From assembly GCA_947448525.1 (NCBI GenBank), contig CANFNV010000002.1, positions 178,633-242,632 on the forward strand: 64,000 bases of DNA, read 5' to 3'. Made by a program: the position numbers and the translations under genes. The stretch is from Flavobacteriaceae bacterium (lineage in GTDB: Bacteria > Bacteroidota > Bacteroidia > Flavobacteriales > Flavobacteriaceae). Shown here piece after piece: positions 1 to 64,000 of this stretch (positions are counted from its first letter, which is position 1; every line of letters begins with the position of its first letter). Under the pieces are notes generated by a model. The model saw only the letters and a program-made list of their open reading frames with translations. It searched no databases and was not told the DNA's origin.

Positions 1-2549
1 TGGAGTTATACAATGGAACAGGTGCTTCGATTAATTTATCGAATTATTCTATTAAAACCGCGAATAATGGTAATGCCTATGGATTTACCTTGCCATTAAA
101 TAATGTGAATATTGCTTCTGGAGCAACTTATGTTGTTGCATTAGGATTTGGAGGTTCAAACATATGTTCTTCAATATTAGGCGGTGATGGATCTCTAGGT
201 GCACAAAGTAGTGGATCTGGGTCTGTGAATTTTTTAGCTAATGGAAATGATCATTTTGGTCTATTTAATGGAACAACACTAATAGATAGTTGGGGAACTT
301 TTGGAGACAATAATTGGGCTCCAACTAACATAGGTACTGAAGGTGCTGATTTTAGAAGAAAAACAACAATTTCACCTCTACCAAATCCGACTTTCAATAA
401 TAATGATTGGGACATTTTTGATTATGCTGGAAATACCCCTGCTGATTGTGCTAATAATGATTATTCTAATATTGGTTTATATACATTAAACACTACAACT
501 TCATATTATCAATATAGTGTTGATGGTGGTCCATACCAAAATAGTCCTATTTTTACTGGATTAACTCCTGGTCCGATTGTGCATACAATAACAGTAAAAG
601 ATACTGTTACCGGATGTACTTCATCGATAACTGTTACACTAGATTCGTTACCTACTGCTCCAATAATAACGGGCACTTTATCAGCATGTATTGGAAATAC
701 GACACAGTTATCAGCAAATGGTATTCCAGCAATAACAAATGCTTGGACGTCTTCAAATACAGCTGTTGCTACAATTGATAGTACAGGATTAGTTACTGCT
801 GTAGCAAGTGGAACATCAATTATTACTTATACGAATAGCGATGGTTGTCAAAATACTGCGACGGTTACAATAAATGCATTACCTACTATAACAGGAACTT
901 TAACTGCATGTGTTGGAAGTACAACTCAGTTAACAGGTAGCGCTTCCCCAGCAACAATAAATCCTTGGACCTCTTCTAACACAGCTGTTGCTACAATTAG
1001 TGCTTCTGGTTTAGTTACTGCTGTTGCAAGTGGAACATCAACTATTACTTATACTAATAGTAATGGTTGTCAAATTACCGATATAGTTACAATAAATGAT
1101 TTACCAACAATAGGAGGAACTTTATCAGCATGTGTTGGAAATACTACCCAATTAATTGGAAGTGTTTCGCCGGCAACAACAAATGCTTGGACCTCTTCTA
1201 ATACTTCTGTTGCTACTATTAGTGGTTCAGGTTTAGTTACTGGCGTTGCTTCTGGGACATCAACTATTACTTATACTAATAATAATGGATGTCAAACTAC
1301 CGAAATTGTGACCATAAATGCATTACCAACAATATCAGGTAATTTATCAATTTGTATTGGAAACACGACACAGTTATCAGGGAATAGCATACCATTACCA
1401 GCAATTACAAATGCATGGACGTCTTCAAACACGGCTGTTGCTACAATTAGTAATTCTGGTTTAGTTACTGCTGTTGCAGTTGGAACATCAACTATTACTT
1501 ATACTAATAGTAATGGATGTCAATCTTCAGTTATTGTTACTATAAATGCATTGCCAACTATTTCAGGTACTTTATCAGTATGTGTAGGAGCTACTTCGCA
1601 GTTAACAGGCAGTGCTACTCAAGCAACAGCAAATGCATGGACATCTTCCAATACTTCTGTTGCTACAATTAGTAGTTCAGGTTTAGTTACTGGTGTTGGA
1701 AGTGGAATCTCAACTATTACTTACACCAATAGTAATGGATGTCAAATAACTGATACAGTAACCATAAAAGGATTACCAATTGTTACTGTAACTGGTGATT
1801 CTGTTTGTCAAGGTGTGCTTGCTACTATTACCACTTCGGTAACACCATCTGGAACTTATAATTATGTTTGGACAGTTCCTAGTGGAGGTAATCCAGGAAA
1901 CGTTGCTACTTTTACTACTTCAATTTCAGGAACCTACTCAGTAATAGTTACTGATACTTCGACAGGTTGTTCTAGCGTTAGCCAATCGGGTGTAGCAACA
2001 ATTGCACCTGCCTTTGATTTCACGCTTACTGACGGATGTTTTAATAATGTATATAATGTAAATGTAGTACCATTAAATAATTCGTTTGATGTAAACACTT
2101 CAACATATACATGGCAAGTGGGAGGAGTAACAGTTTCAGGCGAAGTTAATGCAACATTTGATGTTACACATTATGTTTCAACTACAACTCCAACACCTGC
2201 TTTACCATTAGTTATTACTTCGACGGTTACATCGGCACAATTGTGTACAGCGCCGCCCCATCAAATAACTATTGACAGAATTTATTGTGAAATTCAAAGA
2301 GGTATTTCTCCAAATAACGATAATCTAAATGACTATTTCGATTTGAGAATGATGAATGTACAACAATTACAAATTTTTAATAGATACGGAACTATAGTTT
2401 ATTCTAAAGTAGATTATTCTAACGAATGGATGGGTCAATCGGATGCAGGTAATGAACTTCCTGATGGCACTTATTACTATGTAATTGAATTCAAAAATAA
2501 TCAACCTAGTAAAACAGGATGGATTTACATAAACAGAGAAACTAAATAA
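1..2549 (+). CDS. T9SS-exported repeat protein, 5' truncated by the window edge
   Basis: The reading frame is open from the left edge, so the start and signal peptide lie outside. The first ~160 visible residues resemble a lamin-tail-like (LTD) domain, with an ELYN start and a D-W-G motif. Five near-identical Ig-like Big_2 repeats of 74-76 residues follow (bases 657-1775), each with a WTSSNTxVATI core and a closing TITYTN-x-NGCQ segment. An Ig/PKD-like module comes next. The last ~85 residues are a type B T9SS sorting domain (RGISPNNDNLNDYF, then IFNRYG and DGTYYYVI). Family knowledge says such proteins cross the outer membrane through T9SS and are attached to or released from the surface. 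The next two genes, PorP/SprF-like and OmpA-like, are the usual partners of such cargo. The ligand is unknown; an adhesin role is inferred. Confidence 0.88.
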   Translation, partial: ELYNGTGASINLSNYSIKTANNGNAYGFTLPLNNVNIASGATYVVALGFGGSNICSSILGGDGSLGAQSSGSGSVNFLANGNDHFGLFNGTTLIDSWGTFGDNNWAPTNIGTEGADFRRKTTISPLPNPTFNNNDWDIFDYAGNTPADCANNDYSNIGLYTLNTTTSYYQYSVDGGPYQNSPIFTGLTPGPIVHTITVKDTVTGCTSSITVTLDSLPTAPIITGTLSACIGNTTQLSANGIPAITNAWTSSNTAVATIDSTGLVTAVASGTSIITYTNSDGCQNTATVTINALPTITGTLTACVGSTTQLTGSASPATINPWTSSNTAVATISASGLVTAVASGTSTITYTNSNGCQITDIVTINDLPTIGGTLSACVGNTTQLIGSVSPATTNAWTSSNTSVATISGSGLVTGVASGTSTITYTNNNGCQTTEIVTINALPTISGNLSICIGNTTQLSGNSIPLPAITNAWTSSNTAVATISNSGLVTAVAVGTSTITYTNSNGCQSSVIVTINALPTISGTLSVCVGATSQLTGSATQATANAWTSSNTSVATISSSGLVTGVGSGISTITYTNSNGCQITDTVTIKGLPIVTVTGDSVCQGVLATITTSVTPSGTYNYVWTVPSGGNPGNVATFTTSISGTYSVIVTDTSTGCSSVSQSGVATIAPAFDFTLTDGCFNNVYNVNVVPLNNSFDVNTSTYTWQVGGVTVSGEVNATFDVTHYVSTTTPTPALPLVITSTVTSAQLCTAPPHQITIDRIYCEIQRGISPNNDNLNDYFDLRMMNVQQLQIFNRYGTIVYSKVDYSNEWMGQSDAGNELPDGTYYYVIEFKNNQPSKTGWIYINRETK
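657..1775 (+). repeat. Five tandem Ig-like repeats inside the T9SS cargo gene
   Basis: Five consecutive coding units begin at 657, 882, 1104, 1326 and 1554. They are 225, 222, 222, 228 and 222 bp long, so each keeps the frame. The fourth unit carries two extra codons before its ITNAW segment. Similarity is visible at DNA level as well as protein level, suggesting recent duplication or homogenisation. Confidence 0.9.
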
Positions 2550-2581
2550 CAAACAAATTTTAAATGATAAATTTCAAAACA

Positions 2582-3505
2582 ATGAAAAAAATATTTTTCT
2601 TAACCCTGTTTGCTATCATGACATTTATGAATGTCAGTGCGCAGCAAGACCCTCATTATACACAATATATGTATAATATGAGTGTTATTAATCCTGCTTA
2701 TGCTGGCTCTAAAGAAAACATGACTGGCGGTTTGTTATTTAGAAAACAGTGGATTGATATTGATGGAGCTCCAACAACTGGAACCTTCTTTATCAATAGC
2801 CCTGTTGGAAAAAATGTTGGTTTAGGGTTGTCTGCTATTAATGATAAAATTGGACCCGTAGAAGAAACAAACCTGTATGCAGATTTCTCTTATACCTTAA
2901 ATCTTGGTGGTGATCGTAGATTGGCATTTGGTTTGAAAGGTGGAGGGACTTTTCACAAAGTAGGATTATTTTCACAAATTGGTGATGGTTACGTGCCTGA
3001 TTTGAACGACCCTGCATTTCAACAAAACTCAAGTAAATCATTTTTAAATTTAGGTTCTGGGTTGTTTTATTACACTAACAAATATTATGTGGCTTTTTCT
3101 GTGCCAAACATGTTAAAATCAAGTTATTTAAGTTATAACGGAATGCGTTTCGGCACAGAAACACTTCATTACTTCTTAACTGGAGGTTATGTTTTTGATT
3201 TGAATCCAGATCTTAAATTTAAACCATCAGCTATGATTAAATCTGCATTTAATAGTCCTGTATCTTTTGATGTTTCTGCTAACTTTATGTTTTATGATAA
3301 ATTTGAAGTTGGAGCTACTTATAGAAAACAAGATTCATTTGGTGCAATGGTAAACTATGCTGTATCTCCAGGTTTAAGAGTAGGATATGCATACGATAAA
3401 ATTGTTTCTGATTTAAAAGTAACTACTCCATCTTCCCACGAGATTATGATTTTATTTGATTTAAATTTCCCGAAAAAAGTTTCACAATCTCCAAGATATT
3501 TCTAA
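2582..3505 (+). CDS. PorP/SprF-family outer-membrane protein of type IX secretion
   Basis: This is a predicted beta-barrel of about 307 residues. It starts with a signal peptide (MKKIFFLTLFAIMTF...VSAQ) followed by the family hallmark QDPHYTQYMYN and NPAYAGS. In F. johnsoniae SprF is needed for surface export of the adhesin SprB, and PorP-type proteins are thought to tie specific type B cargo to the T9SS. The position directly after a type B cargo gene (32 bp gap) supports the same pairing here. I chose ATG 2582 because it places the signal peptide at the N-terminus; an in-frame ATG at 2564 would add six residues. The gene probably shares a transcript with its neighbours on both sides. Confidence 0.9.
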   Translation: MKKIFFLTLFAIMTFMNVSAQQDPHYTQYMYNMSVINPAYAGSKENMTGGLLFRKQWIDIDGAPTTGTFFINSPVGKNVGLGLSAINDKIGPVEETNLYADFSYTLNLGGDRRLAFGLKGGGTFHKVGLFSQIGDGYVPDLNDPAFQQNSSKSFLNLGSGLFYYTNKYYVAFSVPNMLKSSYLSYNGMRFGTETLHYFLTGGYVFDLNPDLKFKPSAMIKSAFNSPVSFDVSANFMFYDKFEVGATYRKQDSFGAMVNYAVSPGLRVGYAYDKIVSDLKVTTPSSHEIMILFDLNFPKKVSQSPRYF

Positions 3506-3524
3506 CATAATAATAACAGTAAAA

Positions 3525-5387
3525 ATGAAAAATCTATATATTGCATTGTTTTTTGTAGCCATAAGTTCTTCTATTAGTGCTCAAAATAAAGATACAAAAA
3601 CTGCCGACAAATTCTTTAATCGTTACGAATACGTATCAGCCGCAAAGGAATATCAAAAACTAGTAGATAATGGAAAGGCAGATGGTTATGTTTACAAACA
3701 ATTAGCAGACGCCTATTTTAATATGTTTAATACTACAGAGGCTGTAACATGGTATGCTAAAGCTACAAAAACAGAACAAGATTCAGAAACGTATTTTAGA
3801 TATGCGCAAATGCTTAAAGTTATCGGAAAATATGAAGAAGCAAATAAACAAATGAATAAGTTTGCGTCTATGGCTCCAAATGATTTACGTGCTAAATCAT
3901 TCAAAGAAAACCCAAATTATGTTCCAAAAATATTGAATAAAAATGTAAGTTTTACGGTCAACTCTTTACCATTAAGTTCAGATAAATCTGATTTTGGTGC
4001 AGTTTTGTACGGCAATAAACTTTATTTCACCAGTGCTAGAAGTGGCTCCAGAAAAAATTATGGTTGGAGCGGGGAACCTTATTTAGATATTTATAGTTCA
4101 ATCATGGCTGACTCAGGAACCTTTTCGGAACCAATTCCTCTTACCTCTTTAAACTCTAAATTCCATGATGGCCCAGTAACTATTAGTACTGATGGAAATA
4201 CAATTTATTTTTCAGGAGATAGTTTTAGAGAAGGGCTTTTTGAAAAAGATAAAGTTAATAAACTTAAATTAGGTAAAAATAATTTATACACAGCAACTAA
4301 GTCAGGCGAAGAATGGACTAATGTTAAACCCCTTCCTTTTAACAGTAAAGAGTATTCTTTAAGCAATCCAAGTATAAGTAGAGACGGAAAAACCCTTTAT
4401 TTTTCTTCTAATATGCCTGGTAGTCTTGGTGGAGTTGATATTTGGAAAGTCGAAATTAATGGTACAGATTTTGGAAAACCTGAAAATTTAGGACCTAAAG
4501 TCAATACCGAAGGAAATGAAAGTTTCCCTTTTATTGCTGATGACAATTCAACTTTATATTTTGCTTCAAGCGGCAAACAAGGTTTGGGAGGATATGATGT
4601 TTACATGATTGATTTAGCTAAAAGCACAGAAGCCGTAAATATGGGTAAACCAATTAACACTGAAAAAGATGACTTTGCGTTTACTTTCAATAAAGCTAAA
4701 AATATAGGATTCTTATCTAGTAACAGAAATGGAAATGACGATATTTTCAGTGCTACACCAATTTGCGGGGTAGATTTATTAGTAGTTGTAACAAATGCTA
4801 AATCAGGAGAAATTTTACCAAATGCTAAAGTAGCTGTTGTTGATGAAAAGAAAAACATACTTTCTACTGAAACATCTAATGATAAAGGAGTAGTAAACTT
4901 TAGAGTAGATTGTGATAAAATCTATTCTATTCAAGCAACAAAAGATGGTTTTGAGGGTAATATATTTCCTGTAGCTAAAAGCAAAGGACCTACTGCTAAA
5001 ATTGTTGCTCCATTGCAACCAATTGATGTGATTGTTACCCCTACAGAGATTGTTTTAAAACCAATCTACTTTGAATACGACAAAAGCAATATCACTCAAG
5101 AAGGTGCTTTTGAATTGGATAAGTTAGTACAAGTAATGAAAAACAATGATAAGCTAGTTATATTTGCTAAATCTCATACAGATTCAAGAGGAAGTGACGA
5201 ATATAACCTTTCACTATCTGACCGAAGAGCTAAAGCAACAGTTCAATATGTTATTTCTCAAGGTATATCAGAAGAAAGAATATCTGGTAAAGGTTTTGGT
5301 AAATCGGAACTTAAAGTGCAATGTGAGCCATGTACAGATGAACAACATTCTCAAAACAGACGTTCGGAATTTTTGATTGTGAAATAA
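3525..5387 (+). CDS. OmpA-family protein with TPR-like, PD40 and peptidoglycan-binding domains
   Basis: The 620-residue protein starts with a signal peptide ending near ISAQ. A TPR-like helical region (~25-115) follows, then PD40/WD40-type beta-propeller repeats (~150-410, recurring LYFSS and DIW motifs), a carboxypeptidase-regulatory-like domain (~415-490) and a C-terminal OmpA domain (~510-620) with FEYDKSNIT, HTDSRG and LSDRRA. The OmpA domain should bind peptidoglycan from the periplasmic side. The architecture resembles PorE-type T9SS accessory proteins, and the gene follows the PorP/SprF-like gene by 19 bp. I infer that it anchors the export machinery of the upstream cargo to the cell wall. 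A strong hairpin terminator ends the operon. Confidence 0.88.
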   Translation: MKNLYIALFFVAISSSISAQNKDTKTADKFFNRYEYVSAAKEYQKLVDNGKADGYVYKQLADAYFNMFNTTEAVTWYAKATKTEQDSETYFRYAQMLKVIGKYEEANKQMNKFASMAPNDLRAKSFKENPNYVPKILNKNVSFTVNSLPLSSDKSDFGAVLYGNKLYFTSARSGSRKNYGWSGEPYLDIYSSIMADSGTFSEPIPLTSLNSKFHDGPVTISTDGNTIYFSGDSFREGLFEKDKVNKLKLGKNNLYTATKSGEEWTNVKPLPFNSKEYSLSNPSISRDGKTLYFSSNMPGSLGGVDIWKVEINGTDFGKPENLGPKVNTEGNESFPFIADDNSTLYFASSGKQGLGGYDVYMIDLAKSTEAVNMGKPINTEKDDFAFTFNKAKNIGFLSSNRNGNDDIFSATPICGVDLLVVVTNAKSGEILPNAKVAVVDEKKNILSTETSNDKGVVNFRVDCDKIYSIQATKDGFEGNIFPVAKSKGPTAKIVAPLQPIDVIVTPTEIVLKPIYFEYDKSNITQEGAFELDKLVQVMKNNDKLVIFAKSHTDSRGSDEYNLSLSDRRAKATVQYVISQGISEERISGKGFGKSELKVQCEPCTDEQHSQNRRSEFLIVK

Positions 5388-5404
5388 TTTCTAAATAAAC
5401 ACAT

Positions 5405-5438
5405 AAAAATGCCTTATTATTTTTAATAAGGCATTTTT
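5405..5438 (+). terminator. Rho-independent terminator after the T9SS operon
   Basis: There is a perfect 15 bp inverted repeat (arms 5405-5419 and 5424-5438) with a 4-nt loop. The right arm ends in a T-run. It lies 17 bp after the OmpA-family stop codon. Confidence 0.85.
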
Positions 5439-5482
5439 GTTTTGTTTGCAATTTCGGATAATTTTTAGAAAAAGTATACAAA

Positions 5483-5518
5483 AAAATCCCAGATGTTTTT
5501 ATAAACATCTGGGATTTT
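5483..5518 (-). terminator. Terminator of ahcY
   Basis: Perfect 16 bp arms (5483-5498 and 5503-5518) with a TTAT loop. Read on the minus strand the hairpin is followed by a T-run, as expected for termination 40 bp after ahcY. Confidence 0.85.
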
Positions 5519-5555
5519 ATATTTCGTACTTCTAATCTAAGTACCTCGTACTTTT

Positions 5556-6872
5556 TTAGTATCTGTAATATTCTGGTTTATATGGGCCATCCACACCAAC
5601 TCCAATATAGGCAGCTTGATCGTCACGTAAAGTCTCCAATTCAACGCCTAATTTTGCAAGGTGTAAAGCAGCCACTTTTTCATCTAAATGTTTAGGCAAC
5701 ATGTATACTTCATTTTTGTAGGAAGCACTGTTTTTCCATAACTCAATTTGAGCTAAAGTTTGGTTGGTAAATGAATTACTCATTACAAAACTTGGATGCC
5801 CTGTAGCACAACCTAAATTTACCAAACGTCCTTCAGCCAAAATAAGAATATCTTTTCCAGCAATAGTATATTTGTCAACTTGTGGTTTAATTTCAACTTT
5901 TGAAGCACCGTGGTTTTTATTTAACCAAGCCATATCGATTTCATTATCAAAATGACCAATGTTACAAACGATGGTTTTATCTTTCATTTGTTCAAAATGT
6001 GAACCAAGAACAATATCTTTATTTCCAGTTGTGGTGATAATGATGTCTGCATTAGCAACAACAGTATTTAATTTTTTCACTTCAAAACCGTCCATAGCTG
6101 CTTGTAAAGCACAAATTGGATCAATTTCAGTGACAGTAACAATAGATCCAGCACCACGGAAAGAAGCCGCGGTTCCTTTGCCTACATCACCATATCCACA
6201 AACAATAACTCTTTTTCCAGCCAACATAATGTCCGTTGCTCTACGAACAGCATCAACAGCTGATTCTTTACATCCATATTTGTTATCAAATTTCGATTTT
6301 GTAACCGAGTCATTCACGTTAATTGCCGGCATAAACAACGTACCGTTCTTCATTCTTTCATACAAACGGTGAACTCCAGTAGTAGTTTCTTCCGACAAAC
6401 CTTTAATACCAGGAATCAATTCTGGATATCGGTCAAAAACCATATTAGTTAAATCACCACCATCATCAAGTATCATATTCAATGGTTTTCTGTCTTCACC
6501 AAAAAATAAGGTTTGTTCAATACACCAGTCAAACGATTCTTCATCAAGACCTTTCCATGCATAAACTTGAATTCCAGCAGCAGCAATAGCAGCAGCAGCT
6601 TGATCTTGAGTTGAGAAAATGTTACAAGATGACCAAGTAACTTCTGCACCAAGAGCAATTAAAGTTTCAATCAGTACAGCAGTTTGAATAGTCATGTGAA
6701 GACATCCAGCGATACGGGATCCAGTTAGCGGTTGTTCGTTCTTGTATTCTGCTCTTAATGCCATTAATCCAGGCATTTCAGCTTCTGCTAATTCAATTTC
6801 TTTTCTTCCCCAAGCCGCAAGAGAAATATCTTTCACTTTAAAAGCTACATAAGGTAACGTTTGTGTACTCAT
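5556..6872 (-). CDS. ahcY: Adenosylhomocysteinase (SAH hydrolase)
   Basis: This 438-residue enzyme reversibly hydrolyses S-adenosylhomocysteine to adenosine and homocysteine, which removes product inhibition of methyltransferases. The sequence shows the N-terminal signature [14 protein letters not shown], the substrate segment [13 protein letters not shown], the NAD-binding loop GYGDVGKG at ~226-233 and the family C-terminus PYKPEYYRY. Length is normal for the bacterial family. It stands alone on the minus strand with its own terminator and a promoter-like element upstream. All visible catalytic regions are intact, so identification is firm. Confidence 0.97.
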
Positions 6873-6905
6873 CTATTATGTATATTTGTTTTTTATAATT
6901 TCATG

Positions 6906-6913
6906 CAAAATTA
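6906..6913 (-). promoter_or_regulatory. Candidate -7 box for ahcY
   Basis: The minus strand reads TAATTTTG, matching the Bacteroidota -7 consensus TAnnTTTG, 34 bp before the ahcY start. No good TTG box lies at the usual 17-23 bp spacing. Confidence 0.45.
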
Positions 6914-6999
6914 CAACATACGTTTTGATTTTAATAATTAATTTTCAAAATTATGATATGTTTAATTATTTAATCTTTTGAAAAACAACAAAATACTAA

Positions 7000-7704
7000 A
7001 TGCCATTACATAAAGTACTGTTATTATCAAACACCACTAAACTGTATCTTTGGAAAATAACCGAAGATTTTGACACGCTTTTTAATCAAGTGCGACTAAA
7101 ACCTTCATCTTTAGAACGTTTGAAAAGCATGAAATCCGAAAGCCATCAAAAAGGATTTTTAGCCGTTCGAATGCTTTTGCAACATAATTATTATACTGAT
7201 TTTGATTTGTTTTATGACGAATTTGGAAAACCTTTTTTAAAGTGGAAAGATGGAAGTTTGAACTTAGAAGATAAGCAAATAAAAGACGAGGCTATTCCAA
7301 ACTACCAATTCCAAACTACCAACTACCTACATATTTCCATTTCACATTCCAATGAATTTTCAGCAATTGCAATTAGTGAACAAAAAGTTGGTTTGGATAT
7401 TGAAAAATTAAAAGGAAAAATACTAAAAATTGCTTCTCGATTTATGGATACTTCTCATTTGGAAGGCTTGTCTGAGGAAGAAAAAATTAAAAAAGCAACG
7501 GTTGTTTGGGGAATCAAAGAAAGTATTTTCAAAATAAAAAACGAAGCAGGAATTAGTTTTCTATATAATATTTTTGAAAATCCCTTTTCATTTGAAGATA
7601 ATAATGCAACAGCACAATTGAATTTCAATAATAAAGAAGAAAATTTCAAAATCCAATTCGATTCGGTAGAAGATTATATCTTTGTTTGCTCCTTGGAGAT
7701 GTAA
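7000..7704 (+). CDS. 4'-phosphopantetheinyl transferase superfamily protein
   Basis: This is a Sfp-type two-fold enzyme of 234 residues that would transfer phosphopantetheine from CoA to a carrier protein. The Mg/CoA-binding GLDIEKL (D133, E135) and the WGIKESIFK helix (~170-178) carry the family's key acidic residues; HISISHS (~111-117) is the conserved strand before them. An extra segment at ~85-109 contains two exact 14 bp copies (7294-7321) and separates FGKPFL from HISISHS, which are normally close together. It looks like a repeat absorbed in frame. The gene is probably first in a run with the downstream GGGP-synthase-like gene (31 bp away). The carrier-protein target is unknown; fatty acid or flexirubin/polyketide ACPs are possible. 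Confidence 0.87.
   Translation: MPLHKVLLLSNTTKLYLWKITEDFDTLFNQVRLKPSSLERLKSMKSESHQKGFLAVRMLLQHNYYTDFDLFYDEFGKPFLKWKDGSLNLEDKQIKDEAIPNYQFQTTNYLHISISHSNEFSAIAISEQKVGLDIEKLKGKILKIASRFMDTSHLEGLSEEEKIKKATVVWGIKESIFKIKNEAGISFLYNIFENPFSFEDNNATAQLNFNNKEENFKIQFDSVEDYIFVCSLEM
7294..7321 (+). repeat. Tandem 14 bp repeat inside the phosphopantetheinyl transferase gene
   Basis: ATTCCAAACTACCA occurs twice without a gap (7294-7307 and 7308-7321), followed by a partial third copy. It lies in a poorly conserved loop between FGKPFL and HISISHS. Confidence 0.85.
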
Positions 7705-7735
7705 AGTAATTTCTTAAATCTGTGTGCCTAATATA

Positions 7736-8470
7736 ATGTCAATATTCCAAGAAATAGTAAAATCAAAAGCAGAAGACAAAAAACTGCTGGCCATTCTAAT
7801 TGATCCAGATAAAGTTGAAATGTGTTTCGTTTCGATTTTAATAAAAAAAATCAATCAATCACCCGCAACTCACCTTTTTGTAGGAGGAAGTTCATTTGAT
7901 GGAATTCATTTAGACGATTTAATTATTGAATTAAAATCGAAAACTAATTTGCCAATTTTATTATTTCCTGGAAATCCGTCACAAATTTCGAATAAAGCTG
8001 ACGGAATTTTATTCCTAACATTATTATCTGGTAGAAACCCAGATTATTTAATAGAGCATCAAGTTAATGCCGTACCAATTTTAAATAAAACTAATTTAGA
8101 AGTCATTTCAACCGGTTATATTTTAATCGAAAGCGGAACCGAAACTGCTGTTGAACGAGTAAGTCAAACAAAACCATTAGATAGAAAAAATCCCGATTAT
8201 GCTTTGCAAACAGCTCAAGCAGGAGCATTCATAGGCAATAAATTAATATATTTAGAAGCAGGTAGTGGCGCACTATTATCGGTTCCAACAGAAATGATTC
8301 ATTTGGTTTCTAAGAATATAGGTATACCTCTAATTGTAGGTGGCGGCATTCGTTCCAAACAAGAAATAGAAAATGCATACAATTCGGGAGCCGATATGGT
8401 TGTAATTGGAACTGCATTTGAAAATGATTTAGATTTTTTTAATTCGAAATTCAATAATCAACAATCGTAA
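7736..8470 (+). CDS. Geranylgeranylglyceryl/heptaprenylglyceryl phosphate synthase family (PcrB-like)
   Basis: This TIM-barrel prenyltransferase of ~244 residues joins glycerol-1-phosphate to a polyprenyl diphosphate. Diagnostic segments are LLAILIDPDKV near the N-terminus, HLFVGGSSFDG, FPGNPSQIS, YLEAGSGA and the phosphate-binding GGGIRS, then ADMVVIGTAFE. Bacteroidota commonly encode a member of this family, but its physiological product there is poorly established. I chose ATG 7736; the frame also permits a GTG start at 7724. The next gene begins 4 bp after its stop, suggesting a shared transcript. Confidence 0.88.
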   Translation: MSIFQEIVKSKAEDKKLLAILIDPDKVEMCFVSILIKKINQSPATHLFVGGSSFDGIHLDDLIIELKSKTNLPILLFPGNPSQISNKADGILFLTLLSGRNPDYLIEHQVNAVPILNKTNLEVISTGYILIESGTETAVERVSQTKPLDRKNPDYALQTAQAGAFIGNKLIYLEAGSGALLSVPTEMIHLVSKNIGIPLIVGGGIRSKQEIENAYNSGADMVVIGTAFENDLDFFNSKFNNQQS

Positions 8471-8474
8471 ACCC

Positions 8475-9092
8475 ATGTTAGATTTCTTTGTTTCACAATA
8501 TAAAAACACCTCAACAATCCAAATCATTTTGGAATTTTTGGCTTTTGTATTAGGAATAATAAGTGTTTTTTGTGCTAAAAAAGAGAATATATGGGTCTTT
8601 CCTACGGGATTAATTTCAACATTAATAACAGTTTATTTATTGTATGAAGCACACTATTTTGGAGATATGACAATGAATTTTTACTATTCTGTAATGAGTG
8701 TTTATGGTTGGTATAAATGGACTTCAAAAAAAACCACCCCCAATTTAAAAATTACAAAAACCACAAGAAAGGAACAAAAAATGGGAGTAGGATTTTTTCT
8801 CTTGACCATAATTATTACTTATTTAGTTTATGTTTTTTTTGATTATAAACTTGAAATTCCTAATTATATTGATATTTTTACGTCAGGAATATTTTTTACA
8901 GGCATGTGGTATATGGCTTTAAAAAAAATTGAAAACTGGACATTATGGATTTTTGGCGATATAATTGCAGTTCCATTATTTGCTTATAGAGGACTTGGAA
9001 TGCTGTCGTTACAATATTTAATATTTACAATTATCGCCATTTTTGGCTATTCAGAATGGAAGAAAATCTTAAACAACAACCTACAGAAATAA
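8475..9092 (+). CDS. pnuC: PnuC-type nicotinamide riboside (or thiamine-like) transporter
   Basis: The 205-residue integral membrane protein has about seven hydrophobic segments and the PnuC-family WYKW motif (VYGWYKW, ~76-82). PnuC proteins are facilitated-diffusion carriers for nicotinamide riboside, and a kinase traps the substrate by phosphorylation. The 37 bp overlap with the next gene, which starts with a NadR-like kinase domain, fits this. A caveat is that thiamine-specific relatives (PnuT) in Bacteroidota are linked to TPP riboswitches and TonB receptors, and such a riboswitch-receptor pair lies 2.6 kb downstream. Substrate is therefore uncertain, though the kinase link favours nicotinamide riboside. 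Confidence 0.88.
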   Translation: MLDFFVSQYKNTSTIQIILEFLAFVLGIISVFCAKKENIWVFPTGLISTLITVYLLYEAHYFGDMTMNFYYSVMSVYGWYKWTSKKTTPNLKITKTTRKEQKMGVGFFLLTIIITYLVYVFFDYKLEIPNYIDIFTSGIFFTGMWYMALKKIENWTLWIFGDIIAVPLFAYRGLGMLSLQYLIFTIIAIFGYSEWKKILNNNLQK

Positions 9093-11176
9093 TCAAAATT
9101 GCACTATTTGGACCAGAATCTTCTGGAAAAACTACTCTTGCATCACAACTCGCATCAGCATTTAATACTGTTTGGATTCCTGAATTTGCACGTGATTATT
9201 TACAAGATAAATGGAATTTTAAACAAGAAATATGTTCGCAAGAAGATTTAATTTCCATTGCAATTGGGCAAACCAATCTTGAAAATGAAGCTTTAAACCA
9301 AGCTAATAAACTGCTTTTTTGTGACACCAATTTGCTGGTTACTAAAGTTTATTCAGACATCTATTTTAATAATTGTGATGCAATTCTTGAAAACGCAGCC
9401 AAGTCACATAAATATGAACTAATTTTTCTTACTGATGTTGATGTTCCTTGGCAAGCAGATGATTTGAGGGACAAACCAAGTGGCAGAGAAAACACATTAG
9501 CTATTTTTGAAAAGGCATTAATTGATTTTCAAAAACCGTATATTAAGTTGTCTGGAACCAAGGAAGAGCGATTAGAAAAAGCAACCAAAATCACAAATGA
9601 CTTTCTAGAAGCCAGAGAATTAGGGCTAAATTCATTTGACTTTATTAAAATTTATCATCGGAATATTAAAATGGAAACCATAAAATTTCAATTTAACATT
9701 TTAAAAAATGGAATTCCAAAAATCCTTCTTGATCGAGCTGCAGTTAAAAACGACGGAATAACAGCACTTTCAGAAGAAGAAGCCAAATATTTTTCTAATT
9801 TTTTTGATGATAAAAAAACAAGCTTGAAACTCAAAAAGTTCGTTCCGGCATCCGGAGCAGCTAGTAGAATGTTTAAATTTTTAAATGAATTTTTAAATGA
9901 ATTTAAACTTGGCGAAGAAAGCATAAATGCATACATAAACAGAAAAAAAGATAAAAATTTACCTGTTTTTTTAATAGCTAAAGAAAAATTACCCTTTTAT
10001 ACTGAGGTTTTAGAAAAAGCCAAACTAACATTTCCCGAATATAATTCCTGGGAAAAAGACCTCAAAGATTTTGGATTTATTAAAACCATGATTTCTCCAA
10101 AACAGTTTGATTTTGCCAACAAACCTAAAGGTGTTTTGCCTTTTCATAAATACGAATCCCATACATCTACGGCGATTGAAGAACACCTAAACGAGTGTGT
10201 TTTCTATGCTGCATCTAATGAAAAATCATTCATTCATTTTACGGTTTCCCAAGAGCATCAAGAAGATTTTGAAGCGATAATAAACAAAGTAAGAGGTAAA
10301 ATTGAAAATAAATCAAATGTAAATATTGATGTTAAATATTCGTATCAAGATAAATCTACCGATGTTATTGCCCTAGATTTAGAAGGAAACCCATTTAGAG
10401 ACGAGAATGAAAGTATTGTCTTCCGTCCGGGAGGTCACGGTTCTTTGATTGACAACCTGAATAATTTGAATGCCGATATTGTTTTTATTAAGAATATTGA
10501 TAATGTGATTCAAAATCATATAGAAATCATCTCTTTATATAAGAAAGCCTTGGCCGGAATATTAATTCAACATCAAGAAGCTATTTTTAAGCATTTGAAA
10601 CTGCTAAATAGCAGTTCGATTTCTAATGAAGATTTAAACCAAATTGAGAATTATATCAAATTTAATTTGAATATAGGAATTAAAGACGATTTTATAAAAT
10701 ATACTAAAGAAAGTAAAATAGACCATTTAATAACTATTTTAAATAGGCCTATTAGAGTTTGTGGAATGGTAAAAAATGAAGGTGAACCTGGTGGTGGACC
10801 ATTTTGGGTAACTGATAAAAAAGGAAAAACATTTCTTCAAATAATTGAGTCTTCTCAAATGGATAAAAAAGACGAAAATCAAATAAAAATATTTGAAAGT
10901 GCTACTCATTTTAATCCAGTAGATTTGGTGTGTGGAATTAAAAATTACAACGGACAGAAATTCGATTTGAATCAATATATTGACCCTAATTCTGGTTTTG
11001 TAGTTGAAAAAAATCACAAAGGTAAACCCTATAATGCTTTTGAGCTTCCTGGATTATGGAATGGAGCCATGGCTAAATGGATGACTATTTTTGTTGAAGT
11101 GCCTTTAATAACTTTTAATCCAGTTAAAACGGTTAACGATTTATTGAAACCCTCACACCAACCTTTAGATTTCTAA
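9056..11176 (+). CDS. Fusion of NadR-like ribosylnicotinamide-kinase ATPase and DUF4301 domain
   Basis: A single 706-residue frame. Residues ~10-190 are a P-loop domain like the C-terminal kinase half of NadR: Walker A GPESSGKT at 19-26, then WIPEFARDYL, FCDTNLLVTKVYSD and a Walker-B-like LIFLTDVDVPW. From ~195 to the end it matches DUF4301, with a conserved core KFVPASGAASRMFKFL, then FRPGGHGSLI and a Gly/Pro-rich NEGEPGGGPFWV. DUF4301 has no established function that I can name. The usual N-terminal region of DUF4301 (FIK...FQFNILKNGIPK) is present, so nothing appears missing at the junction. Overlap with pnuC suggests a role in salvage of a nucleoside-like vitamin. The stop codon overlaps the next start. 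Confidence 0.8.
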   Translation: MEENLKQQPTEIIKIALFGPESSGKTTLASQLASAFNTVWIPEFARDYLQDKWNFKQEICSQEDLISIAIGQTNLENEALNQANKLLFCDTNLLVTKVYSDIYFNNCDAILENAAKSHKYELIFLTDVDVPWQADDLRDKPSGRENTLAIFEKALIDFQKPYIKLSGTKEERLEKATKITNDFLEARELGLNSFDFIKIYHRNIKMETIKFQFNILKNGIPKILLDRAAVKNDGITALSEEEAKYFSNFFDDKKTSLKLKKFVPASGAASRMFKFLNEFLNEFKLGEESINAYINRKKDKNLPVFLIAKEKLPFYTEVLEKAKLTFPEYNSWEKDLKDFGFIKTMISPKQFDFANKPKGVLPFHKYESHTSTAIEEHLNECVFYAASNEKSFIHFTVSQEHQEDFEAIINKVRGKIENKSNVNIDVKYSYQDKSTDVIALDLEGNPFRDENESIVFRPGGHGSLIDNLNNLNADIVFIKNIDNVIQNHIEIISLYKKALAGILIQHQEAIFKHLKLLNSSSISNEDLNQIENYIKFNLNIGIKDDFIKYTKESKIDHLITILNRPIRVCGMVKNEGEPGGGPFWVTDKKGKTFLQIIESSQMDKKDENQIKIFESATHFNPVDLVCGIKNYNGQKFDLNQYIDPNSGFVVEKNHKGKPYNAFELPGLWNGAMAKWMTIFVEVPLITFNPVKTVNDLLKPSHQPLDF

Positions 11177-11577
11177 TGGAACAACAAAGGATTTTATCTG
11201 AATTAAGTTTCAAAGCTGTAAGAAGTTCTGGCGCTGGAGGTCAAAACGTAAATAAGGTTTCTTCTAAAGTGATTTTGACTTTTGATTTATTAAACTCATT
11301 AGCTTTGTCTGATGAAGAAAAAAAATTATCTCAAAAAAAATTAAAATCGAAACTAACTCTTGAAGGAATTCTAATTTTGAATTGTGATGAAGACAGAAGC
11401 CAATTAAAAAACAAAACCATTGTTACCAAACGCTTCCTAGAAATTATAGAAAAGTCATTAGTGGTTCCAAATCCAAGAAAAGCTACTAAAATTCCAAAAT
11501 CCGTGATAGAAAAACGGTTAAAAGACAAGTCTTCCATTGCCGAAATAAAGCAAAACAGAAAGAAACCAGAGTTATAA
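11176..11577 (+). CDS. arfB: ArfB/YaeJ-type peptidyl-tRNA hydrolase for ribosome rescue
   Basis: The 133-residue protein has the class I release-factor catalytic GGQ in SSGAGGQNVNKVSSKV (~16-31) but no stop-codon recognition domain. It ends in the basic tail typical of ArfB (KDKSSIAEIKQNRKKPEL), which enters the mRNA channel of stalled ribosomes. The enzyme releases peptides from non-stop complexes independently of a stop codon. It begins in a TAATG overlap with the fusion gene upstream, so it is probably translationally coupled. Length and motifs are normal. Confidence 0.92.
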   Translation: MEQQRILSELSFKAVRSSGAGGQNVNKVSSKVILTFDLLNSLALSDEEKKLSQKKLKSKLTLEGILILNCDEDRSQLKNKTIVTKRFLEIIEKSLVVPNPRKATKIPKSVIEKRLKDKSSIAEIKQNRKKPEL

Positions 11578-11645
11578 ACTTCAATTTCTAAAAACCATTT
11601 TTTTGACTTTTACATTTGCTATTGCAATTGTCATTGATTTTGTCT

Positions 11646-11653
11646 TATCTTTG
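11646..11653 (+). promoter_or_regulatory. Promoter of the TPP riboswitch leader
   Basis: TATCTTTG matches the Bacteroidota -7 consensus. A TTG at 11622-11624 lies 21 bp upstream, within the accepted 17-23 bp range. The predicted start (about 11660) is just before the aptamer. Confidence 0.65.
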
Positions 11654-11660
11654 ACCTGTC

Positions 11661-11740
11661 TCAAAAGGGGTGCTCTAAATAACGAGCTGAGATTATACCC
11701 AATGAACCTGAGCAGGTAATGCTGCTAAGGGAAAAATGAC
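11661..11740 (+). ncRNA. TPP (THI-box) riboswitch
   Basis: The conserved THI-box elements appear in order: GGGGTGC (11667-11673), GCTGAGAT (11685-11692), ACCC (11697-11700), GAACCTGA (11704-11711), the CAGGTAATGCTGC segment and AAGGGA (11728-11733). TPP binding should switch off the downstream TonB-dependent receptor. No intrinsic terminator is obvious in the 100 bp before the ATG, so translational control is more likely. Confidence 0.93.
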
Positions 11741-11776
11741 AAACTAATTTATAGTGTGCTCGCTATATATTGTCAT
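11736..11776 (+). promoter_or_regulatory. Stem-loop after the TPP aptamer
   Basis: ATGACAA (11736-11742) pairs with TTGTCAT (11770-11776), and TATAG (11750-11754) with CTATA (11763-11767) inside. There is no T-run. It may be part of the expression platform. Confidence 0.45.
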
Positions 11777-11843
11777 AGGAAACAAACATTTTATTTTTAA
11801 TCAAAGAATAATCACCTCTTTTTATTTGTAAAACAGTTTACGA

Positions 11844-14036
11844 ATGGAAATTTTATTTAGTCAAAATTCAAAGTTCAAAATTCGGAAGTCAAAAGCATTT
11901 TATCTGGTATCTTTTCTCTTTTCACTTTGTTCTGCTCTCTCCTTCTCTCAAGAAAAACCAAAAGATTCTACCAAAGTTACACAACTTGATGACGTTTTAG
12001 TTTCGGCAGTTCGAGCCTACAAGAATAATCCGGTTACGTTTACCAACGTTAGTAAGGAAGAGATAGCTCCCAGGAATTTAGGACAAGATATTCCCATCTT
12101 ACTAAACTATTTGCCGTCTGTTGTTACCTCTACAGATGCCGGAAACGGAGTAGGGTATACATACATGCGTGTTCGTGGTGCCGATGGCTCAAGGGTTAAT
12201 GTTACGCTCAATGGCGTTCCGTTTAACGATAGTGAAAGCCACGGTACTTATTTTGTAGATTTACCTGATTTTGCTTCTTCCATAGAAAGTATTCAATTGC
12301 AACGAGGTGTTGGAGCTTCAACCAATGGTGCCGGTGCTTTTGGAGCTAGTTTGAATGTGCAAACTAAATCGATTCAAGAAAAAGCGTATGCAGAAATTTC
12401 GAATTCAGTTGGAAGTTATGCTACGAGAAAACACACGTTAGCTTTCGGAACCGGCTTGCACAATAATTTTGAAATCAATGCCAGAATTTCCGAAATAGCT
12501 TCAAATGGGTATATTGACCGAGCGTCAAGCAAAATGTTTGGGTACTTTTTTAATTTGAATTATCTTAAAAAATCAACATCAATACAATTTCTTGCTTTCG
12601 GTGGAAAAGAAAAAACGTATCAAGCATGGAATGGCATTGAAGATTTAGATAAACTCGAAAATGACCGAACTTTCAACCCATCGGGAATGTATTTTGATGC
12701 CAACGGCATCATGAAATTCTATGATAATGAAACTGATAATTATTGGCAAAATCACTTTCAATTGCATTGGTCCGAAAAATGGTCCGAAAAATGGATTTCG
12801 AAAGTTGCTCTTCATTACACTTTAGGGAAAGGTTATTATCAGCAATACAAGCAAGATCAGATTTTAGCCGATTATAACTTTCCCGATTATCAATCCAATA
12901 CCACTTCCGATTTAATTCGGAAATTATGGTTGGATAATGGCTTTTTCGGAACCACATTTTCATTAAATTACAAAAATAATAAAACCGACATTATTTTTGG
13001 CGGTGCTGCTAATCGGTATTTAGGAAAACATTTTGGCGAAGTAGTTTGGACGCAGTATTATGTGCCATCTACCAATAGATATTACAATAATTACGGAAAT
13101 AAAGACGATGTTAATTTCTACACAAAAGTTTCACAAACTCATGGTAAAATAAACTTTTATGCCGATTTGCAATACCGATTGGTTTTTTACAAAGCATCGA
13201 GTATTTATTTTAATGATGTTAACGATTCGTTTCATTTTTTCAATCCTAAAGTAGGTACTAACTACCAATTGAATGCCAAAAATGCCCTTTATGCTTATAT
13301 TGGAATTGCAAACAAAGAACCACGACGCGAAGATTATGAAAATGGAAGTGTTAAACCAGAACATTTATTAGATTATGAATTGGGATGGAAGTACAATTCT
13401 AAAAAAGTAGCTATAAATACTAACGCTTTTTATATGAAATATAAAGATCAGTTGGTGATGACCGGCGCCTTGAACAATGTGGGATCGCCTGTTTTTACTA
13501 ATAGTGGCGACAGTTACCGTGTTGGATTAGAAATCGAATCGGTAATTAGACTTAACTCTCGATTTAGATTGCAGCCCAACATTACCATAAGTCAAAACAA
13601 AAACAGAGATTTCTATTTTCAACGCGATGGCATTCTAGAAAACTTAGGAACCACTAATATTGCTTTTTCTCCCAACATTATCTTTGGTAATGCTACTACA
13701 TTCGAACCCATTAAAAATTTAAACCTAATTTTGTTAAATAAGTTTGTGGGCAAACAATTTATGGGAAATATCGATTCTCAAAGATCTATTTTGAAAGATT
13801 ACAATGTTCATGATTTTAATATTACCTATTTGTGGACCATAAATAAAGGAATTCAATCGATACTTTTTTCTGGATTGGTAAATAATGTTTTCAATCGAAA
13901 GTACATTTCTAATGGATACTTTTATACTTATGATGATACTTATTCAACACCGGGTGTAACTAAAACCATTCAAGGTTCAGGGTATTATCCGCAAGCAACT
14001 AGAAACTTTTTAATTGGCGCTACTTTGAAGTTTTAG
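11844..14036 (+). CDS. TonB-dependent outer-membrane receptor, predicted thiamine uptake
   Basis: The 730-residue receptor has a signal peptide (~18-36), a TonB-box/plug region with LDDVLVSAVRA and the plug core YMRVRGADGSRVNVTLNGVPFNDSE..., then a beta-barrel ending in aromatic NFLIGATLKF. Members of this family import large or scarce nutrients using TonB energy. The TPP riboswitch in its leader makes thiamine or a thiamine phosphate the likely substrate. No inner-membrane thiamine transporter follows; the nearest candidate is the PnuC-like gene upstream on the same strand. The first ~15 residues before the signal peptide are encoded by a short direct repeat, so the true start may differ, but no later start codon fits. 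Confidence 0.9.
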   Translation: MEILFSQNSKFKIRKSKAFYLVSFLFSLCSALSFSQEKPKDSTKVTQLDDVLVSAVRAYKNNPVTFTNVSKEEIAPRNLGQDIPILLNYLPSVVTSTDAGNGVGYTYMRVRGADGSRVNVTLNGVPFNDSESHGTYFVDLPDFASSIESIQLQRGVGASTNGAGAFGASLNVQTKSIQEKAYAEISNSVGSYATRKHTLAFGTGLHNNFEINARISEIASNGYIDRASSKMFGYFFNLNYLKKSTSIQFLAFGGKEKTYQAWNGIEDLDKLENDRTFNPSGMYFDANGIMKFYDNETDNYWQNHFQLHWSEKWSEKWISKVALHYTLGKGYYQQYKQDQILADYNFPDYQSNTTSDLIRKLWLDNGFFGTTFSLNYKNNKTDIIFGGAANRYLGKHFGEVVWTQYYVPSTNRYYNNYGNKDDVNFYTKVSQTHGKINFYADLQYRLVFYKASSIYFNDVNDSFHFFNPKVGTNYQLNAKNALYAYIGIANKEPRREDYENGSVKPEHLLDYELGWKYNSKKVAINTNAFYMKYKDQLVMTGALNNVGSPVFTNSGDSYRVGLEIESVIRLNSRFRLQPNITISQNKNRDFYFQRDGILENLGTTNIAFSPNIIFGNATTFEPIKNLNLILLNKFVGKQFMGNIDSQRSILKDYNVHDFNITYLWTINKGIQSILFSGLVNNVFNRKYISNGYFYTYDDTYSTPGVTKTIQGSGYYPQATRNFLIGATLKF

Positions 14037-14047
14037 ATTTTAAAAAT

Positions 14048-14114
14048 CCAAGTTAATTTTTAAAAATTGCCCAAATAGTGTCAAAATTTTTGGGGCAGGT
14101 TCATTCTAACTTGG
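14048..14114 (+). terminator. Possible terminator after the TonB-dependent receptor
   Basis: CCAAGTTA (14048-14055) and TAACTTGG (14107-14114) form the base of a long imperfect stem with inner TGCCC/GGGCA pairing, followed by a T-rich stretch. It lies in the convergent gap before the minus-strand lipoprotein. Confidence 0.45.
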
Positions 14115-14122
14115 CTTTTCTT

Positions 14123-14545
14123 TTAATTATAAACTCGTATCAAATCTCCGTTAACTTCAACACGATAGGGTTTTAAAGGATATTGTTTCCCGGCACTTTG
14201 ACCCGTAAATAAATTATAATTTTCACTTCCGCAGGGGCAATTGGCATTGGAGCCACTTATGGTTAAAGTAGAACAACTTGATAAATCTTGATTAGGGCAT
14301 GCGCCGTCGTACGCATTATAACCACTTCCAGTATTAAAAATGATCACGCCTCTTGATGGACCATTCGCAGGATAAGCTTTTACCGCATTCCCAGTAAAGT
14401 TTAAGGCGCTGTAACTTGGTAAACTTTTATTTAAATCGATTGAGAAAGCATAATTTGGCAAATAAGGATTGTTGTTATTAAATTTGTCTTTACTACAACC
14501 AAAAAGGAATGTTAAAATAAGAATTGAAGAAAGTATTTTTTTCAT
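14123..14545 (-). CDS. Rieske-like lipoprotein lacking histidine ligands
   Basis: The 140-residue protein has a lipoprotein signal peptide with lipobox LFGC (Cys 17). The remainder resembles small Rieske-fold proteins: a YDGACPNQDLSSC segment at the first ligand position and NCPCGSENYNLFTGQ at the second, then YRVEVNGDLIRVYN. A true Rieske [2Fe-2S] centre needs two Cys and two His. This protein contains no histidine at all, so a classical Rieske cluster is impossible. Four cysteines remain in the core and could form disulfides or bind metal otherwise. Function unknown. It is convergent with the TonB receptor and stands alone. Confidence 0.8.
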   Translation of the reverse strand: MKKILSSILILTFLFGCSKDKFNNNNPYLPNYAFSIDLNKSLPSYSALNFTGNAVKAYPANGPSRGVIIFNTGSGYNAYDGACPNQDLSSCSTLTISGSNANCPCGSENYNLFTGQSAGKQYPLKPYRVEVNGDLIRVYN

Positions 14546-14558
14546 GTTAAAAATTTAT

Positions 14559-14566
14559 CAAAAGTA
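14559..14566 (-). promoter_or_regulatory. Candidate -7 box for the Rieske-like lipoprotein
   Basis: The minus strand reads TACTTTTG (TAnnTTTG) 14 bp before the start codon. A matching TTG box was not found at the normal spacing. Confidence 0.4.
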
Positions 14567-14644
14567 TAGTTCAAAAAAAAATTAATTTAATTAACTTTGT
14601 ATTGCATTATTAAACAAAAGTAAGAATTTAATAAACAAAATACA

Positions 14645-14652
14645 TATCTTTG
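14645..14652 (+). promoter_or_regulatory. Candidate -7 box upstream of greA
   Basis: TATCTTTG matches TAnnTTTG, and another match (TAACTTTG) lies at 14592-14599. Neither has a clear TTG box at 17-23 bp. The hairpin at 14660-14681 would lie at the very start of a transcript from the nearer box. Confidence 0.4.
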
Positions 14653-14659
14653 AAAAAAG

Positions 14660-14681
14660 AAATCCCGTCTTCATGGGATTT
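14660..14681 (+). terminator. Terminator-like hairpin upstream of greA
   Basis: AAATCCC (14660-14666) and GGGATTT (14675-14681) enclose an 8-nt loop, and a T-run follows on the plus strand. An A-run on the other side makes it potentially bidirectional. It could be a leader attenuator, the end of a very short RNA, or a stray terminator. Confidence 0.5.
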
Positions 14682-14779
14682 TTTCTATTTTATAATAACA
14701 ACAAATAAGTATTTTTAATATACTACAAACAAAATAATAACTTCTTTAGAAAATAAGAAGTAAATAAAGAAATGAAATT

Positions 14780-15256
14780 ATGAGCACGGTATCTTATTAC
14801 ACAATAGAAGGGTTAAAAAAACTTAGAGAAGAATTAGATCATTTAAAAAGCGTGATGCGTCCAAAAGCATCAGCTGATATTGCAGAAGCAAGAGATAAAG
14901 GCGATTTATCTGAAAATGCTGAATATGATGCGGCTAAAGAAGCCCAAGGCATGCTAGAAATGCGTATTGCCAAATTGGAAGAAGTGTATTCGAACGCTAG
15001 ATTAATTGACGAAAGTAATTTAGATCTTTCTAAAGTTTTGGTTTTATCTAATGTAAAGATTAAAAATCAAGCTAACGGAATGGAGCTAAAATATACTTTG
15101 GTTGCCGAAAGTGAAGCCGATTTAAAAACCGGAAAAATATCGGTAACTTCTCCAATTGGAAAAGGATTACTGGGAAAATCTGTAGGAGAAATAGCAGAAA
15201 TTACGGTTCCAAACGGGAATTTGAAATTTGAAATTTTAGAAATTTCTAGAGACTAA
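14780..15256 (+). CDS. greA: Transcription elongation factor GreA
   Basis: The 158-residue protein has the N-terminal coiled coil of Gre factors, with the acidic tip DKGDLSENAEYDAAKE (~40-55) that enters the RNA polymerase secondary channel and stimulates cleavage of backtracked RNA. The C-terminal FKBP-like domain shows the family segment TSPIGKGLLGKSVGEIAEI. Length is standard. The HIT-family gene begins 3 bp after its stop, so both are probably co-transcribed. Confidence 0.97.
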   Translation: MSTVSYYTIEGLKKLREELDHLKSVMRPKASADIAEARDKGDLSENAEYDAAKEAQGMLEMRIAKLEEVYSNARLIDESNLDLSKVLVLSNVKIKNQANGMELKYTLVAESEADLKTGKISVTSPIGKGLLGKSVGEIAEITVPNGNLKFEILEISRD

Positions 15257-15259
15257 TTT

Positions 15260-15652
15260 ATGTCTAGTATTTTCACGAAAATAGTAATCGGAGAAATTCC
15301 ATGTTATAAAATTGCTGAAGATGAAAATTTCTTAGCCTTTTTAGACGTAAATCCAAATGCAAAAGGACATACTTTATGCATCCCAAAACAAGAAATAAAG
15401 AAGATTTTTGATATTGAAGATCAATTATATCTTGGCTTGATGGCATTTTCTAAAAAGATAGCAATTGCATTAGAAAAAACAGTACCCTGCAAAAGAATTG
15501 GAATGGCCGTTATCGGTTTGGAAGTACCACACGCCCACGTGCATTTAATTCCGTTAAACGAAATGGACGAGATGCGTTTTCAAAATAAAGTTACTTTAAC
15601 CAAAGAAGAGTTTGAAAATTTAGCAAAAGAAATACAAGAAAATTATAGCTAA
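15260..15652 (+). CDS. HIT-family nucleotide-binding protein
   Basis: The 130-residue histidine-triad protein starts with SIFTKIVIGEIPCYKIAED and carries the catalytic triad motif in HAHVHLIPL (~93-101). Such proteins hydrolyse nucleoside phosphoramidates or related phosphoesters; the exact substrate cannot be read from sequence. It follows greA by 3 bp. The end of the gene is convergent with a sensor kinase 18 bp away. Length and motif are complete. Confidence 0.94.
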   Translation: MSSIFTKIVIGEIPCYKIAEDENFLAFLDVNPNAKGHTLCIPKQEIKKIFDIEDQLYLGLMAFSKKIAIALEKTVPCKRIGMAVIGLEVPHAHVHLIPLNEMDEMRFQNKVTLTKEEFENLAKEIQENYS

Positions 15653-15670
15653 CTCTTGTAAATCCGATTT

Positions 15671-16816
15671 TTATTTTGCTTTCTTATACAAAATCTGCAT
15701 TGTTGTTCCCTTCCCAATTTCTGATTGGAGCACTTTAATTTTTCCTCTGTGGTACTCTTCAACAATTCTTTTTGTTAAAGACAATCCCAATCCCCAACCT
15801 CGTTTTTTAGATGTAAACCCAGGTTCAAAAATACGCTTAAATTGATTCTTCGGAATTCCTTTTCCAGAATCAGAGACATTAATTTTTATTTGTTCCCCTT
15901 CCTTTTCAATAGAAATTTTTAAAGAACCTCTTCCTTTCATGGCGTCAATTGCATTTTTCATTAGGTTTTCAATTGTCCAACTGTGTAATGCTGGATTTAA
16001 AGAAACCATAATTGGTTTATTTGGAGCAGAAAAACTAAATTCAACTTGGTTGGAAAAACGAGATTTTAAATAATCAAACGAGTTTTGTGTTTCTTCAATA
16101 ATGTCTTTTGGTTCTGATATGGGTTCTGAACCAATTTTTGAAAAACGATCCGTGATGGTTTGTAGTCTATTAATATCTTTCTCAATTTCAGAGACAATAG
16201 ATTCATCAAAATTGTCGGCTTTCATAATTTCCAACCAACCAATCAAAGAAGATAAAGGGGTGCCAATTTGATGTGCGGTTTCTTTTGCCATTCCTGCCCA
16301 AAGTTTGTTTTGAGTTGACATTTTAGTGCTTTTGTAAAAATTGTAAACCAACGCTCCAAAAAGAAAAATAATGAGCAATAAAGCTAATGGATAGTATTTT
16401 AATTTATTCAATAAAGTAGAATCGCCATAGTACAAATAATGTATTTTTCCTTTAGAAATAAGCATTATAATGGGTTCATTTTGACTTTTTAATTGTTTTA
16501 GTAGAACGCTTAATTTAATTTTATCCTTTTTAGTTTGCTCATCAACGTTAACCATGTCAATAATCGAATCATTCTCTGTTTTAATAATTGGAATACCTGG
16601 ATTTTTAATAATTTCTAAGGGCAATTCTAAATCAACATTCAAGTCGACACTATTGATTTTTTTTTGAGCAATTGCCCAATTTTTCACTTTTATGCGCTCT
16701 TCTTTTTTAAATATTTGAAAAAATGAATAGGTATTCCAAAGAATAAGTAATACAATAACAAATGAAGTTGCTATAATAATCCATCGAGTAATGTTTCTTC
16801 TTTCAGAAAATTGCAT
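15671..16816 (-). CDS. Orphan membrane sensor histidine kinase
   Basis: The 381-residue kinase has two transmembrane segments (~12-34 and ~142-161) flanking a small extracytoplasmic domain of ~105 residues. The dimerisation/phosphoacceptor motif is AHQIGTPLSSLIGW (His 182), a variant common in Bacteroidota in place of HELRTPL or HEIKNPL. The ATPase domain has NLMKNAIDAM (N288), DSGKG (316-320), FEPGFTSK and GWGLGLSL. No HAMP domain is evident. No response regulator lies next to it, so its partner is encoded elsewhere. It is divergent from the flavin reductase gene. Confidence 0.93.
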   Translation of the reverse strand: MQFSERRNITRWIIIATSFVIVLLILWNTYSFFQIFKKEERIKVKNWAIAQKKINSVDLNVDLELPLEIIKNPGIPIIKTENDSIIDMVNVDEQTKKDKIKLSVLLKQLKSQNEPIIMLISKGKIHYLYYGDSTLLNKLKYYPLALLLIIFLFGALVYNFYKSTKMSTQNKLWAGMAKETAHQIGTPLSSLIGWLEIMKADNFDESIVSEIEKDINRLQTITDRFSKIGSEPISEPKDIIEETQNSFDYLKSRFSNQVEFSFSAPNKPIMVSLNPALHSWTIENLMKNAIDAMKGRGSLKISIEKEGEQIKINVSDSGKGIPKNQFKRIFEPGFTSKKRGWGLGLSLTKRIVEEYHRGKIKVLQSEIGKGTTMQILYKKAK

Positions 16817-16895
16817 TTATAAAATTTTGTTTAAAAGTAAGGATTTTTTTCAATATGGAATTGCTTTTTGAAATTGCCATTTACTCTTTGTTTCT

Positions 16896-16903
16896 TATCT
16901 TTG
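16896..16903 (+). promoter_or_regulatory. Promoter of the flavin reductase gene
   Basis: TATCTTTG preceded by TTG at 16874-16876 with 19 bp spacing, a full match to the Bacteroidota consensus. It supports the ATG at 16919 as start and excludes the longer frame from 16868, which would overlap the promoter. Confidence 0.75.
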
Positions 16904-16918
16904 TTAAAATTAGTTTTT

Positions 16919-17794
16919 ATGTTAACACTCGATCCAAAAGAACTTTCTCCGGCTAAATTACAGGGTTATCTACAAAGCGCCGTTGCACCAAGGCCAATAG
17001 CATTTGCAAGTACAATTGATAAAAACGGAAAGCCCAATTTATCGCCATTTAGTTTTTTTAATATTTTCAGTTCTAACCCACCCATTTTGGTTTTTTCTCC
17101 CGCTCGAAGAGTTCGTGATAATTCTATAAAACACACCTTGATTAATTGTCAAGAAACCAAACAAGTCGTTATTAATGTGGTGAATTATGATATCGTTCAA
17201 CAAATGTCGTTGTCTAGTACTGAATACCCGGACGGTGTAAATGAATTTGCAAAATCCGGTTTGACAGCAATTCCCTCGGATATTGTAAAACCCTATCGTG
17301 TTGCCGAAAGTCCAGTACAATTAGAATGTAAAGTCAACGAAATAATCGCGCTGGGAACCGAAGGTGGTGCTGGAAACATGATTATTTGTGAAGTAGTTAA
17401 AATTCACATTAATGAAGCTATTTTAGATTCCAATGGAATTATAGATCCAATGAAAATTGATTTGGTTTCAAGACTAGGAGGAAATTGGTATTCAAGAGCC
17501 AATCAAGGACTTTTTGAAGTGCAAAAACCTATAGTAACTTTAGGAATTGGTGTTGATGCAATTCCTGATTTTATAAAAAAGAGTAGCATTTTTAATGGGA
17601 ATGATCTTGGTAAATTAGGAAATGTAGAATCTTTGCCAACAAGTGAAGAAATTACTATATTTGTAAAACAAAATTTTGAAGTGAAAGGTGTTTTGAGTGC
17701 TGATGACGAAGTAAAAAAACACCAATTAGCAAAAGAATATTTAGATAAAAATGAAGTGCTAACCGCCTGGAAAGTACTTTTAGCAAATCAATAA
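16919..17794 (+). CDS. Flavin reductase family protein (FMN-binding)
   Basis: This ~291-residue protein begins MLTLDPKELSP and has the split-barrel FMN-binding core of the flavin reductase/DIM6 family: APRPIAFASTID, NLSPFSFFN and VFSPARRVRD. It may reduce flavins or use bound FMN; the substrate is not predictable. The C-terminal ~80 residues go beyond the minimal domain and are typical of longer Bacteroidota members. An upstream in-frame ATG at 16868 overlaps the promoter and was not chosen. A DUF3127 gene follows by 13 bp. Confidence 0.87.
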   Translation: MLTLDPKELSPAKLQGYLQSAVAPRPIAFASTIDKNGKPNLSPFSFFNIFSSNPPILVFSPARRVRDNSIKHTLINCQETKQVVINVVNYDIVQQMSLSSTEYPDGVNEFAKSGLTAIPSDIVKPYRVAESPVQLECKVNEIIALGTEGGAGNMIICEVVKIHINEAILDSNGIIDPMKIDLVSRLGGNWYSRANQGLFEVQKPIVTLGIGVDAIPDFIKKSSIFNGNDLGKLGNVESLPTSEEITIFVKQNFEVKGVLSADDEVKKHQLAKEYLDKNEVLTAWKVLLANQ

Positions 17795-17807
17795 ACGTAG
17801 AATAATT

Positions 17808-18185
17808 ATGGAAGTTTCAGGAAAAGTAAAAGTAGTTGGTGCAGAACAACAAGTTAGCCCAACATTCAAAAAAAGAGAATTAGTGGTGACTACAGATGAA
17901 CAGTATCCACAAAGTATCATGATTGAATTTGTTCAAGATAAAAGTGATTTATTAAACACTATCGCAGTTGGTGAAAACGTAAAAGTTTCTATCAATTTGG
18001 GAGGAAGAGAATGGATTAATCCGCAAGGAGAAACCAAATATTTCAATTCTATAAAAGGATGGAGAATTGAAAAATTACAATCAGAGGCTCCAGCGACGAC
18101 TCAAATGCCTCCAATGCCAGCCGCAGAAGCATTTGCTCCAGCAACCGACTTTAAAGAAGAAGAACACGACGATTTACCTTTCTAA
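17808..18185 (+). CDS. DUF3127 domain protein
   Basis: The 125-residue acidic-tailed protein starts MEVSGKVKVVG and matches DUF3127, a small OB-fold-like family widespread in Bacteroidota. The C-terminal tail is Ala/Pro-rich and ends EEEHDDLPF. This acidic, Phe-terminated tail resembles the protein-interaction tail of single-stranded DNA-binding proteins (DDDIPF), so a nucleic-acid role is plausible but unproven. It likely shares a transcript with the flavin reductase and ends at a clear hairpin. Confidence 0.87.
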   Translation: MEVSGKVKVVGAEQQVSPTFKKRELVVTTDEQYPQSIMIEFVQDKSDLLNTIAVGENVKVSINLGGREWINPQGETKYFNSIKGWRIEKLQSEAPATTQMPPMPAAEAFAPATDFKEEEHDDLPF

Positions 18186-18222
18186 AAAAGAGAATAGAGT
18201 AAATAAGAAATGAATAAAGACT

Positions 18223-18256
18223 GCCATTCTAATTTTTATGTAATTTTTAGAATGGC
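18223..18256 (+). terminator. Terminator after the DUF3127 gene
   Basis: Perfect 10 bp arms GCCATTCTAA (18223-18232) and TTAGAATGGC (18247-18256), followed by TTTT. Confidence 0.75.
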
Positions 18257-18303
18257 TTTTGCTTATTTTATTTCTTCTCTTTCTATATTCTATTCTAGCA
18301 AAA

Positions 18304-18939
18304 ATGCATTTCCTAACCAAAGAGCTCTATTTTCCGCCAGTTGAAGATGCTTCTCATGAAGGTATTTTAGCTATAGGTGGAGATTTGTCTGTAGAACGAC
18401 TGATGTTGGCCTATAGCAACGGTATTTTTCCATGGTTTAACGATGAAGAACCTATTCTTTGGTGGTCTCCTCCAGAGCGAATGGTGGTCAATCCGCTGGA
18501 TTATAAGATTTCTAAAAGTCTCCGAAATATCATCAACAGAAATATTTTTGATGTTACCTTAAATAAAAATTTTGAAGGAGTAATTTCTAATTGTCAATCG
18601 ATAACTCGAAAAGGTCAAAACGGAACTTGGATTACAGATGATATTATTAAATCTTATACCCAATTACATAAAATTGGAAAAGTAATGTCCTTTGAAGTTT
18701 GGCTAAATAACGAATTGGTTGGAGGATTATATGGAGTAGATTTAGGACATGTTTTTTGTGGTGAAAGTATGTTTTCTAAAGTTCCAAATGCAAGTAAAGT
18801 AGCTTTTGTGAAATTGATAGAATATTTAAAACAAAACAATTATAAGCTACTAGATTGTCAAGTTCATAACGACCATTTGGAGAAATTAGGTGCTTTTGAA
18901 ATCTCAAGAGCGTCTTTTATGATGATTTTGAAAAGTTAG
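18304..18939 (+). CDS. aat: Leucyl/phenylalanyl-tRNA-protein transferase
   Basis: The 211-residue enzyme adds Leu or Phe to the N-terminus of proteins with basic N-terminal residues, marking them for ClpAP in the N-end rule pathway. Signatures are YFPPVEDASHEGILAIGGDL, YSNGIFPWF, ILWWSPPERMV and GGLYGVDLGHVFCGESMFS. I chose ATG 18304; a frame-compatible start at 18259 would overlap the preceding terminator. It stands alone. Length is typical of the family. Confidence 0.95.
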   Translation: MHFLTKELYFPPVEDASHEGILAIGGDLSVERLMLAYSNGIFPWFNDEEPILWWSPPERMVVNPLDYKISKSLRNIINRNIFDVTLNKNFEGVISNCQSITRKGQNGTWITDDIIKSYTQLHKIGKVMSFEVWLNNELVGGLYGVDLGHVFCGESMFSKVPNASKVAFVKLIEYLKQNNYKLLDCQVHNDHLEKLGAFEISRASFMMILKS

Positions 18940-19078
18940 GTTTCATTGTTCCAGTCCAATTGGCACAAACCCATGTAGAATTTTATACCAAAATTACCTC
19001 AGTTAGCTTAAATATTTCTGCAATTAAGCAGAAGTTTAAGTTCTTTGTTATTATTTACACGATCATTTTCAAACATAA

Positions 19079-19489
19079 TTAGTGATTAACTACGGCATCA
19101 TATTCACTATATTGATCAACACCTTGCGAATTTGCACCAGTCCAAAATTTAAAATGATATGTACCTAAAGCAATGGGTTTAAATTTTAATGGTATAGTAT
19201 AGGTAGTTTGGCTTACAGGGCAACTAGACCCTCTATTTTCTTTTAACAATATCACAGCGACTGTTCTTGTAGAACCCTCTCTTAAATAATAGAAATCATA
19301 AAAGCTATGACAAACCGTTGGGCGAATGTAGCTTAGAGGAATTTCTGTAATACTGTCTTTAGCAAATTGCGTAGGCATTTCCACTTGGCTTACAGGCAAT
19401 GTTTCTAATGTTGCAGAAGGACCATCATTTTCTTTACTACAAGAAGTGATTAAAAAACCAGCAGTTAATATTAAATAAATAGTTTTCAT
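19079..19489 (-). CDS. Small lipoprotein of unknown function
   Basis: The 136-residue protein has a lipoprotein signal peptide with lipobox LITSC (Cys 17) and a Ser/Lys/Glu/Asn-rich linker after it. The mature part is predicted to be mostly beta strand (repeated short alternating hydrophobic segments such as TTYTIPLKFKPIALGTYHF) and holds two more cysteines. I do not recognise the family. It lies between aat, which is convergent, and recA, which is upstream on the same strand but is separated by a recA terminator. Confidence 0.75.
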   Translation of the reverse strand: MKTIYLILTAGFLITSCSKENDGPSATLETLPVSQVEMPTQFAKDSITEIPLSYIRPTVCHSFYDFYYLREGSTRTVAVILLKENRGSSCPVSQTTYTIPLKFKPIALGTYHFKFWTGANSQGVDQYSEYDAVVNH

Positions 19490-19550
19490 TGTAATTTGTT
19501 TTTATTATTTATTCCAAAAAAATTAAATAGGTTGCGTAAAATTATAAAAA

Positions 19551-19571
19551 AATCACGCATGTAGCGTGATT
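19551..19571 (-). terminator. Terminator of recA
   Basis: AATCACGC (19551-19558) and GCGTGATT (19564-19571) form an 8 bp stem with a 5-nt loop. On the minus strand a T-run follows. It lies 7 bp past the recA stop. Confidence 0.85.
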
Positions 19572-19577
19572 TAATTT

Positions 19578-20582
19578 CTATGCGTTATTTTCTTTAATTA
19601 AAGCTTTAATTTTAAGTTCTAATTCGTCGGCTAATTCTGGATTGTCTTTTATTAAAGCTTTAACGGCATCTCGACCTTGTCCTAATTTGGTTTCACCATA
19701 ACTGAACCAGGACCCCGCTTTTTTAATTACTTCAAATTCTACAGCCAAGTCTAAAATCTCTCCTGTTTTTGAAATTCCTTCACCATACATAATATCGAAT
19801 TCAGCAACTTTAAAGGGCGGTGCTACTTTGTTTTTTACCACTTTTACTTTTGTTCTATTTCCAATAACGTTCTCACCATCTTTAATTTGTGATGAACGCC
19901 GAATGTCTAAACGAATTGAAGCATAAAACTTTAAAGCATTTCCTCCTGTTGTAGTTTCTGGATTTCCAAACATCACGCCAATTTTTTCTCTCAATTGATT
20001 GATGAAGAAAACCGTACAATGCGTTTTGCTAATCGTTCCAGTTAATTTTCTTAAGGCTTGCGACATTAAACGAGCGTGTAATCCCATTTTAGAATCACCC
20101 ATTTCTCCTTCAATTTCACTTTTTGGAGTTAAAGCTGCAACAGAGTCAATTACTACAATATCAATGGCTCCAGAACGAATTAAATTCTCGGCAATTTCCA
20201 ATGCTTGTTCTCCGTTATCGGGTTGTGAAATGATTAAATTTTCAATATCAACGCCTAATTTTTCAGCATAATTTCTATCGAATGCGTGTTCGGCATCAAT
20301 AAAAGCAGCTATTCCACCAGCTTTTTGTGCTTCTGAAATAGCATGAAGTGTTAGGGTTGTTTTTCCAGAAGATTCTGGCCCATATATTTCTATAATTCTT
20401 CCTTTAGGATATCCATTAACTCCTAGAGCTAAATCTATCCCCAACGAACCTGAAGAAATAGTTTCTACTTCCTCAATGGCTTTATCGCCCATCTTCATTA
20501 CGGTTCCTTTTCCGTAGGTTTTGTCTAGTTTGTCAAGCGTCAGTTGTAACGCCTTTAATTTTGCATCTTTTTCTGTACTCAT
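19578..20582 (-). CDS. recA: Recombinase RecA
   Basis: The 334-residue protein has Walker [11 protein letters not shown] (~69-78), the MAW-like and core strand segments [20 protein letters not shown] and [20 protein letters not shown], and the L2-loop neighbourhood [27 protein letters not shown]. RecA coats single-stranded DNA, drives strand exchange and co-activates LexA cleavage where LexA exists. Length is slightly shorter than E. coli RecA because the acidic C-terminal tail is short. It is transcribed alone with its own terminator. Confidence 0.98.
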
Positions 20583-20715
20583 TTTTTCTAATTTTTTGGC
20601 TTTTAAGTTGTAAAAATAAATAAAATTTTAATGTAAATGCAGTTTATCAAAATGATTTTTAAACAATTGTAACCAAAAAATATTTCTTACTTTAGCCAAC
20701 AATTTTTTAACAATT

Positions 20716-21450
20716 ATGGAAAAGCTAATATCCTTTCCAATTTCAATCGTTTATTACCTTTGTTTCGGGTTGTGTTTGGTTATTTTTCATCCAATTCAGT
20801 GGGTTTGTTTTAATTTATTTGGTTACGAGGCACACAAAAAAAGCGTTGATTATTTGAATTTCTTTTTGGTAAAATGTTCTAATCTACTTGGGACTACTTA
20901 CACTTTTAAAAACACAGAACTAATTCCCAAAAATGTACCCCTTATTTTTGTAGCAAATCACCAAAGTTTATATGATATTGTTGGTATTATATGGTATTTA
21001 AGAAAACACCACGCCAAGTTTGTCAGCAAAAAAGAACTTGGAAAAGGAATTCCAAGTGTTTCTTATAATTTGCGTCACGGAGGGTCCATTTTGATAGATA
21101 GAAAAGACCCAAAACAAGCAATTCCATTAATTAAACAATTGTCAGAATATATCGAAAAGTTTAATCGTTCTGCTGTAATTTTTCCTGAAGGGACAAGAAG
21201 CAAAGACGGAAAACCAAATGAATTTGCACAAAATGGATTGAAAATGCTCTGTAAATATGCGCCTTCTTCTTATGTTGTGCCCATTTCAATAAATAATTCA
21301 TGGAAAATAGTTAAATTTGGAGCTTTTCCGATGGGTCTTGGAAATAAATTGGAATTTAAAATACACGAACCAATGGCTGTAAAAGATTTTTCGTTTAATG
21401 AATTAATGGAAAAAATAGAAAAAGCTATTGTACAATCAATAAAATATTAA
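20716..21450 (+). CDS. 1-acyl-sn-glycerol-3-phosphate acyltransferase (PlsC family)
   Basis: The 244-residue membrane-associated enzyme has one or two N-terminal hydrophobic segments and the four acyltransferase blocks, including NHQSLYD (HX4D catalytic motif, ~77-83), and FPEGTRSKDG (~157-166) for glycerol-phosphate binding. It should convert lysophosphatidate to phosphatidate in phospholipid synthesis. The acyl-ACP desaturase starts 2 bp after its stop, so the two probably share a transcript in membrane-lipid metabolism. Confidence 0.92.
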   Translation: MEKLISFPISIVYYLCFGLCLVIFHPIQWVCFNLFGYEAHKKSVDYLNFFLVKCSNLLGTTYTFKNTELIPKNVPLIFVANHQSLYDIVGIIWYLRKHHAKFVSKKELGKGIPSVSYNLRHGGSILIDRKDPKQAIPLIKQLSEYIEKFNRSAVIFPEGTRSKDGKPNEFAQNGLKMLCKYAPSSYVVPISINNSWKIVKFGAFPMGLGNKLEFKIHEPMAVKDFSFNELMEKIEKAIVQSIKY

Positions 21451-21452
21451 AC

Positions 21453-22442
21453 ATGTCTATAAAAAATGTACGTCTAGAAGTAATGCAATTTCTAGATTCT
21501 AAAGTCGATGAATTTGTCGATAAATTTTTAATTCCAATTGAAACAATTTGGCAACCTTCTGATTTTTTGCCAGACGCACAAAGTGATACATTCTTTGAAG
21601 AAGTTAAAGAACTTCAAGAAATAGCCAAGGATTTACCTTATGATTTCTGGGTAGCAATGGTTGGCGATACCATTACAGAAGAAGCACTTCCTACTTATGA
21701 ATCGTGGTTAATGGATGTAGAAGGAATTGATAATGTTGAACGCAACGGTTGGTCGAGATGGATTCGTCAGTGGACAAGTGAAGAAAACCGACATGGTGAT
21801 TTATTGAATAAATATTTATACCTATCGGGAAGAATAAATATGCGCGAAGTTGAAATTACTACGCAGCATTTAATTGCCGATGGATTTGATATTGGTACTG
21901 GTCGTGATCCATATAAAAACTTTGTTTATACTAGTTTTCAAGAATTAGCAACCTATGTTTCCCATAATAGAGTTTCCCAAATTGCCAAAGATTATGGGGA
22001 TAAAAAATTGTCTAAAGTTTGTAAATTAATTGCAGGTGACGAAATGCGCCATCATCATGCTTATTGCGAATTTGTAGATCAAATTTTTAAAGTAGATCCA
22101 TCCGAAATGATGTTGGCCTTTCAATACATGATGAAACAAAAAATTACAATGCCAGCTCTTTTTTTGAGAGAATCTGGTGAGAAAATTGGAGTAGCTTTTG
22201 AACAATTTTCTAATTCTGCACAAAAATTAGGAGTTTATACTGCTAATGATTATGTAGAAATCATGCAAAAACTAATTGAAAGATGGCAAATTGATAAAAT
22301 AGGGAATCTAAGCGATGAGGCTGAAAAAGCAAGAGATTATCTAATGAAATTACCCGCAAGAATGGCAAAAGTTTCTGAAAGATTGGTTTTGCCTGATGAA
22401 AATTATATTTTTAAATGGGTACAACCCGCTCTAGTTAGATAA
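21453..22442 (+). CDS. Acyl-ACP desaturase (stearoyl-ACP delta-9 type)
   Basis: The 329-residue soluble di-iron desaturase shows the ligand motifs EENRHGD (~110-116) and DEMRHHHAYCEF (~197-208), each an E/D-xx-RH type, together with WTSEENRHG, the usual signature. It introduces a double bond into acyl-ACP using oxygen and reduced ferredoxin. Plant-type soluble desaturases occur in several Bacteroidota and actinobacteria. It follows the acyltransferase by 2 bp and ends at a strong terminator. Confidence 0.92.
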   Translation: MSIKNVRLEVMQFLDSKVDEFVDKFLIPIETIWQPSDFLPDAQSDTFFEEVKELQEIAKDLPYDFWVAMVGDTITEEALPTYESWLMDVEGIDNVERNGWSRWIRQWTSEENRHGDLLNKYLYLSGRINMREVEITTQHLIADGFDIGTGRDPYKNFVYTSFQELATYVSHNRVSQIAKDYGDKKLSKVCKLIAGDEMRHHHAYCEFVDQIFKVDPSEMMLAFQYMMKQKITMPALFLRESGEKIGVAFEQFSNSAQKLGVYTANDYVEIMQKLIERWQIDKIGNLSDEAEKARDYLMKLPARMAKVSERLVLPDENYIFKWVQPALVR

Positions 22443-22469
22443 TAGAAAAAAGACAATAGAATATAGATT

Positions 22470-22500
22470 AAATCCTTTCCTAAAAAAGAAAGGATTTTTT
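22470..22500 (+). terminator. Terminator after the desaturase gene
   Basis: AAATCCTTTC (22470-22479) and GAAAGGATTT (22488-22497) pair around an A-rich loop and are followed by a T-run. Confidence 0.87.
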
Positions 22501-22514
22501 TAACTTAAATACTT

Positions 22515-23159
22515 ATGCTATTAATTGATAATACAATTCTTTTTGTAAAACAAAAACTTAAAAATGCTGAATCTGGTCATGATTGGTTTCATATGGAAAG
22601 GGTGTATAAAAATGCTTTGTTAATTGCTCAAAATGAAATTTGTAATCTGAAAATTGTTCAACTTGGGGCATTACTTCATGATATCGCTGACAGTAAATTT
22701 AATAATGGTGACGAAACCGTCGGACCAAAAGTAGCAAGAGAATTTTTAGAATCCCAAAACACCCCCGAAGAAATAATAACTCATGTTATAAATATCATAG
22801 AAAACATTTCGTTCAAAGGGGGAAATTTCGAAAATAAATTTACCTCCAAAGAATTGCAGATCGTTCAAGACGCCGATAGATTAGATGCCATTGGAGCTAT
22901 TGGAATTGCAAGAACATTTAATTATGGGGGATTTAAAAACAGACCACTTTATAATCCAGATATTAAGCCACAAACCAATATGAGTAAAGAAGAATATAAA
23001 AACAGTATGGCACCAACGCTGAATCATTTCTACGAAAAACTCTTATTGTTAAAAGATAAAATGAATACAGAAATTGGAAAAAAAATAGCTCTTGAAAGAC
23101 ATCAATTTATGGAACTTTTTCTTTCGCAATTTTATGCCGAATGGGAAGGTGAAAAATAA
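22515..23159 (+). CDS. HD-domain phosphohydrolase
   Basis: The 214-residue protein has the HD metal-binding pattern: an early H in SGHDWFHMERVY (~20-31), HDIAD (~54-58) and QDADRLDAIG (~118-127). These fit the YedJ/PPase-like HD subgroup that cleaves phosphoesters, possibly nucleotides. The substrate cannot be assigned. The gene sits alone after a terminator and is convergent with the enoyl-CoA hydratase, sharing a bidirectional terminator palindrome. Confidence 0.88.
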   Translation: MLLIDNTILFVKQKLKNAESGHDWFHMERVYKNALLIAQNEICNLKIVQLGALLHDIADSKFNNGDETVGPKVAREFLESQNTPEEIITHVINIIENISFKGGNFENKFTSKELQIVQDADRLDAIGAIGIARTFNYGGFKNRPLYNPDIKPQTNMSKEEYKNSMAPTLNHFYEKLLLLKDKMNTEIGKKIALERHQFMELFLSQFYAEWEGEK

Positions 23160-23163
23160 AAAA

Positions 23164-23183
23164 GAGAATCAAATTTGATTCTC
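23164..23183. terminator. Bidirectional terminator palindrome
   Basis: GAGAATCAAATTTGATTCTC is a perfect 20 bp palindrome between two convergent genes. It has an A-run on the left and a T-rich stretch on the right. Confidence 0.75.
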
Positions 23184-23190
23184 CATTTTA

Positions 23191-23973
23191 TTAATTTCCT
23201 TTGAAATTGGGCTTTCTTTTTTCTAAAAATGCGGTTGTCCCCTCTTTAAAATCTTCTGTCCCAAAACATTTTCCGAAGTTTCTAATCTCTGTTTGATAAC
23301 CATCAACTCCCTCTTTGAAGTTGGCATTAATTGCGTTAATTGCGTTACCAATCGCAACAGGAGAGTTTCTCATAATGCGTTGCGCCAATGATTTTGTATA
23401 ATCTAAAAGTTCAGCTTGTGGCACCACATGATTAATTAATCCATTTCTGTGTGCTTCCTCGGCAGTAATCATCCCGGCAGTCATTACCATTTCCATAGCA
23501 CGTCCTTTTCCTATAAGTTGAGGTAATCGTTGCGTTCCACCATAACCTGGAATTACCCCAAGAGAAACTTCAGGCAAACCCATTTTAGCATTATCTGAGG
23601 CAATCCTGAAATGACATGCCATCGCTAATTCTAATCCTCCGCCAAGTGCAAATCCGTTTACAGCTGCAATCACGGGAGTTTTTAAGTTTTCAACGAAATT
23701 AAATAGCAATTCTTGTCCTTGTTGTGCCAATTGAGCACCTTCTTCTTCCGAAAAATTAGCAAATTCAGAAATATCAGCCCCCGCTACAAATGCTTTTTCT
23801 CCTTCTCCGGTAATTATAATTACTCGAATTTCAGGAATTTCATCTAATTTTTCTATCCCGTCATGAAGTTCTTTTATGGTAGCTGCATTTAAAGCATTTA
23901 ATTTTGAAGGTCTATTGATTGTAATTTGCCCAATTCCGTTCTCGGAAGTAATAATTATGTTTTCGAAGTTCAT
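23191..23973 (-). CDS. Enoyl-CoA hydratase/isomerase family protein
   Basis: The 260-residue crotonase-fold enzyme has the oxyanion-hole segment AFVAGADISEF (~62-72) and GFALGGGLELAMACH (~107-121), plus both catalytic glutamates, one in GLELAM and one in GLPEVSLGVIPG. It should hydrate trans-2-enoyl-CoA in fatty acid or amino acid degradation. Two active-site Glu residues favour hydratase over isomerase. The upstream sensor kinase ends 10 bp before it on the same strand, so the two may share a transcript, although the functional link is unclear. Confidence 0.93.
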   Translation of the reverse strand: MNFENIIITSENGIGQITINRPSKLNALNAATIKELHDGIEKLDEIPEIRVIIITGEGEKAFVAGADISEFANFSEEEGAQLAQQGQELLFNFVENLKTPVIAAVNGFALGGGLELAMACHFRIASDNAKMGLPEVSLGVIPGYGGTQRLPQLIGKGRAMEMVMTAGMITAEEAHRNGLINHVVPQAELLDYTKSLAQRIMRNSPVAIGNAINAINANFKEGVDGYQTEIRNFGKCFGTEDFKEGTTAFLEKRKPNFKGN

Positions 23974-23983
23974 TTTAGTTATT

Positions 23984-25447
23984 TTAAATTATTGGAAGCG
24001 AAACGATAAATATAGTTGCCTTTCTATATTCTGTTTCAAATGTAATAGTTCCTTTGTAATTTTCGATGATGTTTTTTATTATTCCTAAACCAAGACCCAT
24101 TCCGCTTGTTTTTGTAGTAAATTTTGGTTCAAAAATATGTTCTATGTTTTCTAATTCAATACCAATTCCGTTGTCTTTTACTGTAATATTTACAGAATTA
24201 TTTACTCGTTTTACGGCCACAATAATTGATTTTTCTTCTTGTTCTTCAGGAATTGCTTGAATGGCATTTTTTACTAAATTGGTAATGATTCTAATCAATT
24301 GCGTTCTATCCATAATGGTAATGATCTCCTCTTCATCACTTTCAAACCGGATGTATTCTTCATTGAAAATATCCAATGAAAACTCTACTACTTCCACCAC
24401 ATTTAAAGTCTCATTTTGTTGAGCGGGCATGGAAGCAAAGTTTGAAAATGCAGATGCAACCGAACTCATAGTGTCAATTTGTTGAATCATTGTTTTGGTA
24501 TAATCATTCAATTTTTGTTTCAAATTTGGGTCATCAGATTCAAATTTTCGTTGAAAACTTTGTACCGTCAATCGCATAGGTGTAAGCGGATTTTTAATTT
24601 CATGTGCGACTTGTTTTGCCATTTCACGCCATGCTTGTTCTCGTTCCGATTGCGCTAACATGGTGGCACTTTCTTCCAATTTATCAACCATGCCATTATA
24701 AGCTTTTATTAGTGAATTTATTTCTCTGCTGTTGGCTTCTATAACGATTTTTTCATTTTTCTGATTCAAGCTGGTTTCGTTAATCTTATCGGAAATGGTT
24801 TTCAACGATTTTGTAATGTAACTGGATAAAAAATAAGCAATTGCAAAGGCAATAATTAACATAAAAAAGTAAACTTGACTCAAGCGAACCAAGAAATCTT
24901 GAATTTCATTTTGATAAAAACTATCATCTTCCACATAAGGTAAATTTAAAATTCCAAGGGGTTTAAACTTATCGTCTTTAATTTGTGTGTAAGAGGAACG
25001 TATTTTTATACCGTCAATATTTTTAATATCCACATATCTTTTTTCGATGGATGATTCAACCAATTTGACTATATATTTTGGTATTGGAGGCGATACATTA
25101 TCTACTGAAAAAGAGGCCTTCGATGATTTCAATAGTTTTCCACTTAAACTATAGATGTTAATTTCTACATTGTGAATATCGGAAAGTTCGTGAATTTTAT
25201 CCTTAAAAATATAGGGTAAATTATTTCGAGTTAACGGATATGTTGAGTTGGAAAGTATGTAATTGATGTTTTCTCTTACGGCATTTTCTTTACGATCTAG
25301 AAGCTCTTGATGGTATTTTTTGGCTTCATTTTCAAACTGAATAACCGTTATATAGGCAATTAAAATTGAGGCAATTAATATCAATACAATCATCGATAGG
25401 AAAATCCTAATTCGAAGGGAAAGCATTGACATTTTGAAGTTTTTCAT
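23984..25447 (-). CDS. NtrY-like sensor histidine kinase with HAMP-like region
   Basis: The 487-residue kinase has transmembrane segments at ~13-35 and ~191-212 around a ~155-residue extracytoplasmic sensor, a HAMP-like linker (~213-265), the phosphoacceptor motif VAHEIKNPLTPMRL (His 282), NLVKNAIQAI (N394), DNGIGI (425-430), FEPKFTTK and GMGLGLGI. HEIKNPLTP is typical of the NtrY/NtrB group. No response regulator is adjacent. The enoyl-CoA hydratase follows by 10 bp. An AT-rich inverted repeat lies in front of it. Confidence 0.94.
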   Translation of the reverse strand: MKNFKMSMLSLRIRIFLSMIVLILIASILIAYITVIQFENEAKKYHQELLDRKENAVRENINYILSNSTYPLTRNNLPYIFKDKIHELSDIHNVEINIYSLSGKLLKSSKASFSVDNVSPPIPKYIVKLVESSIEKRYVDIKNIDGIKIRSSYTQIKDDKFKPLGILNLPYVEDDSFYQNEIQDFLVRLSQVYFFMLIIAFAIAYFLSSYITKSLKTISDKINETSLNQKNEKIVIEANSREINSLIKAYNGMVDKLEESATMLAQSEREQAWREMAKQVAHEIKNPLTPMRLTVQSFQRKFESDDPNLKQKLNDYTKTMIQQIDTMSSVASAFSNFASMPAQQNETLNVVEVVEFSLDIFNEEYIRFESDEEEIITIMDRTQLIRIITNLVKNAIQAIPEEQEEKSIIVAVKRVNNSVNITVKDNGIGIELENIEHIFEPKFTTKTSGMGLGLGIIKNIIENYKGTITFETEYRKATIFIVSLPII

Positions 25448-25458
25448 TTTACAGTGTT

Positions 25459-25505
25459 TAGTGATTAGTAAATAGTGAATAGCTAATTACTAATCACTAT
25501 TTACT
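25459..25505. repeat. AT-rich interleaved inverted/direct repeat
   Basis: TAGTGATTAGTAA (25459-25471) is complementary to 25487-25499, and AGTAAATAGTGA (25467-25478) to 25494-25505. The arms are shifted copies of one ~14 bp unit. It lies in the 60 bp gap between hemJ and the sensor kinase gene and could form a hairpin on either strand. Confidence 0.8.
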
Positions 25506-25507
25506 AA

Positions 25508-26047
25508 TTACTTCTTTTCTCTTATCCTTTTATAAAATTTGAATCCCAACATTATCAGAATTGAAAACAAAAAGATTCCGACAACTCCGTAAATCCAATT
25601 TAAAGCATTTTTTAAAACTGCTAAAAAAACTACTGCAAAAAGGATTATCGTCGCTCCTTCATTCCACAATCGCATAAAGTTAGACGAATACTTGAAGTTA
25701 TCATTTTGCAATTGCTTATACATTTGTTGGCATTTAAATTGATAAGCAAATAATAAAGACACAAATCCTAATTTGACTTGCATCCACGGCATTTGCAACC
25801 AAGAAGGCATTAAATGCAACAACCAAAACGCAAAAAAAGTAGCCAAAATTGCACTCGGCCATGTGATAATATACCACAAACGATAAGTCATTATTTTGTA
25901 TTGCTTTAGTAAAATTTCTCGTTCAGGTGAAGGTTTCTCCTTCGCTTCAATTTGATATACAAACAAACGAACAATGTAAAACAAACCTGCAAACCAAGTG
26001 ATGACAAAGATTAAGTGAAGCGATTTTATGTAGTTGTAGAGTTCCAT
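25508..26047 (-). CDS. hemJ: HemJ-type protoporphyrinogen IX oxidase (CopD-like membrane protein)
   Basis: The 179-residue membrane protein has four to five hydrophobic helices. The family marks are an N-terminal His in IKSLHLIFVITWFAGLFYIVRLFVY and a conserved C-terminal helix start NFMRLWNEGATIILFAVVFLAVLK, where HemJ has FLR-x-x-NE. HemJ oxidises protoporphyrinogen IX to protoporphyrin IX, the step before ferrochelatase. The adjacent hemH and the heme operon nearby support this over a copper-resistance role. No hemG or hemY is visible in the window. Confidence 0.85.
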   Translation of the reverse strand: MELYNYIKSLHLIFVITWFAGLFYIVRLFVYQIEAKEKPSPEREILLKQYKIMTYRLWYIITWPSAILATFFAFWLLHLMPSWLQMPWMQVKLGFVSLLFAYQFKCQQMYKQLQNDNFKYSSNFMRLWNEGATIILFAVVFLAVLKNALNWIYGVVGIFLFSILIMLGFKFYKRIREKK

Positions 26048-26053
26048 TTTTAT

Positions 26054-26077
26054 CAGTTTTCAGTTTTCAGTTTTCAG
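26054..26077. repeat. 7 bp tandem repeat upstream of hemJ
   Basis: CAGTTTT is repeated three times with a final CAG, a few bases upstream of the hemJ start on the minus strand. It could be a slippage-prone tract in the leader. Confidence 0.8.
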
Positions 26078-26111
26078 TCGAATTATAACAACTTGAAATC
26101 TTTAACCAATA

Positions 26112-27125
26112 TTATTTTTCAAATTCTTTAATCCAATTCGCCACAACCCCACACCATTCGTCTTCATCGTTCATGCAGGGAACTGCCATAAACTCCTCAC
26201 CACCATGGTGCATAAATTGTTCGTTGGCTTCCATAGCAATTTCTTCTAACGTTTCTAAACAATCAGAAACGAAAGCAGGGGTAACCACCGCTAATTTCTT
26301 AATTCCTTGTTCGGGCATTTTGTTGATTTCAACATCAGTATAAGGCGTTAACCATTTGTCACCTGCTAATCGCGATTGAAACGTTTGACTGTATTTTCCT
26401 TCTGGAATTCCTAATAATTTCACTACTTGTTTTGTAGTTTCATAACATTGATGACTATAACAAAACTCATGTGCTGCCGATGGCGTATTGCAACACGTCC
26501 TGTCCATTTTACAATGTGACTTAGTGACGTCGGTTTTACGAATATGTCGCTTTGGAATTCCGTGATACGAAAACAACAAATGATCGTAATCAAATCCTTC
26601 GAGTTGTTTTTTTATGGAATGGGCTAATGCCTTAATATAATCTGGTTTATTGTAAAATGCAGGTACATTGGTAAAAGTCATTTCTGGAAAAAATTTCTGG
26701 CGTAATTCTTCTGCCAAAACCAAAATAGTAGTAGTTGAAGCCATTGCGTGTTGCGGATATAAAGGCATCAGCATTACTTCGGTTACGCCTTTATCTTTCA
26801 ATTCTTGCAATCCTTTTTGAATAGTCATGGTGCCATATCGCATGGCTAGAGCCATTGGAATATCTACTAAAGATTGCACTTTTTGATGCATTTTCTTTGA
26901 AATGACAATCAAAGGGGAACCTTCACTTGTCCAAATTCGAGCATAAGCTTCCGCCGATTTTTTTGGACGCGTTTGTAAAATAATACCTCGCACCAACAAA
27001 GCGCGCAATAAAAATGGCACGTCAATCACGTATTGATCCATTAAAAATTCATCTAAATACGGCTTAACAGCTGCCGGCGTTGGACTTTCGGGCGAACCTA
27101 AATTTACTAATAATACTCCTTTCAT
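26112..27125 (-). CDS. hemH: Ferrochelatase
   Basis: The 337-residue enzyme inserts Fe2+ into protoporphyrin IX (or coproporphyrin in other lineages). It has the N-terminal GVLLVNLGSPESP, the catalytic-His segment LLFSYHGIPKRHIRK (His ~194) and the C-terminal signature VVTPAFVSDCLETLEEIAMEANE. The CxxxxxxCC-like cluster (HCKMDRTCC) in the mid-region could be a metal site. It precedes hemJ by 64 bp on the same strand; together they carry out the last two steps of heme synthesis. Confidence 0.96.
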   Translation of the reverse strand: MKGVLLVNLGSPESPTPAAVKPYLDEFLMDQYVIDVPFLLRALLVRGIILQTRPKKSAEAYARIWTSEGSPLIVISKKMHQKVQSLVDIPMALAMRYGTMTIQKGLQELKDKGVTEVMLMPLYPQHAMASTTTILVLAEELRQKFFPEMTFTNVPAFYNKPDYIKALAHSIKKQLEGFDYDHLLFSYHGIPKRHIRKTDVTKSHCKMDRTCCNTPSAAHEFCYSHQCYETTKQVVKLLGIPEGKYSQTFQSRLAGDKWLTPYTDVEINKMPEQGIKKLAVVTPAFVSDCLETLEEIAMEANEQFMHHGGEEFMAVPCMNDEDEWCGVVANWIKEFEK

Positions 27126-27215
27126 TGTTTGAAATTTAATTTTTGGTAAAAGTAATCGATTCTTACTTTTTATATTTATGTTTTTTTAATTGTTCTATTT
27201 ACAAAATTGATTCGG

Positions 27216-28088
27216 TTATGTATTTGGATTCATCGACATTAAATATTTCTTCGGAGTGGTAGCAAATTTTTTCTTGAACGCCGCTATAAAATGACTTCCG
27301 GTGCTGTAGCCAATTTTCAAACCTACTTCATTCACATTATACGAACCGCTGTCTAACAATTGTCGGGCGTAATCCATTTTATAATCAAATAGAAATCCGT
27401 AAACCGTATCCCCATAAATTTGCTTGAAACCCATCTTTAGTTTTTTCAAACTCAATCCCACTTGCTCCGAAAGTTCTTCTAATCCGGGCGGTTCGGCCAT
27501 ATTTGAAATAATAATTTTTTTAGCTTTTTTAATTTTCAAGACATTATCTTCATCAATTAAAAACGGACATTGTTCTGCATTTGGATCTTCTGAACGGTTA
27601 AAATACAAACTCAATAATTCATATCCTTTTCCTTTATAATACAGGTTTTTTATAGATGGATTCAAATTATAATGAAACAATTGACTCAAAACGATAGCCA
27701 TAGACGGACTAATATCGCCTTCTTTATAATATTTTTTATCTTTATTTTCTTTGCTTAAAAACGGAATGTGTTCAGAATCATTAGAAAACAATCCGTGAAA
27801 TTTTTGAATAGAAATGATAACTGATATTATCCATGAATTTGGCGTTAATTCTAAATTCAAAGGCAGTTCTTTTTGCGGATTGTAAAACAACAATGACTTT
27901 TCATCTTTTAACTCTAAAGCATAATTACCCTCGTTAAAAACAAATTTTGCTTTTCCTTTAATGCCAAAATGAAATTGAATAAGTCCTTGATTTACATGTT
28001 TTTTTACATGAAAATTTTCGGTTCCATCGTTTTGAAAACGAATTAGGGTAAAATCATTTTCAATGGTTATTACTTCTTGTGAACCCAT
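27216..28088 (-). CDS. AraC-family transcriptional regulator, divergent from hemA
   Basis: The 290-residue protein has an N-terminal cupin-like sensing domain (~1-150) and a C-terminal AraC double helix-turn-helix (~190-288): LEELSEQVGLSLKKLKMGFKQ and the second helix region NVNEVGLKIGYSTGSHFIAAFKKKF, then PKKYL. The middle holds a loop with a Cys (EQCPFL) that might sense redox or metal, but this is conjecture. It lies between hemH and hemA and is transcribed away from hemA across a 235 bp region rich in inverted repeats. Control of heme genes is a reasonable inference. It could equally be an iron-siderophore regulator. Confidence 0.88.
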   Translation of the reverse strand: MGSQEVITIENDFTLIRFQNDGTENFHVKKHVNQGLIQFHFGIKGKAKFVFNEGNYALELKDEKSLLFYNPQKELPLNLELTPNSWIISVIISIQKFHGLFSNDSEHIPFLSKENKDKKYYKEGDISPSMAIVLSQLFHYNLNPSIKNLYYKGKGYELLSLYFNRSEDPNAEQCPFLIDEDNVLKIKKAKKIIISNMAEPPGLEELSEQVGLSLKKLKMGFKQIYGDTVYGFLFDYKMDYARQLLDSGSYNVNEVGLKIGYSTGSHFIAAFKKKFATTPKKYLMSMNPNT

Positions 28089-28104
28089 AGCGCTATTTTT
28101 TTAG

Positions 28105-28138
28105 TCTGAATTCATTTCAGAGTCTGACTTTATAAAGT
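28105..28138. promoter_or_regulatory. Two inverted repeats in the AraC-regulator leader
   Basis: TCTGAA-5 nt-TTCAGA lies at 28105-28121, and the perfect palindrome ACTTTATAAAGT at 28127-28138. Both are between the regulator start and its predicted promoter. They may be autoregulatory sites or leader hairpins. Confidence 0.4.
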
Positions 28139-28190
28139 TTTTATTTAGAATAAATCCATATAAGCAATTTGAAAATACTTGATTTCAATG

Positions 28191-28198
28191 CAAATTTA
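28191..28198 (-). promoter_or_regulatory. Predicted promoter of the AraC-type regulator
   Basis: The minus strand reads TAAATTTG, a match to TAnnTTTG. The TTTG box (plus-strand CAAA, 28220-28223) lies 21 bp further upstream. Confidence 0.55.
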
Positions 28199-28292
28199 TA
28201 ACAAATAACGCTATAAAGTCAAATTTGATTTAAAAATTCTCACAGCGATATAAAAAGTCCCTCTAGCGTTGTTTTTATGAAATCGATAGTAA

Positions 28293-28300
28293 TATTTTTG
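28293..28300 (+). promoter_or_regulatory. Predicted promoter of the hemA operon
   Basis: TATTTTTG is preceded by TTG at 28269-28271 with 21 bp spacing. The predicted start, about 28307, falls inside the palindrome at 28305-28318. Confidence 0.6.
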
Positions 28301-28304
28301 TTGC

Positions 28305-28318
28305 ACTTTTCGAAAAGT
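28305..28318. promoter_or_regulatory. Perfect palindrome at the hemA transcription start
   Basis: ACTTTTCGAAAAGT is a 14 bp perfect palindrome 6-19 bp before the hemA ATG. It could be an operator for a dimeric repressor or a 5'-terminal hairpin in the mRNA. Confidence 0.5.
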
Positions 28319-28323
28319 ACCTT

Positions 28324-29586
28324 ATGGAAAATTTTAATATGTCGAAACAGACTTCTTTTTATGCATTAGGATTAAGTTATAAAAAAGCAGACGCCGCCAT
28401 TAGAGGAAAGTTTAGTTTAGACAATCAAGCAAAATCAACTTTGCTGATACAAGCCGAAGCCGAAGGAATTGAATCATTATTAGTGACTTCAACTTGTAAT
28501 AGAACTGAAATCTATGGTTTTGCTCAGCATCCCTACCAATTAATAAAATTACTTTGCGAAAACAGCAACGGAAGTGTTGAAGAATTTCAAGAAGTGGCCT
28601 ACATTTATAAAAATCAAGAAGCTATCAATCACATGTTTCGAGTTGGAACAGGTTTAGACAGTCAAATTTTGGGGGATTTTGAAATCATTAGTCAGTTAAA
28701 AACTGCTTTTAATGAAAGTAAATCGAGCGGAATGATCAATTTATATCTAGAAAGATTGATAAATTCGGTTATTCAAGCTAGCAAAAAAATAAAAACAGAT
28801 ACTGAAATTTCATCGGGTGCAACTTCGGTTTCTTTTGCTTCAGTTCAATACATCATCAAGAACGTAGTCGATATTACTAATAAAAATATTTTGCTTTTCG
28901 GAACAGGAAAAATAGGAAGGAATACCTGTGAAAATTTGGTAAAACACACTAAACATGAGCAGATTACATTGATAAATCGTACTAAAGATAAAGCTGAGAA
29001 ACTCGCTCAAAAATTAAATTTAGTTGTAAAAGATTACTCCGATTTACAGTTAGAGCTTCAAAAAGCCGATGTTGTTGTTGTTGCTACTGGAGCGCAAAAC
29101 CCAACCATTGATAAAGCCATTTTAAATCTAAAAAAGCCGATGTTAATTTTAGATTTATCCATTCCAAAAAATGTACATGAAAATGTTCAAGATGTTGAAG
29201 GGGTAACGTTAATTCACCTTGATCATTTGTCACAAATTACCGACGAAACTTTAGAAAACCGTAAATTACATATTCCTCAAGCAGAAACAATCATTGAAGA
29301 AATTAAAGAAGAATTCATTGATTGGACTAAAAACAGAAAATTTGCGCCAACCATTCAAGCATTAAAAGAAAAACTAAATGCTATTAAAGACGGGGAATTA
29401 AATTTTCAACGTAAAAAATTAGCTAATTTTGATGAAGATCAAGCGGAATTAATTAGCAATAGAATCATTCAAAAAATCACTAATCTTTTTGTAAACCACT
29501 TAAAAGACGGTGAATCAATGGATGATGGTATTGAATGGATTGAAAAAGTATTTCAATTAGAACATGAGAAACCATTTTTTAGTTGA
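28324..29586 (+). CDS. hemA: Glutamyl-tRNA reductase
   Basis: The 420-residue NADPH enzyme reduces glutamyl-tRNA(Glu) to glutamate-1-semialdehyde, the first committed step of C5-pathway heme synthesis. Key features are FYALGLSYKKAD at the N-terminus, the catalytic-Cys segment TSTCNRTEIYG, the LDSQILGDFEI strand, a Rossmann domain with LLFGTGKIGRNTCENL, and a C-terminal dimerisation helix. An alternative ATG at 28339 would remove five residues. It leads the plus-strand heme operon and hemC follows by 30 bp. Regulation by the divergent AraC protein is plausible. Confidence 0.97.
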   Translation: MENFNMSKQTSFYALGLSYKKADAAIRGKFSLDNQAKSTLLIQAEAEGIESLLVTSTCNRTEIYGFAQHPYQLIKLLCENSNGSVEEFQEVAYIYKNQEAINHMFRVGTGLDSQILGDFEIISQLKTAFNESKSSGMINLYLERLINSVIQASKKIKTDTEISSGATSVSFASVQYIIKNVVDITNKNILLFGTGKIGRNTCENLVKHTKHEQITLINRTKDKAEKLAQKLNLVVKDYSDLQLELQKADVVVVATGAQNPTIDKAILNLKKPMLILDLSIPKNVHENVQDVEGVTLIHLDHLSQITDETLENRKLHIPQAETIIEEIKEEFIDWTKNRKFAPTIQALKEKLNAIKDGELNFQRKKLANFDEDQAELISNRIIQKITNLFVNHLKDGESMDDGIEWIEKVFQLEHEKPFFS

Positions 29587-29616
29587 ATTTCTTAATGATT
29601 CAAAAGAGGGAGTAAA

Positions 29617-30543
29617 ATGGTTAATAAAACAATACGAATAGGAACCCGTGATAGTGAACTCGCGTTTTGGCAAGCACACACCGTTCAAAAACAACTCAAC
29701 GATTTAGGTTATAAAACCGAAATTATTGCCGTAAAATCTCAAGGAGACATCATTCTAGACAAACCACTTTACGAACTGGGAATCACTGGAATTTTTACTA
29801 AAACGTTAGATATTGCAATGATTAACGGTCAAGTGGATATTGCTGTACATTCTATGAAAGATGTTCCAACAGCACTTCCAATTGGAATTGTTCAAGCTGC
29901 CGTTTTAGAAAGAGCCACAACTTTAGATATTTTAGTTCACAAAGGAAACTTAGATTTTTTAGAATCTAATGGAACTATCGCTACAGGAAGTTTGCGCCGT
30001 CAAGCCTTGTGGTGGAATAAATACCCCTACCATAAAGTGGTTGATTTGAGGGGAAATGTAAACACTAGAATGCAAAAATTACAACATAATAATTGGGACG
30101 GCGCCGTTTTTGCTGCTGCAGGATTGGAACGAATCAATATAAAACCTGAAAATTTCATTAATCTCGATTGGATGATTCCAGCGCCAGCACAAGGCGCAAT
30201 GGTTGTTCTTGCAATGGAAGACGACAACTTTACTTTGGATGCCTTATCCCAATTAAATCATATCGAAACCGAAATTTGCACCTACATAGAAAGACAATTT
30301 CTAAAAACTTTAGAAGGTGGTTGTACGGCACCAATTGGAGCTATTGCTCGCTACAATGAAAATGAAGATACCATCAATTTTGAAGGTGTTCTACTATCAA
30401 TTGATGGGAAACAAAAACTAGAAATAGAGAAAGTAGTAGATATTTCAGAATGGAAAAAACTAGGATTTCATTCGGCACAAGAAATTTTGGCTAATGGAGG
30501 AACCGAGTTGATGGCAGAAATTAAGAAACAATTGAAAAAATAA
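29617..30543 (+). CDS. hemC: Porphobilinogen deaminase (hydroxymethylbilane synthase)
   Basis: The 308-residue enzyme condenses four porphobilinogens. It starts with IRIGTRDSELAFWQA and shows DKPLYELGITGIFTKTLD, HSMKDVPT, ATGSLRRQA, RGNVNTRM and the cofactor-attachment Cys in LEGGCTAPIGA (~230-240). All catalytic elements are intact. It is second in the heme operon. Confidence 0.97.
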   Translation: MVNKTIRIGTRDSELAFWQAHTVQKQLNDLGYKTEIIAVKSQGDIILDKPLYELGITGIFTKTLDIAMINGQVDIAVHSMKDVPTALPIGIVQAAVLERATTLDILVHKGNLDFLESNGTIATGSLRRQALWWNKYPYHKVVDLRGNVNTRMQKLQHNNWDGAVFAAAGLERINIKPENFINLDWMIPAPAQGAMVVLAMEDDNFTLDALSQLNHIETEICTYIERQFLKTLEGGCTAPIGAIARYNENEDTINFEGVLLSIDGKQKLEIEKVVDISEWKKLGFHSAQEILANGGTELMAEIKKQLKK

Positions 30544-30621
30544 AATGGAACTATTAAGATATTAAGTTTCATTAAGTTTTGCTCTTAATTTTTCTTAATT
30601 TCTTAATGGTTAATATAAAGA

Positions 30622-31320
30622 ATGACAAAACAAATCAACATATTATCTACCAAAAAGCTTTTGTCAAAACAAAAACAAGATTTGCTTGACGCCAATATTA
30701 ATCTGTTTGAAGAAGATTTCATTGAAACTAAAATTAAGAATTTTGAACTTTCAAAAGTAAATGACAATCTGATTTTTACCAGTCAAAACGCTGTTCAAAG
30801 CATTTTACAACATCCGAAATGGCAAGAACTGAAAACTAAAAATGTCTTTTCAGTAGGGATGAAAACCAAAGATTTATTAACCAATAACGGATTTGATGTT
30901 GTTGCCTACACCGGCTATGCATCCGATTTAGCTGAGATAATTTCTTTAGTTTATTCGTCCGATTCGTTCACTTTCTTCAGCGGAAATTTACGCCGCGATG
31001 TATTGCCAAGTACGCTGAAAGAAAACGGAATAACTTTCAACGAAATCGAAGTGTACGAGACAAATTTAACTTCCACTAAAGCCACCCCGCCCTTTGGGCA
31101 CCCCTCCAAAGGAGGGGAATCTAGGTTCGATGGAATCCTTTTTTTCAGTCCATCAGCAGTGGAAAGTTATTATAAATGGAATACAATAAAAGACGAAATG
31201 TGTTTCTGTATTGGTGAAACCACCGCTGAAGCTTTAGAAAATAAAAAAGTAAAAAACATAATCATCGCAGAAAAACCATCGGTTGAAAATGTGATTTCAC
31301 AAGTAATAGAATATTATTAA
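30622..31320 (+). CDS. hemD: Uroporphyrinogen-III synthase with an in-frame repeat insertion
   Basis: The 232-residue protein has the bilobed HemD pattern: FTSQNAVQSI, VGMKTKDLL, FFSGNLRRDVLP, EVYETNLT, FFSPSAVESYYKWN and CIGETTAEAL. It cyclises hydroxymethylbilane to uroporphyrinogen III. Residues ~154-168 (ATPPFGHPSKGGESR) are encoded by a palindromic interspersed repeat at 31082-31124, which lies between EVYETNLTS and FDGILFFSPSA. Related proteins usually have only a few residues there, so the repeat has been absorbed as a surface loop without breaking the frame. It sits between hemC and hemE. Confidence 0.9.
   Translation: MTKQINILSTKKLLSKQKQDLLDANINLFEEDFIETKIKNFELSKVNDNLIFTSQNAVQSILQHPKWQELKTKNVFSVGMKTKDLLTNNGFDVVAYTGYASDLAEIISLVYSSDSFTFFSGNLRRDVLPSTLKENGITFNEIEVYETNLTSTKATPPFGHPSKGGESRFDGILFFSPSAVESYYKWNTIKDEMCFCIGETTAEALENKKVKNIIIAEKPSVENVISQVIEYY
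31082..31124. repeat. Double-hairpin palindromic repeat element inside hemD
   Basis: Two adjacent hairpins are visible: GCCC-TTT-GGGC (31089-31099) and CCCCTCC-AAA-GGAGGGG (31101-31117). The element is far more GC-rich than the surrounding AT-rich DNA. It is recognisable as a type of interspersed repeat that I recall from intergenic regions of flavobacterial genomes; copy number here cannot be judged from one window. Confidence 0.85.
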
Positions 31321-31344
31321 AACAGTTTGATTTTAAGGTAATAC

Positions 31345-31377
31345 AACTTTAAACTTTTAAACTTTTAAACTTTAAAC
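31345..31377. repeat. AACTTTT-type tandem repeat in the hemD-hemE gap
   Basis: Four to five degenerate copies of a 7-8 bp unit (AACTTTTA) lie directly before the hemE start codon. It may influence translation initiation or be neutral slippage. Confidence 0.75.
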
Positions 31378-31378
31378 A

Positions 31379-32404
31379 ATGTTAAAAAATGACTTATTTC
31401 TTCGTGCCCTAAATAACGAAACTTTAGAACGCCCACCCGTTTGGATGATGCGTCAAGCCGGAAGATATTTACCCGAATTCAGAGCTTTGCGTGATAAATA
31501 CGATTTCTTTACGCGTTGCGAAACGCCAGAATTAGCAGCAGAAATTACGGTTCAACCTATTAGAATTGTAAAACCAGATGCTGCGATTTTATTTTCAGAT
31601 ATTTTGGTTGTGCCACGCGCCATGGGAATTCATGTGGAACTAAAAGACAATTTAGGGCCAATAATACCCAATCCAATTCGTACCATGGAACAAGTCAATC
31701 AAGTAATTGTTCCAGATGTTCATGAAACTTTAGGCTACGTTTTTGATGCCATTAAATTGACCAAAGAAATGTTGAACGATGAGGTGCCACTTATTGGTTT
31801 CGCAGGTTCGCCTTGGACAATTTTTTGTTATTGTGTAGAAGGAAAAGGTTCTAAAAGTTTTGATACAGCCAAAGGATTTTGTTTTTCAAATCCAGTGGCA
31901 GCACATACTTTATTACAAAAAATTACCGATACCACGATTTTATATTTGAAAGAAAAAGTAAAAGCAGGATGTAATGCCATTCAGATTTTCGATTCTTGGG
32001 GCGGAATGTTATCGCCAGTAGATTACCAAGAATTCTCTTGGAACTACATCAACAAAATTGTGGAAGCTTTAGCTGATATTACACCTGTTATTGTTTTTGG
32101 AAAAGGTTGTTGGTTTGCTCTTGGTGAAATGGCACAATCTAAAGCAGCCGCACTTGGTGTAGATTGGACTTGTTCTGCAAGAAATGCTCGTTATTTAACA
32201 GGAGGAAAAATCACCTTACAAGGAAATTTTGATCCAAGCCGTTTGCTTTCTCCAATTCCAACCATCAAAAAAATGGTTCACCAAATGATAGACGAATTCG
32301 GAAAAGACAATTATATAGTAAACCTTGGCCACGGAATTTTACCAAACATTCCAGTAGATCACGCCAAGGCATTTGTGGAAGCCGTGAAGGAGTATAATAA
32401 ATAA
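31379..32404 (+). CDS. hemE: Uroporphyrinogen decarboxylase
   Basis: The 341-residue cofactor-free enzyme removes four carboxyl groups from uroporphyrinogen III. It shows the hallmark [16 protein letters not shown] (~19-34), the FSDILVVP strand with the catalytic Asp, [12 protein letters not shown], the IFDSWGGML segment and GNFDPSRLL, then [18 protein letters not shown]. It sits within the heme operon, 23 bp before hemF. Confidence 0.97.
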
Positions 32405-32427
32405 ACTGAGAGCGAACAGCTTTTAAA

Positions 32428-33330
32428 ATGAAAGATAAATTCTACCAATACATATTAAACCTCCAAGACCAAATCACTTCTAAATTAGAGGAAGTTGATG
32501 GTGTTGCCAAATTTCGTGAAGATATTTGGGAACGAACTGAAGGTGGCGGAGGAAGAACACGAGTAATTGAAAACGGAAATGCCATCGAAAAAGGAGGTGT
32601 AAACATCTCGGCAGTTCACGGAAAATTACCCGATTCCATGCAAAAACTCTTCAACGTTGGTGAAGCCGATTTCTTTGCCTGCGGATTGAGTTTGGTGATT
32701 CATCCTAAAAACCCAATGGCACCCACGGTTCATGCCAATTGGCGGTATTTCGAAATGTACGATGACAACGGAAACGTAATCAATTCTTGGTTTGGTGGCG
32801 GACAAGATTTAACTCCCTATTATTTATTTGAAGAAGATGCTATTCATTTTCATCAAACTTGTAAAACCGCTTGTGATAAGCATAATCGAGAGTTTTATCC
32901 AAAATATAAAAAACAGTGTGATGACTATTTCTGGAATGCTCACAGAAATGAAGCCCGTGGATTAGGCGGATTATTCTTTGATTATTGTAAAGAAACCGAA
33001 ACAATGAAAATGGAAGATTGGTACAATTTCGTATCCGAAGTCGGCAACAGTTTTCTAGAAGCCTATGCTCCAATTTTAGAACGAAGAAAAGAGTTACCCT
33101 ACACACCAGAACAACGTACATGGCAAGAAATCCGCCGAGGACGTTACGTCGAATTCAATTTAGTGCACGACAAAGGCACCTTATTTGGGCTAAAAACCAA
33201 CGGCCGAATCGAAAGTATTTTAATGTCCCTTCCACCCCATGTGCAATGGGTTTACGACCATCATCCAGAAATTGGAAGTGAAGAAGAAAAATTAATTAAA
33301 TTACTAGAATCACCAATTGATTGGATTTAA
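32428..33330 (+). CDS. hemF: Oxygen-dependent coproporphyrinogen III oxidase
   Basis: The 300-residue enzyme uses molecular oxygen to decarboxylate two propionates of coproporphyrinogen III. It has the HemF signatures HANWRYFEMYDD, WFGGGQDLTPYY and the late motif RGRYVEFNLVHDKGTLFGLKTNGRIESILMS (quoted in part). HemF points to aerobic heme synthesis; no HemN is seen in this window. It lies between hemE and hemB in the operon. Confidence 0.96.
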   Translation: MKDKFYQYILNLQDQITSKLEEVDGVAKFREDIWERTEGGGGRTRVIENGNAIEKGGVNISAVHGKLPDSMQKLFNVGEADFFACGLSLVIHPKNPMAPTVHANWRYFEMYDDNGNVINSWFGGGQDLTPYYLFEEDAIHFHQTCKTACDKHNREFYPKYKKQCDDYFWNAHRNEARGLGGLFFDYCKETETMKMEDWYNFVSEVGNSFLEAYAPILERRKELPYTPEQRTWQEIRRGRYVEFNLVHDKGTLFGLKTNGRIESILMSLPPHVQWVYDHHPEIGSEEEKLIKLLESPIDWI

Positions 33331-33366
33331 ATTGCAAAATATCTAATATCTAAAATAAAAAACACT

Positions 33367-34362
33367 ATGTTCCCATTGCAAAGAAATCGTCGTTTAAGAG
33401 TTAATGAATCCATAAGAAGTTTAGTTCGCGAAACCACATTAAGTCCATCGGATTTTATGTTCCCAATGTTTATTGCAGAAGGCGAAAACGTAAAAGTTGA
33501 AATTTCCTCTATGCCCGGAATTTTCCGTCGTTCGATCGATTTAACCGTTGAAGAAGTGAAAGATATCTTTGCTTTAGGAATCCGCGCCGTAAACATTTAC
33601 GTGAAAGTAGACGAATTACTAAAAGACAACACCGGAAAAGAAGCTTGGAACCCTAATGGATTGATGCAACGCGCCATCATAGCCATTAAATCGGCTTGTC
33701 CAGAAATGATTGTGATGCCCGATGTGGCTTTGGATCCGTATTCCATTTATGGTCACGACGGAATCATCGAAAATGGCGATATTGCCAACGATGCCACCAA
33801 CGAAGCCCTAGTAAAAATGTCAGTTTCTCACGCGCAAGCTGGAGCCGATTTTGTAGCGCCAAGTGATATGATGGACGGACGTGTGTTGCGTTTACGCCAA
33901 GGTTTAGACGCTGCAGGATTTCCAAATGTTGGTATTATGAGTTATTCGGCTAAATATGCATCTGCTTTTTATGGGCCGTTCCGCGATGCTTTAGATTCTG
34001 CGCCAAGAGAAGCCGATATAGAAGTGCCAAAAGACAAAAAAACCTATCAGATGGACTATGCTAACCGCATCGAAGCCATCAAAGAAGCGCTTATGGACGT
34101 GGAAGAAGGTGCTGATATGGTCATGGTAAAACCAGGAATTGCCTATCTAGATATTGTTCGTGAAGTGAAAAACGCCGTAAATGTTCCTGTAACTGTTTTC
34201 CATGTTTCGGGAGAATATGCTATGATAAAAGCGGCTTCGGAAAGAGGTTGGTTGGATCATGACAAAATCATGATGGAACAATTAATGTGTATTAAGCGGG
34301 CTGGAGCTAGTTTAATTTCAACTTATTTTGCAAAAGAAGCCGCTATTTTAATGAGAAAATAA
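33367..34362 (+). CDS. hemB: Delta-aminolevulinic acid dehydratase (porphobilinogen synthase), non-zinc type
   Basis: The 331-residue TIM barrel condenses two aminolevulinates to porphobilinogen. It has both Schiff-base lysines, in SYSAKYASAFYGPFRDA (K196) and VMVKPG (K255). At the active-site metal position the usual three zinc cysteines are replaced: the segment reads PDVALDPYSIYGHDG (A121, D123, D131), the pattern of Mg2+-dependent forms. The c-type cytochrome gene starts directly after the stop (no gap). It is last of the biosynthetic genes in the operon. Confidence 0.96.
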   Translation: MFPLQRNRRLRVNESIRSLVRETTLSPSDFMFPMFIAEGENVKVEISSMPGIFRRSIDLTVEEVKDIFALGIRAVNIYVKVDELLKDNTGKEAWNPNGLMQRAIIAIKSACPEMIVMPDVALDPYSIYGHDGIIENGDIANDATNEALVKMSVSHAQAGADFVAPSDMMDGRVLRLRQGLDAAGFPNVGIMSYSAKYASAFYGPFRDALDSAPREADIEVPKDKKTYQMDYANRIEAIKEALMDVEEGADMVMVKPGIAYLDIVREVKNAVNVPVTVFHVSGEYAMIKAASERGWLDHDKIMMEQLMCIKRAGASLISTYFAKEAAILMRK

Positions 34363-34728
34363 ATGAGAAAAGTAGTTTTAATTTTAATCTCTTTCACGAT
34401 TTTTTCTTGTAAAAATGAAGCACAGAAACCTGAAAATTCTATTCCAGCAATGGCTTCATTAGAAAAAGGACAACAACTTTTTCAGGAAAACAATTGTGCC
34501 GCTTGTCATCAAACCAACCAAAAAGTAATTGGACCTAGTTTGAAACAAATAGCAAAAATCTATAAGAAACAAAATACTAGTTTGAAGAATTTTCTTAAAG
34601 CCGAATCGGAACCCATAATAGATCCCTTACAATATGAAACTATGAAAATAAATCTTGATATAACTAAAGGAATGACCGATGAAGAATTGAATTCATTAGA
34701 AATTTATATTTATAGTTTTTCAAAATAA
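34363..34728 (+). CDS. c-type cytochrome lipoprotein
   Basis: The 121-residue protein has a lipoprotein signal with lipobox TIFSC (Cys 16) and a single heme-attachment motif CAACH (~45-49) within a class I cytochrome c fold (KGQQLFQENNCAACHQTNQKVIGPSL). A Met ligand is likely in the C-terminal third (YETMKINL or GMTDEEL). It should carry electrons in the periplasm or at the inner or outer membrane. The start codon follows hemB's stop immediately, so it is translationally coupled to the heme operon and consumes its product. Confidence 0.92.
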   Translation: MRKVVLILISFTIFSCKNEAQKPENSIPAMASLEKGQQLFQENNCAACHQTNQKVIGPSLKQIAKIYKKQNTSLKNFLKAESEPIIDPLQYETMKINLDITKGMTDEELNSLEIYIYSFSK

Positions 34729-34833
34729 TTCTTAGTAATCAACAAGTTTATTTTTAATTTTTTTCCTGTAACCTATTCAACGAATAAAATATTTGTGTAA
34801 ATTCGTTTTTGTAATATTATAAATTTAAAAGCC

Positions 34834-35547
34834 ATGATAGAAAAAATTAGATTAGACAATATACTATTTCTTGATATAGAAACTGTACCGTTAGAGGAAA
34901 ATTTCAATTCGCTTGACGATGAAATGAAACAACTTTGGGAGCTAAAAACCCAATACCAACGTAAAGAAGAATTTTCTGCCCAAGAGTTTTATGACCGAGC
35001 AGGAATTTGGGCAGAGTTTGGAAAAATAGTTTGTATCTCAGTGGGATATTTTACAACTAAAGGAGACATTAGAAACTTTAGAGTGACTTCATTATTTGGA
35101 GAGGAAAAAAAGATTCTCCTCGATTTTAATAATTTATTATGCAATCATTTTGATGGTTCTCAGCATATTCTTTGTGGACATAATGCCAAAGAATTTGATT
35201 TTCCATTCATAGCTCGCCGCATGATTATCAATCAAGTTGAAATTCCAAATAAGCTTAATTTGTTCGGGAAAAAACCTTGGGAAATTGCTCATTTAGACAC
35301 CTTAGAATTGTGGAAATTTGGCGATTATAAACATTTTACGTCATTAAAATTACTCACAAAAATATTGGGAATTCCATCTCCTAAGGGCGATATTGACGGA
35401 AGTCAAGTCGGACATGTTTTTTACGTAGAAAAAGATATTGACAGAATTGTAACTTATTGCGAAAAAGATGTTATCGCTGTGGCACAAGTTTTTCTTCGTT
35501 TCAGAAGGGAAGATTTATTGGTTGATAACGAAATTATTCACGTTTAG
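34834..35547 (+). CDS. DEDDy 3'-5' exonuclease (PolB exonuclease-like)
   Basis: The 237-residue protein matches the predicted PolB-like 3'-5' exonuclease family. Acidic residues are visible in FLDIETVP (D14, E16), GHNAKEFDFPFIARR and YCEKDVIAV (YxxxD), which gives the DEDDy pattern. HLDTLELWKFGDYK lies between Exo II and Exo III. It may work in DNA repair. It is a single gene with no coupled partner. Confidence 0.88.
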   Translation: MIEKIRLDNILFLDIETVPLEENFNSLDDEMKQLWELKTQYQRKEEFSAQEFYDRAGIWAEFGKIVCISVGYFTTKGDIRNFRVTSLFGEEKKILLDFNNLLCNHFDGSQHILCGHNAKEFDFPFIARRMIINQVEIPNKLNLFGKKPWEIAHLDTLELWKFGDYKHFTSLKLLTKILGIPSPKGDIDGSQVGHVFYVEKDIDRIVTYCEKDVIAVAQVFLRFRREDLLVDNEIIHV

Positions 35548-35554
35548 TTAAATT

Positions 35555-35660
35555 AGCCAAAGATTTACAGAGTTTAAATTTTATTAACTTCTATATAAAT
35601 AAGATTAAAGTTTATCAAAAATTATTTGATGGTATTCAATTTAATCTTTGAATCAGCGGC
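35555..35660. repeat. Degenerate copy of a flavobacterial inverted repeat
   Basis: AGCCAAAGATTTACAGAG (from 35555) and the complementary-like TTAATCTTTGAATCAGCGGC (35641-35660) resemble the better copy at 38861-38907. They enclose ~70 bp of AT-rich sequence. Confidence 0.45.
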
Positions 35661-35699
35661 AGTTTTTTATTAATAGTTATATTTACAAAAAAACAAATC

Positions 35700-37139
35700 A
35701 TGGTATTAAGTAGATTTTGGCTCGTTATTTTCATCTCCTCAATTGCTTTTGTTGTAGTTAGTTTATTTGCTGGAAACAACTATACTATTGATTTTGTTTT
35801 AAATGGTAAGAAAGATGATCCTATTTTAGTTTCAGAAAAATACCTTCAAGATTTACCTGCTTTTATCAAAGACAGTATCGAAAAAGCTCCAGACAAAACA
35901 ATGGTCATTAATCGTGACACATTGAACATCGATTCAATCTATGTTTTATCAAATAAAACCATAAAAATTTATAGTGGTAAACAAAAAAGTGATGGATTGC
36001 TACCAACTTGTAAAAACACGCTGGTAGACTTAATACTTCCTTTAATTGCCTATTTAGCTTTTTTCTGCGGCTTGATGGAACTGTTAATTATTTCTGGAGC
36101 ATCCGCAAAATTAGCTCAACTACTGAGTCCAGTATTTGTAAAAGTATTCCCAAGTGTTCCAAAAAACCACCCGTCCATTTCTTATATGACCTTAAATTTT
36201 GCTGCTAATTTCTTAGGATTGGATTCTGCAGCAACACCATTTGGTTTAAAAGCTATGGAAAGTTTACAAGAAATAAATCCCGAAAAAGAAAGGGCAAGCG
36301 ATGCACAAATTATGTTTCTGTGTTTACACGCTTCGGGTCTAACATTAATAGCAACGTCTATTATTGGTTATCGTGCGGCCGCCAATGCAAGTAATCCTGC
36401 AGATGTAATGTTGCCGTGTATTATCACTTCTTTTATTGGAACGATTGCAGCTTTTTTAATTGTTGGAATTAAGCAAAAAATTAACTTCAAAAGCGCTTCT
36501 TTAGTTGTTGTTTTGATGACATTAATTGCTGCAATTGTTGGCCTATTAATGTATGTCAATCACTTAGATTTAATTGGAAAAAACTATTTCACATCCAATC
36601 TTTCGGGATTGATATTGGTCGGAATTATTGCTTTTACCTTATTATTTTCATTTATCAAAGAGAAGAAATTTATAGAAGTTAAAACTACTGTTTTTGAGGC
36701 CTTTGTATCTGGAGCAAATAACGGAGTTAAAACTGGAGTTACAATTTTTCCTTATGTTCTAGGAATGTTAGTGGCGATTTCTTTATTTAGAAACAGCGGC
36801 TTGTTTGAAATTGTGAGTAATTGGATTGCTTACTTTTTCTCTAATATGGGGGTCAATAAACAAATCACGGATGCTTTGCCCGTAGCTATGTTACGACCTT
36901 TTAGTTCTGCTGGTTCCCGAGGGTTTTTGATTGATTCCATGAATACTTTTGGTGCTGATTCCATGACTGGCAGGTTGAGTAGTATTTTTCAATGTAGTGC
37001 TGAAAGCACTTTTTATGTAATTGCAGTTTACTTTGGTTCGGTTAATATAAAAAACACCCGCTACGCTTTAGGAACCATGCTTATAGTAGATTTAATTTGT
37101 GTAATCACTGCGATTTTTGTGGCGAGTTGGTTTTTTTAA
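35700..37139 (+). CDS. Fused SpmA/SpmB-like nucleoside-recognition membrane protein
   Basis: The 479-residue membrane protein carries two Gate (nucleoside recognition) domains. The first half includes LAYLAFFCGLMELLIISG and PSISYMTLNFAANFLGLDSAATPFG, the second ETTVFEAFVSGANNGVKTG-like sequence (here VKTTVFEAFVSGANNGVKTG) and AMLRPFSSAGSRGFL. B. subtilis SpmA and SpmB are separate proteins needed for spore core dehydration. This organism is not a spore former, so the function is open; transport is the usual guess. An extra ~100-residue non-membrane segment follows the first helix. It sits alone between two repeats. Confidence 0.87.
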   Translation: MVLSRFWLVIFISSIAFVVVSLFAGNNYTIDFVLNGKKDDPILVSEKYLQDLPAFIKDSIEKAPDKTMVINRDTLNIDSIYVLSNKTIKIYSGKQKSDGLLPTCKNTLVDLILPLIAYLAFFCGLMELLIISGASAKLAQLLSPVFVKVFPSVPKNHPSISYMTLNFAANFLGLDSAATPFGLKAMESLQEINPEKERASDAQIMFLCLHASGLTLIATSIIGYRAAANASNPADVMLPCIITSFIGTIAAFLIVGIKQKINFKSASLVVVLMTLIAAIVGLLMYVNHLDLIGKNYFTSNLSGLILVGIIAFTLLFSFIKEKKFIEVKTTVFEAFVSGANNGVKTGVTIFPYVLGMLVAISLFRNSGLFEIVSNWIAYFFSNMGVNKQITDALPVAMLRPFSSAGSRGFLIDSMNTFGADSMTGRLSSIFQCSAESTFYVIAVYFGSVNIKNTRYALGTMLIVDLICVITAIFVASWFF

Positions 37140-37145
37140 TTTTTT

Positions 37146-37216
37146 CCTACAAGGTTTTCATTTGATTGTAGGTAATTAGAATTGCCATACTTATTAGGTT
37201 TTGGAAACCTTGCAGG
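37146..37216. repeat. Intergenic inverted repeat with ACAAGGTTTT/AAACCTTG arms
   Basis: CCTACAAGGTTTTCA (37146-37160) pairs imperfectly with GGAAACCTTGCAGG (37203-37216). It lies between the SpmAB-like gene and fumarase and may act as a terminator or be a mobile interspersed repeat. Confidence 0.65.
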
Positions 37217-37250
37217 TTATGCTTAACTTTACACTTCAAAAATATTTACA

Positions 37251-38852
37251 ATGGACTTTATATACCAAGACCCGTATCCGATAGTAAAAGACGATACTCA
37301 ATACAAAAAACTAACTTCTGACTTTGTAAAAGTTGAACAATTTGGAGACAGAGAGATTCTAACTGTTGACCCAAAAGGGTTAGAATTCTTGGCGCAAGAA
37401 GCCATGAACGATGTTTCATTTATGTTACGAACAGCGCATTTACAAAAGCTAAACAATATTTTGAACGATCCTGAGGCAACCGATAATGATCGATTCGTTG
37501 CTTATAATTTATTACAAAATGCATCTGTAGCCGTTGAAGGTCAGTTGCCATCTTGTCAAGATACAGGAACCGCAATTGTTATGGCAAAAAAAGGCGAAAG
37601 TGTTTTTACAGGAGTTGATGATGCCGAATGGTTGTCAAAAGGAATTTTCAATACGTTTCAAAATAAAAATCTTCGTTACTCACAAATTGTTCCAATTTCC
37701 ATGTTTGAAGAGAAAAATTCAGGTTCAAATTTGCCAGCACAAATTGATATTTATGCCAAAAAAGGAGTTTCTTATGAGTTTTTATTTTTAACGAAAGGCG
37801 GAGGTTCTGCTAATAAAACCTTCTTGTACCAAAAAACAAAATCGCTGCTGAATGAAAAATCGATGGAAGAATTTGTTCGTGAAAAAATTAAAGATATAGG
37901 AACTTCTGCTTGTCCGCCCTACCATTTAGCTTTAGTTATTGGAGGCACTTCTGCTGAAGCCAATTTATCGGCAGTTAAAAAAGCTTCTGCGGGCTATTTT
38001 GATAATCTTCCCACTTCTGGGAATATGTCAGGTCAAGCTTTTCGCGATTTAGAATGGGAGCAAAAAGTACTGCTATACTGTCAAGAAAGTGCTATTGGTG
38101 CGCAATTTGGCGGAAAATATTTTGCGCATGATGTTCGCGTAATTCGTTTGCCACGCCATGCTGCTTCTTGTCCCGTTGGATTAGGAGTTTCTTGTTCTGC
38201 CGATAGAAATATAAAAGGGAAAATTACAAAAGATGGGATTTTCTTAGAACAATTGGAAGTAAATCCACAGCAATTTTTACCAGCTGTTCCGCCACATTTG
38301 GAAGCTGCAGTTGAGGTAGATTTGAATCGACCAATGAAAGATATATTGGCAGAATTGTCTAAATATCCAATTAAGACACGTTTAAAATTAAACGGAACCT
38401 TAATTGTTGCTCGTGATATTGCGCATGCAAAAATCAAAGAATTATTGGAAGCTGGAAAACCAATGCCGGAGTATTTCAAAAACCATCCGGTGTATTATGC
38501 AGGACCTGCAAAAACTCCTGAAGGAATGCCATCAGGAAGTTTTGGTCCCACAACAGCAGGCCGAATGGACGTGTATGTAGAAGAATTCCAAAAAGCAGGC
38601 GGAAGTATGATTATGCTTGCTAAAGGAAATCGAACCAAAGAAGTAAGGGAAGCATGTAAAACTTACGGAGGATTTTATTTGGGTTCCATCGGAGGTCCTG
38701 CTGCAATATTAGCTCAAGATAACATCCTAAAAGTTGAAGTTGTTGATTTTGAAGAACTCGGAATGGAAGCTGTTCGTAAAATTACCGTTAAAGATTTTCC
38801 AGCGTTTATTATTACTGATAATAAAGGAAACGATTTTTTTGCTAATTTATAA
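37251..38852 (+). CDS. Class I fumarate hydratase
   Basis: The 533-residue [4Fe-4S] enzyme interconverts fumarate and malate in the TCA cycle. Class I features include the N-terminal domain segment [19 protein letters not shown] with a cluster Cys, [18 protein letters not shown] with another, and [13 protein letters not shown]. The C-terminal domain shows [26 protein letters not shown] and GGPAAI. Class I fumarases are oxygen- and iron-sensitive. It is transcribed alone, separated from neighbours by repeats. Confidence 0.95.
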
Positions 38853-38860
38853 AAATAATT

Positions 38861-38907
38861 AGCCACAGATTCACAGATTACGATAATTAATCCATGAATC
38901 TTTGGCT
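38861..38907. repeat. Interspersed inverted repeat after the fumarase gene
   Basis: Left arm AGCCACAGATTCACAGATTA (38861-38880) and right arm 38888-38907 pair with three mismatches in 20. I recall this CACAGATTCACAGATT type as common between flavobacterial genes. It could serve as a terminator. Confidence 0.8.
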
Positions 38908-38922
38908 TTCAAAATCAACCAA

Positions 38923-39318
38923 ATGCCTTTTAAAGAAACCTTTTCAGAATTTTACACCAAAGTTAAAGCTAGTATAGAAGAAGGAACTTTTGCTAAATTA
39001 ACCTTAGCAAAAACTATCGGAAATACGGAATTGATGAATATATATGTACGTCCTATAATGGATGAAGATATTTTGAAAATGGAATTAAAATTTAAATTTC
39101 AAAAAGAAGAAATTATTGAAATTCACGCAATAGATTTATCTTTAAATCGATTATTAGAATTTATAAATAATCCTTTTTTAAGCGCAATTTTGTTTACTAC
39201 AGAATTTGATTTGACTTATAAATTGAATAAAAAACGAGCGGTTAGTATTATAGAACAATTTCCAAGTTTTACTCATGCATCACCAGTAATTTTAGAGTAT
39301 TTGCAAACTAAAAAATAA
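38923..39318 (+). CDS. Uncharacterised small protein
   Basis: The 131-residue cytoplasmic protein (no signal peptide or membrane segment) starts MPFKETFSEFYTKVK. I do not recognise a family. It appears alpha/beta with many acidic and Lys residues (FKFQKEEIIEIHAIDL) and no Cys. The frame extends upstream to 38902 with a TTG, but that extension lies inside the inverted repeat, so ATG 38923 is preferred. It is convergent with the M13 peptidase and ends at a bidirectional terminator. Confidence 0.75.
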   Translation: MPFKETFSEFYTKVKASIEEGTFAKLTLAKTIGNTELMNIYVRPIMDEDILKMELKFKFQKEEIIEIHAIDLSLNRLLEFINNPFLSAILFTTEFDLTYKLNKKRAVSIIEQFPSFTHASPVILEYLQTKK

Positions 39319-39334
39319 ATTAACTGCAAAAATA

Positions 39335-39365
39335 AAAGCCACAAAATTATTGATTTTGTGGCTTT
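39335..39365. terminator. Bidirectional terminator
   Basis: AAAGCCACAAAAT (39335-39347) and ATTTTGTGGCTTT (39353-39365) form a perfect 13 bp stem with a 5-nt loop between convergent genes. Confidence 0.87.
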
Positions 39366-39386
39366 ATAGGTAATTATTATACTGTC

Positions 39387-41441
39387 TTACCAAATTCTAA
39401 CTCTCTTATCAGGAGCGATATACATCCCATCTCCTTCTTTAATGTCGAATGCTTTTGCAAAAGTATCTAAATTTAATAATGGCACATAAGCTCTATAATT
39501 AGCCGGCGAATGTGGATCGGTTTTTACTTGATTTTTTAATGCTTCATCTCGAATTTTTCCTCTCCAAACTGTTGCCCAAGACATGAACAAACGTTGTTCA
39601 GGAGTATATCCATCAATCAATCCTGGGTTTCCGTTTTCGTTTAAGTATAATTGTAAACCGTCATAAGCAGCGTTAATTCCGCCTAAATCACCAATGTTTT
39701 CACCTAATGTAAATTTTCCATCAACATGAATTCCTGGAAGTGGTTCTAGCGCAGAATATTGATCTGCTAATGACCCTCCAAGCGCAGTAAACTTAGTTAA
39801 ATCGTCAGCCGTCCACCAATCAACAAGATTTCCTTCAGCGTTATAACTTGCTCCTTGATCGTCAAAACCATGAGAAATTTCATGACCAATAACTGCTCCA
39901 ATTCCACCATAATTTACCGCTTCATCCGCTTTATAATCATAAAATGGTGGTTGTAAAATTGCAGCAGGGAAAACAATTTCATTATAAGATGGATTGTAAT
40001 AGGCATTTACCGTTTGTGGCGACATGCCCCATTCTGTTTTATCAACGGGCTTACTTAATTTATCTAAATCTTTTTTCCATTGCCACATTGAAACATTTTT
40101 CAAATTTTCATAGTAGCTTCCGCCTTCTTCAGGACTTTTTACTAACAACGCAGAGTAATCTTCCCATTTGTCTGGGTATCCAATTTTTATTGTTAATTTA
40201 TTCAATTTTTCAATTGCTTTAATTTTCGTTTCTGGTGACATCCATGTCAAATTGTTTATTCTGTTTTTATAAGCACGAATAAGATTTTGAATCATATTAG
40301 CCGCTTTAGTTTTAGCTTCAGCTGGAAACATTTTCTCAACATATAGCTTTCCTAAAGCTTCACCAACAGTTCCATTAACTACTTGAAGTGCTTTTTCGTG
40401 ACGTGGTCTTTGTTTCAAGGCACCAGTTAATGTTTTTCCGTAAAACTCCCAATTTGCTGTTTCTAGGTTTGTAGATAATTGTCCAGCCGCTCCTCTCAAT
40501 AACATCCAACGCATGTAAGCTTTCCAATCTTCCACTTTATTTTCGGTGAAAATGATTTGTAATGCAGCCATGTATCTTGGTTGCGTAACAATTATAGTGT
40601 CTAGTTTAGCTATTCCAATGCCTTTTATATAATCTTTCCAATCTACAATTGGAACCAATTTTTGCAAATCAGCTAAAGAAGTTGGATTGTACTGTTTTTT
40701 AGAATCACGTCGTTCAACTCTATCCAATCTTGGTTTTGACATTTGAATTTCTAATGCTAATATTTTATCGGCATCTGCTTTTGCAATCTCTGGATTTTCT
40801 CCTAAAAGTTGGAGCATCTTAGCTACATGAAGTACATATTTTTCACGTTTTTCTTTAGAATCTTTTTCTTCTGAAACGTAATAATCTCTGTCAGGTAAGC
40901 CTAAACTACCAATACCCAGACTTACAACATTTCGGTTGCTGTTTTTTTCATCAGCACCAATTCCAAAACCAAAGAAACCAGCACCATCGCCAGCTGCTTC
41001 CGTTTCCATTAGTAATTTTTGCAAATCTTTGATGTTTTTTACAGCATCAATTTTAGCTAAATCTGCTTTAATTGGAGCAATTCCTTGTTTGTTTCTCGCT
41101 AAGGTATCCATTGCAGCTTTGTACATATTGATCGCTTTCCCTTGATCTGTACTAGATTTGTACTTTGGATTTTTGGCAGCGTCTTTTAAAATTGCCAAAG
41201 CATCTTTATCGGTGTTTTGACGTAATTCATCAAAACTTCCCCAACGTGTTTTGTCTGCTGGAATTTCGGTGTTTTTCAACCATGTGCCATTTACGAATTT
41301 AAAAAAGTCATCATTTGGTCTAACTGATTTGTCCATTAAATCTAGGTTTAATCCTGGTTTTTTTTGTTGTGCATTCGCTTGGTTTAAACCAAAAAGACTT
41401 GCCGCCAACAAGCCAAACTTAATTGTAGTTTGAAGTTTCAT
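39387..41441 (-). CDS. M13 family zinc metallopeptidase (PepO/neprilysin-like)
   Basis: The 684-residue secreted peptidase has a signal peptide ending near ANAQ, the domain start RPNDDFFKFVNGTWLKNTEIPADKTRWGSF (quoted in part), and the catalytic HEISHGFDDQG (~520-530) with the third zinc ligand in GENIGDLGGINAAYDGL. NAYYNPSYNEIVFPA is the substrate-binding strand. M13 enzymes cut oligopeptides. The protein is probably periplasmic or an outer-membrane lipoprotein-free form; there is no lipobox. It is transcribed alone, divergent from the SCO gene. Confidence 0.95.
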   Translation of the reverse strand: MKLQTTIKFGLLAASLFGLNQANAQQKKPGLNLDLMDKSVRPNDDFFKFVNGTWLKNTEIPADKTRWGSFDELRQNTDKDALAILKDAAKNPKYKSSTDQGKAINMYKAAMDTLARNKQGIAPIKADLAKIDAVKNIKDLQKLLMETEAAGDGAGFFGFGIGADEKNSNRNVVSLGIGSLGLPDRDYYVSEEKDSKEKREKYVLHVAKMLQLLGENPEIAKADADKILALEIQMSKPRLDRVERRDSKKQYNPTSLADLQKLVPIVDWKDYIKGIGIAKLDTIIVTQPRYMAALQIIFTENKVEDWKAYMRWMLLRGAAGQLSTNLETANWEFYGKTLTGALKQRPRHEKALQVVNGTVGEALGKLYVEKMFPAEAKTKAANMIQNLIRAYKNRINNLTWMSPETKIKAIEKLNKLTIKIGYPDKWEDYSALLVKSPEEGGSYYENLKNVSMWQWKKDLDKLSKPVDKTEWGMSPQTVNAYYNPSYNEIVFPAAILQPPFYDYKADEAVNYGGIGAVIGHEISHGFDDQGASYNAEGNLVDWWTADDLTKFTALGGSLADQYSALEPLPGIHVDGKFTLGENIGDLGGINAAYDGLQLYLNENGNPGLIDGYTPEQRLFMSWATVWRGKIRDEALKNQVKTDPHSPANYRAYVPLLNLDTFAKAFDIKEGDGMYIAPDKRVRIW

Positions 41442-41463
41442 ATTATTTTCTTGATTGTTTGCA

Positions 41464-41471
41464 CAAATCTA
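41464..41471 (-). promoter_or_regulatory. Candidate -7 box for the M13 peptidase gene
   Basis: The minus strand reads TAGATTTG. A TTTG lies 15 bp upstream, slightly closer than the normal 17-23 bp. Confidence 0.45.
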
Positions 41472-41548
41472 TTAATTTTTAGTTTACAAAATGTTAAAAA
41501 AGGCATAATGCGTTTGCTTTACTATTTTGAAACTCATGATTCCGAAAG

Positions 41549-41556
41549 TAGTTTTG
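41549..41556 (+). promoter_or_regulatory. Promoter of the SCO-family gene
   Basis: TAGTTTTG preceded by TTTG at 41526-41529 with exactly 19 bp spacing. The predicted start is about 10 bp before the ATG at 41575. Confidence 0.7.
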
Positions 41557-41574
41557 TAGATTTGCATAAAAAAG

Positions 41575-42270
41575 ATGTTTTCAATATTAAAACAATACAA
41601 GATTTTTATAAGTTTTATTGTACTTTTTTCAATTATTACAATAACCGCTTTCTATATTCTTTTAAAGCCAAAAAAAACGTTACAAGTATATAATCCAAGT
41701 GATGTCAATACAGAATTAGTGGATTCTACTGTTCAATATGTAGCTTTAGACCATACCATTTCCGATTTTACTTTTACCAATCAAAATGGAAAAACCATTA
41801 CCCAAAAAGATTATGCGGACAAAATTTATGTCGCTGATTTTTTCTTCACAACATGTCTATCAATTTGTCCAAAAATGACCAACAATATGGTTTGGTTGCA
41901 AAATCAAATTAAGAATAATCCTAAAGTACTATTGCTTTCTCATTCGGTTACTCCAGATATTGATTCCGTCTCCGTTTTAAAGAAATATGCCATCGAAAAA
42001 GGAGTAATTGACAGCAAATGGAATTTAGTTACTGGAAACAAGAAAGACATTTATTATATTGCTCGAAAATCCTATTTAGCGGTAAAAACTGGGAAACCAT
42101 CCGAAATGTATGATATGGTGCATACCGAAAACTTTGTTTTAGTTGATTCTAAAAGACGAATTCGCGGATTTTATGATGGAACCAATCTTGACGGCCCTTC
42201 TGAACCCGGAATTAAAAATGTAAAACAACTTTTAGAAGATATTAATTTTCTTTGTGAAGAAGAAAAGTAA
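41575..42270 (+). CDS. SCO1/SenC-family copper chaperone or thiol oxidoreductase
   Basis: The 231-residue membrane-anchored protein has one N-terminal transmembrane segment (~9-30) and a periplasmic thioredoxin fold. The copper-binding CxxxC is in TTCLSICPKM (C94, C98) and the distal His is in MVHTENFVLVD. SCO proteins insert copper into the CuA centre of cytochrome oxidase. Proximity to the heme locus, 7 kb away, fits respiratory assembly but is only loose. It precedes feoA by 104 bp. Confidence 0.92.
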   Translation: MFSILKQYKIFISFIVLFSIITITAFYILLKPKKTLQVYNPSDVNTELVDSTVQYVALDHTISDFTFTNQNGKTITQKDYADKIYVADFFFTTCLSICPKMTNNMVWLQNQIKNNPKVLLLSHSVTPDIDSVSVLKKYAIEKGVIDSKWNLVTGNKKDIYYIARKSYLAVKTGKPSEMYDMVHTENFVLVDSKRRIRGFYDGTNLDGPSEPGIKNVKQLLEDINFLCEEEK

Positions 42271-42340
42271 TTAAAAAAGTTCATTTAGATAAACATTTCT
42301 TAAACTTGATAATTATCATGTTTTTTTGGCCCTAAATATG

Positions 42341-42348
42341 TATTTTTG
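42341..42348 (+). promoter_or_regulatory. Candidate -7 box for feoAB
   Basis: TATTTTTG lies 27-34 bp before the feoA start. A TTG at 42326-42328 is too close (12 bp) for a full promoter. No Fur-box-like palindrome is obvious. Confidence 0.4.
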
Positions 42349-42374
42349 TATTTTAATTCAATCTAAATAAAGGC

Positions 42375-42611
42375 GTGCAAACTTCAATTGCGGAACTTAA
42401 AATTGGTCAAAAGGGAATTATTTGTGATTTCAATATAGAGGAAATTCCACTAAAACTTCTCGAAATGGGTTGTTTACCTGGTAATTCTATTGAGTTAATT
42501 CAAGTTGCTCCTTTTGGTTGCCCATTATATTTTGTAGTTAATGATTCTCATGTGGCTATTAGACTAGAAACTGCAAAAGAAATAACGGTTATTATTGAAA
42601 CTGCAAATTAA
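42375..42611 (+). CDS. feoA: Ferrous iron transport protein FeoA
   Basis: The 78-residue SH3-like protein starts at a GTG and shows the FeoA pattern: LKIGQKGIICDF, LLEMGCLPGNSIELIQVAPFGCPLYF and SHVAIRLETAKEI. FeoA interacts with FeoB and is required for Fe2+ uptake, with the mechanism unsettled. The stop overlaps the feoB start by 1 bp (TAATG), which indicates coupling. Confidence 0.94.
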   Translation: MQTSIAELKIGQKGIICDFNIEEIPLKLLEMGCLPGNSIELIQVAPFGCPLYFVVNDSHVAIRLETAKEITVIIETAN

Positions 42612-44716
42612 TGGCAAAAGACATTATAAAAGTAGCACTAATTGGAAATCCAAATACTGGAAAAACTTCGGTTTTTAATCAACTTACAGGTTTGCACCAA
42701 CAAGTTGGAAATTATCCTGGAATTACTGTTGAAAAGAAAATAGGTTATTGTAAACTATCTGAAAAATCAAGAGCTATCATTCTGGATCTACCAGGAACCT
42801 ATAGTTTAAATGCTAGTTCAATAGACGAAAATGTCGTTATTGAATTATTGATGAACAAAAAAGACGATAACTTTCCAGATGTTGTTGTTGTTGTTTCTGA
42901 AGTGGAAAATCTAAAACGAAATTTACTACTTTTCACTCAAATTAAAGATTTAGAAATTCCAACCATTTTGGTCATCAACATGAGCGACCGAATGAAATTA
43001 AAAGGAATTGAATTGGATATTCCGTTTTTGGAAAACCAATTGAAAACCAAAATTGCATTAGTAAGCTCTAGAAAAAACATTGGAATTGAAAAAATAAAAG
43101 AATTGATTCTGAACTATGAATTACTATCCAAAGTTTCTTGTTTAAATGCCTCATCAATTGACCTAGAATATTTTGATAAATTAAGAAAAACATTTCCAAA
43201 TCAATTGGTTTACAAACTTTGGTTGGTGATAACTCAAGATGTGAATTTCCTAAATTTAGATAGAAACGAAATGAAAAGTTCGTTTACAAAATCACATGCC
43301 GATTTAAAACGATTGCAACAAAAAGAGACTATAAAACGGTATCAATTTATAAACGACACTTTAAAAATTGGACAAAAAATTGATCAATCCAAAGCATTTG
43401 ATATTCGAGCTAAGTTAGACCGAGTTTTGACTCATAGAATCTTAGGTTATTTTATTTTTTTCTTTATTCTTTTTGGAATTTTTCAATCTATTTTTGTTTG
43501 GTCAAATTATCCAATGGATTTGATAGATAGTTCATTTGCAAATTTAGCATCTTACGCAAAAACACAACTTCCAGTCGGAGAGTTCACTAATTTAATAAGT
43601 GAAGGTATAATTCCTGGAATTGGTGGCATTCTAATTTTTATTCCGCAAATTGCCTTCCTATTTCTATTTATTTCTATACTTGAAGAAAGTGGCTACATGA
43701 GTCGTGTGGTTTTTTTAATGGATAAGTTAATGCGCCGATACGGACTTTCGGGAAAAAGTGTTGTGCCACTAATTTCGGGAACTGCTTGTGCTATACCAGC
43801 CATTATGGGAGCCAGAAATATTGAGAATTGGAAAGAACGATTAATAACGATTTTGGTAACGCCTTTCATCACTTGTTCAGCAAGATTACCAGTTTATGCA
43901 ATATTAATTGCGCTAATAATCCCACAAAAAAAAGTGTTGGGATTCATTAGTTTACAAGGAATTACATTAATGGTGTTGTATCTTTTAGGTTTCGGAATAG
44001 CTTTTTTATCGGCCTATATTTTAAATAAAATTCTAAAAATTAGTTCCAAATCCTATTTTGTTGTTGAAATGCCGAGTTATAAAATTCCGTTGTTTAAAAA
44101 TGTAGCCATTAATATTTTAGAAAAAACCAAATCTTTTGTTTTTGGAGCGGGTAAAATTATTTTAGCCTTATCAATTATTCTATGGTTTTTGGGTTCCCAT
44201 GGACCAAATAAAGATTTTGGGAATGCTCAAAAAATTGTGAAACAAGAAGTTATTTTAAATGCAAATTCTTTTAATTCAGATGCGATTTCAAATCGAGTTG
44301 CCGAATATAAATTAGAACATTCTTATATAGGAATAATTGGAAAATCAATTGAACCAGTAATAAAACCTCTAGGATACGATTGGAAAATAGGAATTGCAGT
44401 TGTAAGTTCGTTTGCAGCCAGAGAAGTTTTTGTTGGCACACTTGCCACTATTTATAGCGTTGGCAACGACAGCAAAGAGGAAGCAACGATTAAACAACAA
44501 ATGAAACGCGAAACCAAAGCTGATGGAAAGCCCGTTTTTAACTTTGCCACCGGAATTTCATTATTGCTTTTTTATGCTTTTGCAATGCAATGTGTTAGTA
44601 CGCTTGCTATTGTTAAAAAAGAAACCAATTCATGGAAATGGCCACTAATTCAATTGGTTTTCATGAGTGGCTTTGCTTATGTAACGGCACTTTTAGCTTA
44701 TCAGTTTTTAAAATAA
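42611..44716 (+). CDS. feoB: Ferrous iron transporter FeoB
   Basis: The 701-residue protein has an N-terminal G domain with G1 GNPNTGKT (~11-18), G2-region VGNYPGITVE, G3 LDLPGTYSL and G4 NMSD. The helical spacer follows, then the membrane domain with two Gate repeats, including SRVVFLMDKLMRRYGLSGKSVVPLISGTACAIPAIM, of which the GTACAIPA segment contains the pore Cys. It imports Fe2+ across the inner membrane. The gene is coupled to feoA upstream and followed at 5 bp by a short Cys-rich peptide gene. Confidence 0.96.
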   Translation: MAKDIIKVALIGNPNTGKTSVFNQLTGLHQQVGNYPGITVEKKIGYCKLSEKSRAIILDLPGTYSLNASSIDENVVIELLMNKKDDNFPDVVVVVSEVENLKRNLLLFTQIKDLEIPTILVINMSDRMKLKGIELDIPFLENQLKTKIALVSSRKNIGIEKIKELILNYELLSKVSCLNASSIDLEYFDKLRKTFPNQLVYKLWLVITQDVNFLNLDRNEMKSSFTKSHADLKRLQQKETIKRYQFINDTLKIGQKIDQSKAFDIRAKLDRVLTHRILGYFIFFFILFGIFQSIFVWSNYPMDLIDSSFANLASYAKTQLPVGEFTNLISEGIIPGIGGILIFIPQIAFLFLFISILEESGYMSRVVFLMDKLMRRYGLSGKSVVPLISGTACAIPAIMGARNIENWKERLITILVTPFITCSARLPVYAILIALIIPQKKVLGFISLQGITLMVLYLLGFGIAFLSAYILNKILKISSKSYFVVEMPSYKIPLFKNVAINILEKTKSFVFGAGKIILALSIILWFLGSHGPNKDFGNAQKIVKQEVILNANSFNSDAISNRVAEYKLEHSYIGIIGKSIEPVIKPLGYDWKIGIAVVSSFAAREVFVGTLATIYSVGNDSKEEATIKQQMKRETKADGKPVFNFATGISLLLFYAFAMQCVSTLAIVKKETNSWKWPLIQLVFMSGFAYVTALLAYQFLK

Positions 44717-44721
44717 AAAGG

Positions 44722-44841
44722 ATGCAAGAAATATTTGTTTACTTCGCTTTAGGAATCGCTTTAGCTTATTTATACAATAAGTTTTTTGGTAAAAAGAAAC
44801 CAAAAAAAAATTGTGGAGACGATAATTGTGGATGTAATTAA
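44722..44841 (+). CDS. FeoB-associated Cys-rich membrane peptide
   Basis: A 39-residue peptide has one transmembrane helix (FVYFALGIALAYLYNKFF), a basic stretch (GKKKPKK) and a C-terminal cluster NCGDDNCGCN with three cysteines. This matches the FeoB-associated Cys-rich membrane protein family found after feoB in many bacteria. It may bind iron or serve as an accessory subunit; function is inferred. The start was chosen as the ATG 5 bp after feoB because the longer frame runs inside feoB. Its stop overlaps the convergent gene's stop. Confidence 0.87.
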   Translation: MQEIFVYFALGIALAYLYNKFFGKKKPKKNCGDDNCGCN

Positions 44842-45224
44842 TCAATAAAAACAATAGAGAGGTATTGTTTTTTCGGGTTTGTAGTAATTCCCTCTTTTGG
44901 ATAGGGCACTACGCCAATTCCTTTTATTCTTTTTGGAAAATATTTTTCAAACCATCTTACGTTTTCAGCTTTATTTTCACTGTTAAAAATAAGATTTCTT
45001 TCTTCTACCATTTTTTTTTCTTTATAAACTTCAATCGTGGCCGAAACTTCGCCTGCCCATATGCAAGTAACGCCCTCTGGACATCGCGAATCATCAAAAA
45101 CCGACTTCAATCGCAACTGAAATCCCTTTTTTGAAATCCCTTTTTTGGTTGTGATATTAAAGGTGCTTTGAGCATAAAAGCAAATGCTAAAAAATAAAAA
45201 TAAAATCGGTATAATCTTTTTCAT
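44838..45224 (-). CDS. Small secreted protein with DSRCP...C motif
   Basis: The 128-residue protein has a signal peptide (MKKIIPILFLFFSICFYAQ) and a conserved central motif, DDSRCPEGVTCIWAGE (~48-63), where the two cysteines probably form a disulfide. The motif is recognisable from small exported Bacteroidota proteins, but I know no function. Its start overlaps the stop of the Nramp gene (TAATG), so it is probably translated from the same mRNA and may act in metal homeostasis. A lone DSRCP protein could equally be unrelated to transport. Confidence 0.82.
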   Translation of the reverse strand: MKKIIPILFLFFSICFYAQSTFNITTKKGISKKGFQLRLKSVFDDSRCPEGVTCIWAGEVSATIEVYKEKKMVEERNLIFNSENKAENVRWFEKYFPKRIKGIGVVPYPKEGITTNPKKQYLSIVFID

Positions 45225-47098
45225 TATTTATTTTTTACTATGAATAACGGAATCGAAATCTTATGACGAAGTTTATCAACTGTTGTGCCAAATAGAATAT
45301 CTTTTAAACCCGTATGCCCGTGTGTTCCCATGACTAAGATGTCAAAAACTCCTTCATTTACAATTTTAGGTATTGCTTCATTTGGTTTTCCAAATCCTAA
45401 TAGAATGTCAATGTTAAATCCTTTAGACATCAAAATTTCTTTGTATTCTAACAATAGTTTTTCATCAATTGTGGTCTCGTGGTCTTTTATATTTTCACCA
45501 TAAAAAATGGCGCCAATAGTTTCTACAACATGTATTAATGTATAATGGGCTTCTTTCCCACCCAATTCAAAAGCACTATTAATAGCAATTTGATCTGCGT
45601 CTGAAAAATCGACAGAAATAGCAATATTTTTTTTGTTGTAAGTGGCAACTTTATAAAAATTCAATTCAAAATTATGAGGTAAATGGTTTTGAACTTCCTG
45701 TTTTGCTTTAGTAATAAAGGGTTTGAAAACAATATAAAGCAGTAAAATTGAAAATCCTACAGCTAATGGAACAACAGTTAACCAAAGAAATGTTGGGTTA
45801 TCCGAAGTTTGTAACCAACGACTTATTTCATCAAAAACCAATTTGGCGTTCAACGAAACGATTATCAAAGCTACAATCCAAGAGGTAATTTGAGTAACTT
45901 TACCAATATGGAATCCTTTCATTTTTGATTTATCTGAAACAAAATGGATCAACGGAATTATAGCAAAACCCAATTGTAAACTCAATATTACCTGACTAAA
46001 AATTAACATTTTTCCAGTAGCGCTCTCGCCATAAACTAAAATCACTATTACCGCTGGAACAATAGCAATTAAACGCGTAATAATTCGTCTAACCCAGGGC
46101 TGAATTCTTAAATTCAAATAACCTTCCATAATTATTTGTCCAGCTAATGTACCCGTAATGGTTGAACTTTGTCCGGCCGCAATTAGGGCAACTGCAAATA
46201 AAATTGGAGCCCATTTATTTCCTAAAATTGGTGCTAATAATTGATGTGCGTCTTGAATTTCGGCCACATGAAATAACCCATTTTTATAGAATGTAGCTGC
46301 GGCTAAAATCAAAATGGCTGCATTGACAAAAAATGCTAAATTTAAAGCAATCGTAGAATCAATAAAATTGTATTTCAATGCTTGTTTGATTCCGGCTTTG
46401 CTTCTATCAAATTTTCGAGTTTGAACTAATGACGAGTGCAGGTACAAATTATGGGGCATCACCGTAGCTCCAATAATTCCGATGGCAATATATAAAGCGG
46501 CTTTATTTGGTAATGTTGGAATTAATCCAGTCAACACTTTTCCCATTTCTGGCTCGGCAAAAAGTATTTCAAAAATGAACGAAAATCCAATAATCAAAAC
46601 CAATGCAATGATGAAAGCTTCCATTTTTCGCATTCCTTTATTGATTAAAAAAAGCAGTAAAAATGTATCTAAAACAGTAATCAAAACACCATAAATTAAA
46701 GGCAATCCAGTAAGCAAATTAATTCCGATTGCCATACCGAGAACTTCGGCTAAATCGCAAGCCGCAATAGCAATTTCTGCCAGAAAATAAAGAATATAAT
46801 TGATGAAAGGCGAATACGTTTCACGAGATGCTTGTGCTAAATCGCGTTGCGTAACAATTCCTAATCGGGCACTCAAACTTTGCAACAATAAGGCCATCAA
46901 GTTGCTCATTAACAAAACCCAAATCAAAGTATAACCAAACTGACTCCCGCCGGCCAAATCAGTTGCCCAATTGCCAGGATCCATATATCCAACGCTAATC
47001 AAGTAGGCCGGTCCAATAAAAGCCAAGATTTTTCTAAATCCTGTTTTCTTGCCGTCAGTAGCAATTGATTGATTTATATCTTCAAGCGATTTGTTCAT
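45224..47098 (-). CDS. Nramp divalent metal transporter fused to a universal stress (Usp) domain
   Basis: The 624-residue protein has about 11 helices and the Nramp metal-binding motifs DPGNW (helix 1, MDPGNWATDLAGG) and MPHNLYLHSSLVQTR (helix 6). Nramp/MntH imports Mn2+ or Fe2+ with protons. The C-terminal ~150 residues form a UspA-like domain (IAISVDFSDADQIAINSAFEL, then the nucleotide-binding-like VMGTHGHTGLKDILFGTTVDKL). I chose ATG 47098 instead of a frame-compatible start at 47197, which would overlap the lycopene cyclase. It lies convergently near FeoAB and divergent from crtY. Confidence 0.92.
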   Translation of the reverse strand: MNKSLEDINQSIATDGKKTGFRKILAFIGPAYLISVGYMDPGNWATDLAGGSQFGYTLIWVLLMSNLMALLLQSLSARLGIVTQRDLAQASRETYSPFINYILYFLAEIAIAACDLAEVLGMAIGINLLTGLPLIYGVLITVLDTFLLLFLINKGMRKMEAFIIALVLIIGFSFIFEILFAEPEMGKVLTGLIPTLPNKAALYIAIGIIGATVMPHNLYLHSSLVQTRKFDRSKAGIKQALKYNFIDSTIALNLAFFVNAAILILAAATFYKNGLFHVAEIQDAHQLLAPILGNKWAPILFAVALIAAGQSSTITGTLAGQIIMEGYLNLRIQPWVRRIITRLIAIVPAVIVILVYGESATGKMLIFSQVILSLQLGFAIIPLIHFVSDKSKMKGFHIGKVTQITSWIVALIIVSLNAKLVFDEISRWLQTSDNPTFLWLTVVPLAVGFSILLLYIVFKPFITKAKQEVQNHLPHNFELNFYKVATYNKKNIAISVDFSDADQIAINSAFELGGKEAHYTLIHVVETIGAIFYGENIKDHETTIDEKLLLEYKEILMSKGFNIDILLGFGKPNEAIPKIVNEGVFDILVMGTHGHTGLKDILFGTTVDKLRHKISIPLFIVKNK

Positions 47099-47119
47099 TA
47101 ATATTCTGATTTTCTGTTT

Positions 47120-47127
47120 CAAAAATA
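47120..47127 (-). promoter_or_regulatory. Candidate -7 box for the Nramp gene
   Basis: The minus strand reads TATTTTTG, 22-29 bp before the Nramp start. No clear TTG partner at 17-23 bp. Confidence 0.45.
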
Positions 47128-47170
47128 CGTTTTTAGAAGTTTGAAAAACAGTAAATTCCTTAAAAAAAAT

Positions 47171-47178
47171 TATCTTTG
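47171..47178 (+). promoter_or_regulatory. -7 box directly in front of the lycopene cyclase start
   Basis: TATCTTTG ends 5 bp before the GTG start at 47183, so a transcript from it would be leaderless or nearly so. The closest TTG (47141-47143) has 27 bp spacing, longer than usual. Confidence 0.5.
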
Positions 47179-47182
47179 AAAG

Positions 47183-48319
47183 GTGAAACACTACCACTAC
47201 ATTTTTACGGGTTCTGGATTATCGGCTTTGATGACGGTTTATGAAATGATTTTGTCTAGAAAATTTAAGGATAAAACCATTTTATTATTGGATGAACATC
47301 CGAAAAAAAGCAACGATAGAACGTGGTGTTTTTGGGATAATTCCTCGCTTTTTGATGAAATTGTCTCAAAAAAATGGGGCGAGGCACTTTTTGTGGATGA
47401 AAACTACTTACGAAATCTAAATTTGAAACCGAACCAATATAAAATGATTCGCGGATTGGATTTTTACAATCTAGTTTTCGATTTAATTTCTATACACGAT
47501 AACATTCATTTTGTCAATCAAAAAGTCATTGGTTTTCAAGAATTGGAAAATGATTGCATTGTAAAAACTGAAACTGAAAGTTATACTTGCCATAAAATTT
47601 TCAATTCCATTTACGACCCTAATCTTGTAAAAAATCAATCAAAATATCCTTTATTACAACAACATTTTATAGGTTGGTTTATAAAATCTAAAGAAGAAGT
47701 ATTTGATAAAAACACGGCAACTTTTATGGATTTTTCTGTCGAGCAAAAAGGAAATACACGATTTATGTATGTGCTTCCAACGTCTTCTACTGAAGCATTA
47801 TTAGAATACACGTTGTTTTCAAAAGACTTACTTTCCAAAGACGAATATGATTACGAAATTCAGAATTACATAAAAAAATTAGGAATTACAGACTACAAAA
47901 TCATCGAAAAAGAACAAGGAAATATTCCTATGACGTGTTATCTGTTTTGGAAACACAACACTAAAAACATCATGAATATTGGTTCGGCTGGCGGTTGGAC
48001 AAAAGCGAGTACGGGTTATACTTTTAAAAATACTATAAAAAAATCAAAATCACTAGCTCAATTTCTTCAAACCGAAATCGATTTTAGAAAATTTCACAAA
48101 AAAGATAAATTTTGGTTCTATGATTTGTTGTTTATTGATGTTTTATTCAGAAGAAATGATTTGGGTTCTAAAGTTTTTTCTTCATTATTTAAAAAAGGAA
48201 ATCCAACTATAGTTTTTAAATTCTTAGATGAAGAAACTACGTTTTGGGAAGATTTGCAAATCATTTGGAAATGTCCCAAAGACCTTTTTGTTAGAGCATT
48301 ATTTGAAAGATTTTTTTAA
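47183..48319 (+). CDS. crtY: Lycopene cyclase family protein (CrtY-like)
   Basis: The 378-residue flavoprotein has an N-terminal FAD-binding fold (YIFTGSGLSALMTVYEM, ~5-21) and the cyclase signature RTWCFWD (~47-53), and later PMTCYLFWKHNTKNIMNIGSAGGWTKASTGYTF (quoted in part). It closes the ends of lycopene to beta-ionone rings on the way to beta-carotene and zeaxanthin, the usual yellow pigment of this group. The GTG start is fixed by the conserved N-terminus. No other carotenoid genes are in the window. It is divergent from the Nramp gene. Confidence 0.9.
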   Translation: MKHYHYIFTGSGLSALMTVYEMILSRKFKDKTILLLDEHPKKSNDRTWCFWDNSSLFDEIVSKKWGEALFVDENYLRNLNLKPNQYKMIRGLDFYNLVFDLISIHDNIHFVNQKVIGFQELENDCIVKTETESYTCHKIFNSIYDPNLVKNQSKYPLLQQHFIGWFIKSKEEVFDKNTATFMDFSVEQKGNTRFMYVLPTSSTEALLEYTLFSKDLLSKDEYDYEIQNYIKKLGITDYKIIEKEQGNIPMTCYLFWKHNTKNIMNIGSAGGWTKASTGYTFKNTIKKSKSLAQFLQTEIDFRKFHKKDKFWFYDLLFIDVLFRRNDLGSKVFSSLFKKGNPTIVFKFLDEETTFWEDLQIIWKCPKDLFVRALFERFF

Positions 48320-48386
48320 TTTTATTCTTCTATCAAACAATAACAAAACTTTATAATCTAAATTATTGTACAATTATAATAGTCAT

Positions 48387-48394
48387 TATCTTTG
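48387..48394 (+). promoter_or_regulatory. Promoter of the bacilliredoxin gene
   Basis: TATCTTTG preceded by TTG (48366-48368) with 18 bp spacing, a good consensus match 55 bp before the start codon. Confidence 0.72.
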
Positions 48395-48448
48395 CAATGA
48401 TTTTATAATCGTAATTCGAAAATCCTTAATCTTAAATCATAACTAATT

Positions 48449-48859
48449 ATGTATCCAGAAGAAATGGTAAAACCAATGAGAGTAGAACTTTCTGACGCAG
48501 GTTTTCAAGATTTATACAATGCTGAAGCAGTAGAAAACGCAATAAAAGCAGAAGGAACAACGCTTGTAGTTGTAAATTCAGTTTGTGGTTGTGCCGCAAG
48601 AAATGCACGTCCCGGAGCCAAAATGAGTTTAGACGGAGCAAAAAAACCCGATCATTTAGTTACGGTTTTTGCAGGAGTTGATAAAGATGCTGTTGATGCT
48701 GCTCGTCAACACATGTTCCCTTTTCCTCCCTCATCGCCAAGTATGGCTTTGTTCAAAAATGGCGAATTGGTTCACATGCTAGAACGTCATCACATTGAAG
48801 GCCGCCCAGCCGAAATGATTGCAGAAAACTTGAAAGATGCTTACGCAGAGTTCTGTTAA
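48449..48859 (+). CDS. BrxA/BrxB-type bacilliredoxin
   Basis: The 136-residue thioredoxin-like protein starts [23 protein letters not shown] and has the CGC active site in [16 protein letters not shown] (Cys ~51 and ~53). In Bacillus, bacilliredoxins remove bacillithiol from proteins. Some Bacteroidota make bacillithiol, so this family role is plausible here. The C-terminal [16 protein letters not shown] is typical. A hairpin terminator follows. Confidence 0.93.
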
Positions 48860-48879
48860 TTTAAAAAAAAATATTTTAT

Positions 48880-48911
48880 AAAAGCCTTTTGATTAGTTTC
48901 AAAAGGCTTTT
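48880..48911 (+). terminator. Terminator after the bacilliredoxin gene
   Basis: AAAAGCCTTTTGA (48880-48892) and TCAAAAGGCTTTT (48899-48911) form a perfect 13 bp stem, and a T-run follows. Confidence 0.87.
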
Positions 48912-48948
48912 TCATTTTCAAATTGGGTCATTTTCAAATTTTTCAAAT

Positions 48949-48956
48949 TATCTTTG
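48949..48956 (+). promoter_or_regulatory. Promoter of trhO
   Basis: TATCTTTG preceded by TTG at 48923-48925 with 23 bp spacing. It overlaps the TTG that would begin the longest open frame (48954), supporting the ATG at 49014. Confidence 0.65.
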
Positions 48957-49013
48957 TATCGAATTCTTCCATTTAGAATTCAAAATCTAGTTTCTCACTT
49001 AAACGTTTATAGC

Positions 49014-50402
49014 ATGCAACTGTATAACACTTTAAGCGCAGAAGAACGTGCCGAGCTGATTGATCAAGCCGGAAAACAACGTCTTACGTTGTCGTTTTAT
49101 GCGTATGCCAAAATTGAAGATCCTAAAAAATTTCGCGATAATTTATTTATTCAATGGAACCAACTCGACGCTTTGGGTCGAACTTATGTTGCCAAAGAAG
49201 GAATTAATGCTCAAATGAGTGTTCCTGCCGAGAATTTTGAGGCCTTTCGTGAAACATTAGAAACCTATGAATTTATGCGAGGCATTCGTTTGAATGTTGC
49301 TCTAGAACATGATGATCATTCGTTTTTGAAATTAACTGTAAAAGTTCGAAACAAAATTGTAGCTGACGGTTTGAACGACGAAACTTTTGATGTAACTAAT
49401 ATTGGAGTTCATCTAAAAGCCAAAGAATTCAACCATATACTAGAAGACCCAAACACTATTGTAGTAGATTTCAGAAATCATTACGAAAGTGAAATAGGTC
49501 ATTTTAAAGGTGCAATTACTCCCGATGTGGAAACTTTTAGAGAAAGTTTGCCAATTATTAATAAACAATTGAAAGATTTCAAAGAAGATAAAAATTTGGT
49601 TATGTATTGCACTGGCGGAATTCGTTGTGAAAAAGCTTCTGCCTATTTTAAGCACCAAGGATTTAAAAATGTTTTTCAATTGGAAGGCGGCATTATTAAT
49701 TATGCTAAACAAATCAAGGAAGAAAACTTAGAAAGTAAATTTATAGGCAAGAACTTTGTTTTCGACCATAGACTTGGCGAACGTATTACCCAAGATATCG
49801 TTTCGCAATGCCACCAATGCGGAAAACCATGTGATAATCACACTAATTGTGTGAATGATGGTTGTCATTTATTGTTCATTCAATGTGATGATTGTAAAGC
49901 TATTATGGAAAATTGTTGCTCTTCAGAATGTTTGGAAATAACGAATTTGCCTTTAGTAGAACAAGTAAAATTGAGAAGAGGGAAACAAGTAGGCAATAGA
50001 GTTTTTCGTAAAGGAAAATCGGATAAATTATTGTTCAAACATTCAGGAGAACTTTCCGATAAATCATTGGCTGTAGCTCAAACCCGAGCCAAAGGCGAAC
50101 TAAGCGCAGCTAAACCAAAAGATATTCGCCAAAAAATAAAAGTAAAAAAAGTATTGCTTGGTAAAGTGGAGCATTATTACGTGAAAGCACAGGTGGGACT
50201 TTTTATCATTGAAAATAATGAATTAAAAGTTGGTGACACCATCCTAATTACAGGACCAACAACGGGAACTGAAGAATTAGTTTTAGAAAAAATGTTGGTT
50301 AACGGAAATGAAAACACGTTAGCTACCATTGGCGATAAAGTAACATTTGAAGTGCCTTTTAGAGTGCGATTATCGGATAAATTATTTAAGATTTTAGAGT
50401 AA
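49014..50402 (+). CDS. trhO: Rhodanese-domain tRNA uridine(34) hydroxylase TrhO
   Basis: The protein of ~462 residues has an N-terminal acylphosphatase-like domain (YVAKEGINAQMS) and a rhodanese domain with VVDFRNHYESEIGHF and the active-site loop YCTGGIRCEKASAYF. The C-terminal part has Cys-rich segments (CHQCGKPCDNHTNCVNDGCH and CDDCKAIMENCCSSEC) and a basic extension with a KVGDTILITGPTTG-like tail. TrhO catalyses oxygen-dependent 5-hydroxyuridine formation at tRNA position 34. The N-terminal start is ATG 49014 because the longer frame begins within the promoter. The C-terminal extension of ~150 residues beyond E. coli TrhO is notable. Confidence 0.9.
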   Translation: MQLYNTLSAEERAELIDQAGKQRLTLSFYAYAKIEDPKKFRDNLFIQWNQLDALGRTYVAKEGINAQMSVPAENFEAFRETLETYEFMRGIRLNVALEHDDHSFLKLTVKVRNKIVADGLNDETFDVTNIGVHLKAKEFNHILEDPNTIVVDFRNHYESEIGHFKGAITPDVETFRESLPIINKQLKDFKEDKNLVMYCTGGIRCEKASAYFKHQGFKNVFQLEGGIINYAKQIKEENLESKFIGKNFVFDHRLGERITQDIVSQCHQCGKPCDNHTNCVNDGCHLLFIQCDDCKAIMENCCSSECLEITNLPLVEQVKLRRGKQVGNRVFRKGKSDKLLFKHSGELSDKSLAVAQTRAKGELSAAKPKDIRQKIKVKKVLLGKVEHYYVKAQVGLFIIENNELKVGDTILITGPTTGTEELVLEKMLVNGNENTLATIGDKVTFEVPFRVRLSDKLFKILE

Positions 50403-50428
50403 ATATTTTAAAAATCAATTATTTTATT

Positions 50429-50475
50429 TCTCAAATTCCAGCTGTTAATTCCAACTTGGAATTTGAGATTTTTTT
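50429..50475 (+). terminator. Terminator after trhO
   Basis: TCTCAAATTCCA (50429-50440) and TGGAATTTGAGA (50457-50468) pair perfectly over 12 bp around a 16-nt loop and are followed by a T-run. Confidence 0.85.
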
Positions 50476-50564
50476 ATTGGAATTTATTTTTTAAAAATAC
50501 TATCTTTACCAATTAATCGTTTTATGAACTTAAGTCGTTTTTTTGCGACACTACCTATATAATT

Positions 50565-51821
50565 ATGGCATGTACAAGTTGTTCAACTTCTGATGGTGGT
50601 GCACCAAAGGGTTGTAAAAATAATGGGACTTGCGGTACCGATAGCTGCAATAAATTAACCGTTTTTGACTGGTTGGGAAATATGAATTTACCCAACGGTG
50701 AAACGCCCTTTGATTGTGTTGAAATCCGATTTAAAAATGGAAGAAAAGAATTTTACAGAAACACCGAAAAACTTACGTTAAGTATTGGGGATGTTGTGGC
50801 TACAGAGGCATCTCCTGGACACGACGTTGGAATTGTAACTCTTACGGGGGAATTGGTTAGAATTCAAATGAAGAAAAAGGGAGTTAGTTTAACTAGCCCA
50901 GAAATATTGAAAATTTACAGAAAAGCATCTCAAAGAGATATTGATATTTGGAGTGAATCTCGCGATAAAGAAGAGCCAATGAAGGTTAAAGCACGTGAAA
51001 TTGCTATTGCTTTAAAGTTACAAATGAAAATTTCTGATATTGAATTTCAAGGTGATGGTTCTAAAGCCATTTTTTATTACACCGCCGATGATAGAGTTGA
51101 TTTTCGTCAATTGATTAAAGAATTTGCACAAGTTTTTAAATCTAGAATCGAAATGAAACAAGTAGGTCTTCGTCAAGAAGCTGCTCGTTTGGGCGGAATC
51201 GGTTCGTGTGGAAGAGAATTGTGTTGTTCGACTTGGTTAACCGACTTTAGAAGTGTCAATACTGCCGCTGCACGCTACCAACAATTATCATTAAATCCTC
51301 AAAAATTAGCGGGACAATGTGGAAAATTAAAATGTTGTTTGAATTATGAATTAGATACTTATCTCGATGCTTTAAAAGATTTCCCAGATTTTGACACCAA
51401 ATTGCACACCGAAAAAGGCGATGCTATTTGTCAAAAACAAGACATTTTTAAAGGATTAATGTGGTTTGCTTATACTGATAATTTTGCAAATTGGCATGTT
51501 CTTAAAATTGAACAAGTCAGAGAAATAGTAGCTCAAAATAAAGAGAAAAAAAGAGTTTCTTCTTTAGAAGATTTTGCAATAGAAATTGTCGTTGAGCAAG
51601 AAGCTAACTTTAATAACGCTATGGGTCAAGAAAGTTTAACACGTTTTGATTTGCCTAAAAAGAGTAAACACAAAAATAAAAATAAAATTCAAACTTCTAA
51701 TCCAAACCAAAATAGGAACCCAAGACAAAACCCACAAGAGCGAAAGCAAGCTGATGAAGTAAATCCAAATACCCAAAATAGAAGACCAATAATTATTAAA
51801 AAGAATGAAGATAAAAAATAG
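50565..51821 (+). CDS. ricT: PSP1-domain regulatory Fe-S protein RicT
   Basis: The 418-residue protein has an N-terminal Cys-rich stretch (CTSCSTSDGGAPKGCKNNGTC) and the PSP1 C-terminal domain with GGIGSCGRELCCSTWL and GQCGKLKCCLNYELD. RicT works with RicA/RicF in the Y-complex that affects RNase Y-dependent RNA processing in B. subtilis; in Bacteroidota the function is unclear. The last ~80 residues are Asn/Gln/Arg-rich and likely disordered. Its last 17 bp overlap gldH. Confidence 0.9.
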   Translation: MACTSCSTSDGGAPKGCKNNGTCGTDSCNKLTVFDWLGNMNLPNGETPFDCVEIRFKNGRKEFYRNTEKLTLSIGDVVATEASPGHDVGIVTLTGELVRIQMKKKGVSLTSPEILKIYRKASQRDIDIWSESRDKEEPMKVKAREIAIALKLQMKISDIEFQGDGSKAIFYYTADDRVDFRQLIKEFAQVFKSRIEMKQVGLRQEAARLGGIGSCGRELCCSTWLTDFRSVNTAAARYQQLSLNPQKLAGQCGKLKCCLNYELDTYLDALKDFPDFDTKLHTEKGDAICQKQDIFKGLMWFAYTDNFANWHVLKIEQVREIVAQNKEKKRVSSLEDFAIEIVVEQEANFNNAMGQESLTRFDLPKKSKHKNKNKIQTSNPNQNRNPRQNPQERKQADEVNPNTQNRRPIIIKKNEDKK

Positions 51822-52290
51822 TTTATTGTTTATTTTTATAGCACTTGTAATTATTTCTTGTGATAAAAAAAGTGTTTTTGACGAATATAAATCTGTTGGA
51901 AATGCGTGGCACAAAGACAGTATAATTACCTTCAAATTACCTAAATTAGAAAGTGAAAAGATCTACAATTTGTTTGTAAATGTTCGCGACAATAACGATT
52001 ATCCTTTTGATAATTTGTTTTTGATTGTTTCATTAGAACAACCGAATAAAAAAGTAATTATTGACACTTTAGAATATAAAATGGCTAATCCTGATGGAAC
52101 TTTAATGGGGGAAGGATTCACTGATATCAAAGAAAGTAAGTTGTTCTACAAAGAAAAAGCAGCATTCAAACTCAAAGGAGATTATAAAGTTCACATCCAA
52201 CAGGCAGTAAGACAAACTGGAAAAATTGGAGGCGTAAACGATTTAAAAGGAATTACAGAAATAGGTTTTAGAGTAGAATCTATAGAATAA
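51805..52290 (+). CDS. gldH: Gliding motility lipoprotein GldH
   Basis: The 161-residue lipoprotein has signal peptide lipobox VIISC (Cys 19) and the GldH core FDEYKSVGNAWHKDSIITF, NDYPFDNLFLIV and the C-terminal KGITEIGFRVESIE. In F. johnsoniae GldH is required for gliding motility and chitin use. Its start overlaps ricT by 17 bp and PBP1A follows by 5 bp, so the three genes form one transcription unit linking motility and cell-wall synthesis. Confidence 0.93.
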   Translation: MKIKNSLLFIFIALVIISCDKKSVFDEYKSVGNAWHKDSIITFKLPKLESEKIYNLFVNVRDNNDYPFDNLFLIVSLEQPNKKVIIDTLEYKMANPDGTLMGEGFTDIKESKLFYKEKAAFKLKGDYKVHIQQAVRQTGKIGGVNDLKGITEIGFRVESIE

Positions 52291-52295
52291 AAATT

Positions 52296-54617
52296 ATGGC
52301 ACAAAAAAACAATTTTCAAACTAAAAAAGCAACACCAGTAAAAGATATTAATTACTACCAAAAGAAATTTTGGAAGATATTTTTCTATGGTTTTGGAGGT
52401 ATAATCTTGTTTTTCATATTTGCTTCTTGGGGACTTTTTGGAAAGATGCCTTCTTTTGAAGATTTAGAAAATCCAAATTCCAATTTAGCAACAGAAATTA
52501 TTTCGTCTGATGGGGTAACTTTGGGTAAATTTTATAATGAAAATCGAACTGCAATCAAATACAAAGATTTACCAAAATCACTTGTAGATGCTTTAGTATC
52601 AACAGAAGATGAGCGTTTCTACGAACATTCAGGAATTGATGCGAGAAGAACATTTGGAGCCGCAGCAAAATTAGGGTCAAATGGAGGTGCAAGTACCATC
52701 ACACAACAATTAGCAAAACTATTATTCCATGGTGAAGGATCGAAATTCCTTCCTTTTAGAATGATTCAAAAAGCAAAAGAATGGATTATTGCAGTTCGAC
52801 TGGAAAGACAATATACTAAAAATGAAATCATTGCATTGTATTTCAATCAAGTTGATTTTGTGAATGGTGCTGTAGGAATTCGCTCTGCGGCCAAAGTGTA
52901 TTTCAATAAAGAACCTCGAGATTTAAAAGTAGAAGAAAGTGCTTTGTTAGTTGGAATGCTAACAAATCCATCTCTATTCAATCCTGTTCGTCGTCCCGAA
53001 AAAGCTATTAAAAGAAGGAATGTGGTTTTAGGACAATTGGTTAGAAATAATCATTTGGAAGAAGCAGCCAAAAACATTTTAGAGAAAAAACCAATCGTTT
53101 TAGATTTTCATCCGGAAAGTCATCTTGACGGAACTGCTACTTATTTCAGAGAGTATCTTCGCGATTATATGAAAAATTGGGTTAAAGAAAACAAAAAACC
53201 CGATGGGGAAGAATACGATATTTATGGCGATGGATTAAAAATTTATACAACTATTGATTCTAAAATTCAAGAACATGCTGAAGAAGCGGTTTTGGCTCAT
53301 ATGAAAAATCTTCAAGAAGAGTTTTGGATTCAACAAAAGCAAAATAAAAATGCTCCCTTTGTAAATATTTCTGAAGCCGAAACAGATAAAATCATAAAGC
53401 AAGCAATGAAGAATTCGGAAAGATGGAGAATTCTAAAAGCTGATGATAAAAACGACGAAGAAATTATTGCTTCGTTTTCCAAAAAAACAAAGATGACCGT
53501 ATTTACTTGGAAAGGCGAACGCGATACAATTATGACACCTTTGGATTCAATTCGTTATTACAAACATTTCCTCCAAGCTGGATTAATGTCAATGGAGCCG
53601 CAAACTGGCCAAATAAAAGCATGGGTTGGCGGAATCAATTATAAATATTTTCAATACGATCACGTAGGTCAAGGAGCTCGTCAAGTAGGTTCTACTTTCA
53701 AGCCGTTTGTTTATGCAACCGCAATCGAACAACTTGGAATGTCGCCATGTGATACTTTGTTAGATGCCCCTTTTATGATTCACAAAGGCCGTCACCACGT
53801 TACGGAAGATTGGGAACCACGAAATTCGGACCAAAAGTACAGAGGCATGATGACACTAAAAAGAGCATTAGCGAATTCTGTAAACGTCATTTCTGCCAAA
53901 TTAATTGATCGAACTGGACCCGAAGCCGTAGTGGAATTAACCCATAAATTGGGTGTTACATCAGAAATTCCAGTACAACCCTCAATTGCGCTTGGAGCTG
54001 TAGATATTACTGTGGAAGACATGGTAGCTGCTTACAGTACGTTTGCCAATCAAGGAGTGTATATTAAACCTCAATTTATTTCAAGAATTGAAGACAAAAA
54101 TGGTGCCGTTATATATGAACCAGTTCCCGAAACGCACGATGTTTTAAATAAAGATGTGTCTTTTGCCGTTATTAAACTACTTGAAGGTGTAACCGAAGGG
54201 GGTTCTGGAGAACGACTTAGAACTGAAGGCGGGGGTTCTGGAGATAATCGTTGGACGGGTTACCCTTATGTTTTTAAAAATCCAATTGCAGGAAAAACAG
54301 GAACTTCACAAAATCAATCTGATGGCTGGTTTATTGGAATGGTTCCCAATCTTGTAACGGGTATTTGGGTTGGCTGTGAAGATCGTTCGGCACATTTTAA
54401 AAGTATAACTTACGGTCAAGGTGCAACCGCTGCTTTACCAATTTGGGGGTATTTTATGAAAAAATGTTATGAAGATCCGGATTTACAAATATCAAAAGAT
54501 GAGTTTGAAAGACCTGACGGATTTAATATTAAGGTTGATTGTTGGACACCATCAAAAAATGTAGAAAAAGATTCAACAAATACAGAAGAACAAAATACAG
54601 ATGAATTTGGTCTTTAA
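52296..54617 (+). CDS. Class A penicillin-binding protein (PBP1A-like)
   Basis: The 773-residue bifunctional enzyme has a short cytoplasmic tail, one transmembrane segment (~27-47), a GT51 glycosyltransferase domain with EDERFYEHSGID and GGASTITQQLAKLLF, and a transpeptidase with STFK (S466-K469), SVN (528-530) and KTG (667-669). It polymerises and cross-links peptidoglycan in the periplasm. The C-terminus is short and acidic. It is third in the ricT-gldH unit. No missing residue was noticed. Confidence 0.95.
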   Translation: MAQKNNFQTKKATPVKDINYYQKKFWKIFFYGFGGIILFFIFASWGLFGKMPSFEDLENPNSNLATEIISSDGVTLGKFYNENRTAIKYKDLPKSLVDALVSTEDERFYEHSGIDARRTFGAAAKLGSNGGASTITQQLAKLLFHGEGSKFLPFRMIQKAKEWIIAVRLERQYTKNEIIALYFNQVDFVNGAVGIRSAAKVYFNKEPRDLKVEESALLVGMLTNPSLFNPVRRPEKAIKRRNVVLGQLVRNNHLEEAAKNILEKKPIVLDFHPESHLDGTATYFREYLRDYMKNWVKENKKPDGEEYDIYGDGLKIYTTIDSKIQEHAEEAVLAHMKNLQEEFWIQQKQNKNAPFVNISEAETDKIIKQAMKNSERWRILKADDKNDEEIIASFSKKTKMTVFTWKGERDTIMTPLDSIRYYKHFLQAGLMSMEPQTGQIKAWVGGINYKYFQYDHVGQGARQVGSTFKPFVYATAIEQLGMSPCDTLLDAPFMIHKGRHHVTEDWEPRNSDQKYRGMMTLKRALANSVNVISAKLIDRTGPEAVVELTHKLGVTSEIPVQPSIALGAVDITVEDMVAAYSTFANQGVYIKPQFISRIEDKNGAVIYEPVPETHDVLNKDVSFAVIKLLEGVTEGGSGERLRTEGGGSGDNRWTGYPYVFKNPIAGKTGTSQNQSDGWFIGMVPNLVTGIWVGCEDRSAHFKSITYGQGATAALPIWGYFMKKCYEDPDLQISKDEFERPDGFNIKVDCWTPSKNVEKDSTNTEEQNTDEFGL

Positions 54618-54646
54618 AATAAAAAATACATAAATTCTTAGCGTTT

Positions 54647-55345
54647 ATGATTAATAAAAAAGTAATTTCAGTTCAAGAAGCACTTCAAGGAATTGAAGAT
54701 AATATGACTATCATGTTGGGTGGTTTTGGCCTTTGTGGAATTCCAGAAAATTCAATCGCTGAATTGGTAGCAAGAGGAACTAAAAATCTAACCTGTATTT
54801 CAAACAATGCTGGTGTGGATGAATTTGGTTTGGGACTATTATTACAACAAAAGCAAATCAAAAAAATGATTTCATCTTATGTTGGAGAAAATGCCGAATT
54901 TGAACGACAAATGCTTTCAGGAGAATTGGATGTGGAATTGATCCCGCAAGGAACTTTAGCAGAACGTTGTCGTGCAGCTCAAGCAGGAATCCCAGCGTTC
55001 TTTACCCCAGCAGGCTTCGGAACAGAAGTCGCCGTTGGAAAAGAAACACGCGAATTTAATGGAAAAATGCACGTTATGGAACATGCTTTCAAAGCTGATT
55101 TTGCTATTGTAAAAGCATGGAAAGGTGATGAGGCCGGAAACCTAATATTTAAAGGAACGGCACGAAATTTTAATCCGTGTATGTGTGGCGCTGCAAAAAT
55201 AACCATTGCCGAAGTGGAAGAATTAGTTCCTGCAGGAAGTTTAAATCCTAATGAAATTCACATCCCAGGGATATTAATTCAAAGGATTTTTCAAGGAGAA
55301 AATTTTGAAAAAAGAATTGAACAACGAACTGTAAGACAAAAATAA
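54647..55345 (+). CDS. 3-oxoacid CoA-transferase subunit A
   Basis: The 232-residue alpha subunit begins with an [19 protein letters not shown] motif (~21-39) and contains a [19 protein letters not shown]-like segment and [20 protein letters not shown]. With subunit B it transfers CoA between succinyl-CoA and acetoacetate (SCOT) or similar acids. Subunit B follows after 104 bp. Substrate assignment rests on family resemblance. Confidence 0.93.
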
Positions 55346-55449
55346 TTTGAAGATTCATCAATCTATAAATTTGATAATTTCTAAAATTATATCTTTTTCA
55401 AAAAAGGGTTAATTATCAATCATCAAATTTTCAAATCACCAAATAATCT

Positions 55450-56109
55450 ATGGCATTAGATAAAAACGATATAGCAAAAAGAATAGCTAAAGAAGTAAAA
55501 GACGGTTATTATGTAAACCTAGGAATTGGAATTCCAACTTTGGTAGCCAACTATGTTCGAAATGATATTTCTGTGGAATTTCAAAGTGAAAACGGAGTTC
55601 TAGGAATGGGTCCTTTTCCATTTGAAGGCGAAGAAGATGCTGATTTAATCAACGCAGGAAAACAAACCATCACTACTTTACCAGGAGCCAGTTTCTTTGA
55701 TTCTGCTTTTAGTTTTGGAATGATTCGCGGTCAACACGTAGATTTAACCATTTTGGGTGCCATGGAAGTTTCAGAAAACGGCGATATCGCCAATTGGAAA
55801 ATTCCAGGTAAAATGGTAAAAGGAATGGGAGGCGCAATGGATTTGGTGGCTTCTGCCGATAATATTATTGTTGCTATGATGCACGTTAATAAAGCAGGAG
55901 AAAGTAAAATTCTCAAAAAATGCAGTTTGCCCTTAACCGGTGTGGGCTGCGTAAAAAAAGTAGTTACCGAATTAGCCGTTTTAGAAATCACGCCAAAAGG
56001 GTTCAAACTAGTAGAAAGAGCTCCTGGAGTTTCTGTGGAACATATTATTGCGGCAACAGAAGCAGACTTAATTATTGAAGGTGCGGTTCCTGAAATGGTA
56101 ATCGATTAG
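55450..56109 (+). CDS. 3-oxoacid CoA-transferase subunit B
   Basis: The 219-residue beta subunit carries the catalytic Glu in SENGVLGMGPFP (E47), where the enzyme-CoA thioester forms, together with YYVNLGIGIPTLVANYV and GAMEVSENGDIANW. Ends with APGVSVEHIIAATEADLI. It forms a heteromer with the preceding subunit. The intergenic gap is AT-rich and has no clear promoter, so co-transcription is likely. Confidence 0.94.
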   Translation: MALDKNDIAKRIAKEVKDGYYVNLGIGIPTLVANYVRNDISVEFQSENGVLGMGPFPFEGEEDADLINAGKQTITTLPGASFFDSAFSFGMIRGQHVDLTILGAMEVSENGDIANWKIPGKMVKGMGGAMDLVASADNIIVAMMHVNKAGESKILKKCSLPLTGVGCVKKVVTELAVLEITPKGFKLVERAPGVSVEHIIAATEADLIIEGAVPEMVID

Positions 56110-56165
56110 AGTTGTCGTTTTATATTAGAATCACAATTATTGCAGTAATAAACTGCAAATACGAA

Positions 56166-59100
56166 TTACATCCGCTCCATCAACTCCAATGCCTTATTAA
56201 TAGATTTTACATTCTCAAAAGTCAATAACAAACGCAAGCCGTTTTTGGTTTCTTTTTCTTTCATCTTACACAGATTGCTGTTCATTTGTACAAACTGCAC
56301 CATTTTCATAAACCTATTGGATTGGTAGAAATCGCTTTGTTGGTCGCTCACAAAATAGCCCACCATTTTGCCATGCTTCATCACCAGTTTTTCTATTCCA
56401 ACGCTAGTAGCTTTCCACTTAATGCGAATGCTGTTGAGCAAAGCCAGGGCTTCTTTGGGTAACGCACCAAAACGGTCGGTGAGTTTTTGCTCGTATTTCA
56501 GTAAGTTTTCTTCGTCTTTAATGAGCGCCAATTCGTTGTACAACGTCAAACGCTCGGTAATGCTGTTGATGTATTCATCTGGAAACAGCAATTCAAAGTC
56601 GGTATCGATTTGTAAATCTTTGACATATTCTTTGGTTTCGATATCATTTTCGGTTGGGTACAAGTCTTTGAATTCGTTTTCTTTCAGCTCCTCAATGGCT
56701 TCGTTCATGATTTTTTGGTAGGTATCAAATCCAATATCGTTGATGAATCCACTTTGTTCGCCACCCAATAAATCGCCCGCACCCCGAATTTCTAAATCTT
56801 TCATGGCTATGTTAAATCCGCTTCCGAGTTCACTAAATTGCTCTAAAGCTTGTATGCGTTTTCGGGCATCATCCGTCATTGCCGAATAAGGAGGCGTTAT
56901 GAAATAACAAAAGGCCTTCTTGTTGCTTCGTCCTACACGGCCTCGCATTTGGTGCAAATCCGACAATCCAAAGTTATTGGCGTTATTAACAAAAATGGTA
57001 TTGGCGTTTGGGACATCTAAACCACTTTCAATAATGGTGGTGGCTACTAAAACATCAAATTCTCCATTCATAAACGCCAACATCAATTCTTCTAGTTTTT
57101 TGCCGTCCAATTGCCCGTGACCTATTCCAACGCGGGCATCGGGCACAAGACGCTGAATCATTCCGGCCACTTCCTTAATATTTTCAATACGGTTATTGAT
57201 AAAAAACACTTGCCCGTTTCGCTGAATTTCATACGAAACCGCATCACGAATCAACTCTTCATTAAACCGCACCACATTAGTTTCTATTGGATATCTATTG
57301 GGTGGGGGAGTTGTAATCACCGATAAATCGCGCGCCGCCATCAACGAAAACTGCAATGTCCTTGGAATTGGAGTAGCCGTTAAAGTTAAGGTATCAACGT
57401 TGGCCGAAATGGTTTTGAGTTTGTCTTTAACATTCACGCCAAACTTTTGTTCTTCGTCAATGATCAACAAGCCTAAATCTTTAAATTTTACATCCTTGTT
57501 TACCAATTGGTGGGTACCAATGATGATGTCCACTTTTCCTTCCCCCAATAATTTTATAGTTTCTGATTTTTCTTTGGCGGTTCTAAAGCGGTTTAAGTAA
57601 TTCACCGTTACTGGCATGTCTTTCAATCGCTCGGAGAAGGTTCGATAATGTTGGTACGCCAAAATAGTGGTGGGTACTAAAACAGCGACTTGTTTTCCGT
57701 TATCCACCGCTTTGAATGCGGCACGAATGGCAACTTCTGTTTTTCCAAAACCTACGTCGCCGCAGACTAATCTGTCCATGGGTCTGTCTGTTTCCATATC
57801 AGCTTTTACGTCTTGTGTTGATGAAATTTGGTCGGGAGTATCTTCATAAATAAAGGAACTTTCCAACTCTTTTTGCAAATAACTATCGGGCGCACAAGCA
57901 AACCCTTTTTCCAAACGGCGTTTGGCATATAACTGAATTAGGTTGAATGCAATGTGCTTAACGCGTGCTTTGGTTTTTTGTTTCAACGCTTTCCATGCGC
58001 CCGAACCTAGTTTGTATATCTTAGGCGGTGCACCGTCTTTTCCATTGTATTTTGATATTTTGTGTAACGAATGAATGCTTACATATACAATGTCATTATC
58101 AGCATAAACCAGTTTAATGGCTTCTTGCGTTTTGCCTTCTACTTGTATTTTTTGCAACCCACCAAACTTTCCAATTCCGTGGTCGATATGCGTTACATAA
58201 TCGCCAACAGTTAATGAAGTCAGTTCTTTTAACGTGATGTTTTGTTTTTTAGAATAGCCGTTTTTGATGCTAAATTTGTGGTATCGCTCAAAGATTTGGT
58301 GGTCTGTATAACACGCTATTTGGTTTTCTTCATCGATAAATCCTTGAAATAATGAAAATACAATGGTTTTATATTGTTTGCGAAGGCTCTCGTGATCTTC
58401 CTCATTAATTTCTTCAAAAATATCATGAAAACGATTCGCTTGATTTTCGTTAGAACAGAACAAATAATTCTTGATGCCGTTGAAGTGATTTTCGTTTAAA
58501 TTGTTCAGCAACAAATCAAATTGTTTGTTGAACGAGGGTTGGGGTTGAATATGAAATTCTATCGTTTTATCGACAGAAAAAGTGGGGGTATTGCTTAATT
58601 CTACCACCGAAAAGTTTAGTGCTTTTTTCAGAAATTGTTTCTGATTAAGAAATAATTCTTCGGGAGTAACGTGTTTTATTGTGGCGTCCAATTTAGAAAA
58701 TGCCTCGGTTGCTTTTGTATAAAGTTTGTCCAATTGTTGTCCAACTAAATCAGTATTTTGAATGAATAATACCGTTTTTTCATTAATATAATCCAAGAAA
58801 CTTTCCCGATTTTCTTCAAAGAATTTATTCTCTACATTGGGAATAATGGAAATCTTTTTTAGCTTTTCGATAGACAATTGGGTTTCTACATCAAAGCTAC
58901 GAATGGAATCGACTTCATTACCAAAAAACTCAATACGATACGGATTATCATTCGAGAATGAAAATACGTCTACAATGCCGCCTCGTAATGAAAATTCACC
59001 GGGTTCAGTTACAAAATCCACGCGTTTGAAGTTGTATTCAAATAAGACTTCGTTCACAAAATCGATGGATAATTTATCGTTGGTTGCAACTTTAAACGTG

Positions 59101-59522
59101 TTTTTTTCGAGTTCTTTTTTGGTAACTACTTTTTCAAATATCGCCTCGGCATAGGAAACAATAAGGGCTGGTTTTTTACGGGAGTTTATGCGGTTTAATA
59201 CTTCAGCACGCAAAAGAATATTAGCATTATCCGTTTCGTCTATTTGATAGGGGCGACGATAAGAACCAGGATAAAACAACACGTCTTGATCGTTGATGAG
59301 TTGTTCTAAATCGTTGAGGTGATAGGCGGCTTCTTCTTTGTCATTAAATAGTAAAAGAAATGGCAATTCTGATTTTTCAAATGACGATTGAATTACAAAA
59401 GACAAAGCCGAACCCAATAAACCTTTGGCGTTTATTTTAGTGTTGTGTTGTTCTAAAGCATTAGCTAAAATTTGCACCTTAGCCGATTTTTGGAATACAG
59501 AAGAAATGGTATTTTTGCTCAA
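56166..59522 (-). CDS. mfd: Transcription-repair coupling factor Mfd
   Basis: The 1118-residue protein has the UvrB-like N-terminal domain (NILLRAEVLNRI, FSLRGGIVDVFS), a CarD-like RNA-polymerase interaction domain (LTVGDYVTHIDHGIGKFGG), helicase motifs DVGFGKTEVAIRAAF (Walker A), IDEEQKFGV (DEEQ), TATPIPRTL and QMRGRVGRS, then a TRCF C-terminal domain. It displaces stalled RNA polymerase and recruits UvrA. The start lies 10 bp after a lipoprotein gene on the same strand, so it may be co-transcribed. Confidence 0.96.
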   Translation of the reverse strand: MSKNTISSVFQKSAKVQILANALEQHNTKINAKGLLGSALSFVIQSSFEKSELPFLLLFNDKEEAAYHLNDLEQLINDQDVLFYPGSYRRPYQIDETDNANILLRAEVLNRINSRKKPALIVSYAEAIFEKVVTKKELEKNTFKVATNDKLSIDFVNEVLFEYNFKRVDFVTEPGEFSLRGGIVDVFSFSNDNPYRIEFFGNEVDSIRSFDVETQLSIEKLKKISIIPNVENKFFEENRESFLDYINEKTVLFIQNTDLVGQQLDKLYTKATEAFSKLDATIKHVTPEELFLNQKQFLKKALNFSVVELSNTPTFSVDKTIEFHIQPQPSFNKQFDLLLNNLNENHFNGIKNYLFCSNENQANRFHDIFEEINEEDHESLRKQYKTIVFSLFQGFIDEENQIACYTDHQIFERYHKFSIKNGYSKKQNITLKELTSLTVGDYVTHIDHGIGKFGGLQKIQVEGKTQEAIKLVYADNDIVYVSIHSLHKISKYNGKDGAPPKIYKLGSGAWKALKQKTKARVKHIAFNLIQLYAKRRLEKGFACAPDSYLQKELESSFIYEDTPDQISSTQDVKADMETDRPMDRLVCGDVGFGKTEVAIRAAFKAVDNGKQVAVLVPTTILAYQHYRTFSERLKDMPVTVNYLNRFRTAKEKSETIKLLGEGKVDIIIGTHQLVNKDVKFKDLGLLIIDEEQKFGVNVKDKLKTISANVDTLTLTATPIPRTLQFSLMAARDLSVITTPPPNRYPIETNVVRFNEELIRDAVSYEIQRNGQVFFINNRIENIKEVAGMIQRLVPDARVGIGHGQLDGKKLEELMLAFMNGEFDVLVATTIIESGLDVPNANTIFVNNANNFGLSDLHQMRGRVGRSNKKAFCYFITPPYSAMTDDARKRIQALEQFSELGSGFNIAMKDLEIRGAGDLLGGEQSGFINDIGFDTYQKIMNEAIEELKENEFKDLYPTENDIETKEYVKDLQIDTDFELLFPDEYINSITERLTLYNELALIKDEENLLKYEQKLTDRFGALPKEALALLNSIRIKWKATSVGIEKLVMKHGKMVGYFVSDQQSDFYQSNRFMKMVQFVQMNSNLCKMKEKETKNGLRLLLTFENVKSINKALELMERM

Positions 59523-59532
59523 TGTTTTTGAT

Positions 59533-60111
59533 TTATTTCAATTCGTCTGGAATTGCTCGAGCCGTATCCTTCATCCTAGTAATGTCTTCTTCGCCTTCTT
59601 CCAATGGAATTTGACTTCGTTTTACAATTTCTTCGAGTTGCAGTTGAAAGAAGTCGATTTCAGTATTGATTTCGCCAATTAATTTTACGACTTTGCTACT
59701 CGGAATTTGATTCAAATGAATGTATAAATCCATCGATTTTATTTTGGTAGAAAGTACAGCAATTCTGGCTTTTATTTGTGGTTTATCAAAGTATGTTGGA
59801 ATAGTAAAATTTAAAGCGTCTACCTTTTTACACAAAGTCGCCGATTTTTTTTGAAAAGCACCAATCGTGCTTTTAGGTTTTAGGTTTATTTCAGTTAAAA
59901 AGTTGCGCCATTCCATCCAATTATTAATTTTTGCTTGTGTTGCAGGTTCGATAGGAGAGATATTAAATTCCCAACCGTTTTCGATGCTTTTAAAAACAAC
60001 CTCTTTTTTCTGAGCTTCTTTTTGCTGCTCAATGATTAATAATTTATTGTCGTTTTGACAAGAAATTATTAATGCTAACAAGAAAATAATATAAACAGAT
60101 TTTAACTTCAT
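59533..60111 (-). CDS. Lipoprotein of unknown function upstream of mfd
   Basis: The ~192-residue protein starts MKLKSVYIIFLLALIISC, with a lipobox (LIISC, Cys 18). The mature part is helical and charged, with no recognised domain; several Lys/Glu-rich stretches suggest coiled-coil character. An upstream in-frame Met at 60144 would place residues before the signal peptide, so 60111 is preferred. It is separated from mfd by 10 bp. Confidence 0.78.
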   Translation of the reverse strand: MKLKSVYIIFLLALIISCQNDNKLLIIEQQKEAQKKEVVFKSIENGWEFNISPIEPATQAKINNWMEWRNFLTEINLKPKSTIGAFQKKSATLCKKVDALNFTIPTYFDKPQIKARIAVLSTKIKSMDLYIHLNQIPSSKVVKLIGEINTEIDFFQLQLEEIVKRSQIPLEEGEEDITRMKDTARAIPDELK

Positions 60112-60133
60112 CAGAAGATTTTGGATTAGATTA

Positions 60134-60141
60134 CAAAAATA
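60134..60141 (-). promoter_or_regulatory. Candidate -7 box for the lipoprotein-mfd unit
   Basis: The minus strand reads TATTTTTG, 23-30 bp before the lipoprotein start. No partner TTG at normal spacing was found. Confidence 0.4.
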
Positions 60142-60243
60142 CAAAAGTAGTAGTTTTGTTTTTAGGATAATGTGAAAGGTTTTATAAAAGTTCTAGAATT
60201 ATCTTTCAAACTACAACCTATAATATTGTTCTTACTAATACCT

Positions 60244-60251
60244 TATCTTTG
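60244..60251 (+). promoter_or_regulatory. -7 box of the threonine dehydrogenase gene
   Basis: TATCTTTG, 19 bp before the ATG at 60271. TTG at 60226-60228 has 15 bp spacing, slightly short. Confidence 0.55.
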
Positions 60252-60270
60252 TAATACAAACAAACAAATT

Positions 60271-61212
60271 ATGACGACTAAAATATTAATTATTGGTGCG
60301 TGCGGTCAAATAGGAACCGAACTCACCATAAAATTGCGAAGCATCTACGGAAACGATAACGTTATTGCTTCCGACATTAGAAAATTGAACAATGATATTG
60401 TAAACAATGGAATTTTTGAAGTGATTAATGCGCTAGATTACAATCAAATCGAGCATTTAATTGAACAATATCAAATTACGGATGTCTATTTAATGGCTGC
60501 GCTTTTATCGGCAACGGCAGAGAAAAACCCAGCATTTGCTTGGGATTTAAATATGAATTCCTTGTTTCATGTTTTAAATTTAGCAAAAGCTAAAAAGATT
60601 AAAAAGATATTTTGGCCATCAAGTATTGCTGTTTTTGGACCTACAACACCAAGAGAAAACACCCCTCAATATACCATTATGGAGCCCACTACTGTTTACG
60701 GAATCAGTAAACAAACTGGTGAAAGATGGTGTGAATATTACCACCACCAATATGGCGTAGATGTTAGAAGTGTTCGTTATCCTGGATTAATAAGTTGGAC
60801 TACCGAACCTGGAGGCGGAACCACCGATTACGCCGTTGATATTTATCACAAAGCATTAAAAAAAGGTTCCTTTGAATGTTTTCTTTCAGAAGACTCAAAA
60901 CTCCCAATGATGTTTATGGACGATGCTATTAGAGCCACTGTCGAAATCATGCAAGTTGCTCCAGAAGCTCTTAAAATTAGATCGTCATACAACTTAGCCG
61001 GAATTAGTTTTACTCCTAATGAAATTGCTAATGAAATTAAAAAACACATTCCGGATTTCACAGTATCTTACAAACCTGACTTTCGTCAAAAGATAGCGGA
61101 CAGTTGGCCTGCATCAATAGACGATTCTTGCGCAAGAGAAGATTGGGGTTGGAACCATCAATTCGAAATGGATTCTATGACAAAAGTGATGTTGGAGAAT
61201 TTAAAGAAATAA
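60271..61212 (+). CDS. L-threonine 3-dehydrogenase, SDR (GalE-like) type
   Basis: The 313-residue enzyme has the NAD-binding GACGQIG (9-15) and catalytic Tyr-Lys pair YGISK (Y143, K147) of extended SDRs. The segments RYPGLISW, GGGTTDYAVDIYHKAL and SYNLAGISFTPNEIA match the GalE-like threonine dehydrogenases known from Flavobacterium frigidimaris and animals. It oxidises threonine to 2-amino-3-ketobutyrate. ATG 60271 is used because it lies just after a promoter; the longer frame from 60172 overlaps the promoter. Confidence 0.92.
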   Translation: MTTKILIIGACGQIGTELTIKLRSIYGNDNVIASDIRKLNNDIVNNGIFEVINALDYNQIEHLIEQYQITDVYLMAALLSATAEKNPAFAWDLNMNSLFHVLNLAKAKKIKKIFWPSSIAVFGPTTPRENTPQYTIMEPTTVYGISKQTGERWCEYYHHQYGVDVRSVRYPGLISWTTEPGGGTTDYAVDIYHKALKKGSFECFLSEDSKLPMMFMDDAIRATVEIMQVAPEALKIRSSYNLAGISFTPNEIANEIKKHIPDFTVSYKPDFRQKIADSWPASIDDSCAREDWGWNHQFEMDSMTKVMLENLKK

Positions 61213-61214
61213 AG

Positions 61215-61709
61215 TTACTTTTTTAATGTAATAATCAAAGCGTCTTCTATAGGCGCTTTTGTTTTTACAACTTCATCCGAATTGTTATTTGGTATTGTCA
61301 TTGAAAGCACATAATGTTTTATTTTCCAATTGTTTTTTACTTTTACAAGTACACCACTTCCTCTACAAATTTTCATATGGGTATTTAAAAGTTCGTCAAA
61401 CCAAGCCATTTTACCATCTTTAGCAAAATAGATATGACGTTCTAATGCAGTAAAACTCCAAGCTTTTCCTTTCTCAAAATAAGGTTTTGCGAAAGCTTCA
61501 AATGCTTTTTTATTCCAATTTTCTGTAGCATCAGTTCCAATATAAATGGCGTCGTCTGACAAAACATCAAAATATCCTTTAAAATTAGCATTTGCAGCAG
61601 CTTTATGCCAATTATCTAACGTCTTATTTATCAATATTTTAGACAATTCGAGATTTTGAGCTAATGCAAAAGAGGAATAAAATAAAAATAGGAGTATTAT
61701 TTTTTTCAT
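61215..61709 (-). CDS. Secreted SnoaL/NTF2-like protein
   Basis: The 164-residue protein has a signal peptide (MKKIILLFLFYSSFALAQ) and a cone-shaped SnoaL_3-like domain with LDNWHKAAANANFKGYFDVLSDDAIYIGTDATENW (quoted in part). Such folds bind small ligands or act as isomerases and hydrolases; no catalytic assignment is possible. The stop is 2 bp from the convergent threonine dehydrogenase stop. It is transcribed alone. Confidence 0.84.
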   Translation of the reverse strand: MKKIILLFLFYSSFALAQNLELSKILINKTLDNWHKAAANANFKGYFDVLSDDAIYIGTDATENWNKKAFEAFAKPYFEKGKAWSFTALERHIYFAKDGKMAWFDELLNTHMKICRGSGVLVKVKNNWKIKHYVLSMTIPNNNSDEVVKTKAPIEDALIITLKK

Positions 61710-61876
61710 GGTTTAATTTTTTATAAAAATACATGTTTTAAATAAAACTTTTCCCCATTTTATAAAAATCCCTACTCCATTCTTAGTCTATTTGAATAGA
61801 AATAATAAAATTTATTGTTTTAATAGTAAATAGGCGCCTTCAAGAGGCAAAGTTCTATGCCTTGAATAAAAAAGAA

Positions 61877-62881
61877 TTATTCTTGACTAGCTAAGTTGTT
61901 GTATACTTTTGCGGAAATTTCACCGATTAGTTTTGATAATGTTTTATTATCTTTTCCTTTAGTCATTACGGTAATCAAATAAGGTTTGTTTTTTAAATAA
62001 ACAATTCCTGATTCATGCAATTGCATCTCTTGAGGGGTTCCAGACTCGCCAAATTTATGAGCAATTTTTGTTCCTTTTGGCAAGCCGCTTAGAAGACCAT
62101 CTTTAAATTCACAAGTGCTTAAAAGTTCTGCTGCATATTCAGAATGTTCAATTGTTATATAAGAGGCGTTGTATAAAGCTCTTATAAAAAGCGAATACTG
62201 TTTGGCAGAAAAATAATAATGTTTTGCATTAATATCGGGGATTTTCAATCCTAAATCGTTAAATAATTTTGTTAAAACTTCTGGTTTTAAGTTATTATTC
62301 AGTAATGCGGTGGCATTGTTATCTGAATAAGTAATCATGTAATTAAGCAATTCATGCACTTTATATTTTTGTCCTATTTGAATGGATTTCGACTTAAAGG
62401 CTACATTTTTATCCATTGCAAAAGGACGGTCAAAAAACAATTCTTTTTCTAAAGTGCCTGGATTAAGCTCTTCCATTTTTAAATAAGCAATTAAAATTGG
62501 CACTTTAAAAAGTGATCCTGGCTCATATTGTTCTTCATCATTTATAGATGTCCAAGTCCCTTCATTATAGTCTCTTATATATACAGAGGCGGAAATAACG
62601 CCTTGCAATGATTTATAATTTTGAATTATTTCATTTACTTCTTGTTTTGTAGATGCTAAATTATCCCCTTCACATTCATTGTCAACAAACATAAGTGGCT
62701 TCACAAAACTGTAACCGCTTAGTCTTGTTGTAGTATAGCTACAAGAACTCACATTATTTACAATTTCGGTTTTTTCTTGTTTATCAATAAAACTAGTAAT
62801 TCCAATAGTAATTGTAATGGCAAACAGCACAATAATAATTGTATAGGCAAGAGATAGTTTTTTAGACAATATAGAATTCAT
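61877..62881 (-). CDS. Class A beta-lactamase-like serine hydrolase, membrane anchored
   Basis: The 334-residue protein has a transmembrane signal anchor (~11-32) and a serine beta-lactamase/transpeptidase fold. Catalytic motifs are SLFK (S123-K126), SDN (186-188, in TYSDNNA) and KFG (276-278, where class A enzymes have KTG). The omega-loop Glu was not identified with certainty. It could be a beta-lactamase-like enzyme, a D,D-peptidase or a non-antibiotic hydrolase. Resistance should not be assumed. It is transcribed alone on the minus strand. Confidence 0.85.
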   Translation of the reverse strand: MNSILSKKLSLAYTIIIVLFAITITIGITSFIDKQEKTEIVNNVSSCSYTTTRLSGYSFVKPLMFVDNECEGDNLASTKQEVNEIIQNYKSLQGVISASVYIRDYNEGTWTSINDEEQYEPGSLFKVPILIAYLKMEELNPGTLEKELFFDRPFAMDKNVAFKSKSIQIGQKYKVHELLNYMITYSDNNATALLNNNLKPEVLTKLFNDLGLKIPDINAKHYYFSAKQYSLFIRALYNASYITIEHSEYAAELLSTCEFKDGLLSGLPKGTKIAHKFGESGTPQEMQLHESGIVYLKNKPYLITVMTKGKDNKTLSKLIGEISAKVYNNLASQE

Positions 62882-63015
62882 ATATTATATGGTGTAAAAA
62901 TAATAATATGCGAATTTAGCAATTATTTTTTTATAATTTCTTAAGAATTTCTTATGATATTAAAATTTAACAGAACAACTTTATTTAAAGACAATTAGGG
63001 TTACATTCTATTTTT

Positions 63016-63064
63016 TTTAACCAAAATACCCGTTACCTTAAAAGTAACGGGTATTTTGGTTAAA
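63016..63064. terminator. Long perfect hairpin, likely terminator
   Basis: Arms at 63016-63036 and 63044-63064 are perfect 21 bp inverted repeats with a 7-nt loop; core ATACCCGTTAC. It lies 40 bp after the stop of the T9SS type A gene on the minus strand. No classical T-run follows on the minus strand. Confidence 0.7.
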
Positions 63065-63103
63065 CAATTCTAAAAAAACTACTGTTTTTTCTAATTAATA
63101 ATT

Positions 63104-64000
63104 TTAATTAATTATTATTTTCTTAATATCTTTTTTATTTGAATTTGTAATAACTTCAACAAAATAACTTCCTTTAGTTATTTCTTTTAATTGTATCGTT
63201 TCCGATAAATTAGAAGAATCAAAAAGTTCTGTTTTAATTACTCTACCAAGCATATCAATTAACCTAATTTCTTTGATGAAATTACTATCAGACAATTGAA
63301 TAGTGATCATATCTTTTGCCGGATTTGGATAAACTATCAAATTATTGTTTGAAAATTCTTGCAGGGATAATTGCGCTGTGAATTCGGTATTGAAAGTATT
63401 TGTAATAATTGCGGGATTATAATCAAAATAAATAGCTCCAGTATTTGGAATAATATCACCTAAAGAATATCCTGGTTTTGGTTTAACTTGGAATGTTACA
63501 TACCCTTTTCCTGTAGTTGTATTTGCTATAGAAACAGGAAGCATGATATTATCAAATTTCCAATTTAAATTATTTCCTACTCTATCAAGAATATAGGAAT
63601 TACTGGAACTAAGTGTTCTAACAGTTGTTTCATCCAATTTAGAATCTAACACATCATTAATTCTAACATTTATTGCACTAGCAGCTCCAGTGTTTTCAAA
63701 GCGTATGGTGTACGTTAGATAATCACTTGCATTAAAGGAGCTATAAAGAATTTTTCCACCATGTGATTCCATTTTATCATTTGGATCGTAGGCATTAATA
63801 ATTATTTGTGCTAGGTTACTTGTATTATTTGATGGTACTTCATCTCCAGCAATAGGATTTATTGTAACAGAGTTAGTTAGTAATTGTCCCATTGTCACCG
63901 TTGGAATGGTTGGAACTTGCATAAACACAGAAATTACGCGAACTTCAAAAGGAGCTAAATTTGTAAAGTTATAACTAAAACCGTTAGCTAACATAGTAAC
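63104..64000 (-). CDS. T9SS type A sorting-domain protein, 5' truncated by the window edge
   Basis: The frame is open through the right edge, so the N-terminus is outside. Visible residues (~298) hold a DUF11/CARDB-like module (YDPNDKMESHGGKIL, DYLTYTIRFENTG) and then a type A sorting domain: NNLIVYPNPAKDMITIQL..., EIRLIDMLGRVI and a closing YFVEVITNSNKKDIKKIIIN. Such cargo crosses the outer membrane through the T9SS. Substrate or adhesive role unknown. It shares its export pathway with the left-edge cargo protein, although sorting-domain types differ (A versus B). Confidence 0.88.
   Translation of the reverse strand, partial: VTMLANGFSYNFTNLAPFEVRVISVFMQVPTIPTVTMGQLLTNSVTINPIAGDEVPSNNTSNLAQIIINAYDPNDKMESHGGKILYSSFNASDYLTYTIRFENTGAASAINVRINDVLDSKLDETTVRTLSSSNSYILDRVGNNLNWKFDNIMLPVSIANTTTGKGYVTFQVKPKPGYSLGDIIPNTGAIYFDYNPAIITNTFNTEFTAQLSLQEFSNNNLIVYPNPAKDMITIQLSDSNFIKEIRLIDMLGRVIKTELFDSSNLSETIQLKEITKGSYFVEVITNSNKKDIKKIIIN

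Follow-up and report, generated by a model that had tools for sequence, protein, structure and literature searches.

Organization of the locus

The window analysed here, a 64,000-nucleotide stretch of contig CANFNV010000002.1 from a Flavobacteriaceae bacterium, carries a gene for a PnuC-family transporter followed by a single open reading frame in which a NadR-type P-loop kinase domain is joined to DUF4301. These are followed by arfB, a TPP riboswitch and a gene for a TonB-dependent receptor (Table 1). The fused frame (9056..11176) encodes 706 aa with zero internal stops, and its start codon is supported by homologues opening with ME(E/K)xLxQ. Pfam placed AAA_28 at aa 14–172 and DUF4301 at aa 195–702. 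The coordinates confirmed the coupling to neighbouring genes described in an earlier note on this DNA: the end of pnuC (9092) lies 37 bp inside the fusion, and arfB starts at 11176, the last base of the fusion stop codon (11174–11176; TAATG).

Table 1. Features of the locus
Feature	Position	Strand	Evidence and remarks
PnuC-family transporter, 205 aa	8475..9092	+	NMN_transporter PF04973, 1.6e-50; TIGR01528, 90.6 bits, above cut-off
NadR-type P-loop kinase domain	9056..9622	+	aa 1-189 of fusion; AAA_28, 2.8e-40; predicted thiamine kinase
DUF4301 domain	9626..11173	+	aa 191-706; PF14134, 1e-193; predicted UDPGP-type nucleotidyltransferase fold
PASGAASRMF motif	9845..9874	+	counterpart of nucleotide-binding loop GxGTRxG; G267, R271 invariant
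K358 (PKG)	10127..10129	+	invariant; PKG aligned with 3oc9; counterpart of UTP-phosphate lysine (AfUAP1 K148, PMC8386105; AnUGP K135, PMC10470519)
GGHGSL motif	10430..10447	+	H461 invariant; counterpart of AnUGP H228 in PPGHGD (role from PMC10470519)
N480-I-D482-N483	10493..10504	+	N480, D482 invariant; counterpart of N-x-D-N Mg2+/sugar-site motif (AnUGP N256/D258, PMC10470519)
K691 (FNPVKTVNDLL)	11126..11128	+	invariant; counterpart of essential catalytic lysine (AnUGP K403, PMC10470519; cf. AfUAP1 K437, PMC8386105)
arfB, alternative ribosome-rescue hydrolase	11176..11577	+	NF006718, 117.7 bits, above cut-off; overlaps fusion stop by 1 base
TPP riboswitch	11656..11751	+	RF00059, 46.5 bits, E 5.7e-8; below gathering score 54.3
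TonB-dependent receptor	11844..14036	+	Pfam Plug + barrel; conserved position behind TPP riboswitch

The same fusion was found in the nearest relatives (L052 and L083, with DUF4301 77–81% identical), in nearly all Flavobacterium loci carrying the kinase, and outside this genus (Croceivirga L147, G198). Sequencing or assembly error was ruled out as its source, because L052, L083 and nearly all kinase-bearing Flavobacterium loci are fused alike. The earlier reading of one continuous frame thus stands, with no stop codon or frameshift between the domains. In the predicted structure of the whole fusion (pLDDT 84.8) the two halves form two folded domains with few residues between helices. The fusion contains the sole DUF4301 copy in the window's genome.

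The TPP element was missed by Rfam at the gathering threshold and was recovered by E-value and with a purpose-built model. It aligns over the full length of RF00059 and keeps the TPP-binding core (CUGAGA, ACCC, GAACCUG, AGGGA), while lacking one internal consensus hairpin. It is the single TPP riboswitch found in the window's genome, and it precedes the TonB gene, not pnuC-kinase-DUF4301. Of 80 named homologous loci, 74 have an equivalent element at the same place; no such element was seen at Rfam's gathering score at 20 kinase loci outside Flavobacteriaceae. Synteny across Flavobacteriaceae comprises a Thiamine_BP-like protein, PnuC, the kinase, DUF4301, ArfB, the TPP riboswitch and the TonB receptor, the Thiamine_BP-like protein being encoded by an 86-aa gene ahead of pnuC in most unfused loci of relatives. 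The TonB receptor is predicted from these features to be an outer-membrane thiamine receptor like OMthi/Omr1, OMthi being known in B. thetaiotaomicron (PMC5613172). The OMthi-pnuT-tnr3 operon of gut Bacteroidetes (PMC5613172) likewise combines a TPP riboswitch, a TonB receptor, a PnuC-type transporter and a kinase gene adjoining the transporter. The window locus differs from it in having a NadR-type P-loop kinase in place of TPK (Tnr3), in the extra DUF4301 and (in relatives) Thiamine_BP-like protein, and in placing the riboswitch ahead of the TonB gene alone. The vitamin-salvage setting suggested previously was upheld, with thiamine as the probable vitamin, marked by the riboswitch, by the Thiamine_BP-like gene of relatives and by the replacement of TPK described below.

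The kinase half is probably distinct from NadR

Walker A (GPESxGKTT) and a Walker-B-like D90-T91 are conserved in 36/36 aligned kinase sequences. The substrate proposed earlier was nicotinamide riboside (NR), which PnuC would import and the kinase would convert to NMN, with DUF4301 acting on NMN or a related product. In its favour are the nearest solved relatives of the kinase half, which are ribosylnicotinamide kinase domains in structures of NadR (1lw7, 8x7f, 9x6f, 6gye), and a PnuC score above the cut-off of the NR-transporter model TIGR01528, which may not separate PnuT. However, no NMNAT domain was found in the fusion with Pfam and curated models, the frame beginning at the kinase, and the kinase half scored far below the cut-offs of the NadR models (98.2 against 341 bits for TIGR01526, 75.8 against 201 bits for NF005988). 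It also differs from NadR in its thiamine instead of NAD neighbourhood. In the kinase tree a branch of its own (support 84) unites the class-level short kinases, the deep NadR branch order being weak and some rows long-branched. NadR coexists with the short kinase in some of the same genomes, and the Flavobacteriaceae genomes G182 and G202 carry dedicated PnuC-NadR pairs elsewhere; there, as at all NadR-PnuC loci checked, no TPP element was found. In a quick tree, the window PnuC grouped with kinase- and TPK-adjacent PnuC (the 98* branch), away from most NadR-adjacent PnuC, and it is best read as a putative thiamine transporter, PnuT. Finally, the enzyme with which the kinase shows mutual exclusion, TPK, is a thiamine enzyme. 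On the NMNAT absence, the NadR cut-offs, the PnuC tree and the TPK exclusion, NR salvage was largely rejected, and we consider it quite improbable.

The kinase and TPK probably replace one another

Outside Flavobacterium, the genus to which the window belongs, in a set of 74 Bacteroidia genomes, 45 had the kinase without TPK, 11 had TPK without the kinase, and there were 0 with both and 0 with neither (Fisher p 6.7e-12, from counts that ignore phylogeny). A second set comprised 50 named genomes; of its 31 kinase-bearing members outside Flavobacterium, 30 had no TPK (counts again ignoring phylogeny), and Algibacter pectinivorans (L135) is an exception in having both. Maribacter, Winogradskyella and Algibacter luteus are among the genomes without TPK. 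TPK was present in all 17 Flavobacterium genomes of this set, 5 of which have no kinase at the locus; the genus has both enzymes, and some of its species have lost the kinase. Two Aquimarina loci (L118, L119) have DUF4301 but neither PnuC nor kinase, and no TPK was found in these genomes, the kinase being checked at the locus only. ThiL was present in 51/51 genomes tested.

Decayed TPK homologues, defined by motif loss alone, lacked the GDxD motif in 14 kinase-bearing genomes, while GDxD was intact in G017, G190 and G250. G190 was dropped as an exception with both enzymes, its kinase match being a true NadR with an NMNAT domain; the strong kinase matches in f18 are NadR as well. The absence of TPK held when tested as a possible sensitivity artefact. 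A profile built from TPK of Flavobacterium together with diverged homologues gave no match in 13 other Flavobacteriaceae, and in the 14 kinase-bearing genomes, which come from two other families, it matched only GDxD-less forms.

There is no fold match between TPK (TPK_catalytic, PF04263) and the window kinase (AAA_28/P-loop). The likeness is instead in genomic role, the two occurring in complementary fashion, and the PnuT-TPK pair of G230 and G238 has the layout of the PnuC-kinase loci. The mutual exclusion with intact TPK outside Flavobacterium, the presence of ThiL in every genome tested and the decay of TPK make the NadR-like kinase a candidate thiamine kinase. It probably converts thiamine to TMP, which ThiL would process further, its vitamin being thiamine and not nicotinamide riboside. 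In the window's genome the kinase would be dispensable for TPP, because a true TPK is encoded away from the locus (G000:C4).

Alternatively, the kinase substrate may be a precursor of thiamine or a product of its breakdown (HMP, thiazole alcohol), or else a different vitamer under TPP regulation. Precursor salvage is plausible because ThiC is missing in most Flavobacteriaceae tested outside Flavobacterium (11 of 13 genomes, and also the window's genome). Yet the gene that alternates with the kinase is TPK, whose substrate is thiamine itself, and it is TPK that shares its layout in G230 and G238 and is hit by decay, which makes such a substrate unlikely.

DUF4301 resembles UDP-sugar pyrophosphorylases

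The AlphaFold2 model of the DUF4301 domain had a pLDDT of 92.5. All 34 of its Foldseek PDB matches with E<=0.001 were UGP, UAP or USP enzymes (probability 1.00; TM 0.35–0.51, normalised by query), and a profile search matched 3oc9, 7ppr and 2i5k only. The window protein had no PF01704 match in the Pfam search; a distant DUF4301 gene reached 18.5 bits against a cut-off of 22 (E 5.5e-4). PF01704 matches in three other genomes (L171–L173), partial and lying in 1,114–1,134-aa frames, were not taken as a UDPGP alignment. Invariance was scored in 21 diverse and 73 Flavobacteriaceae DUF4301 sequences, and every catalytic residue checked was invariant in both. The motifs PASGAASRMFK and GGHGSL lie at aa 264–274 and 459–464 of the fusion, and FNPVKTVNDLL aligns with FLPVKTCSDLL of yeast UGP1 (2i5k). 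DUF4301 thus has in common with the UDPGP superfamily (UDP-glucose, UDP-GlcNAc and UDP-sugar pyrophosphorylases; PF01704) its predicted fold, motif order and those catalytic residues (PK, GHG, NxDN, PVK), but differs in its ~9–16% identity, in a long insertion between nucleotide loop and PKG, and in scoring below the PF01704 cut-off. By predicted fold and conserved residues, DUF4301 is a UDP-sugar-pyrophosphorylase-type nucleotidyltransferase of predicted activity, in agreement with the earlier impression that it looks catalytic.

The window domain is a full-length DUF4301 member, whereas typical DUF4301 proteins stand alone (~500–540 aa), and the kinase-fused form is found mainly in Flavobacterium. 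An association with PnuC and NadR-like kinases was found within Flavobacteriaceae, as synteny and fusions; outside this family PnuC or the kinase was nearby at 0 of 24 DUF4301 loci, which had no conserved partner gene. A general tie of DUF4301 to vitamin salvage was thereby rejected, and the guilt-by-association argument of the earlier note does not place it there, because 24/24 outside loci are unlinked. The refuting condition set in that note, a lack of any such link in most genomes, applies in part. In unfused loci the kinase stop and the DUF4301 start usually overlap by 1–4 bp, so that one lost stop codon suffices for fusion.

Fkp, a fucokinase/GDP-fucose pyrophosphorylase, is bifunctional. 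The present fusion could, like NadR or Fkp, be a true two-step enzyme, its kinase producing an X-phosphate onto which DUF4301 transfers a nucleotide. Proteins that combine a kinase with a nucleotidyltransferase are known, catalytic residues are kept in both halves, and the fusion extends beyond Flavobacterium. Against this, each half is found alone: 12 Flavobacterium loci have DUF4301 but no kinase at the locus, the 24 loci outside Flavobacteriaceae have none nearby, and the kinase occurs without DUF4301 in G029, G088, G107 and most other Bacteroidia. With so short an overlap between the genes, losing a stop codon would also readily produce a fusion. We regard a two-step enzyme as very unlikely. 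Also very unlikely is a fused protein that phosphorylates thiamine and then adds a nucleotide, giving a nucleotidyl-thiamine compound, for example adenosine- or uridine-thiamine diphosphate, that would serve Flavobacterium for storage or signalling. The fusion most likely serves co-translation or stoichiometry, not processing of the kinase product.

A probable thiamine-salvage cluster

The explanation that we think likely as a whole is a thiamine-salvage cluster in which the kinase replaces TPK and DUF4301 is a separate UDPGP-type enzyme. It builds on computed synteny, mutual exclusion, fold and residue conservation; from these we infer the substrates, the reaction direction and a fusion without catalytic purpose. 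Counting against it are the TPK of the window's genome, the riboswitch lying ahead of the TonB gene alone, the 20 kinase loci without a TPP element at the gathering score, Algibacter pectinivorans with both enzymes, and the two Aquimarina loci. Thiamine would cross the outer membrane via the TonB receptor under the TPP riboswitch, diffuse through the inner membrane via the PnuC-type transporter (PnuT), and be trapped as thiamine monophosphate by the small NadR-like P-loop kinase, with ThiL forming the diphosphate. TPK would have given way to the kinase across most of the class; Flavobacterium keeps both, and some of its species have dropped the kinase. The reaction catalysed by DUF4301 would be NTP + X-phosphate -> NDP-X + PPi, with catalysis by K358, H461, D482 and K691. 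DUF4301 would have joined the operon in Flavobacteriaceae and become fused on loss of the kinase's overlapping stop codon.

If this is true, a widespread protein resembling NR kinases by homology supplies the thiamine kinase that has been missing in much of Bacteroidota, among them many Flavobacteriaceae without ThiC, which are obliged to take up vitamin B1 or one of its precursors. It would also fill a gap in how vitamin B1 is modelled, and the reading of PnuC-kinase pairs as NAD salvage, likely mistaken, would be put right. DUF4301 would gain a predicted fold, active site and reaction type, making its substrate directly searchable. Neither the thiamine-kinase role nor the DUF4301 fold was found described in a literature search whose scope left out most subscription journals.

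Several otherwise intact clusters lack arfB, which is probably an operon passenger. In G072, the partner joined in frame to a kinase homologue is an aldose-1-epimerase-like protein and not DUF4301.

The fused gene and its neighbourhood

Translation of 9056-11176 (+) gave one uninterrupted coding frame of 706 aa, as the earlier note had claimed for its NadR-like kinase and DUF4301. The junctions it described were also correct: pnuC overlaps the fusion by 37 bp, and arfB starts at the fusion stop (TAATG). In a model of all 706 residues both domains are folded, and about 4 residues separate the final kinase helix (169-188) from helix 193-201, the first of DUF4301. DUF4301 is single-copy in the window genome (2.15 Mb, 33 contigs, 90% complete).

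Features of the window, PDB entries matched by the DUF4301 profile, and decayed homologues of thiamine pyrophosphokinase (TPK)
Feature	Location	Match
AAA_28	aa 14-172 of fusion	Pfam, 2.8e-40
DUF4301	aa 195-702 of fusion	Pfam, 1e-193
TPP riboswitch	11656-11751 of window	46.5 bits, E 5.7e-8
UAP 3oc9	middle part of DUF4301	0.0013
UGP 7ppr	C-terminal part of DUF4301	0.59
UGP 2i5k	C-terminal part of DUF4301	0.98
Decayed TPK homologues L228-L240, L242	G080, G138, G262, G122, G099, G214, G186, G111, G049, G194, G274, G002, G076, G146	

Of 297 genomes sampled across the phylum, 52 encode DUF4301. For 50 of these DUF4301 loci neighbourhoods of at most 18 kb, and for a second set of 80 named loci neighbourhoods of at most 17.5 kb, were compared by mapping neighbours with BLAST. 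The Flavobacteriaceae order is ahcY (reverse), phosphopantetheinyl transferase, PcrB, Thiamine_BP-like, pnuC, kinase, DUF4301, arfB, TPP riboswitch, TonB receptor and greA, not every genome having all of these genes. The Thiamine_BP-like protein (86 aa) matches PF01910 slightly below cut-off (E 5e-5) and YkoF weakly; its gene was not seen at Flavobacterium loci, the window included. Among the named loci, kinase and DUF4301 are fused in 22 and separate genes in 44; the kinase is lacking in 9 (Flavobacterium or close relatives), and contig ends interrupt 3. The other two, from Aquimarina (L118, L119), lack PnuC, the kinase and the TPP-linked TonB gene, with DUF4301 in its usual position, following ahcY and phosphopantetheinyl transferase. 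G029, G088 and G107, also Flavobacteriaceae, carry the PnuC-kinase cluster but no DUF4301. The proposed link of DUF4301 to PnuC and the kinase held within Flavobacteriaceae but not beyond, where neither gene lay nearby at any of 24 loci and no recurring partner was seen.

Two loci were unusual. At L081 (G290:C54:1491357-1492843) one TAA divides DUF4301 into two frames; since the kinase is also missing there, decay or sequence error is possible. L093 (CALPPA020000034.1) is a Flavobacterium-type locus in a MAG record titled 'Klebsiella pneumoniae', so that bin is mislabelled or mixed.

Besides Flavobacterium, fusions occur at least in Croceivirga L147 and G198. At unfused loci there is commonly an overlap of 1 or 4 bases between the kinase stop and the DUF4301 start, so loss of a single stop codon can fuse the genes. 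The kinase C-terminus tolerates partners, as a homologue at L252 (G072:C28) lies in a 498-aa frame with another C-terminal half, aldose 1-epimerase-like as judged by eye; a TPP-like element (59.3 bits) is near. The fusion might form a two-step enzyme, but either half is readily found on its own, which speaks against this. Co-translation explains the fusion most simply.

Thiamine as the probable substrate

The window TPP riboswitch is the only one detected in its genome. A covariance model trained on 21 of these elements detected one in 74 of the 80 named loci and, in the other set, in most loci from Flavobacteriaceae; the window score under this model is not independent, as the window element is among its members. 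The riboswitch lies only 5' of the TonB gene, and none was seen in the NadR-PnuC loci examined. The known thiamine operon of gut Bacteroidetes is OMthi-pnuT-tnr3, Tnr3 being a thiamine pyrophosphokinase (PMC5613172). We infer that the PnuC-type transporter and the kinase act on thiamine, and the kinase product would be TMP. The window genome lacks ThiC, as do 11 of 13 other Flavobacteriaceae, and these must therefore import thiamine or a precursor.

Classing the kinase as NadR itself was not supported. The fusion matched solved NadR kinase domains (phmmer), and NadR models only far under cut-off (NCBIfam). True NadR with an NMNAT domain lies beside its own PnuC in G182, G202, G146, G186 and G049. 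In the PnuC tree, most NadR-adjacent PnuC group apart, G202's on a long branch; another branch (98*) unites the TPK-adjacent PnuC with many kinase-adjacent ones, the window's included. In the kinase tree, the short kinases of Bacteroidia separate from NadR, with modest deeper support.

Complementary distribution of kinase and TPK

Kinases were counted by a kinase-alignment search of the same 297 genomes and tallied over 74 genomes of Bacteroidia; G190 was recounted as lacking the kinase, its match being a true NadR. Outside Flavobacterium, 45 genomes had only the kinase, 11 only TPK (PF04263), and none both or neither (Fisher 6.7e-12, uncorrected for phylogeny; the TPK-only genomes span four families). 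TPK was absent from all 13 other Flavobacteriaceae genomes. All 18 Flavobacterium genomes have TPK, and the kinase has been lost from 3 of them; the genus retains two candidate thiamine-phosphorylating enzymes. ThiL was found in 51 of 51 tested genomes; 8 of these, none from Bacteroidia, had matches under the curated cut-off only.

In a further set of 50 named genomes, TPK was present in 17/17 Flavobacterium, and the kinase was missing from the locus in 5 of these. Of 31 other genomes with the kinase there, 30 lacked TPK; the exception, Algibacter pectinivorans (L135), was the one genome outside Flavobacterium seen to carry both (TPK match 75.4 bits, G332:C7:84985-85275). The two Aquimarina genomes had no TPK.

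A profile combining TPK of Flavobacterium with diverged homologues found nothing in the 13 other Flavobacteriaceae genomes. In 14 kinase-bearing genomes of two other families it found decayed TPK that keeps the N-terminal MSSHHxVxExQEP segment and has lost the GDxD motif; TPK of G017, G190 and G250, which lack the kinase, retains GDFD. Complementary distribution and TPK decay together argue that the kinase replaces TPK. The GDxD-less homologues may have become pseudoenzymes that serve a new function; the PnuC-kinase-TonB cluster of G080/G138 has one close by. G017 is the sole f4 genome without the kinase. Its TPK is intact (G017:C11) and its PnuC (L274) groups with PnuC of order f2 (100*), which looks like replacement by horizontal transfer.

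Predicted activity of DUF4301

The AlphaFold2 model of DUF4301 (73 sequences) had a pLDDT of 92.5. Foldseek against PDB gave 34 matches at E<=0.001, and every one is a UDP-glucose, UDP-GlcNAc or UDP-sugar pyrophosphorylase. The best E was 6.4e-10, identity was 9-16%, and TM-scores normalised by the query were 0.35-0.51. The three PDB entries in the table were the only sequence-profile matches at E<=10, and a DUF4301 gene of G009 matched Pfam UDPGP under cut-off (E 5.5e-4). AfUAP1 K148 and AnUGP K135, H228, D258 and K403 are essential or important, and AfUAP1 K437 is essential (PMC8386105, PMC10470519). Their DUF4301 counterparts, assigned by profile alignments and motif order rather than residue-by-residue superposition, do not vary across 21 diverse and 73 family sequences. 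Given these fold matches and invariant counterparts, DUF4301 is very probably an active nucleotidyltransferase, bearing out the suggestion that this half looks catalytic; the predicted reaction would be nucleotidyl transfer. Partial UDPGP (PF01704) matches also occurred within frames of 1,114-1,134 aa at L171-L173 (G039, G014, G033).
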